DNA of 64,000 nucleotides from Armatimonadota bacterium. GTDB taxonomy: Bacteria > Armatimonadota > Zipacnadia > UBA1398 > JAKPQA01. This document shows, piece by piece, positions 1 to 64,000 of the stretch (position 1 is the stretch's first letter; each line of letters begins with the position of its first letter). The stretch spans positions 124,001 through 188,000 of the forward strand of contig JAKPQA010000035.1 of assembly GCA_029547025.1 (NCBI GenBank), given 5' to 3'. Made by a program: the position numbers and the translations under genes. The notes under the pieces are model-generated. The model was not told the origin of the DNA and did not search any database. It was given only the letters and a program-made list of their open reading frames with translations.

Positions 1-541
1 GTCCGAGTCCGTAGCGCTCGACGAATGCCGCGCATAGGGCCGTGGTGTCCTCGGGCGCCGACTCGGCCGGTGCGGCTGCCGTGTCGGCCACCTCCAGGAC
101 CTCTGGCGCGCCGACCCCACGTGAGGCGGTGGCACCGTCTTGCGCCATCAGCCGGTGGCAGTACCGGGCGACACGGCGCACCATGGGAGCATCGATCCGG
201 TACTTGGCGGCGTAGCGCTGGGGCTGCTCATAGGCTTGGGGCTGCGCCAACTCCTCCAACCACCCGGGCACGTCGCAGATCCCGTGCTCGCGGATGATGC
301 GGACCATCTCGACATCGAGGTACTCGTCGTACCGCTCGCGCGGAATGCGGCCGCGGAGGCCGATCTTCGCGAGGTACCCTCGCTCGCGCAGGGCACGGAA
401 GAGAGGCAGGTTCTCGAACTCGGCAATGGCGGCGCGGAACTGCTGTTCGGTCTGCTCGGACAGCTCAACGGCCTCGGGTATGCGTCGCCTGCGGGTGGTT
501 ATGGTGGTCTCGGGGCGGACTCGAGGCTCGGGTCTGAGCAT
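1..541 (-). CDS. Hypothetical protein, C-terminus beyond the window
   Basis: An open frame starts at an ATG at 541 with a GGAG Shine-Dalgarno six bases upstream and runs off the left edge (about 180 codons visible). The product starts MLRPEPRVRP and has an arginine-rich N-terminus. A helical charged core follows, with motifs such as NLPLFRALRERGY and RIPRERYDEYLD. An alanine/proline-rich linker then leads to a segment AAFVERYGLG at the window edge. There is no signal peptide or membrane segment, so it is probably cytoplasmic. I do not recognise the family and assign no function. It is the last visible member of the leftward gene run starting near 8045, 87 bases after the kinase gene. Confidence 0.6.
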   Translation of the reverse strand, partial: MLRPEPRVRPETTITTRRRRIPEAVELSEQTEQQFRAAIAEFENLPLFRALRERGYLAKIGLRGRIPRERYDEYLDVEMVRIIREHGICDVPGWLEELAQPQAYEQPQRYAAKYRIDAPMVRRVARYCHRLMAQDGATASRGVGAPEVLEVADTAAAPAESAPEDTTALCAAFVERYGLG

Positions 542-628
542 GGCGAGCTCCGTGCAACGAATTTGCCAGCGGCAGTGTAGCAGCGGGCGCGCGGCGAGGC
601 AACTGCAGAGGGACAAGGGCTGGGGGAC

Positions 629-1807
629 CTACGGCATTGCAGGCTGTGGGCGGGTCTTGGGGAGACAGATGGTGAACACGGTGCCGTCGGGTTCCTGGCT
701 GGTGAACGAGATGCTCCCGCCCAGGTAGCGCTCGGTGAGTAGCTTGGCGCTGTGGGTACCGATGCCTCGGCCGGCGGGACTCTTGGTCGAGAACGACCGG
801 AGGAAGACTTGAGACCGGACCTCCGGCGGCATGACCTCGGCGTTGTGGACGGACAGCGCCACCTGGTCGCCCCGGTCCTCACCGGAGAGGTCAACGGCGC
901 CCCCGCGTGGCGTGGCCTCGAGCGCGTTCTTGAGCAGGTTCCCGAGGACCCGCCGGGCCAGGGCGGGATCGGTCTCGAAAGCAATCTGCGGGCAGCACCC
1001 CAGGCCTATGGTCTTGTCGCGCGCGACCGTGTGGTTCCGATAGAGGCTGGCAACCGAAGACAGGAGCTGGTCCGCGAGTACGGGAGCGAGCTGCACCTTC
1101 AGGTCCCCCCGCTCCGCCGAGAGGAGCTCGCGCTGAGCCACGATCTCCTCGGTGATCTGCTCCGTGAGCTGGACCAAGTCGCGTCTGAGCTCATCGGCCT
1201 GAGCGGGATCCTCGGCATCGGTCTTGAGCAGCTCGGCGATGGCGATGATGCCCGTAACGGTGTTGAGGACGTCGTGGAAGAACACGCGTTCGAGCACATC
1301 GCGACGCTTCTCGGAGCTGATGTCGCGCATGGCTACGATGGTGAGGCCGCTTCCGCCAACGAGCACGAACGTGGCGCGGACTTCGAGGTCGAAAGCGCCG
1401 CCATCTCGGTACCGGCGCGTGCGGATCCGGCACTCACGCGTGCACGCGCGCTGGGTGGCCAAGCACTCGAGGATCGCGTTGACGGCGCCACACGGCTCGC
1501 AGCAGGCGCTGGTCCCGCACCCATCGGGGGCCCCTTCGGCGTTGACGCATTCGATGAGCTCGCCCGGGCGCAGGCCGACTAGCGACTCGGGATCCTCCAC
1601 TCCCATGGCCTCAAGGAGCACTGAGTTGACCGCGATGATCTGCCTCTGGGAGTTGAGCACGAGGGCGAGGTCGGGGATCGCCTCGAGGAGAGTGACTGCG
1701 AGCCGGTTCGAGATGAACTCCCGCCGCGCCGCGTGGAGTTCGTCCGGATCGGCCCGGCCCGCCGGCGCGTAGTACGTACGAGCCGGTCCCACATGGTGCC
1801 GGTACAT
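629..1807 (-). CDS. PAS-domain sensor histidine kinase with cysteine-rich PAS insertion
   Basis: Soluble two-component histidine kinase of 392 residues. The PAS domain (about 38-160) begins LLEAIPDLALVLN and carries an unusual cluster of eight cysteines (C87, C97, C102, C103, C106, C115, C122, C126). The phosphoacceptor region is FFHDVLNTVTGI with H178 as the likely phosphorylated histidine. The ATPase domain shows the N box NLLKNALEA and a glycine-rich GRGIGTHSAKLL segment. No transmembrane segment is visible, so it should sense a cytoplasmic signal, perhaps redox or metal. The ATG at 1807 is preceded by GGAGGGG eight bases upstream; a longer open frame to 1882 would overlap the preceding gene and lacks such a site. 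No response regulator lies beside it. Confidence 0.88.
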   Translation of the reverse strand: MYRHHVGPARTYYAPAGRADPDELHAARREFISNRLAVTLLEAIPDLALVLNSQRQIIAVNSVLLEAMGVEDPESLVGLRPGELIECVNAEGAPDGCGTSACCEPCGAVNAILECLATQRACTRECRIRTRRYRDGGAFDLEVRATFVLVGGSGLTIVAMRDISSEKRRDVLERVFFHDVLNTVTGIIAIAELLKTDAEDPAQADELRRDLVQLTEQITEEIVAQRELLSAERGDLKVQLAPVLADQLLSSVASLYRNHTVARDKTIGLGCCPQIAFETDPALARRVLGNLLKNALEATPRGGAVDLSGEDRGDQVALSVHNAEVMPPEVRSQVFLRSFSTKSPAGRGIGTHSAKLLTERYLGGSISFTSQEPDGTVFTICLPKTRPQPAMP

Positions 1808-1838
1808 GCCGTCATCCCCTCCGTCGCCGATGGCCGGT

Positions 1839-4800
1839 CTAGGCGCCCGAGAGCTCCTCGATGGCCCGCGCCACGCGATCACGGTGCGCCAGTAGAACGG
1901 CGGGATCCTTCGTGAACTCCGTCAGGCTGCGCGTCACCTCAGGCGACACCTCGAGCAGTGCTTCGGCCCGCGCGAGGGTCTCGGCATCGGCGCCACGGGC
2001 GCGGGCTCGCCCGATGGTGTCGCGAAGGAGCCAGAGGTACTCATAATCCTCCATACCATCGCGGAGCATCTCCCATCGGATGGAGTTCACGGGGCCGGTG
2101 ACATAGGGAGTCGTCGTGTCCTCGGGATCCGTGTTGGGCGGGTAGAGGAATCTTCCATCGCCATTGCCCCAGGGAAGCTTGGAGCCGATGGGAGTGCTAT
2201 AGCCGCTCACCCAACCCATGGGGTCGGTCCAGGGGTTCTGAACCGATGGCGGCGGGTAGGCGCAGTCACTGGTCCAGTAGTTGGTCGTCCACACGAGCAC
2301 CCCCTGAACGTTCGCCTGCCAGGTCTGCCAGAGCCACATGCGCATCTCGATGGCGCTGTGGTCGATGAACAGGCCGCAGTAGGGCGCCTTGGGTCCAGTA
2401 CAGACGTACCACCAGATCTCGTCGCCCGCGGCCTGCCGGGTCTCGCACGACTGCTTGTCATAGTTGGGAGTTAGGGGGCACCAGATGTCGACCGAGCCGA
2501 TGAGCTCCGGGGTGACCTCCTCGGTCAGGAGACGCCGGACGCTGGGGGCGGCCCGGCCCAGTAGCCTCATGCCGTCTTTGACGAAGTCATAGTCACGCGG
2601 CTCCGGCTCATCGAACCAGTAGGTGTATGCCTTGTCGAGCCAGCCCTTCTCGCGGAGATGGGCCTCCACGGCACCGAGGTAGCGGGAGAAGAGCTGTTCG
2701 TACTCAGGCGAGCCCTGCTGGTAGCCGCCGAGACTCCCGAGGTAGCGCGAGTGGAAACTGCCACCGCCCATCCCATGGAGCGAGAGACAGAAGGCGGTGA
2801 TGCCCAACTCGTCAAGGTACCGGGCGGCCGCCTCGTCGAAGGCCGTGAAGTCCAGTTGGACCTCGACATCATCGGGTGTGTAGATCCGCTCGAAGCCGCC
2901 ATCCTCGACGGCGTTGGCCTCGTTCAGCGCGCCGAAAACGATGTCGTCGAACCAGGCCTCGCCCGTGTGCTCGCCCTGTTCGGTCCACGGGGTGGGGCGG
3001 AGAACGATGCGCACGAATCGGGCCCGAGCGTCGAGCCGGTCGTCGATCAAATGCTGAACGCGCTGCCACTCGCCGGAGCCTGTCTCCGTGAAGTCGATGT
3101 TGTGGCCGGAGATCCACTGGCCCGCCTGATCGTAGGTGTTGAGGGTGACGCTGTAGCGTTGGCCGGGCTCACCGGTCCGGACAGACCACTCGAGCCGGTA
3201 CTCGGTCCCCGGGTTGGCGGGGATCGCGGGGCGGTAGTCCTGTGCCGCCACGGCGGTGGCCGAGTCATCCACGATGTGGAGGCACCGCTCGCCCTCGGGA
3301 ACCCCATCGACGCCGGCGACGACGCGACCGGGGCCCTCCCAGGGCGAACCACCGGCCAACTCGAGGGTGTACGGGGCCAGCGCCATGGGGTCGATGGGTG
3401 CGATGCGGTGAGCGGCGAAGTTCTGCATGTAAAGATCCCAGACCCGCCGCTGGTCGTCACGATCGGTGAGGTTATGGTAGCGGAAGATATTGCCAGGCCA
3501 GAGCCCGAAGCTGGAGGCAACGTGGGTCTGAGTGGGAAGGGTGACCGCGTAGACGTGAACGGCGATGGGGAGGCGCAGCGTGCTGCCCTGCGCCTCGACG
3601 ACCAACGCGCCCCGGTAGTCGCCGGGCGGCGTGTCGGCCCGCGTGTGCACAGTCACCCAGAGTGGCTGATTGCGGTCGGCCTCGAGCGCGATGGGGCCAG
3701 AGACGGGCGGTAGTGGATCCGGCCAGTCGCCCGGGGTGGACGAGCTATCCGACGGAATCTCGACGGTGAGGTAGGCCACGCGGCAGAGGTCGACGTCGGC
3801 TGCCGGTATGGTCCCTGCCGGCCCAGTGAGGTCAGTGACCGAGACCGCGGCCTCGGGGATATCGCGCTCGGGGCGGAGGACGATCTGGACGGCCTCATAC
3901 TCGTTGCGGGCCATGCGGATCTCGGCCGCTTCCGCTCGGACCTGGGGCAGCCCGCGGGTCCGACTCACTTTGTGCGGCGCGTCGCACCACCAGGCGGCGA
4001 TGGGGCCATCGGAGCGCAGAAGGGCACCATAGGAGGTGTCGTGCAGGTCGGCAACCGTCACGGTGGTTCTCGCCGTAAGCAGCGGCGCGCCATCATCCGC
4101 GGACGCAATACGGAGCTCGATGGCATAGTCGCCGGCCCAGGGGAGCGGCATGCCGAACGTGGTCGCCGGACCCGTTCGTTTGCTCGCACCGGTTTCACCA
4201 GGCCCCGGCGCGGAGAGAAACTCGAGCTCGGCGTTCACCTGGATCGGCACGCCGCCCGGAGGCGTGTCGAGGCCAAGAGTCAGCTCGCCCTGGCTTGGAT
4301 CGCTGAGGGCGGTGAGCCGCAGCGGCAGCTCCGGTGTCTGCTCGATGATCCCCCACAGCTGCGTGGCGCCCCGGCGGGATGGCGTGACCGGAGTGTCGAG
4401 CTCCGCGTCGAAACGGTATCCGTAGACCTGCAGACCGCCCTGGAGGGGTGTCTCAGGTTCGAAGCGCAGCCGGACGAAGACGACATCGGCGGGGAGCAGA
4501 CGCGAGGGGATGGCGCAGTCGACGGAGGTGACGGAGTTGGCCGAACCGGCAGGGAGCCATTCCTGCCCGTCGACCGATGCCTCGACGACGAGCGTCCCCC
4601 CGGTGTAGTGGCCGATCGACACGTTGGCGGTGGCGGAGGCAAACGTTCTTCCAGGCACTTGGTGCCGATAAACGACCTCGGAGCCGGCGGAGAGCAGCCA
4701 ACGGTTCGAGTTGAAGCCCGCGCCCTGCTTCTCCAGGAACCGGCAAGAGGTGGAGCCATCCCATGCCAGATCGTGGACGGCCGAGAAGTGTGTGCCGTCG

Positions 4801-5318
4801 ATCTGCTCGCCGGCGCCGAGCTCGATGCCATCCTCAGTGAGATGCAGCGGCATCACGCGGTACAGTGCAATGTCGTCGTACTCGACGCTTCCGTTCACAT
4901 GCCACTGCCCAAAGTGGAGGGTGGTCTCGGGCTGGTCCTCGGGGACCCGGAAGGCGAAGGAGTACTGCTGCCACTCGGCGGTGCCGGCGAAGTCGCGGTT
5001 CGCGAACTCGGGCCCAGTGATCAGAAGCCCACCGGCGGCACCGGGCAGGCGCCGTGCCCAGAAGGAGACGCGGTAGACGCCACGAGGTTCGAGAGTCACT
5101 GGTACGCGCCACCGCGCATCGTCCATTCCGGTGCCAGTGGCGCGTACGCAGCGCGCACCGGTGTGCCCCCCGGTTTCCCAGGAGCCCTGCCCTGTGAGCG
5201 TCCACCCCGAGGGGGTCGTGTCTCCTTCCTCGAATGACGGGCTGGGCACGACCGGCTCCTGGGCCCAGGCTAGCGGCGCCAGACCGACGGCGCACAAGGG
5301 AACCCACCATTTGGCCAT
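1839..5318 (-). CDS. Large secreted DUF4091-domain glycoside hydrolase-like protein
   Basis: Exported protein of 1159 residues. A signal peptide (MAKWWVPLCAVGLAPLAWAQ) is followed by carbohydrate-binding-like beta domains (FEEGDTTPSGWTLTGQGSW at about 30-50 and further jelly-roll-like segments to about 600). A TIM-barrel-like region follows with LDELGITAFCLSLHGMGGG and KAYTYWFDEPEP. The C-terminus is the DUF4091 hallmark RWEMLRDGMEDYEYLWLLRD. DUF4091 proteins are believed to be glycan-active, but substrates are mostly unknown. The acidic FDEPEP motif is a plausible active-site element (inference). The ATG at 5318 has GAGAGGGG nine bases upstream; a TTG three codons earlier is less likely. It sits in a leftward gene run, 22 bases after the YbaK-like gene. 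Confidence 0.85.
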   Translation of the reverse strand: MAKWWVPLCAVGLAPLAWAQEPVVPSPSFEEGDTTPSGWTLTGQGSWETGGHTGARCVRATGTGMDDARWRVPVTLEPRGVYRVSFWARRLPGAAGGLLITGPEFANRDFAGTAEWQQYSFAFRVPEDQPETTLHFGQWHVNGSVEYDDIALYRVMPLHLTEDGIELGAGEQIDGTHFSAVHDLAWDGSTSCRFLEKQGAGFNSNRWLLSAGSEVVYRHQVPGRTFASATANVSIGHYTGGTLVVEASVDGQEWLPAGSANSVTSVDCAIPSRLLPADVVFVRLRFEPETPLQGGLQVYGYRFDAELDTPVTPSRRGATQLWGIIEQTPELPLRLTALSDPSQGELTLGLDTPPGGVPIQVNAELEFLSAPGPGETGASKRTGPATTFGMPLPWAGDYAIELRIASADDGAPLLTARTTVTVADLHDTSYGALLRSDGPIAAWWCDAPHKVSRTRGLPQVRAEAAEIRMARNEYEAVQIVLRPERDIPEAAVSVTDLTGPAGTIPAADVDLCRVAYLTVEIPSDSSSTPGDWPDPLPPVSGPIALEADRNQPLWVTVHTRADTPPGDYRGALVVEAQGSTLRLPIAVHVYAVTLPTQTHVASSFGLWPGNIFRYHNLTDRDDQRRVWDLYMQNFAAHRIAPIDPMALAPYTLELAGGSPWEGPGRVVAGVDGVPEGERCLHIVDDSATAVAAQDYRPAIPANPGTEYRLEWSVRTGEPGQRYSVTLNTYDQAGQWISGHNIDFTETGSGEWQRVQHLIDDRLDARARFVRIVLRPTPWTEQGEHTGEAWFDDIVFGALNEANAVEDGGFERIYTPDDVEVQLDFTAFDEAAARYLDELGITAFCLSLHGMGGGSFHSRYLGSLGGYQQGSPEYEQLFSRYLGAVEAHLREKGWLDKAYTYWFDEPEPRDYDFVKDGMRLLGRAAPSVRRLLTEEVTPELIGSVDIWCPLTPNYDKQSCETRQAAGDEIWWYVCTGPKAPYCGLFIDHSAIEMRMWLWQTWQANVQGVLVWTTNYWTSDCAYPPPSVQNPWTDPMGWVSGYSTPIGSKLPWGNGDGRFLYPPNTDPEDTTTPYVTGPVNSIRWEMLRDGMEDYEYLWLLRDTIGRARARGADAETLARAEALLEVSPEVTRSLTEFTKDPAVLLAHRDRVARAIEELSGA

Positions 5319-5340
5319 CTGCGGCAACCCCTCTCACGGG

Positions 5341-5838
5341 TTACAGATCCGCCGCGAAGTCGACAACCTCGGGGCGCACGATGCGTTCGTAGTCCTCTCT
5401 CCGCAGGTCCATGGAGCGCGCGCGCTCGCCGGCGTTGAAGTCGATACGGTCCACCGCCCGCAGCGACGGGTCCATGAGAACGCGGAGGCCAAACAGGTTT
5501 CCGAAGGGCGGAACACCGCCGGGCAGGCACCCGGTTCGGTCCATGACGGCCTCGGCGCTGGCGAGCTGGACGCGGCGCGAGCCCAGGTGCCTCTTGAGCT
5601 TCCCAAAATCGGTGCGGCGCGCGGCCGAGATCACGGCCATGACCAGGTCCCCGCCCGTGTCGAGCACCAGCGCCTTGGCGCCACGCTCGAGGGGCGTGCC
5701 GCGCACCCGAGCGGCCTGCTCGCTGGTGCGAACTGGTTCGTGCTCCATGACGCGAAAGTCCGCGCCATGGCGTGTGAGCAGATCGACGATACGGTCGAAC
5801 ACCATGGTGCGTTCCGCAGGCACCCGCTCGCCGCTCAC
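5341..5838 (-). CDS. YbaK/EbsC family aminoacyl-tRNA deacylase-like protein
   Basis: Single-domain YbaK/prolyl-tRNA editing protein of 165 residues. Members hydrolyse mischarged aminoacyl-tRNAs such as Cys-tRNA(Pro) or Ala-tRNA(Pro). Family features visible are the early VMEHEPVRTSEQAARVRG, the ALVLDTGGDLVMAVI strand, the lysine-containing DFGKLKRHLGS, and the CLPGGVPPFGNLFGL loop near the active site. I chose the GTG at 5838 because it overlaps the stop of the upstream gene (GTGA) and has GGGAG eight bases upstream. An ATG at 5805 would give 154 residues and is the alternative. Translational coupling with the GH99-like gene is likely. Confidence 0.85.
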   Translation of the reverse strand: MSGERVPAERTMVFDRIVDLLTRHGADFRVMEHEPVRTSEQAARVRGTPLERGAKALVLDTGGDLVMAVISAARRTDFGKLKRHLGSRRVQLASAEAVMDRTGCLPGGVPPFGNLFGLRVLMDPSLRAVDRIDFNAGERARSMDLRREDYERIVRPEVVDFAADL

Positions 5839-8045
5839 CGCTTGCGCTCCCGTTCGAGCACGAAGTCGACCGATGCCGACGCGGGCACGAGTTGCTCGAG
5901 CGGCAGTGAGTCCTCGGTGTCGCTGAGCAGATAGCGCGACCGTGTGCCGTTGGCGGTCAGTACCAGATGCACTGGACCATCGGGAAAGGCGGAGAGGTCC
6001 ACATCGGCCTCGGTGCCCTCCAGCCCGGTGACGAGGGTCTGTCCGTTGGCCGCCACGGAGAACGACTCGGGCTCGACGCCCACCCAATTCCAGATGGCGC
6101 GCACGGAGTCCGCCCGCACGGTCTGCTTCCGCAGTGGGCTTGCGATAGCCACCACCGTGGTCTCCGGTCTCGCCTGACGGTAGAGGTCGATCAGGGCGCG
6201 AGTCAGGTTCAGATAGAGGAAGCCCCATCCGCCGTTGCCACGGTAGGCGGGGGCGGTCAGCGAGACGGGTTCGATATCATCGCTGAGCTCGACGCTGTAG
6301 GAGTCGACATAGACATTGTGCTCGTCACCATAGCCGTTGCCCTCGGGCTGGCCGGCGAACTCATTGAACTGGTGGATCTCGAGGAACCGCGGCCGATGCT
6401 CGAGCGCCGCTTTGAATGTCTCGATGTACGTCCAGCCGCCCCGGCGGCCATAGGCAGTGGGGGCGAGCCACCCGCCCGAGCTGAAGAAGGCCGTCGAGAC
6501 CGTCAGTGCCTCGGGCTGACCCTCATATGTGGTCAAGGCGGGCACCAGGCTGCCATCCATCCACGACCAGTAGCCGGATTCGTTCAGCCTCGTCCGATCC
6601 GACTGTGAGGATTGCCAGCGAACGGTGAAATGGTCATCGCGGACAGGAGCCTGGCCTTCGAGGCCGCTCGGGCCGCTGCCGTTGTGGATCAGCACCAGGG
6701 GCTTGCCCAGGTACTCGACGAAAAGCCCACGGAAGCGGGGGTTGCGGACGTAGTTGTGGTAGATCCAGTCGAGCTCCTCGTTGATGGCTTCGGTGGTCGT
6801 CGCTGGACCGTTGTTCAGGCCCGGGTAGAGCACCACCGCTGGCGCGGGGAGGCCCTCATCGCGCAGCGAGGCCAGAGTCTCGAGGGCCAGGGTGGTGCAG
6901 TGGATGATCTCGTTGGGGCTGTCGTCGCGCTCATCCCAGTGGCTCTTGCCCCACAGGTGGTTTGTCCAGTCGACGATGAGGAAGTCGATCCCCGACTCCA
7001 TGAGCCAGATCATGTGCTGGCGCAGTGCGTCGGGGTCCCACGACCAGAACTTCCCGACTACCGGCACGGCCTGAGCAGTAGTCCAGTTGCAGTTGTGGGG
7101 CGTGAACCAGGGCTCCCACTGCATGCCGACGAGATGATCGGGATCCCGCACCATCGTGTGCAGAGTGCGTGGCTCGACGCGGACGCTGATGGTGTTCGAG
7201 ACCCATGCACCGGGCTCTAGCGGCGTTCGGGTGAACAACAACCGGCCATTGCGCAGCGTGGGCCAATCCGTCATGGTTCCGGCCCAGAGCGAAGTCGCAG
7301 GGTCTCCGAGGGGGTTCGCCGGCGCGCCACCCGTGGCCGCAGCGGGCCATTCCGCAGGCTGGCTGCCGAACGTGACCCAGTGCTCATCGGTGGTAACGAG
7401 ATGAGTGCCCTGGGGCGTGGTCAGCTCGAGGCGTGCGAGGAGACCTGCCGGCCCGGAGCCGTTCCGTGCCTCGGCCGAGAGAACGTTCGCACCCGGCCGT
7501 AATCGCCCATGGAGGTCGGCGAAGGGCTTCACGTCACTCCAGCCCCCGACCTCGCCGAGAAGCTCGCCGTTCAGATAGACCGTGGCCGAATCGTCGACGG
7601 CGAGCCAGAGTACGGCATCCATGAGATCGTCGGGCACTTCGAAGGCGCGCTGGAGCCAGAGTGTCTGGTGGTCGGCGACGGTCTCGGCCCAGATCCACCG
7701 TTCGGGCGCATCGGGCTCGGGCCGGGCCTCGACCTGCAGCTCGACCGGCCCCGGGTTCGGAAGCGGGATGTGGAAGACGGCCCTACCGTTGGCATCGGCG
7801 TGCTCGTGGGCGCCCCACCGAAACCCGTTGGCGTAAGGCAGCAGGAGACAGGCTGCGGGGGTGCCGTCGGAGTTGCGCGCCTCGGCCGTCAGCGTGACGA
7901 CGCGGCCCATGCCAACGCGGTCGTGGTCCGCCGTGAGGTTCACGCGGACGTCGCCGACGCTTGCCGTCATGGTGTGGGACAGCAGTAGGGTCACGGCGAG
8001 CAGCATCGGGGTTTGCAGGGGCCGTGGCGGCCCCCGGGGCTCCAT
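5835..8045 (-). CDS. Secreted GH99/GH71-like glycoside hydrolase family protein
   Basis: Exported protein of 736 residues with a hydrophobic signal segment (MLLAVTLLLSHTMTASVG). The N-terminal part holds an Ig-like beta domain and a jelly-roll module (ERWIWAETVADHQTLWLQR, VYLNGELLGEVGGW) like the substrate-binding domains next to rhamnosidases and galactosidases. The catalytic-like barrel begins around residue 300, with PWFTPHNCNWTTAQAVPVVG, MESGIDFLIVDWTNHLWG and KPLVLIHNGSGP. This pattern resembles GH71/GH99-type endo-acting enzymes and relatives. The exact family is uncertain. The ATG at 8045 is used; an ATG at 8006 just before the signal segment is possible. It is the first gene of the leftward run. 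Confidence 0.72.
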   Translation of the reverse strand: MEPRGPPRPLQTPMLLAVTLLLSHTMTASVGDVRVNLTADHDRVGMGRVVTLTAEARNSDGTPAACLLLPYANGFRWGAHEHADANGRAVFHIPLPNPGPVELQVEARPEPDAPERWIWAETVADHQTLWLQRAFEVPDDLMDAVLWLAVDDSATVYLNGELLGEVGGWSDVKPFADLHGRLRPGANVLSAEARNGSGPAGLLARLELTTPQGTHLVTTDEHWVTFGSQPAEWPAAATGGAPANPLGDPATSLWAGTMTDWPTLRNGRLLFTRTPLEPGAWVSNTISVRVEPRTLHTMVRDPDHLVGMQWEPWFTPHNCNWTTAQAVPVVGKFWSWDPDALRQHMIWLMESGIDFLIVDWTNHLWGKSHWDERDDSPNEIIHCTTLALETLASLRDEGLPAPAVVLYPGLNNGPATTTEAINEELDWIYHNYVRNPRFRGLFVEYLGKPLVLIHNGSGPSGLEGQAPVRDDHFTVRWQSSQSDRTRLNESGYWSWMDGSLVPALTTYEGQPEALTVSTAFFSSGGWLAPTAYGRRGGWTYIETFKAALEHRPRFLEIHQFNEFAGQPEGNGYGDEHNVYVDSYSVELSDDIEPVSLTAPAYRGNGGWGFLYLNLTRALIDLYRQARPETTVVAIASPLRKQTVRADSVRAIWNWVGVEPESFSVAANGQTLVTGLEGTEADVDLSAFPDGPVHLVLTANGTRSRYLLSDTEDSLPLEQLVPASASVDFVLERERKR

Positions 8046-8197
8046 TTCCTGCGCGTTCGCTCACTCATTCGGGGTGAGCGGATTTCGATTCGCCCCGCTG
8101 CGGGTGCAGTCCTGCCGCGCCACCGATCATGCAGGCAGGCGGCGGTGGGCCGCCGAACAGCATAGGCGAGGCACGGCCGCCGAGGGGGGCGCCACGC

Positions 8198-9265
8198 ATG
8201 ACACCACGCGAGAGGGTCTATGCCGCGCTGCGCGGTGAACGAGTCGACCGGATCCCGTTCACCGTCTATGGTGGACTGCTTCCGCGGAGTGAGACGGAGC
8301 GTCTGCTGCGCAACGAGGGGTTGTGCCTTGTCGACCGCATACCGGTGTTCTCGTGCCACAACCCCACGGTGGAGTTCGAACGGCGGGAGTTCTGGTGTGA
8401 CGGCCGTCTGTGGGTCCGGCAGAGCTACTGGACTCCGGTGGGCGAGGTGACCGAGCTGCTTCGGACCGGCGGAGGCTACGGCACGAGCCTCCGCCAGGAG
8501 TTCCTGATCAAGCGTCCGCCGGACTACGACGTGCTACGCTACATCGTGGCCCACGAGGTCTACACGCCGGCCTACGACGAGTTCCTCGCGCACCAGGCCA
8601 TGGTGGGCGATGACATCGCCGTGATCGGTAACCTCGGCTACTCGCCGTTCCAGCAGATCCTCATCATGTGGGCAGGTCCCGAGCGCATGGCCATCGATAT
8701 GATGGAGTGTCCGGGCGAAGTCCACGCCCTCTACGACATACTTACGGATCGCCACCGCGAGCAGTATGAGCTGGCTGCCAACAGCCCGGCGGAGTTCTTC
8801 ATCTATGGTGACAACGTGACCGCCGAGATGGTGGGTGTTCCGCGGTTCGAGCGGTACATCGCGCCACGCTACAACGAGTTCGCCGAGGTCTTGCATGCCA
8901 AGGGGAAACGTCTCGGATCACATCTCGATGGCAAGATGGGGGCACTGGCCGACGCGGTGAACCGTACGGGGCTGGATTTCATCGAGGCGTTCTCGGCCGC
9001 TCCGGATGGCGATCTCGAGCTGAGCGCCGCGCGGCGCGCCTGGTCCGAGAAGGTCATCTGGACGAACTTCCCTTCTCCCCTGCACCTGGCGCCGAGCACC
9101 GAGATTGAGGCCTATTGCCAGCAGATGCTCCGTGACGTGGCACCCGGCGATCGTCTGCTGGTCGGCGTGACGGAGAACATCCCCGAGGGTTCGTGGCAGC
9201 GCAGCCTGCCGGTGGTGTCCGGCATCCTGGCGCGGGAGGGGCGTCTGCCCTTGGCGGGTTGCTAG
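8198..9265 (+). CDS. Uroporphyrinogen decarboxylase (URO-D) superfamily protein
   Basis: Protein of 355 residues beginning MTPRERVYAALRGERVDRIP, the standard opening of URO-D/MtaA-like proteins. It also has the barrel motif GSHLDGKMGALADAV and the C-terminal GVTENIPEG segment. True HemE enzymes have an FAGAPFTLASY-type signature that I do not find. This is therefore more likely one of the many paralogues of unknown function, perhaps a corrinoid-dependent methyltransferase, than a haem enzyme. The ATG at 8198 has GAGGGGGG upstream; an earlier in-frame ATG at 8129 adds a low-complexity leader and is rejected. It is divergent from the GH99-like gene, and its stop overlaps that of the convergent sulP-like gene. 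Confidence 0.85.
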   Translation: MTPRERVYAALRGERVDRIPFTVYGGLLPRSETERLLRNEGLCLVDRIPVFSCHNPTVEFERREFWCDGRLWVRQSYWTPVGEVTELLRTGGGYGTSLRQEFLIKRPPDYDVLRYIVAHEVYTPAYDEFLAHQAMVGDDIAVIGNLGYSPFQQILIMWAGPERMAIDMMECPGEVHALYDILTDRHREQYELAANSPAEFFIYGDNVTAEMVGVPRFERYIAPRYNEFAEVLHAKGKRLGSHLDGKMGALADAVNRTGLDFIEAFSAAPDGDLELSAARRAWSEKVIWTNFPSPLHLAPSTEIEAYCQQMLRDVAPGDRLLVGVTENIPEGSWQRSLPVVSGILAREGRLPLAGC

Positions 9266-10956
9266 GGCGTGCTCGAGCGGTCGAGCAAACCGGCGGCGAC
9301 GAGGGCGTGCGCCACCGACGGGTGCAAGAGGTCGGGCGCGAAGCGGGGATCCCATTGGACGCGTGAGACGACATCGCGCACCGGCCCCTTCATGCCCGCC
9401 AGCAGGATGCGGATGCCCAGTGCGGCACCGTCGGAGAAGAGGTCCTCGAGCATGTGCACACCGACGGCGTCGATGTCGTTGACTGCCGAGAGGTCGAGGA
9501 CGATCCACCTGAGCCCGGGCCTCGCGGCGATCGCCTCACGGACACGGCTGTCGACGAAGGCCATGTTCGCGAAGTAGAGGGAGGCATCGACGCGCAGGAT
9601 CAGGCAGTGTTCGAAGGTCTGTGCCTCGGGATAGCGGTCGAGGTTGCGGAAGACGCCGCCCTCGACAAGCCCGAGCTCCGCCATGTGGGGGTGCGCGCTG
9701 CGCCAGATGAACTGCGCCAGCGAGAGTCCCACGCCGAGGAGCAGTCCGGGCTCGATCCCCAGCCCGAGCGTGGCGGCGAAGGTGAGCACCAGCACGTGGC
9801 CATCGCGTGGGCGCACACGGAAGAGCCTGGCCGGCTCACGGGCGTCGAACAGACTGGTCACGGCAACCATAACGATGGCCGCCAGCGCAACCTTGGGCAG
9901 GTGGCGAAACACGGGAGTCAGGAAGACGATGGTGGCGAGGACAAGGGCGGCCGAGATCAGGCCCGCGAGACCGGTGCGGGCTCCGGCGCGGTAGTTGACC
10001 GCCGTTCGCGAGAGCCCACCGGTGACGGGATACCCGCCGCACACGGCGGCGGCGGCATTGGCAAGACCCAGCCCGATGAGCTCCTGGCTGGGCTCGACCT
10101 TCTGCCTCTCCCTGGCAGCGATGAACTTGACGACCGCGACGGACTCCATGAAGCCCACGAGCGAGATGGTCAGCGCCGTGGGCAACAGGTCGATCATGAC
10201 GGCCCATTCGGTCTCGGGAAGCGACAGGGGCGGCAGACCTTGAGGCACATGACCCACCATGCGGACCCCTCGACCGTCGAGCCCCAGTAGCCATGCGGCG
10301 AGAATGGAGGCCGCACAGACGGCGAGGGCGGCCGGGATCCTCGGGGCGGCTTTGCTCAGGATGACGAGAGCGGCGATGCAGGCCAGACCGAGGATCAGCG
10401 TGTCTCCGTGGGTCTTGGGTATGGCGGCCACGAGAGCCCTCACCAGGCGCGGGAATGACTCGCCCCCGTCGACATCCACACCGAGCAGGTGCTTGGCCTG
10501 GCTCAGCCCAATGATGATAGCGGCGGCCGAAGTGAACCCGCTGATCACCGCGTGCGATACGAAGTTGACCAGCACACCCAGGCGCAGCAATCCCATGGCG
10601 AGCTGGAGCGCTCCGACCACCAGCGCCAGAAGGGCCGCCAGGGCGATGTAGCGTTCCGAACCTGCCTCGGCCAGGGGCCGACACCCGGCCGCCACGAGGA
10701 GCGAGACCATGGCCACGGGGCCCACGGCCAGTTGCCTCGATGACCCGAACAGCGCATAGACGGCAAGCGGCAGCGTGGCGGCGTACAGGCCGGTTTGTGG
10801 CGGCAGACCGGCCAGCATCGAGTAGGCCGTGGCCTGAGGAACCAGCATCACGGCGACCGTGACGCCCGCCGTCAGGTCTCCGGCAAGGTCGGCACGCCGG
10901 TATCCCCGCAGCCACCCCACGGCGGGCACCGCCCGCTCGAGCAGGCCGCCCAGCAC
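9262..10956 (-). CDS. SulP family anion permease with STAS domain
   Basis: Integral membrane permease of 564 residues. The N-terminal SulP signature is GDLTAGVTVAVMLVPQATAY, with repeated hydrophobic helices to about residue 420. A cytoplasmic STAS domain follows (about 440-555, containing VDASLYFANM and VLDLSAVNDIDAVGVHML). SulP proteins carry sulfate, bicarbonate or dicarboxylates; the sulfur-related neighbours favour a sulfur oxyanion, by inference. It starts with GTG at 10956. The ribosome binding site is built on a run of nine G residues followed by AGG (minus strand), a possible slippage site. It is the last gene of the 13536-9262 operon. Confidence 0.93.
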   Translation of the reverse strand: MLGGLLERAVPAVGWLRGYRRADLAGDLTAGVTVAVMLVPQATAYSMLAGLPPQTGLYAATLPLAVYALFGSSRQLAVGPVAMVSLLVAAGCRPLAEAGSERYIALAALLALVVGALQLAMGLLRLGVLVNFVSHAVISGFTSAAAIIIGLSQAKHLLGVDVDGGESFPRLVRALVAAIPKTHGDTLILGLACIAALVILSKAAPRIPAALAVCAASILAAWLLGLDGRGVRMVGHVPQGLPPLSLPETEWAVMIDLLPTALTISLVGFMESVAVVKFIAARERQKVEPSQELIGLGLANAAAAVCGGYPVTGGLSRTAVNYRAGARTGLAGLISAALVLATIVFLTPVFRHLPKVALAAIVMVAVTSLFDAREPARLFRVRPRDGHVLVLTFAATLGLGIEPGLLLGVGLSLAQFIWRSAHPHMAELGLVEGGVFRNLDRYPEAQTFEHCLILRVDASLYFANMAFVDSRVREAIAARPGLRWIVLDLSAVNDIDAVGVHMLEDLFSDGAALGIRILLAGMKGPVRDVVSRVQWDPRFAPDLLHPSVAHALVAAGLLDRSSTP

Positions 10957-10971
10957 GGGCCTCCCCCCCCC
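10957..10971 (-). promoter_or_regulatory. Homopolymeric ribosome binding site of the SulP gene
   Basis: Reading the minus strand, nine consecutive G residues (10971-10963) are followed by AGGCCC and the GTG start at 10956. The tract itself forms the Shine-Dalgarno. Length changes by slipped-strand replication would alter the spacing or strength of the site. Confidence 0.5.
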
Positions 10972-10998
10972 TGTATCAGCTCCGGCTCTCGCGGAGGC

Positions 10999-11559
10999 CT
11001 AGAGGCCAGCGGATTCGAGCCATGCGAGGAGCCCGATGAGGACTGCGGCCATGACGACGACCGCGTACTCGGTGCGCCTGAGGCCCAGTGCCTCGGTGAG
11101 CGTTAGCTTGGCGAACTTGCCCGCCGCCAACGGTCCCCGAGCAAGGCGGGGGTAGGCCAGAGCGAACAGCGCCGACCCAACGAGTATCCCGCCGATCCCG
11201 CCGATCAGGGCATCCATCGTCCCGTGGCCGGCGGCCGCGGCGGCCGTTCCCGGGCAGTAGCCGAGAAGCCCGAAGCCGACCCCGAAGATGAGCCCGCCCA
11301 CCACCGTCGAACCCCAGCCGCCCGGCTTGATGTGAAGCTGCGCCAGACCGGCAGCCGTGAGTAGGTGTACGCCAATCATGCCGACGACCACGGCCGAGAG
11401 CATGAGCTTGAGCACGGTGAAGTCCGTCAGCAGGAGCTGGCCCACGATCACGTCATAGGATGTGGCGCCACCCTTCTGCAGCAGGAAGCCAAACCCGACG
11501 CCGATGAGCAGGCCGATCAGCAGCTGGGCGGGCTGGTTCGCATGGAGTCTCGCCAACAT
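10999..11559 (-). CDS. YeeE/YedE family transporter, second copy
   Basis: Hydrophobic protein of 186 residues of the YeeE/YedE (DUF395, TsuA-like) family, whose members take up thiosulfate or other sulfur species. Family features are LLIGVGFGFLLQKGGATSYD near the N-terminus and the GLLGYCPGTAAAAAGHG segment carrying the conserved cysteine (GYCPGT). Several membrane helices alternate with short loops. The ATG at 11559 has a perfect AGGAGGTG five bases upstream. It lies 11 bases downstream of its paralogue. In this family two half-size proteins often form one transporter, so I infer that the two genes act together. Confidence 0.9.
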   Translation of the reverse strand: MLARLHANQPAQLLIGLLIGVGFGFLLQKGGATSYDVIVGQLLLTDFTVLKLMLSAVVVGMIGVHLLTAAGLAQLHIKPGGWGSTVVGGLIFGVGFGLLGYCPGTAAAAAGHGTMDALIGGIGGILVGSALFALAYPRLARGPLAAGKFAKLTLTEALGLRRTEYAVVVMAAVLIGLLAWLESAGL

Positions 11560-11570
11560 GGTGCCACCTC

Positions 11571-12092
11571 CTATGAGCCGAGGACATGGAAGAGGAACAT
11601 CGCCGTGGTGATGCCGCCGGCGAAGAATGCCATGATGGCTGCCCAGCCACTGAGGGCGAGCTGCAGGCCGCCGCTGATGCCGTGCCCGCTGGTGCATCCG
11701 CCGGCCCATCGGGCGCCGAAGCCCATCAGGATGCCACCGGCGACGGCGGCAACCAGTCGCCACGAGGCGGAATCACCAAAGGCGCTGGCCCACCGCGACG
11801 GGACCCACTGAACGGCCGCGGTGCCGGAGGCCAGGGCCGAAAGCGCCGAGCCGATGACCACGCCCAGCAGGAGCATCCACTGCCAGTCGATCCTCGTGCC
11901 GACCTGCTGGATGTAGGGGTGCTCCTCGGCCTTCCGCGACCCGGCCAGGCGCGCCAGGATTCCGCAGGTCGTGGCATAGGATGTCGAGCACCCGAGCGGC
12001 CTGTTCGAGAAGACGAAGGCCAGGCAGCTCAGCACGCCTATGCCGGCCCCGGCGACGTAGGGAGACCAGCGATCCATCACCAACCAGTCCAT
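11571..12092 (-). CDS. YeeE/YedE family transporter, first copy
   Basis: Membrane protein of 173 residues, paralogue of the gene immediately downstream. It shows FVFSNRPLGCSTSYATTCG near the N-terminus and the conserved GGCTSGHGISGGLQLALSG near the C-terminus, both with the family's cysteines that relay sulfur species across the membrane. The ATG at 12092 is preceded by GGAGGTG; a longer open frame to 12176 overlaps the upstream CstB-like gene and is rejected. It sits 22 bases downstream of that gene. The pairing with a persulfide-processing enzyme resembles the bigR/blh/pmpAB loci of Proteobacteria. Confidence 0.9.
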   Translation of the reverse strand: MDWLVMDRWSPYVAGAGIGVLSCLAFVFSNRPLGCSTSYATTCGILARLAGSRKAEEHPYIQQVGTRIDWQWMLLLGVVIGSALSALASGTAAVQWVPSRWASAFGDSASWRLVAAVAGGILMGFGARWAGGCTSGHGISGGLQLALSGWAAIMAFFAGGITTAMFLFHVLGS

Positions 12093-12114
12093 GGCTGTCA
12101 CCTCCGAGACCGTG

Positions 12115-13536
12115 CTACTGGGTGGCCGCGAAGCGGGGCCCGTGGGGGGCCACGCATCGGGCACACTCGGGCCCAAGCCCCGCGGCAGTCCAGGCCGTCA
12201 TGCCGCCCGCGGCGTTGAGGAGCTTCTTGAACCCGCGCTGCAGGAGCAGGGCGGCGCCGAGGCTCGAGCGGTTCCCGCTATTGCAGGTCAGCACCGTTGG
12301 CTGTTCGGGGTCCAGCTCGACGTAGCGGGTGCGGAGATCGGGAGCAGGGATGTTGATGGCCCCGTCGATGTGGCCTCCGGCGAACTCGTTGGGGGCGCGA
12401 GTGTCGACGAGCACGATGCCGGACCCACCGCTGACCATGGCCTGGAGTTCCGGCAGGCCCACCTGGCGCAGGTGACCGAGTTCGTAGCCCGCGTTGGACC
12501 AAGCCGTCATGCCTCCCGCGAGAGAGCCAACCACGCGGTCCAGTCCCACTCTCCTCAGCCAGGTGACGCTCTCGCTCAACGGGGCTGAGTCGTCGCTCAC
12601 AATGAGAATGTCCTTGTCCGGGGGCAGAATCCACCCAGCGAAGGTGGCAAAGTTGCCGGCCAGGCTGATGTGATAGGCTCCCGGGATGTGCGCCCCGCCG
12701 AATGCCTCATAGGAGCGGATGTCGAGCACGATGGAGTCCTCGCCGGCGGCGCGGTCGCGGAATGCCTTGGGCGCGAGCGGCACGACTGGAGGCAGATCGG
12801 CGACCACGGCGGGTCCCGCTCCGTTGATGGCGCTACAGCGGCTGAAGTGGTCCGGCGCTCCCGGCATGTTGGTGGTCAGCGAGGTGATGAACTCCTCGCG
12901 CGACGTAAGAGCTAAGGCGGGGTTGTAGAGCGCCTCATAGCCGACGGTGCTCGTGCGCTTGGCGCCCATGGCACGACCACAGAGCGAGCCAGCACCGTGG
13001 GCGGGGTAGACCTCGCAGTAAGCGGGGAGCGTCAGGAGCTGCTGGTGCAGGCTGTCGTAGAGCCGGGACGCCAGATCGCGCGCCTGCCCCGGAAACAGAT
13101 CGGGTCGGCCCACATCGCCAACGAAAAGGGTATCGCCGCAGAACACTGACACGGGCTGGTCGCCGCGGGAACGGTCGGCCACCACGTATGAGATGTGCTC
13201 CGGGGTGTGCCCCGGGGTGTCACGCACCTCGACGCTCAGATTGCCGATCTGGAATGAGTCACCCTGCCCCACTGCCACGCTGTCGAAGGATCCACTGCCG
13301 GCCTTGGGGACGTAGATCGTGGCACCGGTGACCCGGGCCAGGTCCATGTGGCCGGAGACGAAGTCGGCATGCAGATGGGTCTCCAGGATGTGTGTGATGG
13401 TCATGCCCATGGCCGATGCCGCTTCGAGGTAGATGTCGATATCGCGTCGAGGGTCGACGATGGCGCACGTCTTGGTGTCTCCGAGCAGGTATGAGCTGTG
13501 TGCGAGGCCCCTCGTGAAGAACTGCTGGACGTACAC
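12115..13536 (-). CDS. CstB-like persulfide dioxygenase with two rhodanese domains
   Basis: Cytoplasmic enzyme of 473 residues. The N-terminal metallo-beta-lactamase fold carries the metal motif THLHADFVSGH (H54, H56, D58) and a later FCGDTLFVGDVGRPDL, as in persulfide dioxygenases. A first rhodanese domain (VLDIRSYEAFGGAHIPGAYH) has DDSAPLSE where the active cysteine should be and is presumably inactive. The second keeps the active loop TCNSGNRSS with C418. This dioxygenase/pseudo-rhodanese/rhodanese order matches staphylococcal CstB, which oxidises persulfides to thiosulfate. The GTG at 13536 has AAGGAG seven bases upstream; open sequence further upstream lacks a site. It heads the sulfur operon. 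Confidence 0.9.
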   Translation of the reverse strand: MYVQQFFTRGLAHSSYLLGDTKTCAIVDPRRDIDIYLEAASAMGMTITHILETHLHADFVSGHMDLARVTGATIYVPKAGSGSFDSVAVGQGDSFQIGNLSVEVRDTPGHTPEHISYVVADRSRGDQPVSVFCGDTLFVGDVGRPDLFPGQARDLASRLYDSLHQQLLTLPAYCEVYPAHGAGSLCGRAMGAKRTSTVGYEALYNPALALTSREEFITSLTTNMPGAPDHFSRCSAINGAGPAVVADLPPVVPLAPKAFRDRAAGEDSIVLDIRSYEAFGGAHIPGAYHISLAGNFATFAGWILPPDKDILIVSDDSAPLSESVTWLRRVGLDRVVGSLAGGMTAWSNAGYELGHLRQVGLPELQAMVSGGSGIVLVDTRAPNEFAGGHIDGAINIPAPDLRTRYVELDPEQPTVLTCNSGNRSSLGAALLLQRGFKKLLNAAGGMTAWTAAGLGPECARCVAPHGPRFAATQ

Positions 13537-13803
13537 GCAATCGCTCCTTTCCGCTACCCAACGCTGTGGCGCGCCGTTGATGCGGGCAGCATCCGAGGCA
13601 AGCAGCCCGGATAGGTGAGCGCTCGACGCCCGGATTCGAGTTCCCCTGGCTGCCGGGCGAATCGGCTCATGGCCCGTCGGCCCGCAAACTCGGTGCCGCC
13701 CGGAAAGTGGAGTTGCTGTGGAGCGGCGCAACCTTCTGGTGGGGTCCTCGTCTCTGTGGGCGTAGGGCGAACGCGGACCCTGCGCGGAAGGGTGACAGCA
13801 ACC

Positions 13804-14103
13804 ATGGAACGCCGACCAATTCTGCCTCTCGGCATCGGGCTTGTGCTCCTAGGACTTGTGGCTCTGCTGAACCCCTTTGGCCCCATGGACGAAGGGCTCG
13901 GGAACACGCGAGCCGAGAGCGCTGAGACGCCGGAGTTCCTGCGGAGTGGCCGCGGACCGGTGCCCTTGGTGGCCCCCATTGAACCGAGCGCGGCGCCGGT
14001 GACCGACGGCGAAGGGTTCCGACCCGCCGCACGGCCGTCGAAGGTGAAGACTCTGCGGCCTCGCCCGGCGCCGATCTCGACGGCCACGCCGGTAGCGCAG
14101 TAG
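13804..14103 (+). CDS. Small single-pass membrane protein, unknown
   Basis: A 99-residue open frame starting MERRPILPLGIGLVLLGLVA, with one clear transmembrane helix at about 7-25. A proline- and arginine-rich, low-complexity C-terminus ends PAPISTATPVAQ. The ATG at 13804 has GGAAGGGTG about nine bases upstream. An extended frame back to 13615 lacks a ribosome binding site. It is divergent from the CstB-like gene and convergent with the gene at 14166. I know no family. It may be a small membrane anchor, or a chance frame in GC-rich DNA. Confidence 0.45.
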   Translation: MERRPILPLGIGLVLLGLVALLNPFGPMDEGLGNTRAESAETPEFLRSGRGPVPLVAPIEPSAAPVTDGEGFRPAARPSKVKTLRPRPAPISTATPVAQ

Positions 14104-14165
14104 GCCCGGCAGGTCGGCGTGCGACGAGCTCCGTGAAGTGGGGCGTGGGCCGCGGCACGGGACGC

Positions 14166-15008
14166 CTACGCGCCCGCCCCGTTGCCCGATGCCGCGTGTT
14201 CGGCCAGCCACTGGCCGAGCTCAGTCAGCCGGAGCCCGTGCCCAGGGCGCAGGAGCGCATCGGCGTCGATGCCGGGCCACGCATGCAGGTGAGGCGGGAG
14301 CGCCACGAGGCCGTCGACCAGTGCGGGCGGCGGGTAGACGTTGAGTAGTGTCGCGCCGGCTCTCATGTTGCGCTCGATGACGTCGAGGACGGCATGCAGG
14401 TCGGCTTCGCCATAGGGGAAGCCGCGTCCCAGCTCCAGCGAGTAGCCCCAGGCCGTCAGGTCTCCGCGGCGGCAGCCAGTCACCAGAAAACGGGGCGGGT
14501 TCATCGGGCTCGCCACGGCGAGCCCGTGAAGAGCCGTGACGGCAGAGGGACCTCGCGACCGGGCGAGCCGCGCCCATCCGCCCGGGCCCCAGTCGACCTC
14601 GCTGACGACCACTTGGGCGCCCAGTCCGGCGTCGCGGCAGAATCCGAGAACGTCGGCGAAGCGTACCGGCCGGGTGGTGGGACTGCCTGGTCCGACCCCG
14701 ATGCGCACCCACTTGAGCTGGCGCGGTGCGGCCTCGTGAATGCGCCCCAGCTCCTCAACCGTCAGAATGCGTCGCCGCCGCAGATGCCCGGGGTCCGCTT
14801 GGACCCAGGGCCCGTCGAGGCCAAATGGGATGCCCGCGGCCTCCAGCACGCGGGCCGTCGTGCAGAGGTCCCCCACGGTGCGGTGAGGTGGGATGTCGGC
14901 CTCGATGGCCAGGCTGTATGACGGGAACGCCCCCGCCAGGAGCTCGCCCAGGCCACGGAGCACTCGGGGACTCGCCGCATAGCTCTCCACGCTCAGCGAG
15001 ACGTGCAT
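14166..15008 (-). CDS. Uncharacterised protein, possible TIM-barrel fold
   Basis: A 280-residue protein beginning MHVSLSVESYAASPRVLRGL, without signal peptide or membrane helices. Alternating strand-helix segments (YSLAIEADIP, IPFGLDGPWVQADP, LKWVRIGVGPGSP, LGAQVVVSEVDWGPGGW) suggest a barrel with acidic residues at strand ends. This is an impression, not a recognised domain. It lies 29 bases downstream of the M28-FtsX fusion gene on the same strand and is probably co-transcribed with it, so a shared role is possible. Confidence 0.65.
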   Translation of the reverse strand: MHVSLSVESYAASPRVLRGLGELLAGAFPSYSLAIEADIPPHRTVGDLCTTARVLEAAGIPFGLDGPWVQADPGHLRRRRILTVEELGRIHEAAPRQLKWVRIGVGPGSPTTRPVRFADVLGFCRDAGLGAQVVVSEVDWGPGGWARLARSRGPSAVTALHGLAVASPMNPPRFLVTGCRRGDLTAWGYSLELGRGFPYGEADLHAVLDVIERNMRAGATLLNVYPPPALVDGLVALPPHLHAWPGIDADALLRPGHGLRLTELGQWLAEHAASGNGAGA

Positions 15009-15037
15009 CGTGCCGGCCCGTGACTCCAGGCGCTACG

Positions 15038-18000
15038 CTAGGCCGTGACGGTCTCGGCCTCGCGGCTGAGATACTCCGTGGCCCGCTCCGCGTATACCTC
15101 ACGCTGCTCGGGCGTGAGCGTGCGCCAGATGAGAAGTTGCTTGCGGAACACGTTGAGGAACAGCCAGTTGGTCTTCTTCCACGAGCTGATGTCCCCGGCT
15201 TCGCGGTGCATGTGTAGGGTGATGGCGTACACGTTCATCTCACCCGTCGGCTCGGTAACAATGCGAAGGTGTTGGCTTACTCCGAGGTCGTAAGGCGCCA
15301 GCCACATCAGCAGCTCGACGACATAGCCCTCACCGTGTTCGCACTCGATGGTCGAGAAGCTCACGCCCTCGGTGTAGAAGTCGCCGCCGGCATAGCCGAC
15401 GTACGCCTCGAAGAACTCGACGAGGAACATGTTGGCGGCCCGGCCATTGAGCCCGGTCACCGTGAAGGGCATGGGCAGCACCAGGTTGTCGCCATCGGGC
15501 TCGGGCAGCTTCCACTTGCGGTCGACGTCGGGGACCGAGATCTCGGCGGCCCGGCGCGCGGGCCAGAGGGTCGACAGGAGCACTGTCGCCACCACGACCA
15601 TCGTCGAAGCCACGGCTGCCTTGGAGGAGTAGTTCAGCGAGATGCCACTGCCCTCGATGTTGCCCGTCAGGAACAGCACCTTGGCCAGGATCTGTCCCAT
15701 GAGATAGCCGACAATGGCTCCGATGTTGGCGTAGACGCAGGACTCGGCCAGGAACAGGGTGCCGATGTGCGTGGGGTTGAGCCCCACGGCGCTGAAGATG
15801 TGGATCTCGCCGATACGCTCGTAGACCGCTCCGAGCATGGTGTTGAGCACGATCATGGCGGCGATGAGGATGGGGATGATCACCGTCTCGAGCCCGTCCA
15901 GCCGCTGGCGTCCAATGGAGCTGTAGAGCATGACCTTGGCTGGCTCGTCCCCATGGGCAACCTCACCCGCGTACATGCTGATGGCAAACCGATCCATGAA
16001 GGACTTGATGAGGTCTTGCTCGACGGCGTAATCGCGCACCCCCATGATGACCGACCGCGTGGTGCCCCCAACCCGAAGCAGACGCTCATAGGGTAGGATG
16101 AACAGCTCCCGGGCCGTGAAGTGCTTGTAGTCCTGCAGGAGCGATTCGACGCCGGTGCGCCCGAGTTTGAAGCGCTGCTGAGCCATCTCGCGGATCTGGG
16201 CGATGATCTCGGGCTTCATGTCCGCATAGTTCACGGGAGCCAGCGTCTCACCATCCAGGTCCTTGAACTTGTCGATGGCGTCGTCCGGCAGAATGCCGAC
16301 TACTCGGAAGTTGGTGCCTGAGAACTGGATGAAGGGCCCGCTCGAAAAGTACTCAGCGTCGGTCTGGCCGGGGCGGCGTTCGGGTACGCGCTGGTTCCAC
16401 CGCGCCACTTCATCCGGGTTGATCTTCAGGCCCTCCGCCACGCTCTGCGGAAGGATGCAGACATTGCCGTCGGTCTCCTCGAACCATTTGCCGCCCGGCA
16501 GCAGAGCCTTCGGCAAGTCGGTGATGTTGCGTTCGTTCGGTGAGAGCCCGAGGATGGAGTTCACGGTGAACTCGGTGGCCGGATCGCGAGCCGAGAACAC
16601 CGTCAGATATGCCTTCTTGGCGATGTCGCCCGACACCACCCACCCGCGTGGCGCCACAGGGTAGGTCTGACCGAACTCGTTGTCGATGATGGCGGGGATC
16701 GAGTCCTCGAGCGGCGCCCAGACCTTGTCGCGGATCATGAAGCCATAGTAGGCCGGCGTGCCGGCACGGCGGATCCGGTTGATCTTGGTGCCCGAGCTCA
16801 CCGATGTGAAGGAGAGCACGGTGAAGGTGAGCAGGATGAGGGTGACACACGTTAGCGCCGTGCGCATCTTGCGGCGGCGCATGTTGGCCACGCCGAGGGC
16901 GAAGGCCAGGCTCGCCGCACCCATACGGCCGACGTCGGCCTTGTGAATCCCGCCCACCTCCTGCTTGAGCTGTTCGAGCTGCTCGTTGAACTTGGTGACG
17001 ACGATGGATGTCACGATGAGCCCGAGAGCCAGCACGATGAAGGCCAGGAGGATGATGTAGGGATTGATGGCCAGGCTGAAGGCCGGGTGGACGTTCATCA
17101 AAGCGACGAAAATGACCAGGAAGATGCCGAATGTCCACCCGACTCGGCCCTGGACCGAGCTCGCCGAGATCAGCAGACGCTCGACGAAATAGGCGAAGCT
17201 CATGAGTAGTGCCAGGTAGAACAGCGCACCGCTGACCACGTCACGGGCGGACTTGAGCACGTCGGGATAGGCGTTGGACTCGAAGGCCCATCCGGCTCTC
17301 GCATGCGAGAGTACAGCCCCCCACTGGCGCGCCTCGCGCGCCTCATCGGCAGCCTTGAGCTCGGCCTGGGCGGCTCTGTGGAGCGTGTTCAGGCGCGGAT
17401 CCTCGACGCCTCGGGCCCGGAACGTCTTCATCCGCACCTCGTCGAGATGCCACACATCCCACGCCGCACGGTGCAGCGTGAGAGGGATGCGAGGGTTCTC
17501 GAGGGGGTTGAAGCCGATCCCCATGGGCTTCTCGGGCGAACCATTCAGCAGCACCAGACGCGCGCGGAAGATCCCCATGCCCATGGCCAACTTCACGGAC
17601 TTCGTTGGGTCACAGAACAGCGTGGCGCACGGCTCGACCGGGACGCCGAGCTCACCGGCAGGCGGGTTGAACTGGGGCAGAGCGTACCCAAAGGAGAGTG
17701 GTTCGGAATCCGTGCGCGCGTCATACACGAAGAGCTGCTCGAGCGTCTCCAGGTAGCGCTGGTCGACCAGGTCGTAGAAGTCTATGGGCCGGCAAGGAAA
17801 CACGATCACCGGCCGGATCTGGCGCCCGCGCTTACCCACATTGCGCGTGTAGCGCTTCTCGCCTTCGGATCCGAGATCGGGCGCGTAGATGACGTCGCCA
17901 CTCACGGGATCGATGTAGTAGGCGTCCACATTGCCCCAGCCGATGGCGTTGTAGCCCTGGATGGAGAACGCCCCCGAGCCGTCGGTGAGGTCCATCACAT

Positions 18001-19876
18001 CGTTGTGAACACCCATCATGCTCTTGAACGGCCCGGCGATGAGCGTCAGGCAGCCGGGAACCGGCGTGTCGGGCAGGAAGCTCTTCTTGTGGACGAACTC
18101 GAGCACGTTCCCGCGCAGCGGTTCGAGGCGGTAGGGCAGTTTGAGCCGGTGGGTACGCTTGAGCGCCGTCTCGGTGAGAGCTGAGTCGTTGAGAAAATCG
18201 CTGAGGATGCAGGCGATGACTCGCGTCTGGAAGGTCAGACCGTCCATGTCCATCCGCTCGACCGTGTCCAGAGGCGTGTTGAAGTACGGGCGCTGATCGT
18301 ACCCGGTTGCCAGCACACAGGCCGGGCGTCCGGCCTGGAGGGGCGCCTCGCTGTCGAAGGCAATGCGTCCGGGGAAGTAGTCCGGCCAGCTCACATTCTG
18401 CTTCGGATTGGTTCCGTCGAACCAGAACAGGTCGGGCTTCTCGTACCCGAGGGCCTTGGAGGCCCCCTCAAGGTACTCACCCATTCGCTTGCCGATCGGA
18501 GAGAAGAAACGGATCAGGTCGCCCCGGTTGTAGTACCACCCGCAATGGTTCAGGCCCAGTCGTCTGCTGTGACTGCTCAGGTCGAGCGATAGCCACAGCG
18601 GAATGGCTGCCACCGTCTGGCGGTCGCGGTACTTCCTCACTAGGGCGAGCTCCTGGCTCACCAGGTCGATGCGGTCCTGGGTCAGCGCCAGCGCGGCGTC
18701 CCAGTCAATGTCGCCCCGAGCCGTGAGCTCGAACTTGCCGGCCTTCCTTTCGGCTTCGAGGAAGTCCCGTCGCTGCGCGGCGCGCTGAGCCGATCGCCGG
18801 AGCCACCGGAGTGTGTCGTTGCGCTCGCGAATGCCGTCTCGCAGGAACTGGTCCTGCTCGCGCGGGCGCCGGCCCTTGGGGCCCAGGACATCCCCAAGTC
18901 TGTGGGCCCCGCGCATTGCCTCAAAGTGCCCGGAGCAGGCTGCCAGCACCACAGTCCGCTTCGGAGGGGCCGCTGCCAGCAGTCGAGCCAACTCCATGAG
19001 GGCCGCGATGCTGCTTGCCTGGTCGGCCCCCGGCGCCCGATTCGGCACGACGGAGATCGAGTCGTAGTAGGCTTCGAGGAAGATATGCTCGGCTGAGAGC
19101 TCCGGGTCGCTGCCCGGCAGTGTCGCGATGATGTTGCGGCCCTTCCGGCGCTCCCACGTCATGCGGCACTCGATGCCCCCGGACGGTGCCGAAGATCCCT
19201 GGGCCGCTTTGAGCCTCGCGAGCAGCGGGTCTGCCTGCTCGCGTTCGATGTAGAAACGCGGAACATCAACGGGAACCTTCAGGTACTTCTCCGCCGCGTC
19301 GGACCACGTGGTATCCCGCGGCTCAACGAATACCACGGCCCGGCCGCCCAGGAGCGGGACGTTCAACCAGTTGGTGCCGCAGTTGAAGTCGGCCAGGACA
19401 ATGGCGCCATCCATGGCAGCCCCGTCGAAGCGGCCGAGGCTGCAGTCGGCACCATAGACCACGGGGCCCCGGAGGGTGCCCGGTGCCACCTGAGAGGTGC
19501 GCACCACGTTTGGCCAGACCGCGTGAATCGGTATGGGCTCGCCATCGACTATCAGGGTGGACCCGTGGTCCACGGGCACCATGATCTCGAAGTCCTGGTA
19601 CTCGATGTTCTGGATCCCGGCGCCGCGGAACTGCCGCTCGACATACTGCGCCGCTTTGTCGGCACCCGGGTAGCCGGTCAGCCGGCTGCCCAGGCTCGCG
19701 AAGTAGCGGATGTCCTCGCCCATGCGGTCGGCCGAGACGCCGGCCATGACCGACGCGTAGTCGCTCGGCGTGAAGCGAGTCTCCGCAGCGCGGGTCGCGG
19801 CGCTCTTCCCGCAGCCACATGCCACGCCCAGGCAGATCGCCGTCAGTGCGGCGAGGCCCGCCAAGCGTCTAGCCAT
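15038..19876 (-). CDS. Fusion of M28 peptidase-like domain and FtsX-type permease
   Basis: A 1612-residue envelope protein. A signal segment with a cysteine-rich, lipobox-like end (CLGVACGCGKS) leads into an M28 peptidase-like domain (about 35-340). There the zinc motif usually written HYD reads YYD (Y270, D272), GADQAS keeps an aspartate (D285), and the usual EE pair reads FE (E319). Catalysis is therefore doubtful. A second long extracytoplasmic region is followed by two or three helices (about 880-985), then an FtsX/MacB permease core (ANMRRRKMRTALTCVTLILL, about 990) and a C-terminal FtsX domain (LNTMLGAVYERIGEIHIF, about 1335-1415). No ABC ATPase gene is adjacent. The ATG at 19876 has GGAGG nine bases upstream. 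Confidence 0.85.
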   Translation of the reverse strand: MARRLAGLAALTAICLGVACGCGKSAATRAAETRFTPSDYASVMAGVSADRMGEDIRYFASLGSRLTGYPGADKAAQYVERQFRGAGIQNIEYQDFEIMVPVDHGSTLIVDGEPIPIHAVWPNVVRTSQVAPGTLRGPVVYGADCSLGRFDGAAMDGAIVLADFNCGTNWLNVPLLGGRAVVFVEPRDTTWSDAAEKYLKVPVDVPRFYIEREQADPLLARLKAAQGSSAPSGGIECRMTWERRKGRNIIATLPGSDPELSAEHIFLEAYYDSISVVPNRAPGADQASSIAALMELARLLAAAPPKRTVVLAACSGHFEAMRGAHRLGDVLGPKGRRPREQDQFLRDGIRERNDTLRWLRRSAQRAAQRRDFLEAERKAGKFELTARGDIDWDAALALTQDRIDLVSQELALVRKYRDRQTVAAIPLWLSLDLSSHSRRLGLNHCGWYYNRGDLIRFFSPIGKRMGEYLEGASKALGYEKPDLFWFDGTNPKQNVSWPDYFPGRIAFDSEAPLQAGRPACVLATGYDQRPYFNTPLDTVERMDMDGLTFQTRVIACILSDFLNDSALTETALKRTHRLKLPYRLEPLRGNVLEFVHKKSFLPDTPVPGCLTLIAGPFKSMMGVHNDVMDLTDGSGAFSIQGYNAIGWGNVDAYYIDPVSGDVIYAPDLGSEGEKRYTRNVGKRGRQIRPVIVFPCRPIDFYDLVDQRYLETLEQLFVYDARTDSEPLSFGYALPQFNPPAGELGVPVEPCATLFCDPTKSVKLAMGMGIFRARLVLLNGSPEKPMGIGFNPLENPRIPLTLHRAAWDVWHLDEVRMKTFRARGVEDPRLNTLHRAAQAELKAADEAREARQWGAVLSHARAGWAFESNAYPDVLKSARDVVSGALFYLALLMSFAYFVERLLISASSVQGRVGWTFGIFLVIFVALMNVHPAFSLAINPYIILLAFIVLALGLIVTSIVVTKFNEQLEQLKQEVGGIHKADVGRMGAASLAFALGVANMRRRKMRTALTCVTLILLTFTVLSFTSVSSGTKINRIRRAGTPAYYGFMIRDKVWAPLEDSIPAIIDNEFGQTYPVAPRGWVVSGDIAKKAYLTVFSARDPATEFTVNSILGLSPNERNITDLPKALLPGGKWFEETDGNVCILPQSVAEGLKINPDEVARWNQRVPERRPGQTDAEYFSSGPFIQFSGTNFRVVGILPDDAIDKFKDLDGETLAPVNYADMKPEIIAQIREMAQQRFKLGRTGVESLLQDYKHFTARELFILPYERLLRVGGTTRSVIMGVRDYAVEQDLIKSFMDRFAISMYAGEVAHGDEPAKVMLYSSIGRQRLDGLETVIIPILIAAMIVLNTMLGAVYERIGEIHIFSAVGLNPTHIGTLFLAESCVYANIGAIVGYLMGQILAKVLFLTGNIEGSGISLNYSSKAAVASTMVVVATVLLSTLWPARRAAEISVPDVDRKWKLPEPDGDNLVLPMPFTVTGLNGRAANMFLVEFFEAYVGYAGGDFYTEGVSFSTIECEHGEGYVVELLMWLAPYDLGVSQHLRIVTEPTGEMNVYAITLHMHREAGDISSWKKTNWLFLNVFRKQLLIWRTLTPEQREVYAERATEYLSREAETVTA

Positions 19877-20018
19877 AGCAGCGTGCCTCCGGCCTTCGTT
19901 GGAAATCATCGAACCCAGCCGAACGCGCCCCACCGGCCCGAGCGTTCAGGCCGCCTCGTCGGTCCTTCGCGATCCGATGCCCGAGGCCCTTCACCAGGGG
20001 GACCAGACGGCGTACCGG

Positions 20019-20618
20019 CTACCTCACCAACGGCAACACCTGTCGAAACTCCGGCCGCTTCGCGTCGCCCACCAGTTCGAGGATGGTCATCTCCGACGTC
20101 GTGATCGACGCTCCCGCTTGGCTCATCCGCGCGAGGCCCGCGTCGGCGTCCTCGATGGCACGCGAGCCCACCGCATCGCGGACCACGTGGACCGCAAGCC
20201 CTTCCGAGAGCGCCTGCAGAGCGGTCTGGAGCACGCATACATGGGCCTCAATGCCGACCAGGATCACGGTCCGGACTCCGGGAGCCACCACCGCATCACG
20301 GATGCCCGGCGTGCCGAGGCAACCGAAGGTGGTCTTCTCCATCTTCACGTCGGGGACTACCTCGAGCACGGGCGCCACGGTGGGCCCCAGACCACGTGGG
20401 TACTGCTCGGTGACCACCACGGGCACTCCCAGGATCCGGGCCGCGCGGATCATGCGAACCGCGCGCTCGACCACCCGATCGCTCTGGTGTATGTGGGGCA
20501 CCAGTTTCTCCTGGAGGTCAATGACCATCAGCAGGGCGCTCGAGGGCTCAATCAGCCGAGAGAGCGGAGCGTCCGCCATCATGTCCGACCACCGTCCTTC
20601 CACCGAGTGGCGGTTCAT
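20019..20618 (-). CDS. Isochorismatase family cysteine hydrolase
   Basis: Protein of 199 residues of the isochorismatase/nicotinamidase-like superfamily. The catalytic triad is visible as D34 (MVIDLQEKL), K95 (MEKTTFGC) and C128 (GIEAHVCVLQ). The last motif is typical of the YcaC/isochorismatase-domain group acting on small amides of unknown identity. The ATG at 20618 overlaps the upstream stop as ATGA, implying translational coupling. A pair of ATGs at 20582/20579 with GGAAGGA further upstream is an alternative. It ends the long leftward gene run, and its link to the preceding membrane glycosyltransferase is not obvious. Confidence 0.9.
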   Translation of the reverse strand: MNRHSVEGRWSDMMADAPLSRLIEPSSALLMVIDLQEKLVPHIHQSDRVVERAVRMIRAARILGVPVVVTEQYPRGLGPTVAPVLEVVPDVKMEKTTFGCLGTPGIRDAVVAPGVRTVILVGIEAHVCVLQTALQALSEGLAVHVVRDAVGSRAIEDADAGLARMSQAGASITTSEMTILELVGDAKRPEFRQVLPLVR

Positions 20619-22252
20619 TCAGAGGGGGCGGGCAACGCCCCTGCCGTCGGAGGCGTCTGTCTTCGGTAGACGCGGATCTCGGGGTTCATGTAGCGCCAAT
20701 CGTGGGCATGAGAGTCGGGGAAACGGATGCCCAGGAGCATCGGGTCGGATCGGAGGACGGCGCTGAGCCGGTAGTGGCGCTCGAGGAAACGGACGAACTC
20801 GGTGGAGCCCGTTGGCCGGAGCCTGGCATCCTGCGGGAACTCGAACTCGGAGAGGACAAACACGTCGGGCCACGCCACCGCAAGTCGCGAGGGATCCCAA
20901 GCCGTGATGGTGACCTCCCAGCCCCGCTCGCGTGCCCACTCCCCGTAGACTCCGGCCGTCCTGGGTCCGCCGTTCAAGCCGGCGATGGGGGGACTGAAGA
21001 ACCACGGAGCCTGCACGAGTCCGACGGACGGGTGCCCGTTCTCGGCCTGGGCCACAATGTGGTCCAGGGCCGCATCCCTCACGTCCGGCCGCCGGTACAT
21101 ACCCGTGTAGGCTGCCGAGTAGGCCAAGGCGTAGAGCCCCACCGCCGCGACGAGGCCCAGCGCGACCCCGGCGTGCCCGGGCCTGAGCCCGCCGCAGAGC
21201 CCGGCCACTACCACCGCCGCAAATGGTGCCAACGGCATAGTGTAGCGCACAAACACCTCGCGGCCACTCCCGGTTACGATGACCAGCCACACGAGCCAGG
21301 CGGCGAGGGGAACGGAGCGGTCGCGCCGTCGCAGCGCCAGCCAGAGACCTGCGACCATCACCACGACCAGCGGCCATGTGAGACCGGAGGGGAGCGCCGT
21401 CCCGAACAGGTAGGCAAAGCCGCTGACGCCGGGTGGTACCGTGGTTCCGCCCTCGCGCTTGTGCTGGAGCTCGAAGGCGAAGTCGCGCCAGAAGCTCGAG
21501 CGGTCGATGAACGCATAGGGGGTGGTGAGTGCGAAGGCGCCGGTGGCGCAGGCGACCGCGATACCCAGGCCCGCCCAACTCGACCTAGACGGAAGCCACC
21601 GCCGCTCCCGCCAGGCGGCACAGGCGAGCGGCACGAGCGCCGCCGTGAGGCCCACGTACTTGGTGCTCGCCGCCAAGCCCGCGAACGCACCGGCCAGAGC
21701 GTAGTCGGCAGGCCGAGATCCATCGAGGACCCGCACCCCGCAGAGCACGGCGGCCGCGAGCAGGAATGTGGCCAGCGAGTCCACCGTGGCATAGGACGAG
21801 CCGATCACGTGGATGGGCGTGACGGCCACCAGCCCGGCCGCGACCCATTGTTCACGCTTCCCGAGGAGCCGACCGGCCAGGGCTCCTGCCAGCACGATGG
21901 TGCCGAGCCCGAAGACCAGTGAGACCAGGCGCAGGGCCAGGTAGGGGCCCGAGTCACCGGGCGGCGCGGCACTGAGTCCGACGGCGCCCAGCACGAGTGC
22001 GGAGAGGTACACCGGAAGCGAGCCGTAGTTGAAAAAGTGGGGGTTGAGGTCCCCCGTCCGTGCCATGCGCGACCCGAGTTCGACGAGCGTGGGTTCGTCG
22101 GGGTGGTAGGGAAACAGCTTGTGCTCGTCGGGCAGTCCCCAGGTCAGACCCGGGACGCGGAGCAGCAGGCCCACGAGCAGAATAGCCGCCCAGCCATACA
22201 CCGTGGCGCGCGACATGAGACCAGCGGGCGGAGCGCCCGGGGTCCTACCCAT
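20615..22252 (-). CDS. GT39-like (ArnT/PMT) membrane glycosyltransferase
   Basis: Polytopic membrane protein of 545 residues in the GT-C superfamily. After the first helix comes the catalytic loop HPDEPTLVELG, with the acidic pair D52/E53 that binds polyprenyl-phosphate sugars in ArnT and PMT enzymes. Around eight to ten hydrophobic helices follow, then a soluble C-terminal domain (YGEWARERGWEVTITAWDP, RFLERHYRLSAVLR). It should transfer a sugar from a lipid carrier on the outer face of the membrane. The GTG/ATG region overlaps the YfhO gene end by eight bases; the ATG at 22252 has GGAGAG eight bases upstream. Confidence 0.85.
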   Translation of the reverse strand: MGRTPGAPPAGLMSRATVYGWAAILLVGLLLRVPGLTWGLPDEHKLFPYHPDEPTLVELGSRMARTGDLNPHFFNYGSLPVYLSALVLGAVGLSAAPPGDSGPYLALRLVSLVFGLGTIVLAGALAGRLLGKREQWVAAGLVAVTPIHVIGSSYATVDSLATFLLAAAVLCGVRVLDGSRPADYALAGAFAGLAASTKYVGLTAALVPLACAAWRERRWLPSRSSWAGLGIAVACATGAFALTTPYAFIDRSSFWRDFAFELQHKREGGTTVPPGVSGFAYLFGTALPSGLTWPLVVVMVAGLWLALRRRDRSVPLAAWLVWLVIVTGSGREVFVRYTMPLAPFAAVVVAGLCGGLRPGHAGVALGLVAAVGLYALAYSAAYTGMYRRPDVRDAALDHIVAQAENGHPSVGLVQAPWFFSPPIAGLNGGPRTAGVYGEWARERGWEVTITAWDPSRLAVAWPDVFVLSEFEFPQDARLRPTGSTEFVRFLERHYRLSAVLRSDPMLLGIRFPDSHAHDWRYMNPEIRVYRRQTPPTAGALPAPSE

Positions 22253-24659
22253 GGCCCGGCTCTCCGTCCCGGCGCCGGGCGGCGGCCACGACCACCGCGA
22301 GAAGGCCTGCCAGGGTGGTCAACGACACGAACTGACCCACCAGGCTGGTACTGGGTACGAAGACCAGATCGACCGTGGCGCCACTGGCGGGCACAGGTGT
22401 GGCCCACACGACGCCATAGGCCACGTAGAGAGGCGACGGGCTTCCATCGAGGTAGGCTCGCCAGCCCGGAAACGCCGCCTGTGAAACGACCAGCCACCCC
22501 GCCCCGCCGGCCCGGGCACGCACCGAGTTGGTCCGGACCTGGACCGCGGCGGGCGCGCAGCCACGTCCCGACTCCGCTTCGCCAGCCGCGTGTCCCTCGA
22601 TGGGCACTTCGGCCCGCGGGTCGAAGGCAGCCTCATCAAAGCACGCCAGGGCAGCCACCTGGTCACTCACGGGCCGAGCTCGGGGCACGACCGACGCCGG
22701 AGGGAACGCTGACGGCCGACGGTGCACCAGCGACGTGCCTTCGACGGGCTCGGTACCCGGGAACGCCCCTCGGGCCACGAGGTGCCGCACTCCGAGCACG
22801 TCCAGTAGCTTCGCTCGCCCGTCGGACAGGGCCTCGTAGGGCGGAGCCAGCGCCAGATGGCGCAGCACCTCGTCGTACCGCTTGGTGTACAGCGACTCCG
22901 AGCCACGGACCTCCGCAAGGCCGTAGGTCATCCCGACGTTCGGCGAGAGGCGGGCCAGCGTGTCTTCCCCCGAGCCAGTGCGTGCCACCGGCCCGAGGGC
23001 CGCGATGCGCTGCGGCCGGTCGGCACGGAGTGCTTCCAAGGCGGGTTGCCGCGTCTCGATGATGACGGGATCACACGCCGGCTCGAAGCGCTGGCCGAAT
23101 GCCAGCATGTCGACGACCACCAGCGTGACCCCCGCCGCAACGAGGGGCCGGGGCGCCACCCGTCGGGCGAGTCTTGCGGCCGTCAGCCCGAGGATCGTGG
23201 CGGCGAGGCCGATGCACATGGCGATCCGTCCCTGGACCCGCACCAGCGCATCGCTGCCGCCGACGGCAGTCAGGACCGACCGTGGAAACCCGGCGGCCTC
23301 GGAGTCCATCACGATCGGAAGAAGACACCGCAGCCCCACCACGGCGACCAGCGCCATTGAGACGAGAAGCGCACGCCCCATCCGCCGCCGCATCGCGGGG
23401 GCCGTCTCGTCCAGCACCGCCTCGAGTCCCATGGCCCCCAGGATCGGAATGGTCAGGCAGGCGACACACAGCACTCGGCCCAGGTTGGGCATCTGGTTCA
23501 TGCCCGGTACCAGATAATAGGTGAGCCGGTTCAGGGGCGAGCCCATGGCCAGCAGGACCGCCACGCCGGTGGCGCCGGCGAGGAACCAGCGCTCGGGCCG
23601 GCGGCCGGCGGCAAGGCCTACCAGAGCCAGAGCGGCCAGAACGCAGCTGGGGTAGGCGCATCCCTCGATGAAATGGTTCACGCCCAACCCCATCTGGCGG
23701 CCGACCTCGTCGGTATAGTCGGCTGGGTTGCCAAAGGCATCCGGGACGAGCAACGTCATGAGCTGCGCGGGCTGGATACCGATGAGTGACTCATAGGGGA
23801 TGGCACCGGTCCGGTAGTTGATCCGCCCGAACTCGAGCGTGGGCAGCAACTGGGCCGCGGCCAGTGAGGTGCCCGTCAGCAGCCCACCGGCCAGCAGGCA
23901 CACGAGCCAGAAGGCCTCGGTGCGCCCCTCGGTGCGCAGAAGCCCGCCGACGCGGTAGAGCCCGTATGCCAACGTGGTCAGCATCACGTACAGGCTGATC
24001 TGGCCATGCCCGGCGAGAAAGGTCATCGCCACGGCGCCCGCAAGGAGGACGGCATCGGATACCTTCCGGCGCCGCGCCAGCCGATCGATGCACCAGAGCG
24101 CCGCCGGCATCCACGTCACCGCCGCCACGGGCGTGACGTAACACAGCCACACCACCATGAAGCCACTCAGGCCGAAGCCCAGTCCGGCGGCGCACGACGG
24201 CCAGTGCCCGAGCCCGAGACCTCGGGCGAACCCGAATGCGAACAGCCCGGCCATCACCAGGTGTAGGTACGCCACCCACTCGAATGCCTGGGGCACGGGA
24301 AGCACGCAAAAGAGCAGATTCGGCGGGTAGTAGATTGATGATTGCAGGTTCGCGACAAAGGCGGTGCCCGAGAACATGTACGGGTTCCACAGGGGGACGG
24401 TGCCCTGGCGGAGTTCGCGGGCGGCGTGTGTGCGCCATGGGAGCTGCTGCTGGATAGGGTCGAGCATTGGGTTCTGGGGCCGCTGGAAGCCGGGGACCAG
24501 TCCGCGCGCCTCCGAGCGCCACGGTTCCATGAGCAGCAGCACGTCGGCGGGGAGCAGGATGCGAGGAGTGAACAGCGACCGTGCGAGCAACAGCGCCGGC
24601 ACGAAGACCAGAACAGCGACGGCCGCGACGCCTGGCCCGGGGCCGGAAGCACGTCGCAT
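22245..24659 (-). CDS. YfhO family membrane protein, second copy
   Basis: Polytopic protein of 804 residues of the YfhO family (GT-C type proteins implicated in glycosylating envelope polymers in Firmicutes). The signature follows the first helix: LPWRTHAARELRQGTVPLWN, then PYMFSGTAFVANLQSSIYYP. About twelve more helices follow, and a soluble C-terminal domain with a final pair of helices. The ATG at 24659 shares its A with the stop of the preceding paralogue (TGATG), so the pair is translationally coupled. A longer frame to 24902 runs through the upstream gene and is rejected. Confidence 0.88.
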   Translation of the reverse strand: MRRASGPGPGVAAVAVLVFVPALLLARSLFTPRILLPADVLLLMEPWRSEARGLVPGFQRPQNPMLDPIQQQLPWRTHAARELRQGTVPLWNPYMFSGTAFVANLQSSIYYPPNLLFCVLPVPQAFEWVAYLHLVMAGLFAFGFARGLGLGHWPSCAAGLGFGLSGFMVVWLCYVTPVAAVTWMPAALWCIDRLARRRKVSDAVLLAGAVAMTFLAGHGQISLYVMLTTLAYGLYRVGGLLRTEGRTEAFWLVCLLAGGLLTGTSLAAAQLLPTLEFGRINYRTGAIPYESLIGIQPAQLMTLLVPDAFGNPADYTDEVGRQMGLGVNHFIEGCAYPSCVLAALALVGLAAGRRPERWFLAGATGVAVLLAMGSPLNRLTYYLVPGMNQMPNLGRVLCVACLTIPILGAMGLEAVLDETAPAMRRRMGRALLVSMALVAVVGLRCLLPIVMDSEAAGFPRSVLTAVGGSDALVRVQGRIAMCIGLAATILGLTAARLARRVAPRPLVAAGVTLVVVDMLAFGQRFEPACDPVIIETRQPALEALRADRPQRIAALGPVARTGSGEDTLARLSPNVGMTYGLAEVRGSESLYTKRYDEVLRHLALAPPYEALSDGRAKLLDVLGVRHLVARGAFPGTEPVEGTSLVHRRPSAFPPASVVPRARPVSDQVAALACFDEAAFDPRAEVPIEGHAAGEAESGRGCAPAAVQVRTNSVRARAGGAGWLVVSQAAFPGWRAYLDGSPSPLYVAYGVVWATPVPASGATVDLVFVPSTSLVGQFVSLTTLAGLLAVVVAAARRRDGEPGHG

Positions 24660-26911
24660 CAGCCATCGCCCCCCGCCCGGGACTGCCTGGCGCCGGCATA
24701 CGCCCACGAGGCCAGGGCACAGAGGCCGGCGAGAGCCACCAGCGAGACGAAGGCGCCCACCCAGTATGTGGTGGGCAGGTAGATCGCCCGGGTGGCGCCG
24801 GGCTGTACGGTCCGAAACATCCGGTCGCTCATCCCACACGGCTGCTGGCCGTCTGGCCCAACCGAGTACCACCCCGGGTAGTAGCTTTCCCGCGTCGGCC
24901 ACATACCCTCGCCGGTCATCGTGCCGGCAAGAGTCACGGAGTTCGCGGCCAGACCGGTCACCATGGGTCCCGGATCGCGTCCGGAAGGCAGCTCATACAA
25001 AGAGACGCCGTGCCCGCGCTCGCCGAGGTGGCGCGCCCCCCAGCCCGAGGGAAGTGGACGCCGGCTCAGGACGCGGGTCACGCCCATCTGCCGCAGTAGC
25101 TTGGGGTCGATGGCCGCCACGGGATCCGGGCCATTCCGCCCCAGGAGCACCATGTTCCCATTGATGGCCGGGCAGGGCTGCCGCCCTCCGTTCGCCCGCA
25201 TGAGATAGCTCTTCGTGTGGGCCGCAAACAACGAGTCGTAGCCCTGCACGTCGCGAATCCCATACACTGTCGCGCTGTTGGGCGGCAGCACTGTGAGTGG
25301 CGGCCGGCCGAAGGTCCAGTCATCGGTCAGCGCCAGAACGCGCTGGGACACGGGCAGTTGGCGCAGCTCGTTCGTGAGCGCCGTCTCGGCGTAGATGCTC
25401 GACGGTTCGATGGTCAGGTTCGTGCCGCGCCCCAGCCCAAGCAGTTCGACTCCAGCGAGGCACACCCACATCCACCCGAGCCGACGGGTGCCGCCGAATC
25501 GGACCAACAGGAGCGTGAGAACGAGCCCGAGGCCGCCCACGGCCACAGGAAGCGCGGCCCGGCGATCCGTGGCGACAGCCTCGGGGCCCACACGGGCCAG
25601 GCACAAGAGGCCCAGAACCGCGACGGCGACACTCCCGGCCAGGGCCCAGTCGCGGCCCTCGCGGGCCCGCCTGAGTTCATCGACTCCGTACCCCGCGAGC
25701 AGCGCTGCCCCGAGGCAGAACAGACACAGTACCCGAGGCAGCCCCGAGAAGCGGTTGAACCCGGGCAGCCCCACATACAGCGTATGGGCGAGCGGCGTGC
25801 CCGCGGCGACCAGCAGGGCGCCGACCGCCAGGGCGGCGAAGAAGCGCGCCGCCCAGTTGCGCCGGCATGCCGCGAGGCCGGCACCGGCCAGCACGAGAGC
25901 CATGGTGCCCACGTAGCCGCACATCTCCATCCGGTTCTGCGTCAGCGGCGTGAGGTACCACCCATGGGACGGGTTCCCGAGCAGATTCGGGGCCACCAGC
26001 GCCGCCAGGTCGTATCGGCCTAGCGCCCCTTCGGCCAACGAGGCAAACGGCGGTGCTCCGATGCGGTGGCCGTAGTGGACCAGCTCGGCCGAAGGCAACA
26101 GCTGGATGGCCCCGGCCAGGAGCCCCAGCACGAAGCCCGACTTTTCCTGAACCTCCAGCCCCAGAGTCGCCCGGAACCCCAGGCGGCGCCATGTGACCCC
26201 CTTCAGCGCGATGAGCCACGCCACCAGGGTGACCAGGGCGTAGTAGGCGATCTGGAAGTGGCCGGCGAGCACCATGCAGGCGATCGAAGACCCCATCACC
26301 AGCGGCCACGCCAACCCTCCGGTGCCGTCGAAGTGCCTCTTCCCGGCGCACATGGCCAGCGGGAGCCACACAATGACATTCATGAACGTCGGCAGCGGCA
26401 GCCAGGCGATCAGCCAGCCGCACAACATGAACGCCACGCCAGCCAGGGACGCGGCGGCATCGCTGAGCTCCACAGCCCGGCCCAGCCAGTAGGTGAACGT
26501 GCCGGCCATGAAGAGATGCACCACGGCGGACCACCCGAAGGCCGAGGCCGTGGGCAGGAGCCAGAAGAGGAGGTTCGGCGGGTAGAAGACGGCGGACTGC
26601 CCATTGGCGGCGAAGGGCGTGCCGCAGAACTGGTACGGGTTCCACAGCGGCACCTCGCCCGACCGGAGCGTCACGCGCGCGAAGTGCCGCCAGGGGTAGA
26701 ACTGAAGTACCCCATCCGCGGCCAACGGGTTCCAGATGGGCTCGCCGGCCGTGGCCACTGGCGGATCGCCCCACGGAGCCCAATGCTGCTGGTAGTGAGC
26801 CGGAACCAAGGCGCGCCCCACGATCACGCCGGGGCACGCCGCGATGGCCAGGACCAGGAACGCCGCGTAGGGAATCCAGCGGCGGAGCCGGTTTGGCGGG
26901 GAGGCCTCCAA
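24659..26911 (-). CDS. YfhO family membrane protein, first copy
   Basis: Polytopic protein of 750 residues, paralogous to the next gene. It has an N-terminal helix (YAAFLVLAIAACPGVIVGRA), then LRSGEVPLWNPYQFCGTPFA and NGQSAVFYPPNLLFWLLP, the YfhO signature. Multiple helices and a C-terminal extracytoplasmic domain follow, ending in two helices. The start is a TTG at 26911 with a weak GAGAGA upstream; no ATG lies nearby in frame. Two adjacent YfhO copies plus a GT39 gene suggest assembly or decoration of a surface glycan. Confidence 0.88.
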   Translation of the reverse strand: MEASPPNRLRRWIPYAAFLVLAIAACPGVIVGRALVPAHYQQHWAPWGDPPVATAGEPIWNPLAADGVLQFYPWRHFARVTLRSGEVPLWNPYQFCGTPFAANGQSAVFYPPNLLFWLLPTASAFGWSAVVHLFMAGTFTYWLGRAVELSDAAASLAGVAFMLCGWLIAWLPLPTFMNVIVWLPLAMCAGKRHFDGTGGLAWPLVMGSSIACMVLAGHFQIAYYALVTLVAWLIALKGVTWRRLGFRATLGLEVQEKSGFVLGLLAGAIQLLPSAELVHYGHRIGAPPFASLAEGALGRYDLAALVAPNLLGNPSHGWYLTPLTQNRMEMCGYVGTMALVLAGAGLAACRRNWAARFFAALAVGALLVAAGTPLAHTLYVGLPGFNRFSGLPRVLCLFCLGAALLAGYGVDELRRAREGRDWALAGSVAVAVLGLLCLARVGPEAVATDRRAALPVAVGGLGLVLTLLLVRFGGTRRLGWMWVCLAGVELLGLGRGTNLTIEPSSIYAETALTNELRQLPVSQRVLALTDDWTFGRPPLTVLPPNSATVYGIRDVQGYDSLFAAHTKSYLMRANGGRQPCPAINGNMVLLGRNGPDPVAAIDPKLLRQMGVTRVLSRRPLPSGWGARHLGERGHGVSLYELPSGRDPGPMVTGLAANSVTLAGTMTGEGMWPTRESYYPGWYSVGPDGQQPCGMSDRMFRTVQPGATRAIYLPTTYWVGAFVSLVALAGLCALASWAYAGARQSRAGGDG

Positions 26912-26936
26912 AGTCTCTCGTCAGCCCCGTCGCAAC

Positions 26937-27782
26937 CTAGTTCGGCTGAGGCGCCGTGACGGGTTGGCCCTCGGCCTTGGGCTCGACCCGGCGAACCGTG
27001 ACCTGAACGTCGTTGAACGTCACACTGAGCTTCTGGAAGGCCTCGGGGCCCGTGGCGATGGTACCGCTCATCACACCATCCTGCGCCCGGATCTCGCCCG
27101 ACTCCAGAACGAGCTCCGAGGTTACCTCGGCGCGGATGTCTCCCGTCATAGGGTCACCATATGCGTACGAGACCGGTGTGGTCAGCGTCGAGCGAACGAC
27201 GGCGACTGGTGTGCCCTCGACGTCCTTCACCTCGACCAGGGTGGCCTCCCCCGTGACCTTCCGCGGCGTGCCGTCGGGCCCGATGGTGGTGTGACTGCAG
27301 TCCCATGTGGCGCCGGGCTCGACCGGGTCCTTGGGCAGCAGGAAGCCATCCAGCGCCCAGAGGCACAGCACGACCGGATCCTCGCCCGCGTAGGCCACGG
27401 CGGTTCCCTCCACGGCCACCACCCGGCGAGTCGCGTCCCGCGTGCACACCAGCGTCTCATCCGCCGAGGTCGATGGCAGGTAAGCGCCAGCCGCACTGAG
27501 GTGGCCCTTGTCGATCACCACACTGCTGACCACCTTGCCGGCCTCGGACTCGGTAACCTCCTCGGTATACACGGCGCGCCCCTCGGCCCCTACGCCCGCG
27601 GCATACTCTGACACATCCACCGTGCCTTGCATGGTCACTTGGTAGGTGCGCTTGGCTCCTTTCTCCGGGGCGTACTTGAGGGTCACCGGATCAGCCCAAC
27701 CCGCAGAAACCATCGCGGCGGCAACCCACACTGCGGCGAACCCGAGAGCCCGCCCCCTGCGGCATGCAACACGTGGCGACAT
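26937..27782 (-). CDS. Exported beta-rich protein, unknown
   Basis: A 281-residue protein with a signal peptide (LGFAAVWVAAAMVSAGWA, cleavage near residue 30). Beta-rich sequence follows: LKYAPEKGAKRTYQVTMQGT, GATWDCSHTTIGPDGT and VEVKDVEGTPVAVVRSTL. The pattern of a hydrophobic initial strand, a comparison of a measured quantity with weighting terms, and a final conserved strand resembles DUF6263-like lipoproteins, but I cannot confirm this. The ATG at 27782 has AGGTGAGG upstream. It lies 38 bases after the TPR gene and 25 before the first YfhO gene. Confidence 0.75.
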   Translation of the reverse strand: MSPRVACRRGRALGFAAVWVAAAMVSAGWADPVTLKYAPEKGAKRTYQVTMQGTVDVSEYAAGVGAEGRAVYTEEVTESEAGKVVSSVVIDKGHLSAAGAYLPSTSADETLVCTRDATRRVVAVEGTAVAYAGEDPVVLCLWALDGFLLPKDPVEPGATWDCSHTTIGPDGTPRKVTGEATLVEVKDVEGTPVAVVRSTLTTPVSYAYGDPMTGDIRAEVTSELVLESGEIRAQDGVMSGTIATGPEAFQKLSVTFNDVQVTVRRVEPKAEGQPVTAPQPN

Positions 27783-27820
27783 CGAACCTCACCTCTCCGT
27801 CAGGTCCCCGGCGCCGATGC

Positions 27821-29137
27821 CTAGGATGACTCTGGCTTTCCGGCCAGGGCCTCGATCTCGGCCCGGATCCGCTCGCGCTCGGTCGCGTCGGGCGTGAGCC
27901 ACTCGGCATAGCGGAGCGCGGCGAGGGCCGGCTCGGTCCGCCCCATCTTGGCCCAGGCCGTCCCGAGCGCGTGAGTGGCTCCCGCGTGCTCGGGTTCGGC
28001 CTCCAGGCACTTCCCGAGCACTTCGGCGGCCTCATTGTACTTGCCCAGGCCGATAAGCACCTCGCCCCGCGCGTACTGCCCCATGGTCAGCTCTGGTTCG
28101 ATCGACAACGCCCGATCGGCATAGGCCAGTCCGTCGTTGGGCTGGTCCAGCCGGGCGTAGCACAGGGCGATCTGGCACAGCGCGTCCAGGCTCGGGCCTT
28201 CTCCAGAGGAAATACGGTACAACTCGTCTGCCTTCTTCAACAGTGGGATCGCCTGGTCGTACTTCCCGAGCTTCACGAGCAGCAGCCCCAGGTTGTAGGG
28301 TGCTTGGTACATTCCGGGGTCGTCCTCCATCGCCCTGCGGTACCACTCGATCTGGCGGTCGGGGTCGGTCTGGCGCCTGGCTCGCTCGAAACTGGGGTTG
28401 GTCCGCAACCGGAGCGGGCCAATGCCGGGAGGGTCGGTCGCGTTCCAGGCGGGGCCCCAGTAACGCCGTTCCGACATGTCGAGCAGCATCAGCTCGGTCT
28501 CGGCCCACTGGCGGTCTTCCTGGGCTTTGGCGTTCCGCACAAGCCATCGCAGATGGACACGAGCCTCTTGGGTGAGCCCCTGCCGCGAGAAGACATCGGC
28601 CGCGCGCCGACGCGGGTCGCGCTCCTCAGGGGCCAGGCGAGTGGCTTGGCGCAGCGGTTCGACCGCTTCCTCGGGCCGGCCGCTCCGGATGTGGGCCAGC
28701 GCCAGCCAATGGAGCCGCACCCAGCTATCGGGCTCGGCCGCAACGGCTCGCTCGAGCCAACCAGCCGCCGCGCGGTAGCGCTTCAGGCGGAAGAGCACTT
28801 GTCCCAGTTCAAAGAGCGCGTCGGGGTCGTCGGGCTGCAGACAGAGGGCTGTCAGAAGCTGGCTGCGCGCCGCCTCGTCGCCCTTTCCCTCGAACGTCCG
28901 CTCGTAGTGCCGGGCCAGGGTCAACCTCAGGGACGGTAACGTCGGTGCCTGCGCCACCCACTCGCGGAACTGGTCGACCTCGGATGAGGTGCCCTGCGAG
29001 ACCTCGGCCACCGGCGTCTGGGCAGCCGGCTCGCTCGCGCCCGGCTGCGCCTCCAACGGAACCCGGCACGAGAACCCCATGGCCAAGGCCAGAGCGCAGC
29101 CGGCTAGGGCGGCCAGCATGGGAACGACCCTGGTCAT
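27821..29137 (-). CDS. Exported tetratricopeptide repeat protein
   Basis: A 438-residue protein with a signal segment (MLAALAGCALALAMGFSC) ending at a cysteine that might be lipid-modified, although the lipobox (GFSC) is poor. It then carries about eight TPR units, for example DALFELGQVLFRLKRYRAAA, YNLGLLLVKLGKYDQAIPLL and HALGTAWAKMGRTEPALAAL. TPR scaffolds mediate protein contacts, so the specific role is unknown. It lies between the aspartokinase gene (55 bases) and the exported protein gene (38 bases), in the same leftward run. Confidence 0.85.
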   Translation of the reverse strand: MTRVVPMLAALAGCALALAMGFSCRVPLEAQPGASEPAAQTPVAEVSQGTSSEVDQFREWVAQAPTLPSLRLTLARHYERTFEGKGDEAARSQLLTALCLQPDDPDALFELGQVLFRLKRYRAAAGWLERAVAAEPDSWVRLHWLALAHIRSGRPEEAVEPLRQATRLAPEERDPRRRAADVFSRQGLTQEARVHLRWLVRNAKAQEDRQWAETELMLLDMSERRYWGPAWNATDPPGIGPLRLRTNPSFERARRQTDPDRQIEWYRRAMEDDPGMYQAPYNLGLLLVKLGKYDQAIPLLKKADELYRISSGEGPSLDALCQIALCYARLDQPNDGLAYADRALSIEPELTMGQYARGEVLIGLGKYNEAAEVLGKCLEAEPEHAGATHALGTAWAKMGRTEPALAALRYAEWLTPDATERERIRAEIEALAGKPESS

Positions 29138-29192
29138 CGTCAGCGCATCTCCGTCCCCAGCGAGCCTCGGGGTGAGCCCGAGACGTCCGGGC

Positions 29193-30521
29193 CTATGCCC
29201 GCGAGCGGCACGGGCCCGCGAATGCGTCGTAGATGGCGCGCACCGCTTTCGAGTAGTCGGCGGCGGCGACCGCCACGATGATGCTGATCTCCGAGGAGCC
29301 CTGGTCGATCATGCGGATGTTCACTCCCGCATCAGCCAGCGAGGTGAACAGACGTCCAGCGATACCGACGGTGTTCGCCATCCCCTGCCCCACCGTCGCA
29401 AGGAGGGCCAGATCGCCGATCAGCTCCAGTCGGTCCGGTTCCAGAATGCGCTCGATGTCGGCCAGGTACGCATCGCCCTTGCCCTCGAGTTCCTCGTCCC
29501 AGACCACCACCGACATGGTGTCAATGCCGGTGGGTGCGTGAAGCCAGGAGATGCCGTGGAACTCCAGTATGTCGAGCACACGGCGCCCGAAGCCGCGCCC
29601 CTCGTTCATCATGGCCTTCTCGATGTGGATGGTCGAACAGCCGGTTCGGCCGGCAATGCCGACGACGGGGGCCGTGCCGTGCTCTCGCGATGGCAGCACT
29701 CGCGTCCCTGGCGCATCGGGCTCCCACGTGCTCCGGATGTGGATCGGGATGCCGGCCTCGCGAACGGGGAACGTGGCCTCCTCGTGCAGGACCTTGGCGC
29801 CCATATACGACAGCTCGCGGAGCTCCCGGTAGGTCACTTCGAGGATGGGCTGGGCTTCGGGGACCACGGCCGGGTCGGTCATCAGCAGTCCCGGAACATC
29901 GGTCCAGTTCTCGTAGACCTCAGCCCCCACCGCTCGCGCCACCACAGAGCCGGTGATGTCAGACCCACCCCGTGGGAAGGTGACAATGTCACCGTGGGTG
30001 TCCGACCCGTAGAACCCGGGCACGACCACCGGGCCCTCGCCCTCGAGCAGCATGCGCAGGCGCGGATAGGTGTCGGGGGTGACTTGCGAACGGCCTCGTG
30101 CCACGCCGATGGCACGCCGGGCATCGACAAAGCGTGCCCCGAGGAAGTCGGCCACGATGCGCGCGCACAGATACTCGCCTCGCGAGGCAATCAGATCTCG
30201 GTTGCCCTCGGTGCGCACCTGAGCTTCGAGTTCGTCGAGCAGCGGACGCACGTCAAGCCGGACCCCGAGATCGGCCGCGAGCGACCGGAAGCGGTCACGG
30301 ACCATTCCCAGCGGCTGTGTGAAGTCGAGGCCCTGCCGAGCCAATGAGTGGGAGGCGAGCAGCAGGTCGGTAACCTTGTGATCCGATGGCTCACGCTTCC
30401 CGGGTGCCGAGACCACCACGTATCGTCGCGCCGGTTCCCGGGCGACGATCTCGGCGACCCGGCGGACGCCGTTGGCGTCTGCCAGCGATGTGCCACCAAA
30501 CTTGCATGCCTTCAGACCCAA
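29193..30521 (-). CDS. lysC: Aspartate kinase
   Basis: Monofunctional aspartokinase of 442 residues, catalysing the first step of lysine, threonine, methionine and diaminopimelate synthesis. The ATP-binding KFGGTS is at residues 7-12. Substrate-binding elements follow (SRGEYLCARIVADFLGA, GFYGSDTHGDIVTFPRGGSD). Two ACT regulatory domains end the protein (around VGIAGRTGCSTIHIEKA, and LATVGQGMANTVGIAGRLF with QGSSEISIIVAV). Feedback inhibition by lysine or threonine is expected from the family. It starts with TTG at 30521 with GGAAGGTGG seven bases upstream. The window also holds dapF, a later step of the same pathway. Confidence 0.95.
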   Translation of the reverse strand: MGLKACKFGGTSLADANGVRRVAEIVAREPARRYVVVSAPGKREPSDHKVTDLLLASHSLARQGLDFTQPLGMVRDRFRSLAADLGVRLDVRPLLDELEAQVRTEGNRDLIASRGEYLCARIVADFLGARFVDARRAIGVARGRSQVTPDTYPRLRMLLEGEGPVVVPGFYGSDTHGDIVTFPRGGSDITGSVVARAVGAEVYENWTDVPGLLMTDPAVVPEAQPILEVTYRELRELSYMGAKVLHEEATFPVREAGIPIHIRSTWEPDAPGTRVLPSREHGTAPVVGIAGRTGCSTIHIEKAMMNEGRGFGRRVLDILEFHGISWLHAPTGIDTMSVVVWDEELEGKGDAYLADIERILEPDRLELIGDLALLATVGQGMANTVGIAGRLFTSLADAGVNIRMIDQGSSEISIIVAVAAADYSKAVRAIYDAFAGPCRSRA

Positions 30522-30540
30522 CCGCTGCCACCTTCCCTGT

Positions 30541-30552
30541 CCGTACGTACGG
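30541..30552. promoter_or_regulatory. Perfect 12-bp palindrome upstream of lysC
   Basis: The sequence CCGTACGTACGG is a perfect palindrome 20 bases before the TTG start of lysC. It could be an operator in the lysC leader; nothing else supports this. Confidence 0.2.
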
Positions 30553-30588
30553 TCTTCCGCGCCGAGTTCCTGCTATGGTACGCGGAAA

Positions 30589-30620
30589 GCGCCCGCGGGA
30601 GCCAGTGCTCCCGCGGGCGC
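30589..30620 (-). terminator. Intrinsic-type hairpin after the prepilin gene
   Basis: A perfect 14-bp stem (GCGCCCGCGGGAGC and its complement) closes a four-base loop (CAGT). It lies 41 bases beyond the prepilin stop on the minus strand and upstream of lysC. Only TTT follows, so it may depend on the very strong stem or act as an mRNA 3' stabiliser. Confidence 0.65.
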
Positions 30621-30660
30621 CGCGCCGGGCAACGTCCGCGATGGCCGGGGTATGCGGGGA

Positions 30661-31602
30661 TCAACTCACGGGCGTGCCCGTCAGGGGGTTGTACACGGGC
30701 GGCGAGCCGGGGCACGAGTACGCCTTCTTGCCCCACAGGAAATGGGTCGGATCCAGCGTCTTGTCCAGCAGATACCACTTCGCATGACCATCCGCGAAGA
30801 TGTAGTTGCTGCCGCCGTTGTGCGCCTGGGGGTTGATGTAGCAGATGTGATGGTTGCCCATGGCGCTACTCGCCTCAGCCTGAGCGATGGCCTGCCAGGC
30901 CTGTTGTGGCGTCAGGGCGATGACCGGCTGGCCGGCCCAGCTCTCGCCGTCGAACACGGCTCCACCCATGCTCACCGCATTGGTCGGCCGGTGCGACTTG
31001 ATGGCGTCGCCACCCGTGGGAGAACTGTCCAGCAGGCACTGGATCTTGTTGGTGTACTCGGCGACCATGATCACTTCGGCCGGAGCGTCCACCTGCGACA
31101 GGGACACGCACTGCTGGGGCACTGCCGCGTACTTCTTCCGAGGAAGCAACAGCTCGTTGGCGACGTAGCTCAGGCGGTAGGCCTGGATATCCATCACGGG
31201 GCGGAGCGGGGTCTGGCCCGCCGGGGGATCGACCGGAGGGGTCGTGAAGCACGTCGGAGCCCAGCCCTTCGGCTCGTGGGTCGGGCAGACGAAGAGCCCC
31301 ATGTTCTTGGTGTAGGGCATGATCAGGCCGCTCCACTGGACATAGCCGTTGCTGCTGTTCGCGCCATTGATGTAGTAGTACGACATGGGCAGCGTGTCGT
31401 CGTAGTCGCCGGCGTACATCATCATGGCCAGGCCGAGTTCCTTGGCATGGGTGAGGCAGGTCGTCTGTCGGGCTTTCTCGCGAGCTTTGGCGAACACGGG
31501 GAATAGGATGGCGGCCAGGATCGCGATGATGGCGATCACGACCAGAAGCTCGATGAGCGTGAAGCCTCCGGTGGTCCGCCGCTTGCGGAGCAGTCGGTCC
31601 AT
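30661..31602 (-). CDS. Type IV prepilin-like (DUF1559-type) protein
   Basis: A 313-residue pseudopilin-like protein. The prepilin peptidase site and N-methylation helix are seen in [20 protein letters not shown] near residue 12, followed by [16 protein letters not shown] and [17 protein letters not shown]. The C-terminus has the family's [11 protein letters not shown] motif. Proteins of this kind occur in many copies in Armatimonadota and Planctomycetes, and are exported through type II secretion or type IV pilus-like machines of unclear role. The ATG at 31602 has AGGAAGG upstream. A four-copy Pho-box-like array and a -10-like element lie about 85-140 bases upstream. A hairpin follows the gene. 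Confidence 0.92.
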
Positions 31603-31687
31603 TGTGTCCTTCCTTTCCGGTGCGTGCCGAGCCAGGTGAGTAAACTGGGTTGTGGCAGGTCCCCGGCCGGGTGTCTGCCCGGGAACT

Positions 31688-31742
31688 AGCCTACCGGGGC
31701 GCCGTTATGTCACGGTTAGGGGAGTGTTAGGTTGAGGTTAAG
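31688..31742 (-). promoter_or_regulatory. Four-copy Pho-box-like array with -10-like element
   Basis: On the minus strand, four 8-base units recur at exactly 11-bp intervals: CTTAACCT (31742-31735), CCTAACAC (31731-31724), CCTAACCG (31720-31713) and CATAACGG (31709-31702). Eight bases later is TAGGCT (31693-31688), a weak -10. The 8+3 spacing and CTTAACCT core match Pho boxes described for PhoB/SphR-type regulators, notably in cyanobacteria. The orientation points to the prepilin gene. Confidence 0.65.
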
Positions 31743-31774
31743 CGGGCGCCAGGCGGCTGAGGAGTGAGCCGGTC

Positions 31775-32662
31775 TTGTCGACGAACCTCGGTACGATCTA
31801 CCTAGCCGACAATCTGGAGGTGCTCACGGGGCTCGCGTCCGGCTCCGCCAACCTCATCTACATAGACCCGCCATTCAACACAGGCAAGGTTCAGCAGAGG
31901 ACTCAGATCCGCACCATCGGCTCAGAGGATGGCGACCGAGTGGGGTTCAAGGGTCGTCGCTACGAGACGATCGCGCTCGGCAAACGCGGCTTCCGTGATC
32001 TGTTCGACGACTACCTCGCCTTCCTTGAGCCGCGGCTTGCCGAGGCGCACCGGGTCCTGGCGCCGGATGGGACGCTCTACTTCCACGTGGACTACCGTGA
32101 GGTCCACTACTGCAAGGTGCTCCTCGATGCCATCTTCGGCCGCGAGTGCTTTCTCAACGAGGTCATCTGGGCCTACGACTATGGGGGCCGGTCGAAGACC
32201 AGGTGGCCGCCCAAGCACGACAACATCCTGGTGTACACCAAAGACCCGAGGCGGTACACGTTCAACTGGGATGACATCGAGCGAATCCCCTACATGGCCC
32301 CTGGGCTGGTTGGCCCAGACAAGGCAGCCCGCGGCAAAGTGCCCACGGACACATGGTGGCATACGATTGTGCCAACCCACGGTTCGGAGAAGACCGGCTA
32401 CCCCACGCAGAAGCCTCTCGGCATCCTCAAGCGCATCATTGGGGCTTCCTCGCGGAAGGGGGACGTGGTTCTGGACTTCTTCGCCGGCAGCGGCACCACG
32501 GGAGCCGCCTGTCTCGCACTGGGCAGACGGTTTGTGCTGGTAGACAACAGCCCCCAGGCCCTCGAGGCAATGGCCCGCCGGTTCGCCGGCGTGGCCGGCA
32601 TTCAATGGGTGGGATTCGATCCCGGAGCCCACGCCGGGGATGTCGGTCCCTTGGCCCCTTAA
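31775..32662 (+). CDS. Site-specific DNA methyltransferase (beta-class N4/N6 type)
   Basis: Solitary amino-methyltransferase of 295 residues. The catalytic motif IV is IDPPFNTGK (D31-F34) near the N-terminus. The AdoMet-binding motif I, FFAGSGTTG (F236-G243), is near the C-terminus, the order of the beta class. GYPTQKPLGILKRII also matches this class. It could methylate adenine-N6 or cytosine-N4, and the specificity cannot be read. No restriction enzyme is nearby, so it is probably an orphan or regulatory methylase. It starts with TTG at 31775 with GAGGAG upstream. It directly precedes phoB (102 bases) on the same strand. Confidence 0.9.
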   Translation: MSTNLGTIYLADNLEVLTGLASGSANLIYIDPPFNTGKVQQRTQIRTIGSEDGDRVGFKGRRYETIALGKRGFRDLFDDYLAFLEPRLAEAHRVLAPDGTLYFHVDYREVHYCKVLLDAIFGRECFLNEVIWAYDYGGRSKTRWPPKHDNILVYTKDPRRYTFNWDDIERIPYMAPGLVGPDKAARGKVPTDTWWHTIVPTHGSEKTGYPTQKPLGILKRIIGASSRKGDVVLDFFAGSGTTGAACLALGRRFVLVDNSPQALEAMARRFAGVAGIQWVGFDPGAHAGDVGPLAP

Positions 32663-32690
32663 CCATGTCATAATGCCAGGGTGCTATCAT
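32658..32690 (+). promoter_or_regulatory. Candidate Pho box and -10 of the phoB promoter
   Basis: CTTAACCA (32658-32665) and CATAATGC (32669-32676) are spaced 11 bp start to start. Eight bases later TATCAT (32685-32690) matches a -10 hexamer in five of six positions. The geometry equals that of the array before the prepilin gene. It would make phoB autoregulated; the first unit overlaps the methyltransferase stop. Confidence 0.6.
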
Positions 32691-32764
32691 CCTCGGCGGG
32701 CGGGAGAGGGGGCGCTCCGGGTCCCGAGGCGCGCCCCGCGGCCCCATTCCATGATAGGTGAGGC

Positions 32765-33454
32765 ATGACGATGCCGGGCACCATTCTGGTCGTCGAGGAC
32801 GATCAGGACATCGCCGACTCGGTCGCCTACTCGCTGCGGCGTGAGGGCTACGAGGTCGAGGTCGCGTATGATGGCTCCGAGGGCGTTCGCGTGGGGCTCG
32901 AGCAGAAGCCCGACCTGGTGATCCTCGATCTGATGCTTCCGGGCCTGAGCGGCTTTGGCGTGTTCCGCGAGCTTCGGAGACGTTCGACCGTGCCCGTCAT
33001 CATGTTGACCGCCCGCGTCAGCGAGAATGATCGCGTGGCCGGACTCGAGCTCGGGGCCGATGACTACATCACCAAGCCATTCTCACTTCGCGAGTTGGTG
33101 GCGCGCGTCAAGACCGTGCTGCGGCGTGCCGAGCAAGCGGCCGGCCCCGCCGACGAGGTGCTCACCGTGAAAGGGCTCGTGATCGACCGTGGCCGGCGGA
33201 CGGTGACGGTAGATGGCCGCCAGGTCACCCTGACGCCCCAGGAGTTCGCCCTGCTCGAGTGCCTGGCTCGGCACCCGGGGCGAGCCATGTCGCGTGAGGT
33301 CCTCCTCCAGCAGGCGTGGAGTGAGAGTGAGTACATTGATCCCCGGACCGTCGACGTTCACGTGCGCTGGGTCCGGGGCAAGATCGAGGCTGAGCCCAGC
33401 CAGCCCACGCGGATTCTCACCGTGCGGGGCGTCGGCTACAAGCTGGCGGAGTGA
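32765..33454 (+). CDS. phoB: PhoB-type response regulator (OmpR family)
   Basis: A 229-residue two-component regulator. The receiver domain has the acidic pocket VVEDD, the phosphorylated D55 (LVILDLMLPG), and K104 (DYITKPFS). It is followed by an OmpR/PhoB winged-helix DNA-binding domain (about 130-229, LTPQEFALLECLARHPGRAM, VDVHVRWVRGKIE). Its position directly before phoR and the pst genes identifies it as the phosphate-limitation regulator. The ATG at 32765 has AGGTG five bases upstream. The phoR start lies only three bases after the stop. A candidate Pho box precedes the gene. Confidence 0.95.
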   Translation: MTMPGTILVVEDDQDIADSVAYSLRREGYEVEVAYDGSEGVRVGLEQKPDLVILDLMLPGLSGFGVFRELRRRSTVPVIMLTARVSENDRVAGLELGADDYITKPFSLRELVARVKTVLRRAEQAAGPADEVLTVKGLVIDRGRRTVTVDGRQVTLTPQEFALLECLARHPGRAMSREVLLQQAWSESEYIDPRTVDVHVRWVRGKIEAEPSQPTRILTVRGVGYKLAE

Positions 33455-33457
33455 GCC

Positions 33458-35224
33458 GTGCACATGGCACGGTGGACCCGATCATTGGCTGTCCACGCAA
33501 CACTGCTCGCCTTGGTGCTCGTCTCAGCCAGCCTCTACACCTACCACACCACGCGGGCTCGCCTGGTATCGGAACTCCGGCTGCGGCTGGAGGTGGCCTG
33601 CGCTCTTGCGGAGGACTCGCTGGTCCGGCAGCCTCCCATGCAGGGGGAACTGCCGGGGCGCGTCATCGAGCTGGCAGCGCTCTGCTCGGCACGCGTCGAG
33701 GCCTTCTCACCGCCCGGGGTGCTCGAGGCCGCGTCGGAGGAGACGCTCTCGAGCGCCGATCAGCGTCTGGAACCCGAGGTAGCCAGCGCGCGGTCGCAGG
33801 GCCACGGGGTCGCCGAGCGACGTGTGGTTCCACATCACCCTGCGCGCCTGTTCGTCGCCCGCTATCGCCCGGGCGGCCGTTGGCTTGTACGGCTCTCGGC
33901 CCCCCTGGACTCTATCGCGGATGCCGCGCTGAGCTCGGCGTGGAAGACCCTCTTGGCCGGCACTCCCTCCGCCATTGCTCTGGTGGGACTGCTGGCGTGG
34001 GGTCAGCGCGTGTGGGCGCGGTCCACCGGACTGGTTCGGGACCGCATCGCGGCCATGGGGGCTGCCGGCGAGACCACAAGACGGGACACCGCCATCCCGC
34101 CCGAACTCCGGCCGCTCGTCGAGGCGTGTGCCGACTCAGCCCAGCGCCTTGGGCAGTCTCAGCGCGAGCTGGGTGACGCCGTCTCGCGCCTCACAACCAT
34201 CCTGGACCAGATGGCCGACGGCGTGCTCCTTCTCAGCCCTGATCAGAGCATCCAGGTGATCAACCCCGCTGCGGCCGCCATGCTTGGTACCGATCGACGC
34301 GTGGCGACCGGCCGCCCGCTGGTGGAAGCTACCCTGGACTTCGACCTCGCCGAGCTCGTTCGCCGCGCCCTCGGCACGGGTGTCATGGTCGAGGACCGGC
34401 CGCGCCTGTCCGATGACGGCGCCCGGGTCATCTCAGCGGCGGCCAAGCCGCTGATCGGACCGGCCGGCGAGCGCGCCGGTGTGATCATCACGCTCCGCGA
34501 CGTGACGCAGGCGCACCGGTTCCAGGAGGCCCGCCAGGACTTCGTCGCCAACGCCAGCCACGAGTTGCGTACTCCATTGGCCGCCATCTCGGCCATGGCC
34601 GAGACCCTTCAGGACGGCGCGGCGGACGACCCCGGTGCCCGCGCCAGATTCCTCGCTCGCATCATCGACACCACGCGGCGCATGACCCAGCTCGTAGACG
34701 ACATGATGGCATTGGCCCAGTTGGAGGAGAGCAGCTCCCCAGGCCCCCGGGGACGGCTCCTGGATGTGCGGGCGGCGCTGGAGGATGCGGCGTCTCGACT
34801 CGAGCCTCAAGCCGCTGCGCGAGGTATCTCGATCACGATCGACACACCCGGTGAGCTCCGTCTATGGTGCTGCGAGGACGACCTCGCCGCCGCTTTGGTC
34901 AACCTGGTGGACAACGCCGTGAAGTACTCACCCGATGGCGCGGAAGTGCGACTGGAGGCCAGCGAATCCGACGATATGGTACGAATTGGCGTTATCGACC
35001 ACGGTCCGGGCATCCCGGAGAAGAGCCGAGAGCGCGTCTTCGAGCGTTTCTACCGAATCGACAAGGGGCGGTCTCGTCTGGTGGGTGGCACGGGCCTCGG
35101 GCTGAGTATCGTCCGCCACGCCATCGAGCGCAACGGGGGCCGCGTGTGGGTCGAGAGCCCCGAGCACCCGGGTTCGCGGTTCGTGGTGTTGCTGCCCGCC
35201 CGACCTCCGGCGACGCCGCCTTAA
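33458..35224 (+). CDS. phoR: Phosphate regulon sensor histidine kinase PhoR
   Basis: Membrane-bound kinase of 588 residues. It has two transmembrane helices (about 11-28 and 165-185) flanking a periplasmic region of some 135 residues, longer than in E. coli PhoR. A PAS domain follows (about 240-350, ILDQMADGVLLLSPDQSIQV), then the HisKA box FVANASHELRTPL with H368, and the ATPase with N box NLVDNAVKYSPDG and G2 box GGTGLGLSIVRHAIERNGG. It presumably phosphorylates the adjacent PhoB under phosphate limitation, with input from PstSCAB/PhoU. The GTG at 33458 is better spaced from GGAG than the ATG two codons on. Confidence 0.94.
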   Translation: MHMARWTRSLAVHATLLALVLVSASLYTYHTTRARLVSELRLRLEVACALAEDSLVRQPPMQGELPGRVIELAALCSARVEAFSPPGVLEAASEETLSSADQRLEPEVASARSQGHGVAERRVVPHHPARLFVARYRPGGRWLVRLSAPLDSIADAALSSAWKTLLAGTPSAIALVGLLAWGQRVWARSTGLVRDRIAAMGAAGETTRRDTAIPPELRPLVEACADSAQRLGQSQRELGDAVSRLTTILDQMADGVLLLSPDQSIQVINPAAAAMLGTDRRVATGRPLVEATLDFDLAELVRRALGTGVMVEDRPRLSDDGARVISAAAKPLIGPAGERAGVIITLRDVTQAHRFQEARQDFVANASHELRTPLAAISAMAETLQDGAADDPGARARFLARIIDTTRRMTQLVDDMMALAQLEESSSPGPRGRLLDVRAALEDAASRLEPQAAARGISITIDTPGELRLWCCEDDLAAALVNLVDNAVKYSPDGAEVRLEASESDDMVRIGVIDHGPGIPEKSRERVFERFYRIDKGRSRLVGGTGLGLSIVRHAIERNGGRVWVESPEHPGSRFVVLLPARPPATPP

Positions 35225-35238
35225 CACGGGCTTAAGCC
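35220..35238 (+). promoter_or_regulatory. Candidate Pho box upstream of pstS
   Basis: CTTAACAC (35220-35227) and CTTAAGCC (35231-35238) are 11 bp apart and overlap the phoR stop, about 105 bases before pstS. A single inverted unit (GTGTTAAG, 35265-35272) lies further on. No convincing -10 follows at the expected distance, so this is weaker than the phoB site. Confidence 0.4.
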
Positions 35239-35342
35239 CCTCGGACGCGCCGTGCCCCGAGAATGTGTTAAGGCTCGCTGGCCGACATCTCCTGAAGGCC
35301 GAGCGGGGCCACACAACACGATAAGGCGGGAGCCAGACCCAG

Positions 35343-36272
35343 ATGAGACGAAGTCAGTGGACCAGCATCGCGATATCCCTGGGGCTTGTCGGCAGCGCAC
35401 TGCTTGGGGGATGCGCCAAGCCGGAGGAGACCGAGGAGCCGGCAGCGCCCGTGGTGAGCACTAAAAAGGCATCTCAGCCGGGGGCCGGCGGCGCCGGGGG
35501 CGAGATCGTGGCCAAGGGGTCCGATACCCTGTTGCAGGTCGCTCAGGCCATGGCCGAGGCCTATCAGGCGGCCAACCCGGGCGTCAAGATCAGCGTGTCC
35601 GGTGGGGGTTCTGGCACCGGCTTTCAGGCGCTGATCGAGAAGACGTGCGACATTGCCAACGCCTCGCGTCAGATCAAGAATGAAGAGGTTGAGCAGGCCA
35701 AAGCCAAGGGAATCGAGCCGGTCGAGAACCTGATTGGCTACGACGGCATCGCCGTCATCGTCAACAAGGCGAATCCGGTGAACGAGCTCACCGTGGACCA
35801 GATCTCCGACCTGTATGTTGGCTCGACCAACTCGTGGGACAAGCTCGGTGGCAAGGGCGAGGTCGTCCTGGTCTCCCGCGATTCCACCTCTGGAACCTAT
35901 GAGTACTTCCTTGAGGAGATCATCAAGAAGGGCGACAAGAAGAGCACGCGCGAGTTCGCCCCGAGCATCATGGCCCTGCAGTCCAACCCTGACGTTCGGC
36001 GTCAGGTGACCGAGTCTGAGGGCGCCATTGGCTATATCGGCCTCGGGTATGTCGACGATTCGGTGAAAGTCATCGGCGTGATCGGCAAGAAGGGCGGCGC
36101 GGCCGTGATGCCGTCCGTCGAGACCGTGAAGGATGGCTCCTACCCCATCTCACGCCCGCTTTACATGTACACCGACAAGAACGCGCCTAAGAAGGTCTCG
36201 GACTACATCAGCTGGGTCTTGGGCGATGAGGGACAAGCCATCGTCAAAGAGAAGGGCTTCGTGCCCAAGTAG
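35343..36272 (+). CDS. pstS: Phosphate ABC transporter substrate-binding lipoprotein
   Basis: Lipoprotein of 309 residues; the signal ends with the lipobox LLGGC (C at about residue 24). The mature domain begins with GEIVAKGSDTLLQVAQAMAE. It contains the phosphate-binding elements of the PstS family (SVSGGGSGTGFQALI, NASRQI, SRDSTSGTYEYF). It binds phosphate outside the membrane and passes it to PstCA. GGAG lies upstream of the ATG at 35343. The downstream intergenic region forms a strong hairpin that could let this transcript accumulate above the rest of the operon. Confidence 0.95.
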   Translation: MRRSQWTSIAISLGLVGSALLGGCAKPEETEEPAAPVVSTKKASQPGAGGAGGEIVAKGSDTLLQVAQAMAEAYQAANPGVKISVSGGGSGTGFQALIEKTCDIANASRQIKNEEVEQAKAKGIEPVENLIGYDGIAVIVNKANPVNELTVDQISDLYVGSTNSWDKLGGKGEVVLVSRDSTSGTYEYFLEEIIKKGDKKSTREFAPSIMALQSNPDVRRQVTESEGAIGYIGLGYVDDSVKVIGVIGKKGGAAVMPSVETVKDGSYPISRPLYMYTDKNAPKKVSDYISWVLGDEGQAIVKEKGFVPK

Positions 36273-36300
36273 GCCCTGCACAGAGCTCGCACACCCATGA

Positions 36301-36334
36301 CGGAGATGGCGGCCGGCAGCGGCCGCCATCTCCG
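36301..36334 (+). promoter_or_regulatory. Strong intercistronic hairpin between pstS and pstC
   Basis: A perfect 15-bp inverted repeat (CGGAGATGGCGGCCG and its complement) encloses a GCAG loop, 28 bases after pstS and 16 before pstC. No T-tract follows, so it probably works as a 3' stabiliser or partial attenuator, not a full terminator. Confidence 0.65.
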
Positions 36335-36350
36335 ATGCAGAGGACACCCG

Positions 36351-37298
36351 ATGAAGCTGCGCCGCATTGGCCGCGTGTTGGAGTGGGCCATTGAGCTTGT
36401 CATCCGCTCCTGTGGCGTGGCCTCCGTTGTGTTCGTGATCCTGATCCTGGCGTTCCTGCTGCGAAACGCGCTTCCGGCATTCAACAGCGTGAGCCTGGGT
36501 GAAGCGCTGGGCGGCAGACTGTGGCGGCCGACGAGCAATCCTCCTCAGTTTGGGTTCCTGCCGCTGATTCTGGGCAGTGCTCTCGTCACGGTCGGCTCGT
36601 TGCTGATCTCGGTTCCCATCGGGATCGGGGCTGCCGTGTTCCTGGCCGAAGTGGCGCCTCGGCGCGTGCGCGAGATCGCCAAGCCCATCGTGGAGCTTCT
36701 GGGCGCAGTCCCATCTGTCGTGTTCGGCTTCGTCGGTCTGATGCTAGTCGGCGCGTGGATTCAGAGAGCATCGAGGGCAGCGGGGGATGCGTTGCCGGGT
36801 CCCGATTGGCTCAAGACCGCGCTGAACATGCCCTCGAGCATGGCGGCCATCACGGGCGCGGTGCTGTTGGCACTCATGACTCTGCCCACCATCGTGTCGA
36901 TCGCCGAGGATGCGTTGGATAGCGTGCCGGAGCGTTTCCGGCAGGGCTCTCTTGCTCTCGGCGCCACCCGCTGGCAGACGATTCGGGGCGTCACCATCCC
37001 GGCCGCGCGTTCGGGCATCATGGCCTCCGTCATGCTCGGAGTGGGCAGGGCGGTCGGCGAGACCATGACGGTTCTGATGGTCACGGGCAACGCCGCGGTG
37101 GTCCCGTCATTGACCACCGGCCTGTTCCGTCCCGTGCGAACCATGACGGCCACCATCGCTGCCGAGATGGGGGAGACCGCCCATCAGACGCCTCACTTCC
37201 ACGTCCTCTTCCTGCTCGGACTGCTGCTCTTCCTCATCACCTTTTGCGTGAACACGACGGCTGACATCATCACGCACAGGGGGCGCCATGAGCACTAG
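36351..37298 (+). CDS. pstC: Phosphate ABC transporter permease PstC
   Basis: Inner-membrane permease of 315 residues with about six helices. The binding-protein-dependent transport signature is in the C-terminal half (ALGATRWQTIRGVTIPAARS, GIMASVMLGVGRAVGETMTV). The ATG at 36351 has GAGG seven bases upstream; an open frame back to 36297 runs through the hairpin and is rejected. Its end overlaps pstA by 11 bases, indicating coupled synthesis of the two permease subunits. Confidence 0.95.
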   Translation: MKLRRIGRVLEWAIELVIRSCGVASVVFVILILAFLLRNALPAFNSVSLGEALGGRLWRPTSNPPQFGFLPLILGSALVTVGSLLISVPIGIGAAVFLAEVAPRRVREIAKPIVELLGAVPSVVFGFVGLMLVGAWIQRASRAAGDALPGPDWLKTALNMPSSMAAITGAVLLALMTLPTIVSIAEDALDSVPERFRQGSLALGATRWQTIRGVTIPAARSGIMASVMLGVGRAVGETMTVLMVTGNAAVVPSLTTGLFRPVRTMTATIAAEMGETAHQTPHFHVLFLLGLLLFLITFCVNTTADIITHRGRHEH

Positions 37299-38238
37299 CA
37301 CGCTCCCGCGAGCGGAGGCCTGGCCCAGTACCCCGTCGGCCCGGCGGGCCCGCCGGGTCCAGGCCGTCGCCTTCGTGGCGCTGGGCGCCTCGGCACTGGC
37401 CATCATGGTACCGGCCGTGCTGTTCGTGGGCTTTGTGGTCGTGCGCGGGGCTTCGGCCATCAACTGGGAGTTCATCACGGCCATGCCGCGCGACAACATG
37501 CGGGCGGGCGGCATCATGCCCGCCATAGTGGGATCCCTCTACCTGGTCGTGGTCACCATGGCCCTGGCCACTCCCGTTGGCATACTCGCCGCTGTCTATC
37601 TGAGCGAGTATGCGCGAAAGGGGCCCCTGGTCCGCGCCATCCGCGTCGCCATTCTCAACCTGGCGGGTGTGCCCTCCATCGTATATGGCCTCTTCGGCAT
37701 GGGTCTCTTCGTGATGGTCGTGATGCCGCAGGTGCTGCGGCTGACACGGGGCGGTGGCGAGTCCGGCAAGAGTGCGTGCCTTCTGGCCGCTGCCGCGACC
37801 ATGGCGGTACTGATCCTGCCCATCGTCATCGCAACCACGGAAGAGGCGCTTCGGCAGGTCCCCCAGGGGCTCCGCGCCGCCAGCCTCGCCCTGGGAGCCA
37901 CTCGGTGGCAGACGATCTGGCGTGTCGTGATCCCTAACGCCTTGCCCGGCATCCTGACTGGGCTGGTGCTCGCGGTGGGGCGGGCGGCGGGCGAGACGGC
38001 GCCGATCCTGCTGACAGGTGCCTTCTTCTGGATGTCCCACCTGCCCCGACCAGCCGAGGCACTGCTCGAACCCTTCATGGCGCTCCCGTTCCATCTCTTC
38101 ACAGTTTCGACGCAAATGCCCGATGCCCCGGAGAAGCTTCGCTGGGGCACCGCCCTCGTGCTCATCATCATGGTCGTCGGAGCCAACTCCATCGGGATCG
38201 TGATCCGGAGCTGGCTGCGGACGAGAAGGAAGGTCTAG
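37288..38238 (+). CDS. pstA: Phosphate ABC transporter permease PstA
   Basis: Second permease subunit, 316 residues. About six helices are visible and the EAA-type loop SLALGATRWQTIWRVVIPNA precedes GLVLAVGRAAGETAPILLTG, a PstA hallmark. It forms the channel with PstC and is energised by PstB. The ATG at 37288 lies inside the end of pstC, preceded by AGGGGG. pstB follows six bases after its stop. Confidence 0.95.
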   Translation: MSTSTLPRAEAWPSTPSARRARRVQAVAFVALGASALAIMVPAVLFVGFVVVRGASAINWEFITAMPRDNMRAGGIMPAIVGSLYLVVVTMALATPVGILAAVYLSEYARKGPLVRAIRVAILNLAGVPSIVYGLFGMGLFVMVVMPQVLRLTRGGGESGKSACLLAAAATMAVLILPIVIATTEEALRQVPQGLRAASLALGATRWQTIWRVVIPNALPGILTGLVLAVGRAAGETAPILLTGAFFWMSHLPRPAEALLEPFMALPFHLFTVSTQMPDAPEKLRWGTALVLIIMVVGANSIGIVIRSWLRTRRKV

Positions 38239-38244
38239 GCTCGG

Positions 38245-39060
38245 ATGGCTACGGCACCCGGACTCATGGTCGGCAGTGTCGATGCGGATCCCGTCAGTGA
38301 CTGCCGGTGCGCCAAGTTTGAGACCCACGGGTTGACCGTGCACTACGGGGGATTCGAGGCCCTCAAAGCGGTGGACGTCGCCATCGGAAGCTGTGAGGTC
38401 ACGGCGCTCATCGGCCCATCGGGATGCGGGAAGTCAACCTTCCTGCGGTGCCTCAATCGCATGAACGACATGATTGATGGTGTCCGCATTAGCGGTCAGG
38501 TCGTCATGGATGGTCAGGATGTCTACGACCGACGCGTCGACGTGGTCGAACTGCGGAAACGGGTCGGGATGGTGTTCCAGCAGCCCAATCCCTTTCCCAT
38601 GAGCATCTTCGACAACGTGGCCTATGGCCCGCGGCTCCACGGGACACGCAAGATGTCGGACCTCGAGGTGATTGTCGAGCGCACTCTGCGCGAGGCGGCC
38701 CTGTGGGATGAGGTGAAGGACAAGCTGCGCCAATCGGCGCTCGCGCTCTCCGGCGGCCAGCAGCAGCGCCTGTGTATCGCACGGGTCATGGCCGTACAGC
38801 CCGAGGTCATCCTCATGGATGAGCCGTGCAGCGCCCTGGACCCTAACGCCACATTCCGCATCGAGGAGCTCATGCTGTCCCTGCGGGAGAACTACACCGT
38901 CATCATCGTGACCCACAATATGTACCAGGCGGCGCGCTGCTCACAGAAGACCGGGTTCTTCCTCCTTGGCGAGCTGGTTGAGTTTGGTGATACCGAGCAG
39001 GTCTTTCAGGCACCGGCCGACCGGCGCACCGAGGACTACATCAGGGGGCGGTTCGGATGA
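38245..39060 (+). CDS. pstB: Phosphate ABC transporter ATP-binding protein PstB
   Basis: ATPase of 271 residues. Walker A is GPSGCGKST, the Q-loop is [13 protein letters not shown], the signature is [13 protein letters not shown], Walker B is [13 protein letters not shown], and the switch histidine is in [12 protein letters not shown]. An N-terminal stretch of about 25 residues precedes the usual start of the domain. It drives phosphate uptake with PstC and PstA. The stop overlaps the phoU start as ATGA. Confidence 0.95.
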
Positions 39061-39731
39061 TCGACACTCAGCCAGGCGCGCCACGATCGGTCTTCACGTC
39101 CGAGCTGGTCGAGCTCCACGACACGGTGCTTCGCATGGGCACCTTTGTGATGAGCATGCTCGAACGCGGCTTGCAGGCCCTGGTCGAACAGAACCTGGAG
39201 CTGGCGGAGGAAGTGCGCCGAAGCGACGACGTGGCCGATGCCCTCGATATCGGCATCGAGGAGGCGGCGCTGAGACTCCTCGCGCTCCAGCACCCCATGG
39301 CCAGTGATCTGCGCTGCGTGGCCGGCGCCATTCGCATCGCCGCCGATCTCGAGCGCGTGGGCGACTACTCTAAGGACATCGCCAAGGTCGCCCGGCGCCT
39401 CCACGCCGAGCCCTATCACTGGGCCCTCGAGGACATCCCGCTCATGGGCAGGCGCACCCATGAGATGATTCGGATGGCACTGCGTTCGTTCGTGGAGCGG
39501 GACCTCGAGCTGGCGCGGCAAGTCGCGGAGATGGATCGTGAGGTCGATTCCCTGTGGCGCACCGTGAGGGATCAACTCATCGGCCACATGCGCGACGACC
39601 CGGGCAACGTCTTTCAGGGCACCCACCTGTTGCTCGCGGCCCGTTATCTCGAGCGCATTGGCGATCACACGGTGAACGTTGTCGAGCGCGTCAGCTACAT
39701 GGAGACCGGTCGCCTCGAACACCTCGTGTAG
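39057..39731 (+). CDS. phoU: Phosphate transport regulator PhoU
   Basis: All-helical PhoU protein of 224 residues with two three-helix repeats. Metal-binding-like motifs E/DxxxD are recognisable in [20 protein letters not shown] and [13 protein letters not shown], and the first repeat ends [17 protein letters not shown]. The second repeat ends [20 protein letters not shown]. It links the Pst transporter to PhoR to repress the regulon when phosphate is ample. It is the last gene of the operon. A GC-rich imperfect inverted repeat follows before the convergent murB. Confidence 0.95.
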
Positions 39732-39802
39732 GCCGAGGGCGCCGGTCCCCTTGCTTGGATGGGAGCAGCCGGCGCGGTGCCCGCGGCGACCGTCTTGCGT
39801 TC

Positions 39803-40720
39803 CTAAGCCGCGTGGTCCTCGCCGATGACGATGACCTCGGGTTCGAGGCGCACGCCGTGCACCTCGAGGACTCGGGCCGTGACGAGGTCGATCAGAGCCA
39901 GCACGTCGGCTGCGGTGGCCCCGCCGGTGTTGATGATGAAGTTGGCGTGCTTCTCCGACACCTGGGCTCCGCCGATCCGGGTGCCTTTGAGGCCCGCTGA
40001 CTCGATGAGCGGCCCGGCGAAGTGCCCCGCCGGGCGTTTGAACACGCTCCCGGCGCTTGGGGCATCCAGCGGCTGGCTCGCGCGTCGTCGCGCGCAGTAG
40101 TCGCGGTGGCGCTCGCGAATGGCGTCGGCATCGCCGGGCGCCAGTCCAAGGGTCGCCTCCAGCGCGATCCAGCCTTCGGCGCGGAAGGCCGACGTCCGGT
40201 AGCCGAAGGCGCAGTCGTCCCGCCCGAACACCCGGCTCTCGCCGTCGGTGCGAACCGCCCGCACCTCGAGCACGAGGTCGCCGATGGATCCCCCATAGGC
40301 CCCCGCGTTCATGGCCAGAGCGCCCCCCAGCGTGCCGGGGATGCCGACGGCAAACTCCAGACCCGTCAGGCTATGCTCGGCTGCGGCCTCGCACAGGTCG
40401 CGCACCTTGGCCCCTGTCTCGGCGCGAATCCTCGGCGGATTCACGTCGATGCGTGCCAGGCCTGGACCCAGGCGGATCACCAGACCGCGGACGCCGCCGT
40501 CTCGGACCAGCAGGTTCGTGCCCTGGCCCATGAAGGTCACCGGTAGCGATAGGTCGCGCGCCGCGCGCACGAGTGAGCCGACCTGATCCGCCGACGTGGG
40601 CGATGCCAGATAGTCGGCCGGGCCGCCGATGCGGAACGAAGTGTATGCCGCAAGCGGTTGGTTACACGCGATAGGTGTGGCGGAGAGCTCCTCGAGCTTG
40701 GTGGCGATGGGGTCGTGCAC
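39803..40720 (-). CDS. murB: UDP-N-acetylenolpyruvoylglucosamine reductase
   Basis: FAD-dependent MurB of 305 residues, making UDP-N-acetylmuramate for peptidoglycan. Seen are the start of the FAD domain (YTSFRIGGPADYLASP), the FAD-binding GQGTNLLVRDGGVRG, GIPGTLGGALAMNAGAYGG, the catalytic serine loop PSAGSVFKRP, and the C-terminal glutamate region LEPEVIVIGE. It starts with GTG at 40720 with AGGACGG upstream. It is divergent from the unknown gene at 40820, with which it shares a promoter region. A -10-like TATACT lies at 40781-40776 on the minus strand. Confidence 0.95.
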   Translation of the reverse strand: MHDPIATKLEELSATPIACNQPLAAYTSFRIGGPADYLASPTSADQVGSLVRAARDLSLPVTFMGQGTNLLVRDGGVRGLVIRLGPGLARIDVNPPRIRAETGAKVRDLCEAAAEHSLTGLEFAVGIPGTLGGALAMNAGAYGGSIGDLVLEVRAVRTDGESRVFGRDDCAFGYRTSAFRAEGWIALEATLGLAPGDADAIRERHRDYCARRRASQPLDAPSAGSVFKRPAGHFAGPLIESAGLKGTRIGGAQVSEKHANFIINTGGATAADVLALIDLVTARVLEVHGVRLEPEVIVIGEDHAA

Positions 40721-40775
40721 GGTTACCGTCCTGGTCTGCCTGGCTCGGCCCGCCGGCCGTCGGCTGAGTTCATAC

Positions 40776-40783
40776 AGTATAAT
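40776..40783. promoter_or_regulatory. Overlapping divergent -10 elements (murB / 40820 gene)
   Basis: A perfect TATAAT (40778-40783, plus) overlaps TATACT (40781-40776, minus). The two would drive the 705-residue unknown gene and murB respectively, 37 and 56 bases before their starts. No good -35 is visible for either. Confidence 0.45.
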
Positions 40784-40819
40784 GGCTTACTCGCTGGGGC
40801 GACGAACGGAAGGGTCCCC

Positions 40820-42937
40820 ATGGGATGCGACTCCAGTTCAGGTTGTTGCGCGGGTCCCCGGCCATTTGCCGTCAGCGCTTCGGTGCGCCAGGCACTGCAC
40901 CGGGTGGCGGCCTCCGGAGCCCCTCTGCTCTCGTTTGGCCAGACCGTCTTCTGGGATGAGCCGACCAAGACTCTGCTGATCGGCGCCATGGAGTCCCTGG
41001 GCCTGCAGATCCCGGTTGTCTTTGGCATCCACGACACCGACTACTTCAGCAAGTTGCCGCGGCGGGGCCGGGCGGCTGCCGCCGGTAGCTCCGTGTGTGG
41101 GATGTACAGCATCGCCCCGCACAACGATGGCACGACCCGCGAGCTGTGGGCCGCGGTCGGCGAGATCTCTGCCCTGTTCGCCAGCGAGACCCCGGTCTCC
41201 GTGCGCGACCTGCACCACTACCGCGTGCCCCTGAGACGTCTGGCGTCGGGATCTCCCGACGGGGCAACCTCCTTCATCGACCGCGAGACCGAGGCGTGGG
41301 GCTGGCGCGGTCTCGTGCGGCTCGACGAGCACGACATCGTGGGGCTCGATGTCGCGGTGGACGAGGCCAACTCGCGGTGTATCGAGTGCATGGTCCGCTG
41401 GGGGCTCGAGACCACGCTCGCCCTGGTCGCGGACGAGCCGACCCAGGCGGCCGTGCGTGCGTTCACCCGCCAGGCTCTGTGTCACGTTCGGGCGGCCCTG
41501 GCTCGACATCATGGGCGCCGCCTCAGCCGAGCGTTTCGGTCCATCCTCACGCGCACGATTGAGGCCATTCTGGGCCACGTTCCCACTGGCCTGACGGTCA
41601 CCGCGTGCAGCGAGTACTTCATCTTCAACACCAACACCGCCCAGCGGGCTCGTTTCGCGCCCATCGACTGGTTCCTGGCTCCCAGCACGACCGAGGCGGC
41701 TCGCACGGCCTACAACCAGGCCGTCGCGGGCTCGGGCGCCTACACGCTTGCGCAGTTCGGAGACGGAGCGTTGCCCTTCGACGTCGTGGTCCCAAATCGG
41801 GGACGCGGGACGCTCCGCCTGGCCGCCAACGAGGCGCTGGTCGATCTGCCCGGTGGCACCGTGTCCATGGGGCCGACCACTTTCCTGCGGGACCGGAACG
41901 ACCTGGCCGCGCTTGTCGAGCGCCGGTTCGGAAGGAACTGCATGATTACGGCTAAGGCGGTGGTCCTGCCGTGCCTGTTCCTCTGCGAGGGCGTCATGGT
42001 ACTCAATGAGGGGGCGTCGGCGTACATCGGCCACGGCACGCGTGCATTCGTCCAGGCCCTCAGGCAGGCCGGTGTGGGCTTCCGCCTGTTCCCCATCCTC
42101 CGACTCCACTATGGCACCTTCGACAGCCTGGGTGCCCTGTCGACGGAGTTCACGCTCCCCCGTCACTTGGCCCGGGCGTTCGGCAAGCAGCGGATCACGG
42201 CGGGGGAGTTTGCCTCGCGCTGGCGCCAAGTGGTCGCCGAGCAGGAGCAGCTGCTCGGACATGTGGGCTGGCATTCGTCGCCCCAGGCCATGGTCGACCA
42301 CATCCGCGAGCGCGACGAGGCCACCTGGGGTCCTGTCGCCGAGGAGTACCGCCAGGTCCGGCAGAGCATGAGGGCCGAGGGGGGGCGTATCCGGGCGCTG
42401 GCCGCCGATCTGGCCCGGGCGCGTGACGACTATCGCCAGGCGCGTGCCCATATGATCGAGCTCGAACGGCGCAGCGGGTGCATCCGCCGGGAGATCCTCA
42501 AACCGCTGTGGGAGGCCGGGTCAAACCTCACGGCCGAGGCGCGGACTCGGCTCGAGCGGGCACAAGAGGAGCGATCCATGCTGCAGGCGCAGATCGCGGC
42601 TACTGCCGCGGCGGCCCGTTCGGCGTCGGCCCGCTGGCGCGCCCTGAGGGCACAGATCGCTCGTCTGGACCGCGAGGGCCCCCTGGCCGGCCTCCGGCGG
42701 CGGGCTCAGGAGATCGAGCATCAGGTGGAAATGGAGCGCTTCTGCATCGTGCGTGACGCTCTGCTGACCCGTGGGCTGGTGAAAGCCGACCACCGGCCTT
42801 CGGCTTGGTGGATGCTCGCCCTCGATGGCGGCCGGGGCTGGTTGCCCGCCGTGGGCGAGTCCATGGAAGCCTACCTGGAGGAGCTGGCTCCCGACGTGCT
42901 CCCCCGCTGTTGGTCGCTGGCGGCCGGGGGGCAGTAG
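40820..42937 (+). CDS. Uncharacterised 705-residue protein, BshC-like layout
   Basis: Cytoplasmic protein with an N-terminal cysteine cluster (MGCDSSSGCC). A Rossmann-like start follows (APLLSFGQTVFWDEPTK, then IPVVFGIHDTDYFSKLP), then a central region ending LFLCEGVMVLNEGASAYIG. The long helical, arginine/alanine-rich coiled coil covers about 500-650. Bacillithiol synthase BshC has a comparable sequence of elements: a GQQ-like loop, an EDHD-like motif, a GP-EIAY-like segment, and a coiled coil. I therefore suggest a distant relationship, unproven. GGAAGGG precedes the ATG at 40820; an open frame back to 40658 overlaps murB. dapF follows four bases after the stop. Confidence 0.8.
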   Translation: MGCDSSSGCCAGPRPFAVSASVRQALHRVAASGAPLLSFGQTVFWDEPTKTLLIGAMESLGLQIPVVFGIHDTDYFSKLPRRGRAAAAGSSVCGMYSIAPHNDGTTRELWAAVGEISALFASETPVSVRDLHHYRVPLRRLASGSPDGATSFIDRETEAWGWRGLVRLDEHDIVGLDVAVDEANSRCIECMVRWGLETTLALVADEPTQAAVRAFTRQALCHVRAALARHHGRRLSRAFRSILTRTIEAILGHVPTGLTVTACSEYFIFNTNTAQRARFAPIDWFLAPSTTEAARTAYNQAVAGSGAYTLAQFGDGALPFDVVVPNRGRGTLRLAANEALVDLPGGTVSMGPTTFLRDRNDLAALVERRFGRNCMITAKAVVLPCLFLCEGVMVLNEGASAYIGHGTRAFVQALRQAGVGFRLFPILRLHYGTFDSLGALSTEFTLPRHLARAFGKQRITAGEFASRWRQVVAEQEQLLGHVGWHSSPQAMVDHIRERDEATWGPVAEEYRQVRQSMRAEGGRIRALAADLARARDDYRQARAHMIELERRSGCIRREILKPLWEAGSNLTAEARTRLERAQEERSMLQAQIAATAAAARSASARWRALRAQIARLDREGPLAGLRRRAQEIEHQVEMERFCIVRDALLTRGLVKADHRPSAWWMLALDGGRGWLPAVGESMEAYLEELAPDVLPRCWSLAAGGQ

Positions 42938-42941
42938 CCAA

Positions 42942-43811
42942 GTGGACTCGGCGGAGACACTCACCGCACTCCGTTTCGTCAAGATGCACGGAACGGGCAA
43001 CCACTTCGTCCTGATTGACGGGCGCCAAGGCCCTGAGCGCGACTGGTCGGAGCTGGCCGAGGCCCTATGCCAAGCTCGCTACGGTGTCGGCGCGGATGGC
43101 CTCCTCGTCGTTCTCCCGTCGGACCGCGGCGTGGCGCGCATGCGCATGTTCAATGCCGACGGCAGCGAGGACATGTGCGGGAACGGGCTCCGCTGTGTGG
43201 TGCGCTATCTGGCCGGGCGCGGCGAGATGCCTGCTGGCCATGGGATCGTGGAGGCGCTCTCCGGCTCGCGCGAAGTGGCCATCGTCGAGAGGGAGGACCA
43301 GTCCTGGTACCGTGTTGAGCTCGGTGAGCCCTCGTTGGCTGCCGCGGACATCCCCTCCCTCCTCCCAGTTGACCCGGCGATCGATTACGCTTTGCAGGTC
43401 GATGGCAGACCCGTGCGGGTCACCCTGGTCTCGATGGGCACGCCGCACGCTGTGGTGCTGAACCAGATGCCGCCAGATGATGAGGAGTGGCGGCATCTGA
43501 GTTGCCGAATCGAACGGCATCCCGCCTTCCCCGATCGGATCACGGCCACGTGGGCCGAAGTCGAATCATCGGGTTCGCTGCGAGCCCGCTTCTTCGAGCG
43601 CGGTGTCGGTCCGACCCTGGCGTGTGGGACCGGGGCGTGCGCCGCGGTTGTTGCGGCGGCACTCCAGGGCTCGTGCGAACGGTCCGCCCGAGTGAACATG
43701 CCCGGGGGCTCGGTAGACGTCGAGTGGCGTGCCGATGGGCATGTCGTGCTCACCGGTCCGGCCGTCACGGTGTTCGAGGGCGAGTGGCCGCGGGTGCCGT
43801 GCATCCGCTAA
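42942..43811 (+). CDS. dapF: Diaminopimelate epimerase
   Basis: Enzyme of 289 residues converting LL- to meso-diaminopimelate for lysine and peptidoglycan. The N-terminus FVKMHGTGNHFVLIDG matches the family. The two catalytic cysteines are C79 (NADGSEDMCGNGLRC) and C228 (LACGTGACAA). The GTG at 42942 lies four bases after the preceding stop; an ATG at 42984 would begin directly at MHGTGNHF and is too short at the N-terminus for the family. Its last bases overlap the end of the convergent acetyltransferase gene. Confidence 0.95.
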   Translation: MDSAETLTALRFVKMHGTGNHFVLIDGRQGPERDWSELAEALCQARYGVGADGLLVVLPSDRGVARMRMFNADGSEDMCGNGLRCVVRYLAGRGEMPAGHGIVEALSGSREVAIVEREDQSWYRVELGEPSLAAADIPSLLPVDPAIDYALQVDGRPVRVTLVSMGTPHAVVLNQMPPDDEEWRHLSCRIERHPAFPDRITATWAEVESSGSLRARFFERGVGPTLACGTGACAAVVAAALQGSCERSARVNMPGGSVDVEWRADGHVVLTGPAVTVFEGEWPRVPCIR

Positions 43812-44608
43812 CCGCGCATCGCCTCGTCGCAGCACTCGCGAGCCGCGGAGCAAAAGGCGCATCCTGGATCATCGCACAACAGCGCCGCGGCGTCGCGGGC
43901 CAGAAGATCCCGGGTGGCCTGGAGCACGTGCTCGCCGAGCATCAGATAGCTTCGGGCGTCGCCGACGGTCCCCGTCGCCAGCTGCCCTCTGGAGGCAAGT
44001 TCGTCCTGCACCACGTTGAAGCCGCCGCTGCACCCCGGGTTGTCGCGAGGTGGAACCACGACCTCACGTCCGTCGGGCAACACCATCAACAGATCCCGGT
44101 GGTAGCCGGGGTAGAGCACGACCCCAAAGTACGGGGGACGCGACAGCGCCTCGCCCACATGGATGAGCGAGTTGCGACGGCAGTCCACACCCAAAAGCAA
44201 CACTTTCCCTCCGCGCTCGGCAAGCCGGTGGAACGGACTCCCAATACCCAGAGCTGTTGCTTCGGGGTGCCCTGACGCGATCGCGGCGGCGTCGCGCCCC
44301 CACACCGTGGCTGAGTGGGTCGGATGGCGGCTCCGAACCGCCCCGGGGCTGCGCCGAAGTGTCTCGGTGAGCAGACCCGTGTACGACGGCGTCTCGGTGA
44401 GGACAAAGCGGGCCATCGGCGGGGTCATGGTGGGCATCAGGAGTGTGCCATTGGGTCCCACTGTCGTCTGGAGGGCTCGAAGGACTGCCGGGGCTCCTCC
44501 CTCGACCCAGCCGAGCGCTTTCATCGAGCTGTGCACGGCGAGCTGATCGCCGTCATGCACACCCAGGGCCCGAAGGTGGCACACGAGATCAGCAACGGTC
44601 CATCCCAC
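43808..44608 (-). CDS. AAC(3)-family N-acetyltransferase-like protein
   Basis: Protein of 266 residues of the aminoglycoside 3-N-acetyltransferase (AntB) fold. Typical elements are LAVHSSMKALGWVEGGA, GPNGTLLMPTMTPP and SRHPTHSATVWG (H95-S99). Many such chromosomal homologues have unknown natural acceptors, so resistance should not be assumed. The C-terminus is unusual: five cysteines (C245, C250, C253, C259, C260) look like a metal site. It starts with GTG at 44608. It follows a possible 65-residue gene on the same strand. Confidence 0.87.
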   Translation of the reverse strand: MGWTVADLVCHLRALGVHDGDQLAVHSSMKALGWVEGGAPAVLRALQTTVGPNGTLLMPTMTPPMARFVLTETPSYTGLLTETLRRSPGAVRSRHPTHSATVWGRDAAAIASGHPEATALGIGSPFHRLAERGGKVLLLGVDCRRNSLIHVGEALSRPPYFGVVLYPGYHRDLLMVLPDGREVVVPPRDNPGCSGGFNVVQDELASRGQLATGTVGDARSYLMLGEHVLQATRDLLARDAAALLCDDPGCAFCSAARECCDEAMRG

Positions 44609-44617
44609 GGGTGCGGG

Positions 44618-44815
44618 TCACTCCTTCGGCCGTCTCACATCCAGAGCCGCGGATCCCCTCGCCTGGCTCCGATCGACTCGAGGTCTCGCACCGCCATCCT
44701 CGCACGGCTCCTGCCATGCGAACAGGGGACTGCGTCCGCCCTCCTCTTCCGAGACGATCCCCACCGGCGTCATCCGGTAACGACGGTACAGGCGGGTGTA
44801 GGCCGACTCCCCCAT
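44618..44815 (-). CDS. Possible small protein of 65 residues
   Basis: A short frame starting MGESAYTRLYRRYRMTPVGI that fills the gap between the GH gene (46 bases upstream) and the acetyltransferase gene (nine bases downstream). The tight packing on the same strand is the main support. There is no strong Shine-Dalgarno and no recognised domain; the C-terminus (RSQARGSAALDVRRPKE) is low in complexity. It may be chance. Confidence 0.3.
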   Translation of the reverse strand: MGESAYTRLYRRYRMTPVGIVSEEEGGRSPLFAWQEPCEDGGARPRVDRSQARGSAALDVRRPKE

Positions 44816-44860
44816 GGCGCACGCAAACGCCGCCCGGCCCGGGGCAGTCCCAACGCCGAC

Positions 44861-47608
44861 TCAGTCGCCACTGGCTCCGAGGCTGGCCCCGGGCTGATAG
44901 TACGACCGTCGCTTCACACTCGTCAGCACACCGTCGAGATAGCGGGACGGATCCTTCGACACGCCGATCCCGCTGCCCCACTCAATCCAGGCGTCCCGGG
45001 CCAGCCCGTCGTTGTCGTTGACGAGGATCGACAGACCCATGGCGCTCCCCGCCTTGGCCGTGACACCGGGCAGCAGGGCCCAGGGCAGCCGCAGCTCAAA
45101 GCGCATCCCGCCCTGGCGCGGCAGAGCCGCGGCCTCGAAGCCCGCGACAGGCCCCTCGGGTTCTCCTTGTGCCGACGCGCGACGATAGAGCGCGCACTGG
45201 TCGCCCACCCGGGCCAAGTCGAACTCGAAGTGGGGAGCGTCGGGCGCCCGGGCGCAGGCCGGGTCGATGGCAAACTGAATGCCGTCTCCCTGCCAGGTAT
45301 CCGCTCCCTGCGCCGGCTGGCAGAACCGGTCGTCCGTCACATCGGCGGCCAGGTAGAACGCCGATTCATCCCATGCGAGATACACCCTGGATGAGAGATC
45401 GTCGGGGCCGTTCCATCCGTGGATCACATGCACTTGCGCCTCGTTATCGAGGACCACCGGGTCGAGACGTGACCAGTCGGCCAGATCGCCATCGACCGTG
45501 ACGGGGCCTGGCAGGTGCCGGATGGCATACAGCGCGAGTGTGGCCGAGTCCTCGGCCACGACAACACCGTCTTGGACGACCTCGATCTTCAGGGTACTTC
45601 CGGCCGGCGATGGCGAGGTCTTCAACGGGACCCCGATGGTCAGGCTCTCGCCGGGCGGCACGCTCTTGGGCTCATTGCCGGAACTCACGGCACCGGCCCG
45701 AACGATGACCCGGCGGTCGACGCCGGAGACGTTGGTGACCGTGGCCTCGGCGGTGCTCGGCTTGGTGGGCCTCACGCGTGTCCGGAACGGCGCGGCGACG
45801 CGGATGGTGCCAAAGAGCTCGCAGGGGCCGCCCGCCCCGGTGGCCAACACCCGCACCGCATAGTCGCCCGGACGCGCTACCAGGGGAACCTGCACGGCGA
45901 TGCCACCCGCCACCGGCGACGCCACGAAACCGGCAGGCAAACCGGGAGTGGTGACTGACTGGGCCGAAAAGCCAGTGATGGACCAGGTGGCCGTCTCGCC
46001 CGGATAGGTCACTAGCGGGTCGGGGGCCAAGGCCGCCGACGCCAGGAAGGGTGCCTCGCCCGCGAAGCGACAGAAGGTTGGGAAGCGGCCAACCGCCAGC
46101 GCTGCGTCTGGCCCGTTGAGCCGCACCGGGCGGGTGTTGCCCATCAGATCGAACTCGCGCCCCTCGCCGCCGAATGGGACGGACAGGCTCCCCTGGTCGC
46201 CCGTGGCCCAGGCGACGAGCACACGATCCGGCCCGGCCGCGAACAGGTAGCCTACGGCCTCCCGGCTGGCGATCCGCGTCACCAGCGACCGGCCCTCAAG
46301 CAGGTCCGCCGTCGTCCGCAGCGCGTGCAGGCACGGCTTGGGCGTGTTGTCGGCAAACACGATGCCGAAGTTATGCTCATTGTAGGCCGGGTCGGTACCG
46401 TTCTGGTAGTCGTACCAGAAGAGCTTCTCGACACCCGATGACAGGGCGATCACATAGGTGCGCGCCAGATACGCGGCCTGGGTACGCAGGTCGACGCCGG
46501 ACGTCCCGGTGTGGTTGGGGTAGCCGATCTCGGTGATCCAAATGGGCTTCGCCGCGTCATCGTACTCCGTCATGACCTTGCGAACCGCACCAATGGCGTC
46601 GGCCAGGCCGGCATCCGGCGCGGTAGGGTACTGGTACGGATGGATGTTCACCACGTCGAACGAGCCCTTGCAGCCGGCCTGGTAGAGCATCCGGATGTAG
46701 TCGACTGGCGCCCCGGCCGTGCCACCCATGAGCACCTGGCACTCGGGGTTGGCTTCCTTGGCGGCGCTGTAAGTGGCTTTCAGCAGCTCCACGTACTCGT
46801 CATCGGTCGAGAGCCAGAACCCGATGTTTGGCTCGTTCCAGACTTCCCAGTAAGTAATCGAGTCTTTGTAGCGCGCCACGTTCTCCCGTACGTATGCCAG
46901 CCACGGCTCGAGCTTGGGCGCGTAGTTCGCGGCATCGCCGTCGGCTCCCGCGGGCTTCGTCGATGCCCATTCAACCCCGTAGCACAGAATGGGAAGCAGG
47001 CTGATGCCGCACTCGCGGGCATCGGCGACCAGCTGGTCGAACCGCTCGAACGCGAAGGCACCCGGCCCGGGCTGCTGGATACCCCACAGCCAGTCACAGC
47101 GGCACCACTTGATGCCCGCGCGCTGCATCATCCGGAGCTCCTCGAGGCTGGGGATGTGCCCGTTGATCCCGAAGGCCGATTCGGGCGTGAGCCCGGATCG
47201 CGGCGGTGGCGGCAGCACGCTCAGGGTCAGGGCGTCTGAGGCCGAGACATCGCCGACGGACGCCCTGGCGGTCACCTCCACCGGTCCCAGGGCCGACAAG
47301 GGCACCTGAACCTCCCGCGACACCGTAGCCTGCCCGTCCAGCTTCACCTGGCCATGCTGACGGACGACCAGGTCTCCCGAGAACGTCTTGGCTCGGACCC
47401 GAAGATCGGCCAACCCCTGAAGGCCGGTCGGATTGTGTACGCTGACCAGGACTGTAGCGCTCCCCTCGCCCCCCAAGTAGACTGGCGAGCTCTGGCTGGT
47501 CACCTCGACTCTCAGAACTCCGTCCGCGTCCTGGGCCACCACGGGCAACAGCGCGAGTAGGCAGTAGGCTGCGGCCATTATGGCCCGCGGCGTATCGATC
47601 GGTCTCAT
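44861..47608 (-). CDS. Secreted GH clan A hydrolase with C-terminal CBM9-like domain
   Basis: Exported enzyme of 915 residues. The signal peptide ends near VVAQ (about 26), and an Ig-like domain covers about 30-135. A TIM barrel follows (145-470) with the acid/base E259 in TYWEVWNEPN and the nucleophile E360 in WITEIGYP, as in GH39/GH5-type retaining enzymes. Beta-sandwich modules follow. The C-terminus is a CBM9-like domain (PVTVDGDLADWSRL, YLAWDESAFYLAADVTDDRF). Substrate unknown, probably a plant or microbial polysaccharide. The ATG at 47608 has GGGGGTG six bases upstream; a longer frame adds a poor leader. Confidence 0.88.
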   Translation of the reverse strand: MRPIDTPRAIMAAAYCLLALLPVVAQDADGVLRVEVTSQSSPVYLGGEGSATVLVSVHNPTGLQGLADLRVRAKTFSGDLVVRQHGQVKLDGQATVSREVQVPLSALGPVEVTARASVGDVSASDALTLSVLPPPPRSGLTPESAFGINGHIPSLEELRMMQRAGIKWCRCDWLWGIQQPGPGAFAFERFDQLVADARECGISLLPILCYGVEWASTKPAGADGDAANYAPKLEPWLAYVRENVARYKDSITYWEVWNEPNIGFWLSTDDEYVELLKATYSAAKEANPECQVLMGGTAGAPVDYIRMLYQAGCKGSFDVVNIHPYQYPTAPDAGLADAIGAVRKVMTEYDDAAKPIWITEIGYPNHTGTSGVDLRTQAAYLARTYVIALSSGVEKLFWYDYQNGTDPAYNEHNFGIVFADNTPKPCLHALRTTADLLEGRSLVTRIASREAVGYLFAAGPDRVLVAWATGDQGSLSVPFGGEGREFDLMGNTRPVRLNGPDAALAVGRFPTFCRFAGEAPFLASAALAPDPLVTYPGETATWSITGFSAQSVTTPGLPAGFVASPVAGGIAVQVPLVARPGDYAVRVLATGAGGPCELFGTIRVAAPFRTRVRPTKPSTAEATVTNVSGVDRRVIVRAGAVSSGNEPKSVPPGESLTIGVPLKTSPSPAGSTLKIEVVQDGVVVAEDSATLALYAIRHLPGPVTVDGDLADWSRLDPVVLDNEAQVHVIHGWNGPDDLSSRVYLAWDESAFYLAADVTDDRFCQPAQGADTWQGDGIQFAIDPACARAPDAPHFEFDLARVGDQCALYRRASAQGEPEGPVAGFEAAALPRQGGMRFELRLPWALLPGVTAKAGSAMGLSILVNDNDGLARDAWIEWGSGIGVSKDPSRYLDGVLTSVKRRSYYQPGASLGASGD

Positions 47609-47651
47609 CCAAGCACCCCCATGGTGGCGCCACCAAGCCCCGTGGGGCTTC

Positions 47652-48995
47652 TCAGCGCAGGAAGGCGAAGTAGAGCGTGCCGAAGGCCGCGCACGCATAG
47701 GTCAACCCGTGGATCTGGCGCCACTGCCCCCGCGCCACTTTCAGCAGGACATAGCTCAGGAAGCCTACCGAGATCCCCGCGCTGATGTTCAGGTCGACCA
47801 CCATCACAAGGATCGTCAGGAAGGCCGGCACACCGTCGCTGGCCCAGTCGATGTGGCGGGTGGCGCCCATCATCATCGCACCGACGATGACGAGAGCGGG
47901 CGCGGTAATCGGATGCACGATGGTACCGTCGGGCAAAGCGATTCCGCCGCCCAGGGCCCGTACCAGCGGGGCGGTGAACAGCGCCAGGAGAAACAGAGCG
48001 GCGGTGACCATGTTGGCCAGCCCGGTGCGCCCGCCCGATGCCACCCCGGCGGCGCTCTCGACGTAGCTCGTCACCGTCGACGTGCCCACGACGGCACCCA
48101 CCACTGTTGATGCCGCATCGGCCGCCAGCGCCCGTCCAGCCCGCGGCAGCTGGCCGTCTCGCATGAAACCGGCCTGCTGTGCCACCCCAATGAGTGTGCC
48201 GACCGTGTCGAACATGTCCAGATAGAGGAAAGTGAGGATAACGATAATCGACTCGGGTCGCACCAGAATGTTAGGCATGCGGAGCTGGCCTAGCGTTGGC
48301 CCCACCGACGGCGGCAGGTCCAGTGCCGAGGAGGGGGCAGCCGCCAGGCCGGTGGCGTAGCACAACACCGCCGATGCCGCCATGCCGAGTAGCATGGCAC
48401 CCGGCACACGGCGGGCCATCAGGACCGAGGTCACCGCCAACCCGACTAGGGCCACCACCACGGTGGGCTCGGACAGATCTCCCAGGGCCATCAGCGTGCC
48501 TCGCCCGGGCACGGCGAGGCCAGCATCGTGTAATCCCACCAGCGCAATGAGCATACCGATGCCCGCTCCGATGGCATGGCGAAGGCCCACCGGGATCGCG
48601 TCGATCAGCTTCTCGCGCACGCGGAGGATCGATAGGGCAAGGAACACGCCACCCGCCACTGCCACGGCACCCAGGGCCTCTTGCCACGAGTACCCCATGC
48701 CGCCGGCCGCCGACGTCCCGCACACGGTGGCGGCGAAGAAAAAGTTGTGCCCCATGGCGGGGGCCAGTGCGATGGGGTAGTTGGCCAGAAGGCCCATCAG
48801 AAGCGTGCCGGCGGCTGATGCGACGCATGTGGCCACCATCACGGCCCCAAAGTCCATGCCGGTCGACGACAGCACCTGCGGTTGCACGACGATGATGTAG
48901 CTCATGGTGGCGAAGGTCGTGGCTCCCGCCAATGCTTCCGTGCGAAGGGTCGTGCCATTCTCCTGGAGTCTGAACGTGCGCTCGAGGGCTCCCAC
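47652..48995 (-). CDS. AzgA/PbuG-type purine permease (NCS2 family)
   Basis: Polytopic permease of 447 residues. It opens LERTFRLQENGTTLRTEALA and continues AGATTFATMSYIIVVQPQVL, the characteristic start of the guanine/hypoxanthine permease group. Further hallmarks are YPIALAPAMGHNFFFA and LTFLYLDMFDTVGTLIGVA. About 12-14 helices. The GTG at 48995 has GGAGG upstream; the open frame to 49256 overlaps the next gene and is rejected. It lies between two secreted glycan-active genes, which is unexpected, and may be part of a nucleoside/purine scavenging response. Confidence 0.93.
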   Translation of the reverse strand: MGALERTFRLQENGTTLRTEALAGATTFATMSYIIVVQPQVLSSTGMDFGAVMVATCVASAAGTLLMGLLANYPIALAPAMGHNFFFAATVCGTSAAGGMGYSWQEALGAVAVAGGVFLALSILRVREKLIDAIPVGLRHAIGAGIGMLIALVGLHDAGLAVPGRGTLMALGDLSEPTVVVALVGLAVTSVLMARRVPGAMLLGMAASAVLCYATGLAAAPSSALDLPPSVGPTLGQLRMPNILVRPESIIVILTFLYLDMFDTVGTLIGVAQQAGFMRDGQLPRAGRALAADAASTVVGAVVGTSTVTSYVESAAGVASGGRTGLANMVTAALFLLALFTAPLVRALGGGIALPDGTIVHPITAPALVIVGAMMMGATRHIDWASDGVPAFLTILVMVVDLNISAGISVGFLSYVLLKVARGQWRQIHGLTYACAAFGTLYFAFLR

Positions 48996-49018
48996 CGGGC
49001 CTCCCGTTCCCTCGCCGC

Positions 49019-50998
49019 CTAGGGTCGCTGCGGCCGGCGTTCGAGCACGGGCCAAGCTCTCTCGACTGTCTTCTGGCGGCCTTCGAGCTCGGCCTTCACC
49101 GTCACGCGGGGCCCATGGCCGCTGAGCGGAGCCTGGGCAATGAACTCGCCTCGTTCGTCGGGGGTAACCGCCTGACCGTTGACTGTGACGATCGCACCCC
49201 GCTCGACGGCGCCGCGCACGTTCACCCAGATGGGACCTTCGGCCAGGGGCTGCCACTCCGGCGGATCGGTGGCCACGACCAGCAGCGGCGCCTGGTCCAT
49301 GGCAACGATCTCCGACGCGATGCGTTCGCGGGCGGCGCGCAGGTCCGCGCTGGCGTCAGTGTAATCGAGGAAGTCCCGCACAATGCCGCGGCAGATCTCG
49401 TCAGACCGCTCGCCCGGGTCGATGAGCCTTCCCGCCCCGATCCGCTCGAGGGCTCGGGAGGTCGCATCGCGCAGCACCCACAGGTACTCATAGTCCTCGA
49501 TCCCGTCCCGGAGCGCCTCCCACCGGATCGACGAGAGAGGCCCGTCGGGCCCAGGGTAGATGATGAAACAATCGCCAGGCGGGAGACCATTGGATGTGAC
49601 CTGCCTGAATGGATCCGCCGTCCACCAGTTCAGGCCCCAGTGGAGGTACCCCGCCAGCCCGAACCGCCAGTTGTACCAATGCAGGATTCGAGTCTTGAGA
49701 AGCGAGTAGTCCAGAAAGCGGTTCGGGTAGAGGCCCGTCGGGTGGCAGCACGTGTAGAACCACAGCTCTGCCCCTTCGTCCCGGGCCCTCGCGTAGATGG
49801 GCCACCAGTGACGCAGATGGTTGAGCTTCGGCACCATCACCTCGAGGTGCCCCGCAAAGTACGGCCCCTCGATGGCGTCAATGCGGCGTATCCCTGGCGC
49901 CTGCTCGTGGACATAGTCGGCGACCTCACTCCACGATCTCGTGTTGTGCTGCGAGGGTTCGTCGGCGATGTGGATCAGGGTGCGGTCCAGCCATCCGCGC
50001 TCCCGCAGGTGCGCCTCCACCAGCGGGAGGAGGCGGGGCAACGCGACCTGGCCGGGCACGGCCTTGGCCCTCCCGGTGGCGCGCTCGGTGACCCATACGT
50101 CGCTCAGCACTATGGTGGTGCTCGACCAATCCTTCTCGAATCCCCCTACCTGCTGGATCTCGATACGCTCAGCGACGCCGTGGCGTTCGCACGTCTGGAC
50201 CCAGCGGTCGAAGCGTGAGAAGTCACACACATATGCGCCATCGGCCTCCTCGGTGACGGCGATCCAGCTCAGGGGAGCCCAGGCCATGGTCTGACGGTGC
50301 TCCCCCATGGCCTGCGCGTAGCGATCGAACACGGCCCAGAACTCCTCCGACCAGAGAGTCACGCCGTGGTGTTCGGCGATGCGGTCGGCGCTCAGCCAGT
50401 TGGTGAACTGCAGGTGGCGCTCAGAGGGGACCGCGAACGGCCAGACCGTGGCCTCAACGGGCACCTCGATCTCACCACCGTCCGCGAGGAGCCGAACGGT
50501 TCCCGCGTACACGCCGGACGCGGCCTCATCCGGTATCCGCAGGGTCAGCCAGACGGGCTGGCAGCGGCCCGCCCCGACGGCGATCTCCGCGTCAGGCAGC
50601 AGGGGGTCGGGCAGTTCGCAGGGCGCTGGCGCGACCAACTCCTCGCGCGGCGTGGCATATGTGTTGGCCTCAATGGGGACAAACCCCACAAAGTGGGCGG
50701 CGAGCGCGTCGGCGGGGATCGCGCCCTCCGGACCGGTGAGCTCCGAGAGCTCGACGCGAAGGTTGGCGATGGGCTGGTCCGATCGCACCACGAGCTGAGC
50801 CGACTCGTACTCGCCCCGTGCCCCTTGGAATGACACAGCCGCAGTTCTATCAGCCGGCGCCGCAGCCGAGGGCAGCACCTTCTCTAGGGCATCAACACTC
50901 CACACCTCAAACGGAGCCTGCTGCCCGTGAGATCCACGCTCGAGCAGCAGAACCACGAGCAGACCCAAGGCCAGAGCGCCCGATGGTCGCGCAAACAT
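49019..50998 (-). CDS. Secreted DUF4091-domain protein
   Basis: Exported protein of 659 residues. The signal peptide (LALGLLVVLLLERGSHG) is followed by beta domains (AVSFQGARGEYESAQLVV). A barrel-like region follows with RTLIHIADEPSQHNTRSWSE, whose aspartate/glutamate pair is a candidate active site. The DUF4091 signature is IRWEALRDGIEDYEYLWVLR. It shares the domain with the larger protein at 1839-5318 but lacks its extra N-terminal modules. The ATG at 50998 has GGGAGG upstream. The preceding gene on this strand is cdaR, 90 bases away. Confidence 0.88.
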   Translation of the reverse strand: MFARPSGALALGLLVVLLLERGSHGQQAPFEVWSVDALEKVLPSAAAPADRTAAVSFQGARGEYESAQLVVRSDQPIANLRVELSELTGPEGAIPADALAAHFVGFVPIEANTYATPREELVAPAPCELPDPLLPDAEIAVGAGRCQPVWLTLRIPDEAASGVYAGTVRLLADGGEIEVPVEATVWPFAVPSERHLQFTNWLSADRIAEHHGVTLWSEEFWAVFDRYAQAMGEHRQTMAWAPLSWIAVTEEADGAYVCDFSRFDRWVQTCERHGVAERIEIQQVGGFEKDWSSTTIVLSDVWVTERATGRAKAVPGQVALPRLLPLVEAHLRERGWLDRTLIHIADEPSQHNTRSWSEVADYVHEQAPGIRRIDAIEGPYFAGHLEVMVPKLNHLRHWWPIYARARDEGAELWFYTCCHPTGLYPNRFLDYSLLKTRILHWYNWRFGLAGYLHWGLNWWTADPFRQVTSNGLPPGDCFIIYPGPDGPLSSIRWEALRDGIEDYEYLWVLRDATSRALERIGAGRLIDPGERSDEICRGIVRDFLDYTDASADLRAARERIASEIVAMDQAPLLVVATDPPEWQPLAEGPIWVNVRGAVERGAIVTVNGQAVTPDERGEFIAQAPLSGHGPRVTVKAELEGRQKTVERAWPVLERRPQRP

Positions 50999-51088
50999 GG
51001 GGCCACCTCCCGAAGGCGATGGGCGCGCCTCTTCGCCGGAGACTGCACCGTCCCCTCACTCGAGGCGTCCTGACACCAACCCGAATCC

Positions 51089-52033
51089 CTAGTGCCGGAC
51101 CCGAGCGATGGAGATCCGGACGTCAACACTGCTCACGTTGAGCGGCGTCACGCCTTCTGGGGGCCTCAGGCTCAGGCTCACCTTCGCCGACTCGCGCAGG
51201 TTGCTGATGTCCAGAGGCGCTGTCTGAATCTCGGTGAGCCTCTCGAGCATGCCCGGCTGCCCTCTCACGGGGACCTCGGCGGGGCTAACCTCGATGCCTG
51301 TGATTTGGTAGCCGTCAGGAAGGTGCCCGGCAGTGGTCACGGACACCTTGACGGCCTTTGGCTCGACGGGCGGAAGCGAGACCACCACCGTGGGGCGCAT
51401 CACGGTCAGGGCGGGATCGTCGAGGGTCCTTCCCTGGGCGTCGATGGGCCGAACCTTGGATTCGACCGTGTCCTGGTTCACCAGGTCGATGCGGCGCACG
51501 ATGGTCCGGACGGAATCCACGGCGTCGACCACCGACTTGGGGCCCACCACTTCGACCTCCGGAGGTTGGCAGACCAGGCCGCCGAAATCAACCCCTTCGA
51601 TGGGGGCTCCGCGAAGTTCGGTCTGAACCCTAACGATCTTCCTGTCCAGGCGGATCAGGCGGTAGGCCAGAGTCGCCGGCGTCAGCGACACGACCCGGAC
51701 CCTCCCCGGCAAGGGTGCGAGCATCGCCTCGCCCTGGCCCCTGCCCTCCTCGAGAGGCTCGGGCAGGCGGACGGTGGCGACGAGCTTCCGGCGACCGTCG
51801 CGAAATGGCTGAAGCAGTGCCCGCTCGCCCCTGAGGACCGCATGCACAGTGGTGATGCCCTGTTCCACTCTCACCGCGTAGTCAGGTCCACACGCCACCT
51901 CGACGGGCACATCGACTTCGAGGCTCTCAATGGGGTTCTGCGCGTTGACCGTGACGACCCAGATCAGCAGAGCCGCCGCCAACGACGCCAGTTTGTGGCT
52001 CCAGTTGTGGGTAATCAGGCGCCATGGCTTCAT
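51089..52033 (-). CDS. cdaR: YbbR-domain protein, CdaA regulator
   Basis: Membrane-anchored protein of 314 residues. The N-terminal helix LASLAAALLIWVVTVNA is followed by about three extracytoplasmic YbbR repeats (for example TVHAVLRGERALLQPF, EVVGPKSVVDAVDSVRTIVR). YbbR/CdaR proteins bind CdaA and modulate c-di-AMP synthesis. The ATG at 52033 overlaps the cdaA stop as ATGA and has GGAGGCGGAG upstream, so the two are translationally coupled. A longer frame to 52072 is rejected. Confidence 0.92.
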   Translation of the reverse strand: MKPWRLITHNWSHKLASLAAALLIWVVTVNAQNPIESLEVDVPVEVACGPDYAVRVEQGITTVHAVLRGERALLQPFRDGRRKLVATVRLPEPLEEGRGQGEAMLAPLPGRVRVVSLTPATLAYRLIRLDRKIVRVQTELRGAPIEGVDFGGLVCQPPEVEVVGPKSVVDAVDSVRTIVRRIDLVNQDTVESKVRPIDAQGRTLDDPALTVMRPTVVVSLPPVEPKAVKVSVTTAGHLPDGYQITGIEVSPAEVPVRGQPGMLERLTEIQTAPLDISNLRESAKVSLSLRPPEGVTPLNVSSVDVRISIARVRH

Positions 52034-52830
52034 GTTCTCCGCCTCCACAACTGGGCGAGGTTCAGAGTCCACTCCGTCGAGAAGAGCTGCCGGAACCGCT
52101 CCCGCAGCTCGGGCATGCGGAGGTTGCGGCTCAGCTGACCACTCACGGCCAGGGAGATGCCTCCGGTCTCCTCGGAAACCACGATGACCACGGCGTCGGC
52201 ATGCTCAGACATGCCCAGGGCGGCACGGTGCCGCATGCCCAGGGTGCGCGGCACATCGGGATTGGTGGTCGGCGGGAAATAGCATCCCGCCGCCAGGACG
52301 CGGTCACCGCGGAGGATGACGCCGCCATCGTGCAGCGCACTGTTCGGAAAGAAGACACTGCTGAGAAGTTCCGGCGTCAGCTGGGCATCCAAGATGGTCC
52401 CGGTGGCGGCGATGTCCGAAAGGCCCGTGGTCCCCTCGATGGCGATGAGGGCGCCGATATGGTTCACCGAGGAGTGTTCAATGGCGTCGAAGAGGGCTTC
52501 GAGTACGGCCTGCCCCGGCCGGCTGCGGCCCGGGCGGATGCGGCCGATCTGCTCCAGGGCGCTCCGCAGCTCGGGCTGGAAGAGGATGACCAGGGCGATC
52601 ACCGCCGGCTGCATGGCCGTGCCGAGTACGTAGTGCAGGACCGGAAGAGGCCGGCTGACGAGGTAGACCAGTATCAGGACGAACACGCCCTGGGTAAGCT
52701 GGCGGCCCCGCGTTCCCTCGATCATGCACCAGATCTGATAGATCAGGCACGTGAGCAGCAGGATGTCCACGACGGCGACGGCATCGATGCGCCCGGCGCT
52801 ATCGACCATGATCCGCCACCAAGCTTCCAT
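52030..52830 (-). CDS. cdaA: Diadenylate cyclase CdaA
   Basis: Membrane diadenylate cyclase of 266 residues making c-di-AMP from two ATP. Three N-terminal helices (about 15-85) are followed by the DAC domain (about 100-245) with HDGGVIL (D168-G170) and GMRHRAALG (R200-R202). The usual DGA motif reads DGG here, a conservative change whose effect is unknown. c-di-AMP controls potassium transport and cell-wall balance. AAGGGGTGG precedes the ATG at 52830. It is 15 bases after fhaB-like and coupled to cdaR. Confidence 0.94.
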   Translation of the reverse strand: MEAWWRIMVDSAGRIDAVAVVDILLLTCLIYQIWCMIEGTRGRQLTQGVFVLILVYLVSRPLPVLHYVLGTAMQPAVIALVILFQPELRSALEQIGRIRPGRSRPGQAVLEALFDAIEHSSVNHIGALIAIEGTTGLSDIAATGTILDAQLTPELLSSVFFPNSALHDGGVILRGDRVLAAGCYFPPTTNPDVPRTLGMRHRAALGMSEHADAVVIVVSEETGGISLAVSGQLSRNLRMPELRERFRQLFSTEWTLNLAQLWRRRT

Positions 52831-52845
52831 TCGCCACCCCTTTCG

Positions 52846-53304
52846 TCAGAGTGGGTGCTGGGCCCGGTACTCGAGAACGGTGGACCCGATCCGGATTCGG
52901 TCGCCGTCCAGCAACTCGGTCGGGGCCTCGAGTGGGCGCCCATTCAGCAACGTGCCGTTCTTGCTGCCCAGGTCGGCCAGCACATACACACCGTCGCGCA
53001 GGTCGATGGCCGCGTGACGTTTGGAGGCGAATTGGTCTTCCACCACCACTTGGCAGCCTGGATCCCGGCCCAGGACGTTCGTGGTCAGCAGGGGCACTTG
53101 CTGGCCCACGCGGGCCGACGATGTCGAGCCGGCGCCCACGATGACAATCGTCCCCACCGCCGGGCGAGGGGCCGCGCGAGGTGGTCCCGACTCGTCGAAC
53201 CGAGGGGCCGTCCCACGGCACAGCGCGCGGTACGCGGCGAATAGGAACAGATACAGCGCCACCAGCACTCCGTAGCGCAACACCGGCGGGAGGTACTCGT
53301 ACAA
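52846..53304 (-). CDS. FHA-domain membrane protein (FhaB-like)
   Basis: A 152-residue protein with an N-terminal helix (LRYGVLVALYLFLFAAYRAL), a linker, and a C-terminal FHA domain (GRDPGCQVVVEDQFASKRHA, LGSKNGTLLNGR). FHA domains bind phosphothreonine. The membrane helix plus FHA order recalls actinobacterial FhaB, a partner of Ser/Thr kinases. The likely start is the TTG at 53304 with GGGGGGTG upstream; a longer frame overlaps the preceding gene. No Ser/Thr kinase gene is present in the window. Confidence 0.82.
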   Translation of the reverse strand: MYEYLPPVLRYGVLVALYLFLFAAYRALCRGTAPRFDESGPPRAAPRPAVGTIVIVGAGSTSSARVGQQVPLLTTNVLGRDPGCQVVVEDQFASKRHAAIDLRDGVYVLADLGSKNGTLLNGRPLEAPTELLDGDRIRIGSTVLEYRAQHPL

Positions 53305-53308
53305 CTGA

Positions 53309-53974
53309 CTACACCCCCCGCTCGAACGCCAGTATGGTGCCGCCCAACTCGATGAGATCCCCGGTGGCCAGCCGGGCATGTGTGACCTGTTTGTGGTTCA
53401 CATATGTTCCGTTGGTGCTCTCGCGGTCCTCGAGGATGAAGCGATCGCCCACGGCATGGACGACCGCATGAAGGCGAGAGACATCGGAGTCCTGCAGCAC
53501 AATATGGTTCCCGGGAGCACGCCCGATGGTGGTCTCGGCCTGGTTCAGAGCGAACTCACGCCCCTCCAGAGGGCCGCGTATCACCCGCAGCCACCCCCGA
53601 GGCAGCCCCGCCACGAACTCGGCCTCGATGAACATCTGGCCCTCTGAGAGGCGGGGATCAGGGTCCCACCCCACCCGCAGCGGCCCGGGCATGTCCCAGT
53701 CCTCCGAGTCGGCCGTCACCCGGAGCAAGTGGAGGAGCTCCGCCTGCACCTCGGGCCGGATCTGTTCGATGGCGGCGAAGTCGGCGCGAGAGAGCCGGAT
53801 GGTGTACTGATTCGCGACGATGGGGCGGTGACCCGAGGGGCGTTCCGTCTCCCGCATCCGGGCCAGGAGGGCCTTGGCGATCTCGGCGGGATGTACTCGG
53901 CCGCCAAATGCCTTGCCGAAGGCCCCCTCCACCAAGCCCCTGATCGACCGCTCCACTGTTGTGAGGATGCCCAC
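53309..53974 (-). CDS. FHA-domain protein with DUF3662 domain (FhaA-like)
   Basis: A 221-residue cytoplasmic protein. The N-terminal domain (about 1-110), with LTTVERSIRGLVEGAFGKAF then VHPAEIAKALLARMRE, corresponds to DUF3662 of actinobacterial FhaA. The C-terminal FHA domain has GRAPGNHIVLQDSDVSRLHA and RESTNGTYVN. FhaA senses phosphothreonine on MviN and cell-wall kinases in Mycobacterium; here the target is unknown. The GTG at 53974 gives the standard FhaA N-terminus; an open frame to 54127 overlaps rpe and includes its own promoter region. Confidence 0.82.
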   Translation of the reverse strand: MGILTTVERSIRGLVEGAFGKAFGGRVHPAEIAKALLARMRETERPSGHRPIVANQYTIRLSRADFAAIEQIRPEVQAELLHLLRVTADSEDWDMPGPLRVGWDPDPRLSEGQMFIEAEFVAGLPRGWLRVIRGPLEGREFALNQAETTIGRAPGNHIVLQDSDVSRLHAVVHAVGDRFILEDRESTNGTYVNHKQVTHARLATGDLIELGGTILAFERGV

Positions 53975-54034
53975 TCGCGGTACCGCCCGAGCCGGCGCGG
54001 CCTCAATTGCGCCTGATTCCGCCCCTGTGCTAGG

Positions 54035-54063
54035 ATTATACGCGGATGGGTTGGACCGCTCCA
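54035..54063 (-). promoter_or_regulatory. Sigma70-type promoter of the FHA/cdaA operon
   Basis: On the minus strand TTGGAG (about 54064-54059) is followed after 18 bases by a perfect TATAAT (54040-54035), roughly 55 bases before the GTG at 53974. It points leftwards through the FHA and cdaA genes. Confidence 0.5.
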
Positions 54064-54114
54064 AGCCGCCGTTGCGCTTGAGGCGTCGAGCTCGTTCGCG
54101 CGGGGGTGTTGGGT

Positions 54115-54780
54115 GTGAAGGTAGCACCGTCCATCATCTGTGCCGACTTCTGCCGCCTGGGGGAGGAGCTGGCGCTCCTCGAGGCTGCGGGCGCTGACCT
54201 TCTCCACATCGACATCATGGATGGGATGTTCGTGCCGAACATCACCTTTGGCCCCATGATTGTCGAGGCCATGCGCAATGAGACCGATCTGGTGTTTGAT
54301 ACGCATCTCATGATCGTCGAGCCGGACCGGTACATCGAGAAGTTCGCCATCTCCGGCGCCAACATCATCACGGTCCATGTCGAGGCCTGTAACCACCTCC
54401 ACCGGACCCTCGAGATCATCCGCAGTTTCGACATCATCCCCGGTGTTGCCCTGGGACCGGGGACCTCGCTCTCGACCATCGACTACGTACTGGAGTTCAC
54501 CGAGATGGTCACGATCATGGGAGTGAACCCCGGTTTCCCGGGCCAAGCGTTTGTGCCCTCGGTTCTCCGCAAGATCGCCGACCTCCGGGCGATGATCGAC
54601 CGGCAGGGCCTGGACGTCCGGATCCAAGTCGATGGCGGGATGAGGGTCGACCTGGCCGAATCCGTCCGCCAGGCCGGCGCAGACATCCTCGTGGCTGGCG
54701 CCAGCGTTTTCGCTCCCGGGACGGACTATGGCGAGACGATTCGCCGCCTGCGCGGCGAGTCGGCACTCACCGTGGCCTGA
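54115..54780 (+). CDS. rpe: Ribulose-phosphate 3-epimerase
   Basis: Enzyme of 221 residues interconverting ribulose-5-phosphate and xylulose-5-phosphate in the pentose phosphate pathway. Motifs: KVAPSIICADFCRLG, the metal-binding LLHIDIMDGMFVPN, FDTHLMI, MGVNPGFPGQAF and VDGGM. The GTG at 54115 places the start directly before VAPSI and is preceded by GGGGG eight bases upstream; a GTG at 54106 is the alternative. It is divergent from the FHA genes. Confidence 0.95.
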   Translation: MKVAPSIICADFCRLGEELALLEAAGADLLHIDIMDGMFVPNITFGPMIVEAMRNETDLVFDTHLMIVEPDRYIEKFAISGANIITVHVEACNHLHRTLEIIRSFDIIPGVALGPGTSLSTIDYVLEFTEMVTIMGVNPGFPGQAFVPSVLRKIADLRAMIDRQGLDVRIQVDGGMRVDLAESVRQAGADILVAGASVFAPGTDYGETIRRLRGESALTVA

Positions 54781-54913
54781 TCCATCGCCGTTTGTGAGTC
54801 CTGCCCGCGCCGTGCAGGTTGGAGCGGCGGCGCGGCGAACCCCCGTTGGGCTGCGGGGCCCTCATGCTCCCCCGTTTCCGTACGATTCCTCCCCGATGGG
54901 ATGTTCGCGCGCC

Positions 54914-56011
54914 ATGGTCCGCCAGGAGGTCGAGGCGAAACTCGGCCGAGTCCGAAGCTTTCTCGATGAACAGAGACTGGCCGCCCTGGTGCTCCAGAGC
55001 CCACCCAATGTGGCCTGGATCACCGGGGGAGCCGACATCCACATCCAGATGGCGGCCGAGAGCGGGGCCGCCACGGTGCTGGTGACCCCCGACCGCCAGT
55101 GCGTCGTGTGCTCGAACATTGAGCGTCCTCGGCTGCTGGCCGAGGAACTCGCCGGCGACGAGTTCGAGCTCGTGGACTTCGCCTGGCATGAGGCCGACGT
55201 GTCTTCGGTGTTGCGTGATCTGGTGCCAGGCGGTCGGGTGGCCTCGGACTCGGGCATCATGGGCTCGTTGCAGATCCCCGGACAGGTTCATCGCCTACAG
55301 GCCCCCCTTCTGCCCGAGGAGTTGGCGCGCTATCGCGCGCTGGGAGGGGCCTCGGGCCGGGCCCTCGGCGAGGCCATGCACGCGGTCGAGCCGGGAATGT
55401 CGGAACACGACGTGGCGGCTCGGATCGCCGAGAGGGCGCTTGCGGCCGGCGTGCTGCCGAGCCTGGTGCTGGTGGCGGCCGACGAGCGGATCTGGCGCTA
55501 CCGCCACCCGATCCCTACGGCGGCGCGCGTGACGCGGCACGTCATGGGCGTGCTGGTGGGCCGCCGGTGGGGGCTTCACTCATCGCAGACCCGCGTCGTC
55601 CATTTCGGCGCCGTGCCCGCGGATCTCGCCCGTCGCCACGCGGCGTGCGTCCGCGTCGATGCCGCCATGATTCTCTCGACGGTGCCCGGCGCGCCCGTGG
55701 CCGGCATCATCCGTGCCGCTCTCCAAGCCTACTCCGACGCCGGGTTTCCGGATGAGTGGCGACTGCACCATCAAGGCGGGGCCACGGGCTATGCCGCCCG
55801 GACCTATAAGGGTACTCCCAGCTCCTCCGAGGTGGTGCTCGAGAACGAGGGGTTCGCGTGGAACCCGTCCATCACCGGCGCCAAGTCCGAGGACACAGTC
55901 CTCGCCCAGCCCGGCGGGCCCGAGGTGCTCTCGGAGAGCCCCGGCTGGCCCATGGCACCGGTCGAATGGGGCGGACGCTCGATCGTTCGGCCGGACATCC
56001 TTGTCAGGTAG
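54914..56011 (+). CDS. M24 metallopeptidase-like protein, probably degenerate
   Basis: A 365-residue protein with the two-domain layout of Xaa-Pro aminopeptidase/creatinase relatives. The N-terminal domain has LVLQSPPNVAWITGG and the C-terminal pita-bread fold has HHQGGATGYAAR and GFAWNPSITGAKSEDT. The usual aspartate metal ligands are not seen: VLVGRRWGLHSSQTR has glutamine where the second aspartate is expected. One or both metals may be lost. A function as a pseudoenzyme or in a narrow substrate group is inferred. The ATG at 54914 is chosen over one at 54896; neither has a strong site. Confidence 0.75.
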   Translation: MVRQEVEAKLGRVRSFLDEQRLAALVLQSPPNVAWITGGADIHIQMAAESGAATVLVTPDRQCVVCSNIERPRLLAEELAGDEFELVDFAWHEADVSSVLRDLVPGGRVASDSGIMGSLQIPGQVHRLQAPLLPEELARYRALGGASGRALGEAMHAVEPGMSEHDVAARIAERALAAGVLPSLVLVAADERIWRYRHPIPTAARVTRHVMGVLVGRRWGLHSSQTRVVHFGAVPADLARRHAACVRVDAAMILSTVPGAPVAGIIRAALQAYSDAGFPDEWRLHHQGGATGYAARTYKGTPSSSEVVLENEGFAWNPSITGAKSEDTVLAQPGGPEVLSESPGWPMAPVEWGGRSIVRPDILVR

Positions 56012-56026
56012 TGGAGGCTATCCTCG

Positions 56027-57771
56027 ATGCGACAAGTTCCCTCGTTTTCACTCGGTCCCGCGCTGATGGCGGCGGCCGTCATCGCCATGGCACATGCGGG
56101 CCACGCCGTGGCGGCTCAGGGGGCCAATGTACTGAAGATCCGGGAGGATTTCGCCGCCTATGCCGTCGGTAGTGACGGCGCGCCGCGCTGGGTTCCCCAG
56201 ACCCGGGATTGGCGGATGGAGGGTGGGGCCTATGTTCACTCCCAGCCCCTCCGCGATGGGAGCTGCACCTGGCTTGGTGAGGCATCCTTTTCGGACCTGA
56301 TCCTCACCGCTCGGTTCCGGATAGAGCCCGAGGGGCAGGGCGTACGGGCGGCTGGCCTTGTCTTCCGGTCGGTCAGCAGCGAGGACCAGTACTATGCGCA
56401 CTTCGACAGCAGAAACGCCCAGGTGATCCTCGTTCGGCAATCGCGCACAGAGCCGTGGCACGAGTTGGCGCGGGTGCGCGGCGTGCCCATCGCGACGGGT
56501 GTGTGGCACGACGCGAAGGTCGAGTGCGTGGGCGACCGCATCACGGCCTACCTGGACGGCAGACGCGTTGCCGAGGCGACGGATGGCGTGTTCGCCGCCG
56601 GCCGAATCGGGCTGCGGGCCGGACAGGGACGCATCTCGTTCGACCGCGTCAGAGTGCAGGGCACACCCCAGCCCCAGACGGAGGAGTGGGTTCTCTTGCC
56701 GCAGTCGCATCCCAATGACGAACTGGACGTGCCGCGTTTGCGTGCCGCCGAGCGTTTCCCTGCCGTGCGCGGCGGGGGCTACTTCCCGGTCCTGCTCAAG
56801 CTTGCTGATGGCCGGCTGGGAGCCGTAGTCCGGGGGGGAGCTCCGCATGTAGGGCTGGCCGGCCGACTGGACTGGGTGACCTCCGACGACGGCGGCCGCA
56901 CCTGGTCTGCGCCGTCGGTTATTGCGGACAGCGCCGTGGACGACCGGAACCCATCGGCAGGGCAGATGGCCGATGGAACCATCGTGGTGTCGTATTCAGA
57001 GGCCAGCACCTACGCTCCCGATGGCTCGTTCGATACGAGCTACGGGAGCTATGACATGTACTATCGGCTCTCGGCGGACGGTGGAGCCACATGGTCGGAG
57101 AAGCGGGCACTGCCGCGCGGTCCGATCCGCAACGGCTCGCCCTATGGGCGCACCATCGTGCTCCCGAGTGGCACGGCACTCATGCCGGTATACGGTCAAC
57201 CGGATCCGGACTACTCGGGCCCCGTGGCCCTCCCCGAGGGCGCCACATCGCTGGTGGGGATCCTGCGCTCGACGGACAACGGCCGGACCTGGGGCGACCT
57301 GACCGTCGTGAGCGGGAAGCACAACGAGATGTCACTTCTGGCCCTGTCGGAGGCGCACATTCTGGCTGCCCTGCGGACCGAGTCGGGTCGCGTGGATGTG
57401 GCGGAATCCGAGGACGGGGGCGTACGTTCGGCGCGCCTCGCGCCGTCACGCGCGAGGGCCAGCACCCGGCCGACCTACTACGGCTGCCGGGCGGGGACCT
57501 CGTTCTCGTCTACGGCAACCGGCTCACGCCGTGCGGTGTCGAGGCCGTCCTCAGCCGCGACGCCGGCCAGACCTGGGAGTACGCCCGACGGGTCTTGCTT
57601 GCGTGGGACTCCCCCCACTCCGACTGCGGGTACCCGAGCATCATCCAGCACGATGATGGGACGATTGTGGTGATGTATTATACAGTCGGAGTCGCCGCTG
57701 ACCCGGGGACCGAGTTCGCGTTCGCCTTGCGGTTCACTGAGGCGGATCTGCGGGGCTGCATGGGGCTCTAG
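56027..57771 (+). CDS. Secreted sialidase-like (BNR/Asp-box) protein with a frameshift
   Basis: Exported protein of about 580 residues if the frameshift is healed. Signal peptide (LMAAAVIAMAHAGHAVAAQG), then a DUF1080/LamG-like sandwich (about 40-215). A six-bladed beta-propeller with Asp boxes follows: SDDGGRTWSAP, SADGGATWSEK, STDNGRTWGD, SEDGG and SRDAGQTWEYA. After SEDGG the frame changes at a five-G run (57416-57420): the frame in use ends at 57673, while the +1 frame continues GRTFGAPRAVTREGQ and then SRDAGQTWEYA to the stop at 57769. Adding one base would restore it. It may be a sequence error, a pseudogene or, least likely, programmed. Confidence 0.75.
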
Positions 57772-57786
57772 GGAAGGGGCGGCGCG

Positions 57787-59571
57787 ATGGGAGTGGGTGA
57801 CATGCGTGCAAGGCCGTGGATCACGGCCGCGGCCGTGACGATGGTTCTCGTTCCGGCCGCGGCGGATCTCCAGCGCGTGGAGCTGGACTTGGCCAGCGGC
57901 CAAGTCGAGTTGCGGCTCGGTGCCACTGCTCCCGGAGGCGTGTTGACGGCTCAGACGGCCGAGGGGTCGGGCTACAATGAGCTGCTCCATACCACGGGAC
58001 GAGTCGCCCTGGTGCCCGGGGCCCGGTATCTCGTCGAGGTCGACTATCGCTTCCAGCCGGAGGACGCCGGCAGTTCCCCGTACGTCCTTTTCCGCGCCCG
58101 AGGGGCGGGCACGGGAGCCGATACCGGGCTGGTCCGCCTCGACCCGGCGGGCACACACGCGCGGTATGAGGCCGACCTGGCGTACCGGGATGACTACTAC
58201 CTCATCCTGGGCGTCGAGCGCGGCGGGAGGATCGAGGTGAGCCGCGTGGTCATCCAGCAGCTGCCCGGAGGCACGTCGGTGGTGCATCCGGCCGAGGACC
58301 TGGCGCCCCTCACCAACCCCGGCAAGGGCTGGGTCCTTCACTTCTACGACAACTCGATCGAGGCCTATGGCCAGCGCATACGGCCGGGCGAACGCCTCGA
58401 TTTCCCGGGCCTGGGGATGGTCTACTTCCGTCTGGCGTGGGGCTACCTCGAACCCGAGGAGGGGCACTTCGACTGGAGTTGGATCGACCCGTGGTACCAG
58501 CAGTTCGTCAACCAGGGGCTGAAGGTCGGATTTCGCATCACATGCTTCGAGTCGGGCGGCATCCCGTACGCGACCCCCAAGTGGGTCGAGGACGCCGGGG
58601 CGCGTTTCTTCCCGTTCGCGGATCCGAACTCGCCTCAGCGACAGCCAGGCTGGGATGATCCCGTGTTCCTGAGCAAGCTGGATGCGTTCCTGGCTGCTTT
58701 CGCCGCTCGGTACGATGCCGACCCGAATGTGGCCTGGATCGATATCGGCTCTCTGGGCGTCTGGGGTGAGGGCCATGCGGGCTGGAGCTCGACTGGCCCC
58801 ATCCCCCTGGAGGTCTATCAGAAGCACATCGACCTCCACTACAAGCATTTCCGGAACGCCCTTCTGGTTGTGAACGACGACTTCGGCCACGAAGCGGTTC
58901 GCTACGCTTGCGGGCTGGGGGCCGGCCTGCGGGATGACTCGATCTGCGTTAATGCCGAGCATCCCTACTTCCACCAGGACATGGCGGACTGGTTCTGGCG
59001 AAGCCGGCCCGTGATCGTCGAGACGGAGCACTACGGGCCTTCGCTGGAGAGGGGAGCCTGGGACTCTGGGACGGTCGAGCGATCCGTCGAGGACTACCAC
59101 GCGTCGTGGGTCTCGATCCACCACTGGCCGGATGAGTTCCTGGCGAAGGAGCGCCCACTGGTCGAACGTCTGGCCAATCGCATGGGCTACTGGTTGTTCG
59201 TGCCGGAAGCTCGGATGCCCGCCGTGCTGAGCCCGGGCGTGCCCTTCACGGTGTCGGTTCGGTGGGAGAACCGGGGCGTGGCGCCGCTGTACACCAACTA
59301 CGCGGTGGCACTCGGGCTGAAGGACGCCGCCGGTCGGGTCGTCTGGTCCGGTGCCGATGAGCGGTGGGATCTGCGCTTCATTGGGCCCGGCGAGAGCCTT
59401 GAGACCGTACATAGCCACCCGTTTCCGGAGGGTCTCGAGGCGGGCACGTACACGCTCTGCCTCGGGCTGTCGCCGCATGATGAGCCCAACACTCCTGCCG
59501 TGGCATTGGCGATGGCCGGGCGCGACGCTGACCGTTGGCATCCGCTGGGTCCCATCGAGCTCCTGCCCTGA
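57787..59571 (+). CDS. Secreted DUF4832-domain glycoside hydrolase-like protein
   Basis: Exported protein of 594 residues. The signal peptide (MRARPWITAAAVTMVLVPAA) is followed by a beta-sandwich domain (about 30-160). A TIM barrel follows with TNPGKGWVLHFYDNS, FRLAWGYLEPEEGHFDWSWI, and SLGVWGEGHAGW (a candidate acidic active-site residue). A C-terminal DUF4832 beta-domain starts around 440 (MPAVLSPGVPFTVSVRWENRG). Substrate unknown. GGGAAGGGG precedes the ATG at 57787; an ATG five codons later has its own GGAG. It lies 15 bases after the sialidase-like gene and is probably co-transcribed. Confidence 0.83.
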   Translation: MGVGDMRARPWITAAAVTMVLVPAAADLQRVELDLASGQVELRLGATAPGGVLTAQTAEGSGYNELLHTTGRVALVPGARYLVEVDYRFQPEDAGSSPYVLFRARGAGTGADTGLVRLDPAGTHARYEADLAYRDDYYLILGVERGGRIEVSRVVIQQLPGGTSVVHPAEDLAPLTNPGKGWVLHFYDNSIEAYGQRIRPGERLDFPGLGMVYFRLAWGYLEPEEGHFDWSWIDPWYQQFVNQGLKVGFRITCFESGGIPYATPKWVEDAGARFFPFADPNSPQRQPGWDDPVFLSKLDAFLAAFAARYDADPNVAWIDIGSLGVWGEGHAGWSSTGPIPLEVYQKHIDLHYKHFRNALLVVNDDFGHEAVRYACGLGAGLRDDSICVNAEHPYFHQDMADWFWRSRPVIVETEHYGPSLERGAWDSGTVERSVEDYHASWVSIHHWPDEFLAKERPLVERLANRMGYWLFVPEARMPAVLSPGVPFTVSVRWENRGVAPLYTNYAVALGLKDAAGRVVWSGADERWDLRFIGPGESLETVHSHPFPEGLEAGTYTLCLGLSPHDEPNTPAVALAMAGRDADRWHPLGPIELLP

Positions 59572-59615
59572 GTCTGGGCTCACAGGTATGCCGGCATCGG
59601 CGGGGAACTTCGGGC

Positions 59616-59621
59616 TATAAT
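59616..59621 (+). promoter_or_regulatory. -10 element upstream of the ferredoxin gene
   Basis: A perfect TATAAT, about 110 bases before the ferredoxin start. No convincing -35 is present. The leader of about 100 bases shows no clear structure. Confidence 0.35.
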
Positions 59622-59727
59622 CGGGCACAATGCTTGGCGTATGGAGATGCGCTGGGCCTGTGGCATCAGTCGTTCCGCAACCTGTAGCACTGCTATTCGG
59701 TGCAGCTAAAGGAGAGGTCGTTCCCCA

Positions 59728-59919
59728 ATGGCACGCGTTCCCACGGTGAATCAGGACGAATGCACGAGCTGCCGGCTATGCACGGAGATCGCGCCGAACA
59801 CCTTCGATGTGGATGGCAACGATCTGGCGTACGTGAAGAACCCCACCGGCGACTCGGAGTCCGAGATCCAGGAGGCAATCGATAGCTGCCCCGTCTCCTG
59901 CATCTCCTGGGAAGGCTAG
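59728..59919 (+). CDS. [4Fe-4S] ferredoxin
   Basis: A 63-residue electron carrier. C12, C15 and C18 (CTSCRLC) with C54 (SCPVSC) would bind one [4Fe-4S] cluster; C58 is extra and might form a disulfide as in some thermophile ferredoxins. The acidic surface (DVDG, GDSESEIQEA) is usual for the type. The ATG at 59728 has GGAGAGG about ten bases upstream. It is monocistronic: a promoter lies upstream and a terminator directly downstream. Confidence 0.95.
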   Translation: MARVPTVNQDECTSCRLCTEIAPNTFDVDGNDLAYVKNPTGDSESEIQEAIDSCPVSCISWEG

Positions 59920-59937
59920 CGGCTGTGTCGACCTCGC

Positions 59938-59965
59938 TTGGGGCCGGGATGCTTCCCGGCCCCAA
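59938..59965 (+). terminator. Terminator hairpin of the ferredoxin gene
   Basis: A perfect 12-bp stem (TTGGGGCCGGGA with its complement) around a TGCT loop, 18 bases after the stop. The tail after the stem (ATCGAGG) has no T-run, so termination may rest on stem strength. Confidence 0.7.
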
Positions 59966-60061
59966 ATCGAGGTGCATCTTGACATTCATGCAGTGCTAGG
60001 CTAACCTGCTCGAACGCGGCCCGGCGCCAGGGGAACCCCCCGTCATCCAAGGGGTCTTGGT

Positions 60062-63000
60062 ATGCAGTGCCCCAGGTGCAATGCCGCTATTCGGGGCGAG
60101 CACCGCTTCTGCACGCAATGCGGGCAGTGTGTGGTGTCGCCGTGTGGGCGTTGCGGCGCCGAGGTCCGGATCGGCGACCGCTTTTGTGGCATGTGTGGAG
60201 TCGCTCAGGTCGCGGTCCCGACTGACGTGCCACTGCCCGCCCCTCCCGTTCCGCCGACGGCCTCGTATGTGCCCTGGGCCGTAGCCCCGGGGCCTCCCTC
60301 GTTTGTCTATGCCGTGCCCCCTCAGGCCTGGGTTCAGGGCCAGCCACTTCCGATGGTGCCGCCGGTGCCCGCGCCCCCCGTTCATGGGGGGCCTTCGCCG
60401 GCCGAGGCGGTACCGGCTCCGGAGCCTGAGTCCGTGCCTTCTGTCCCGCCCACTGTGGAGCCGATGCGGGAAGCCGAGAGGCCCGCGGTGGACGAGGACG
60501 CCTCCGATCAGGCGGCGGTGCTGCAGTCGCGAGTGTCGTCGCAGCGCCTCGCCCGGGCTCGGGCTGAGTCTCTGGCGCAGTCGCCGGGGGAACGCCGCAC
60601 GGCCACCGTGCTCATGCTGGACGTCAGCGGCTACACGGCGATGTCTGAGACGCTGGCTCCCGAGGATATCCAGTACATCATCAATGCATGGCATGACGTC
60701 TTGGTACGCATCATCACGGACGAGTATGCCGGTTGGATCAACAAGACCATGGGGGACGGCGTCATGGCGACCTTTGGTGCGCCGATCGCCGTCGACAATG
60801 CGCCGGAGCGTGCGGTTCGCGCGGCCCTGCGGATTCAGGAGGCCATTGAGGACTTTGCCCCTGAGGGCATTGACATGTCCGGCATCCATCTCCGGGTCCG
60901 CATCGGCATCCACTCAGGCGAAGTGGTCGCGGGCGGTGTGATGGCCGACGGAGTACGGAAGTTCGACGTGCTCGGGTCGACGGTGAACATCGCTTCGCGG
61001 CTCGAGTCCAGCGCGCCGGTTGGGGGCGTCCTGGTCAGCGACGCCGTGTACCGGCGCGTGTCGGACCTCTTCGAGTTCGAGCCCATGGGCCCGCTGAAGC
61101 TCAAGAACGTGAGCGAGCCGGTGCTCGCCCACCTCGTCACCGGAGTCCGGAAGCGCACGACGCGCATTGATGCGGCCCAGCGGCTGGGTCTTTCGCCTCT
61201 CGTCGGACGCGACCGGGAGCTTCGCCAGCTCATCTCGGCCGCCGAGCGCAGCCGGGCCGGCGAGGGGCAGCTGGTGTCGATCATCGGCGAGGCGGGTGTG
61301 GGCAAGTCGCGTCTCGTCTTCGAGCTCAAGCGTTCACTGGGCGGGCCGGATGAGGTTCTCTGGTTGCAGGGGCAGTTTCTCTCCTTTGGCTCGAACGTGG
61401 CGTACCTTCCCTTTCAGGATGCCTTGCGCGAACTGGCGGGAATTGAGCCGCGCGACACGCAGGATGTCCAGCGGTCCAAGCTCGATGCGGCACTTGGGCG
61501 TCTGGCTTGCGAGGCCGCGGTCGAACTGGCACCGGCTCTGGGCGCCATCCTGTCCATCGACTACCCGGGCTCGTGGTTTGACCGGCTGCCGGATGATCAA
61601 CGTGGCGAAGAGATCCGCCGAGCGGTGACCGAGCTGATCTTCGGTCTGGCGGCCGACCGGTTCGTCGTTCTCCATCTCGATGACGTCCACTGGGCCGACA
61701 ACAGCTCGGACTTGCTCATCCAACGTATCATCCAGGAGTTGAACGAGCATGCGGTGCTGCTGATCGAGTGCCACCGACCGCAGCACGAGACCGCCTGGGA
61801 CGGCGTCGACCGGCGGGTCATCCAGCTGGAGCGCTTGTCGGAGGGGGACAGCAGCAAGCTGTTGGCGTCGCTGGTGGGGTCCCAGCGGCTCGGGCCCACG
61901 GCCCTGGCCAAGGTCCTGAAGAACGCGGACGGCAACCCCTTCTATCTCGAGGAGTTCGTTCGAGCCATCGAGCTCAGCCAGCCCGATGAGAGTGGCGAGA
62001 TCGTCCTCGACCGGATCCCCGATACGGTTCAGGAGATCATCGACACCCGACTTGACCGTCTGGCGGTCGAGTCCCCGGCTGCGTGGTCGTTCCTCAAGAC
62101 GGCGGCCGTGGTCGGGTCGCGTTTCTCGGCCGAACTGGTAGAACGCTCGCGGGGAATGGACTCGGCCGAGCGAGTTGAGTGCATGAACCTGCTCATCGAG
62201 CGGCGCTTCCTGCGCATGACTGAGAGCGCGGGGGCCTCGGAGCGGGCTCCGGCCGGCGAGTTCGCGTTCGAGCACAATCTCACTCATGAGCAAGTGCTGG
62301 CGCGAACGGTGACGCGCGAGCGGCAGGGGCTGCACCGGGACGTGGCCGAGGCCATGAGCCAGCTCTACGCCGCTCAGCTCGACCGCTACGCCGGTCAGTT
62401 GGCCCGGCACTACCGCGATGGGGGACTCCCAGCCAAGGCGCTGCCCCATTACCACACGGCGGTGGGTCTCCAACTCCGGAGTGGCGCGAATGCGGAGGTC
62501 ATCGAGAACGCCACGGTCGCCCTGGAACTACTGGAACAAGTGGGGGACATCGACCGCTCCCAGCTGTATTGGTCGGAGTTCCTCCTCTGGCGCGCCCACG
62601 CCCAGGTGGTTCTGGGCAACGCGCACCAGGCCATCGCGGACGCCCGGCGAGGGCTCGAAGCGGCTCGCAAACCGCGCCAACCGGACTTTGAGGCGCGCGC
62701 CTATGAGCGCATCGCGTTCGCCTTCTTGCGTCTGGGCGAGTTCGAGCGCGCCAAGCAGTACTACCGTCTGGCCGAGCGCATGTTCGTGGTGGCCGGGCAG
62801 CCCGAGCGGGCGGGAGTGTGCCGACAGGGCGTCATCTCAATCCTACACGACACGGGCGACTATGAGGCCGCTCGCCGGGCCTATGAGGAGGAGTTGCAGC
62901 TCCGGCGGAGCCGTGAGAAGAGCGCGGACGACTGGCGCGATGAACTCAGTCTGCTTGTCAACCTGGGAAGCACTCTGGAGAAGCTCGGTGAGTATCAGAA

Positions 63001-64000
63001 GGCCCTCGAGTACACGATGGAGGCGGATCGGGTCTGCGCGGACATCAACGACAGCCTGGGTCGCGCCTTCATGACGGCCAACATCGCCGAGCTGCAGCGC
63101 CACATGGGTCGTTACGACGAGGCCCGGAAGGCGGTGCGGGACGCGCTCGCCATGTTCGGAGAGATGGGCGACCGCTCGATGGAAGGTTTCCTCCACAAGG
63201 ATCTGGCTCAGATCGAGATCGAGCTGGGTGAGTACCAGCCGGCTCTCGGGCACGCGCGCGACTCACTCAACATTGGTCTCGAGGTCGAGGCCGGCGCGCT
63301 GCAGGCCGACGCCATGGTCGCCCAGGCGGCCGCGAGCATGTTCATGGGCTTGCTGGACAGCAGTTGGGACATCGCTCTGGGCGCTCTGGACCTGGCCCGG
63401 TCGGTGGGGTCCGTGCAGGCCGAGGCCGATTGTGCGCTGGTCTTCGGTGCCCTGGCCACGGAGCGAGGTCAGCTTGATGATGCCGGCGAGGCCTATGATC
63501 GCGCACTCCAGCGCGCCCGGGAGATGAAGAACCGCCGCGCGGAAGCCGAGGCCCTGGCCGGCCATGGCCGGGTCTACCTGGCCATGGGCGATCTCGATGC
63601 CGCCCGGGCGGCTTTCGATCAGTCGCGCCAGATCGCCGAGCCCATGGGCGCTCGTCGAGTCCTGGCTGACGCGCTGGCCGGCACCGCACGGGCGCTGGAG
63701 TTGCAGGATGCTTCGGACCAGGCACGCGAAGCGTTTCAGCGCGCCCTGACGCTGGCGGAAGACATGGGGCAGGCTCGGCTGATCGCGGAAGCCGCCGCCG
63801 GTCTGGGCCGCTGCAGACGCCGGGCGGGCGATCGCCAGGGCGCGCTGGATCTGTTCGTCAAAGCGATCCAGGTCGCCAAGCGGTCGGCGGCGACCTGCGG
63901 CCCGTTCGCGGCTCGGTCGCTTCCGGCCCGCATGCTGTGCGAGGTGCAGACCCAGACCATTTCATTGCTGTGGGAGATGGGCGCCGTTGCCAAACCCATG
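60062..64000 (+). CDS. Zinc-ribbon/adenylate cyclase/AAA/TPR signalling protein, incomplete
   Basis: At least 1313 residues; the C-terminus lies beyond the window. Two zinc ribbons (CPRCNAA..CTQCG and CGRCGAE..CGMCG, residues 3-45) come first, then a long proline-rich linker (about 50-150). A class III nucleotide cyclase domain (about 175-350) has metal ligand D187 in MLDVSGYTAMSE, MGDGVMATFGAP and the nucleotide loop FDVLGSTVNIASRLES. An AAA/STAND ATPase has Walker A GEAGVGKS (409-416) and Walker B VVLHLDDVHWAD. TPR repeats run from about 775 to the edge. A cytoplasmic cyclase controlled by an ATPase/TPR sensor is likely; the ligand is unknown. AAGGGG precedes the ATG at 60062. Confidence 0.92.
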   Translation, partial: MQCPRCNAAIRGEHRFCTQCGQCVVSPCGRCGAEVRIGDRFCGMCGVAQVAVPTDVPLPAPPVPPTASYVPWAVAPGPPSFVYAVPPQAWVQGQPLPMVPPVPAPPVHGGPSPAEAVPAPEPESVPSVPPTVEPMREAERPAVDEDASDQAAVLQSRVSSQRLARARAESLAQSPGERRTATVLMLDVSGYTAMSETLAPEDIQYIINAWHDVLVRIITDEYAGWINKTMGDGVMATFGAPIAVDNAPERAVRAALRIQEAIEDFAPEGIDMSGIHLRVRIGIHSGEVVAGGVMADGVRKFDVLGSTVNIASRLESSAPVGGVLVSDAVYRRVSDLFEFEPMGPLKLKNVSEPVLAHLVTGVRKRTTRIDAAQRLGLSPLVGRDRELRQLISAAERSRAGEGQLVSIIGEAGVGKSRLVFELKRSLGGPDEVLWLQGQFLSFGSNVAYLPFQDALRELAGIEPRDTQDVQRSKLDAALGRLACEAAVELAPALGAILSIDYPGSWFDRLPDDQRGEEIRRAVTELIFGLAADRFVVLHLDDVHWADNSSDLLIQRIIQELNEHAVLLIECHRPQHETAWDGVDRRVIQLERLSEGDSSKLLASLVGSQRLGPTALAKVLKNADGNPFYLEEFVRAIELSQPDESGEIVLDRIPDTVQEIIDTRLDRLAVESPAAWSFLKTAAVVGSRFSAELVERSRGMDSAERVECMNLLIERRFLRMTESAGASERAPAGEFAFEHNLTHEQVLARTVTRERQGLHRDVAEAMSQLYAAQLDRYAGQLARHYRDGGLPAKALPHYHTAVGLQLRSGANAEVIENATVALELLEQVGDIDRSQLYWSEFLLWRAHAQVVLGNAHQAIADARRGLEAARKPRQPDFEARAYERIAFAFLRLGEFERAKQYYRLAERMFVVAGQPERAGVCRQGVISILHDTGDYEAARRAYEEELQLRRSREKSADDWRDELSLLVNLGSTLEKLGEYQKALEYTMEADRVCADINDSLGRAFMTANIAELQRHMGRYDEARKAVRDALAMFGEMGDRSMEGFLHKDLAQIEIELGEYQPALGHARDSLNIGLEVEAGALQADAMVAQAAASMFMGLLDSSWDIALGALDLARSVGSVQAEADCALVFGALATERGQLDDAGEAYDRALQRAREMKNRRAEAEALAGHGRVYLAMGDLDAARAAFDQSRQIAEPMGARRVLADALAGTARALELQDASDQAREAFQRALTLAEDMGQARLIAEAAAGLGRCRRRAGDRQGALDLFVKAIQVAKRSAATCGPFAARSLPARMLCEVQTQTISLLWEMGAVAKPM

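Follow-up and report, generated by a model that had tools for sequence, protein, structure and literature searches.

A tandem Pho-box promoter conserved in front of a clade of DUF1559 prepilin genes in Armatimonadota, very probably activated by PhoB

Introduction

The Hxc system of Pseudomonas aeruginosa is a type II secretion system under Pho control. In Caulobacter, the phosphate-starvation protein ElpS occurs together with an adjacent type II secretion system (PMC2996285). At the level of the promoter, the SphR Pho box of cyanobacteria consists of at least three copies of 8-bp CTTAACCT repeats with 3-bp linkers and is situated upstream of phoA and pst genes, and the Pho box of Escherichia coli lies 10 bp upstream of a TAN3T (PMC1906773).

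Here we describe a four-unit array of this type in an Armatimonadota genome, and propose that the region 31688–31742 of the window is very probably the PhoB-activated promoter of the DUF1559 prepilin gene at 30661–31602. The 11-bp Pho motif itself is of a known kind. A literature search that covered mostly papers accessible without subscription yielded no paper that treats DUF1559 and prepilins together, and none in which a Pho box, type II secretion, phosphate starvation and a pseudopilin are all discussed; a conserved Pho-regulated DUF1559 pseudopilin appears not to have been described.

Results

Anatomy of the array and the neighbouring phoB-pst locus

The window is the whole 64,000-nucleotide stretch of DNA analysed (G000:C55:124001-188000), which belongs to a genome of 6.3 Mb in 369 contigs. 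The features relevant to the array are as follows.

30661–31602, minus strand: DUF1559 prepilin/pseudopilin gene (313 aa), the proposed target, with an N-terminal methylation motif and a C-terminal H-X9-DG motif
31688–31693, minus strand: −10-like hexamer TAGGCT, 10 nt past the last CATAAC (8 nt past the 8-mer)
31702–31742, minus strand: Pho-box array of four units, CTTAACCT-caa-CCTAACAC-tcc-CCTAACCG-tga-CATAACGG, with an 11-bp period
31775–32662, plus strand: N6/N4 DNA methyltransferase gene (PF01555), between the divergent prepilin and phoB Pho promoters
32658–32676, plus strand: phoB Pho box of two units, CTTAACCA (32658–32665)-tgt-CATAATGC (32669–32676)
32685–32690, plus strand: phoB −10-like TATCAT, 8 bases past the 8-mer, i.e. 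with the same 10-nt spacing as at the prepilin gene
32765–33454, plus strand: gene of a PhoB-type response regulator (Response_reg and Trans_reg_C), the putative binder of the array, in a phoR-pstSCAB-phoU context
33458–35224, plus strand: phoR-type histidine kinase gene, assigned by domain and family profile matches
35220–35238, plus strand: Pho-like pair of two units in front of pstS, sharing bases with the stop codon of phoR
35343–39731, plus strand: pstS-pstC-pstA-pstB-phoU, assigned by open reading frames, a PstS-type domain match and clustered homologs in relatives

Read on the minus strand from position 31742, the promoter has the sequence CTTAACCTCAA CCTAACACTCC CCTAACCGTGA CATAACGGCGCCCCGG TAGGCT, with CTTAACCT at 31742–31735, CCTAACAC at 31731–31724, CCTAACCG at 31720–31713 and CATAACGG at 31709–31702. 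All four units are of the CNTAAC type and follow each other with a period of exactly 11 bp, the first being identical to the cyanobacterial type and the remaining ones being CCTAAC or CATAAC; TAGGCT is separated from the prepilin start codon by 85 nt, and the upstream end of the array lies ∼32 bp from the methyltransferase start. The four units that the first-pass annotation had reported at exact 11-bp spacing on the minus strand were thus all present in sequence and coordinates, as were the TAGGCT eight bases after the last of them (31693–31688) and the equal gap between the last phoB unit and TATCAT (32676 to 32685). Its identification of the array as a PhoB-type Pho box agrees with the SphR-like unit, the layout of direct repeats of an 8-bp unit plus a 3-bp spacer, and the E. 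coli-like distance of ∼10 bp between the last repeat and TAN3T, which is found at the prepilin, phoB and alkaline phosphatase promoters (see below).

The region upstream of phoB reads CTTAACCATGT CATAATGCCAGGGTGC TATCAT. As the score of its product against the PhoB equivalog model TIGR02154 (238 bits) is below the strict cut-off of 296.2, the regulator is called PhoB on the basis of gene context, being encoded together with phoR and pstSCAB-phoU; the names PstC, PstA, PstB and PhoU derive from reading the sequence, the domain scan in the pst operon having covered PstS. The pair facing pstS (35220–35238) has no −10 element at 10 nt, unlike the pstS promoters of several relatives, and pstS may here be transcribed by read-through from phoB or from a degenerate box. 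The TAA stop codons of the methyltransferase gene (32658–32663) and of phoR (35220–35225) both fall inside CTTAAC Pho units.

The prepilin and its ortholog clade

The product of the gene in front of which the array is placed matched PF07596, PF07963, TIGR04294 and TIGR02532, with scores above the cut-offs for the N_methyl domain (32.9 against 21.2 bits) and for PF07596 (42.1 against 23.3 bits), whereas its match to the GspG major pseudopilin model TIGR01710 (36.6 bits) stayed below the cut-off of 88.85 and was confined to the N-terminal helix. The predicted structure comprises a long pilin helix and a confidently modelled head (pLDDT 90.9), and a fold search with this model gave matches limited to the pilin helix, none of them at E ≤ 0.001. 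The genome also carries a prepilin peptidase (PF01478, one match) and several assembly ATPases (PF00437). DUF1559 prepilin-like proteins are numerous in this lineage, with 45–74 per genome in the three genomes counted.

Orthologs were searched for in 151 genomes of the phylum, with the best 15 candidates per genome being scored; a match at E ≤ 1e-40 was present in 46 of the 151, and identity of orthologs extended down to ∼44%. The orthologs formed one clade (SH-aLRT 100) separate from 25 paralogs. This clade is marked by a K-[ST]-H-R motif, in which K202, H204 and R205 are invariant in 24 aligned sequences and which occurred in none of 27 DUF1559 paralogs, and by a conserved C-terminal (L)WG(K) region.

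Conservation of the promoter at orthologs

For each gene, the upstream 300 bp were scored with a unit matrix whose training set consisted solely of ten pstS/phoB promoters from other genomes. A significant sense-strand array of 11-bp period (shuffle p ≤ 0.01) was detected at 21 of 29 orthologs, the studied gene included, and at none of 26 DUF1559 paralogs (Mann–Whitney p = 8e-8), the paralog controls being drawn from three genomes and the orthologs from across the phylum. The mean array score of the orthologs was 14.7 at period 11, compared with at most 0.2 at periods 8–10 and 12–15. A hand-made matrix, derived from the studied array and the published consensus type and fixed before the orthologs were scored, gave the same separation of orthologs from paralogs (p = 6e-8). 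The remaining eight of the 29 orthologs had no significant sense-strand array within 300 bp upstream; the array of the ortholog in G020 is situated ∼390 bp upstream, and some others scored on the opposite strand only. In nine of the 21 ortholog arrays, TANNNT follows the last unit at exactly 10 nt, every other offset occurring at most twice, and the same offset is the dominant one in the pst/phoB arrays (5 of 10). When genome contigs were searched with a profile of the ortholog alignment, one full-length relative was obtained (L130, 38% identity, array score 13.8), the other matches being many unrelated prepilins found through the common pilin N-terminus; as an informal extra control, 1% of the prepilin open reading frames from this search had an array score of 15 or more.

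The prepilin gene had been named as the target from the reading direction of the array, and this assignment is upheld by a same-strand array that is conserved at orthologs and absent at paralogs. The same note had regarded a pseudopilin as an unusual regulon member; the prepilin instead seems to belong to the Pho regulon of this phylum as a regular and conserved member, where conservation is phylum-wide in the sense of a spread across many families rather than presence in every genome.

Rarity of such promoters in the genome

Genome-wide counts were obtained by pattern searches. Only two places match the exact pattern TAAC-7-TAAC-7-TAAC, the prepilin array and C248:12720-12756, each with four units, and the reversed control pattern had no match in the whole genome even with one mismatch permitted. 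By a rough hand estimate from base composition, ∼6e-5 four-unit arrays per genome would be expected by chance, and the score observed in the 300-bp upstream region was reached by none of 300 dinucleotide shuffles (p = 0.003, the floor value). Patterns that included the −10 element returned four promoters, those of the prepilin gene and phoB together with C248:12741 and C199:313.

The C248 array, CTTAACGATGA GCTAACGCAGA CCTAACCGGGG CATAACGCGTGTTGTG TAGGCT, shows a CATAAC-10 nt-TAGGCT geometry identical to that of the prepilin promoter. It is located between the only two PF00245 alkaline phosphatase genes detected in the genome, directly upstream of the second and in the same orientation, and thus a near-perfect copy of the prepilin promoter serves a classical phosphate-starvation gene. 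In the genome-wide search for the repeat near phosphate genes that the earlier annotation had proposed, the sole other four-copy array proved to precede an alkaline phosphatase gene. That annotation had named arrays of equal quality remote from phosphate genes as evidence against its own reading; no four-unit case of this kind was encountered, and C199:313-356, with three units, constitutes one partial exception. This array (L019, minus strand, CATAAC-10 nt-TACGTT) is situated at a contig edge and faces a small HicB-like open reading frame, whose match is below the Pfam cut-off, without an evident phosphate role.

The genome encodes a second regulator similar to PhoB (47% identity, E ≤ 1e-50), and PhoB is not necessarily the only regulator to recognize CTTAAC-type units, so that a different member of the OmpR family could bind the array through the same unit and leave the prepilin outside phosphate control. 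This is very unlikely, since the same unit, period and −10 spacing are seen at alkaline phosphatase, at phoB and at the pstS genes of relatives, since such promoters are genome-wide almost exclusively these, and since the array was detected with a matrix trained on pstS/phoB promoters. PhoB might also bind the array and act as a repressor, the filament then being off under starvation: Pho regulators can repress as well, and the sign of regulation is not certain from sequence alone. We regard this as highly improbable given that the array occupies the position of activator–RNA polymerase contact: the 10 nt between it and the TAN3T downstream are exactly the distance seen at the phoB and alkaline phosphatase promoters.

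Gene neighbourhood and the intervening methyltransferase

Four orthologs near phoB/pst, in G001, G003, G018 and G020, represent four families (f2, f3, f7 and f9) and are full length with 64–72% identity, PhoR identity in the same genomes being lower (34–41%). In G003 and G001, the prepilin gene and phoB are directly divergent and the region between them contains two divergent arrays, each facing one gene; in G020 and G018, the prepilin gene lies inside the phoB-phoR(-pst) cluster. The layout of the studied genome is that of G003 and G001 plus the methyltransferase gene between both promoters. Since no methyltransferase homolog was found in the phoB loci of 20 relatives, this gene is probably a later, lineage-specific insertion and not the target of the array, and it was apparently inserted without destroying either the prepilin or the phoB promoter. 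In pho clusters of relatives, Porin_O_P-type (phosphate-selective porin) genes were observed (L035 14480-15736, L042 13245-14225 and L111 5982-7013), some of which have a Pho array in front.

In other genomes the ortholog stands alone, yet the array is usually retained: orthologs with no recognized pho gene nearby, e.g. in G014, G145, G173 and G174, have three to six array units. The ortholog of G145 (L120 10450-11609), with six consecutive Pho units, adjoins aquaporin-like and arsenate-reductase-like genes (named by eye), arsenate being a phosphate analogue. Clustering of the genes around orthologs revealed no partner recurring in more than two genomes outside the pho/pst-cluster genes, cluster 1 of that analysis being the antisense frame of the prepilin gene. 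Orthologs are found alone or beside pho/pst genes with neighbours that do not recur, a part of which was scanned for type II secretion domains.

These arrangements bear on whether the array serves the other flank, i.e. the methyltransferase gene or, from its reverse side, the phoB-pst operon, with the prepilin gene as a bystander. As the array ends ∼32 bp from the methyltransferase start, and activators with bidirectional effects exist, a side effect on the methyltransferase is possible. Control of the other flank in place of the prepilin gene is nevertheless extremely unlikely, because the orientation of the units and the −10 element point at the prepilin gene, phoB has a correctly oriented box of its own, relatives lacking the methyltransferase retain the prepilin-facing array, and so do orthologs far from phoB; control of the methyltransferase was rejected. 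Although short motifs can arise randomly and the gene behind one of the four Pho-like promoters, that at C199, has no evident phosphate role, a functionless chance repeat has next to no probability and was rejected in view of the genome-wide counts with a reversed control of zero, the shuffles, and the conservation at the same gene across families.

Discussion

The sequence support for PhoB regulation of the prepilin gene comes from the array and its geometry, its rarity, its co-occurrence with phosphate genes, and its conservation at orthologs combined with its absence at paralogs. As the same probable Pho switch precedes the same gene in most of the distant relatives tested, a surface-filament protein appears to be part of the phosphate-hunger response of this group. 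At low phosphate, PhoR would phosphorylate PhoB, both being encoded next door, and phosphorylated PhoB would occupy the four 11-bp units head to tail. The promoter-proximal unit, which ends 10 nt before the −10 element, would substitute for a −35 element, with RNA polymerase being recruited as in E. coli. In phosphate starvation, production of the pseudopilin would then accompany that of alkaline phosphatase and of the PhoBR/Pst system.

What the pseudopilin does can be proposed tentatively. By analogy with phosphate-controlled type II secretion in Proteobacteria, our best guess, at somewhat less than even odds, is a dedicated pseudopilin of a type II secretion or type IV filament apparatus through which proteins for phosphate scavenging are exported or displayed. 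Perhaps, too, the clade with the K-[ST]-H-R motif constitutes a dedicated, Pho-controlled phosphate-starvation pseudopilin present in much of the phylum, which would be tied to phosphate by its promoter and not by an operon, and which might alter the composition of a surface filament or secretion machine in such a way as to mobilize, or even bind, phosphate compounds.

To our knowledge, few DUF1559 prepilin-like proteins have an assigned role. One DUF1559 clade can now be assigned a likely regulator, with low phosphate as the condition, and a promoter that is widely conserved; its function thereby becomes directly testable. For a phylum that has received little study, the data also outline a Pho regulon whose CTTAAC-type boxes resemble the cyanobacterial ones, and they link a surface protein to phosphate scavenging through promoter conservation instead of operon structure.

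Compared with known systems, the prepilin array shares with the SphR box the 8-bp CTTAACCT-type units, the 3-bp spacers and the 11-bp period, and differs from it in belonging to another lineage, in its four copies and in having CATAAC as the promoter-proximal unit; the paper on SphR mentions no pilin target and contains no word starting with ‘pilin’ (PMC1906773). With the PhoB-sigma70 promoters of E. coli it has in common tandem direct repeats of 11-bp period placed 10 bp upstream of TAN3T, whereas its units read CTTAAC/CCTAAC, unlike that of E. coli, and the target is a pseudopilin. The parallel to the Pho-controlled type II secretion systems of Proteobacteria is a functional one, in that secretion parts or cargo are coupled both to phosphate starvation and to the activity of alkaline phosphatase; here, by contrast, it is a single, usually stand-alone DUF1559 gene that bears the Pho promoter, with no type II secretion operon recognized among the neighbours scanned and homology through the pilin N-terminus only. 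With other DUF1559 (PF07596, SBP_bac_10)/H-X9-DG proteins, finally, the prepilin shares the methylation motif, the DUF1559 match and the H-X9-DG motif, whereas its orthologs stand apart from them as a separate clade with the K-[ST]-H-R motif and the (L)WG(K) region at the C-terminus.
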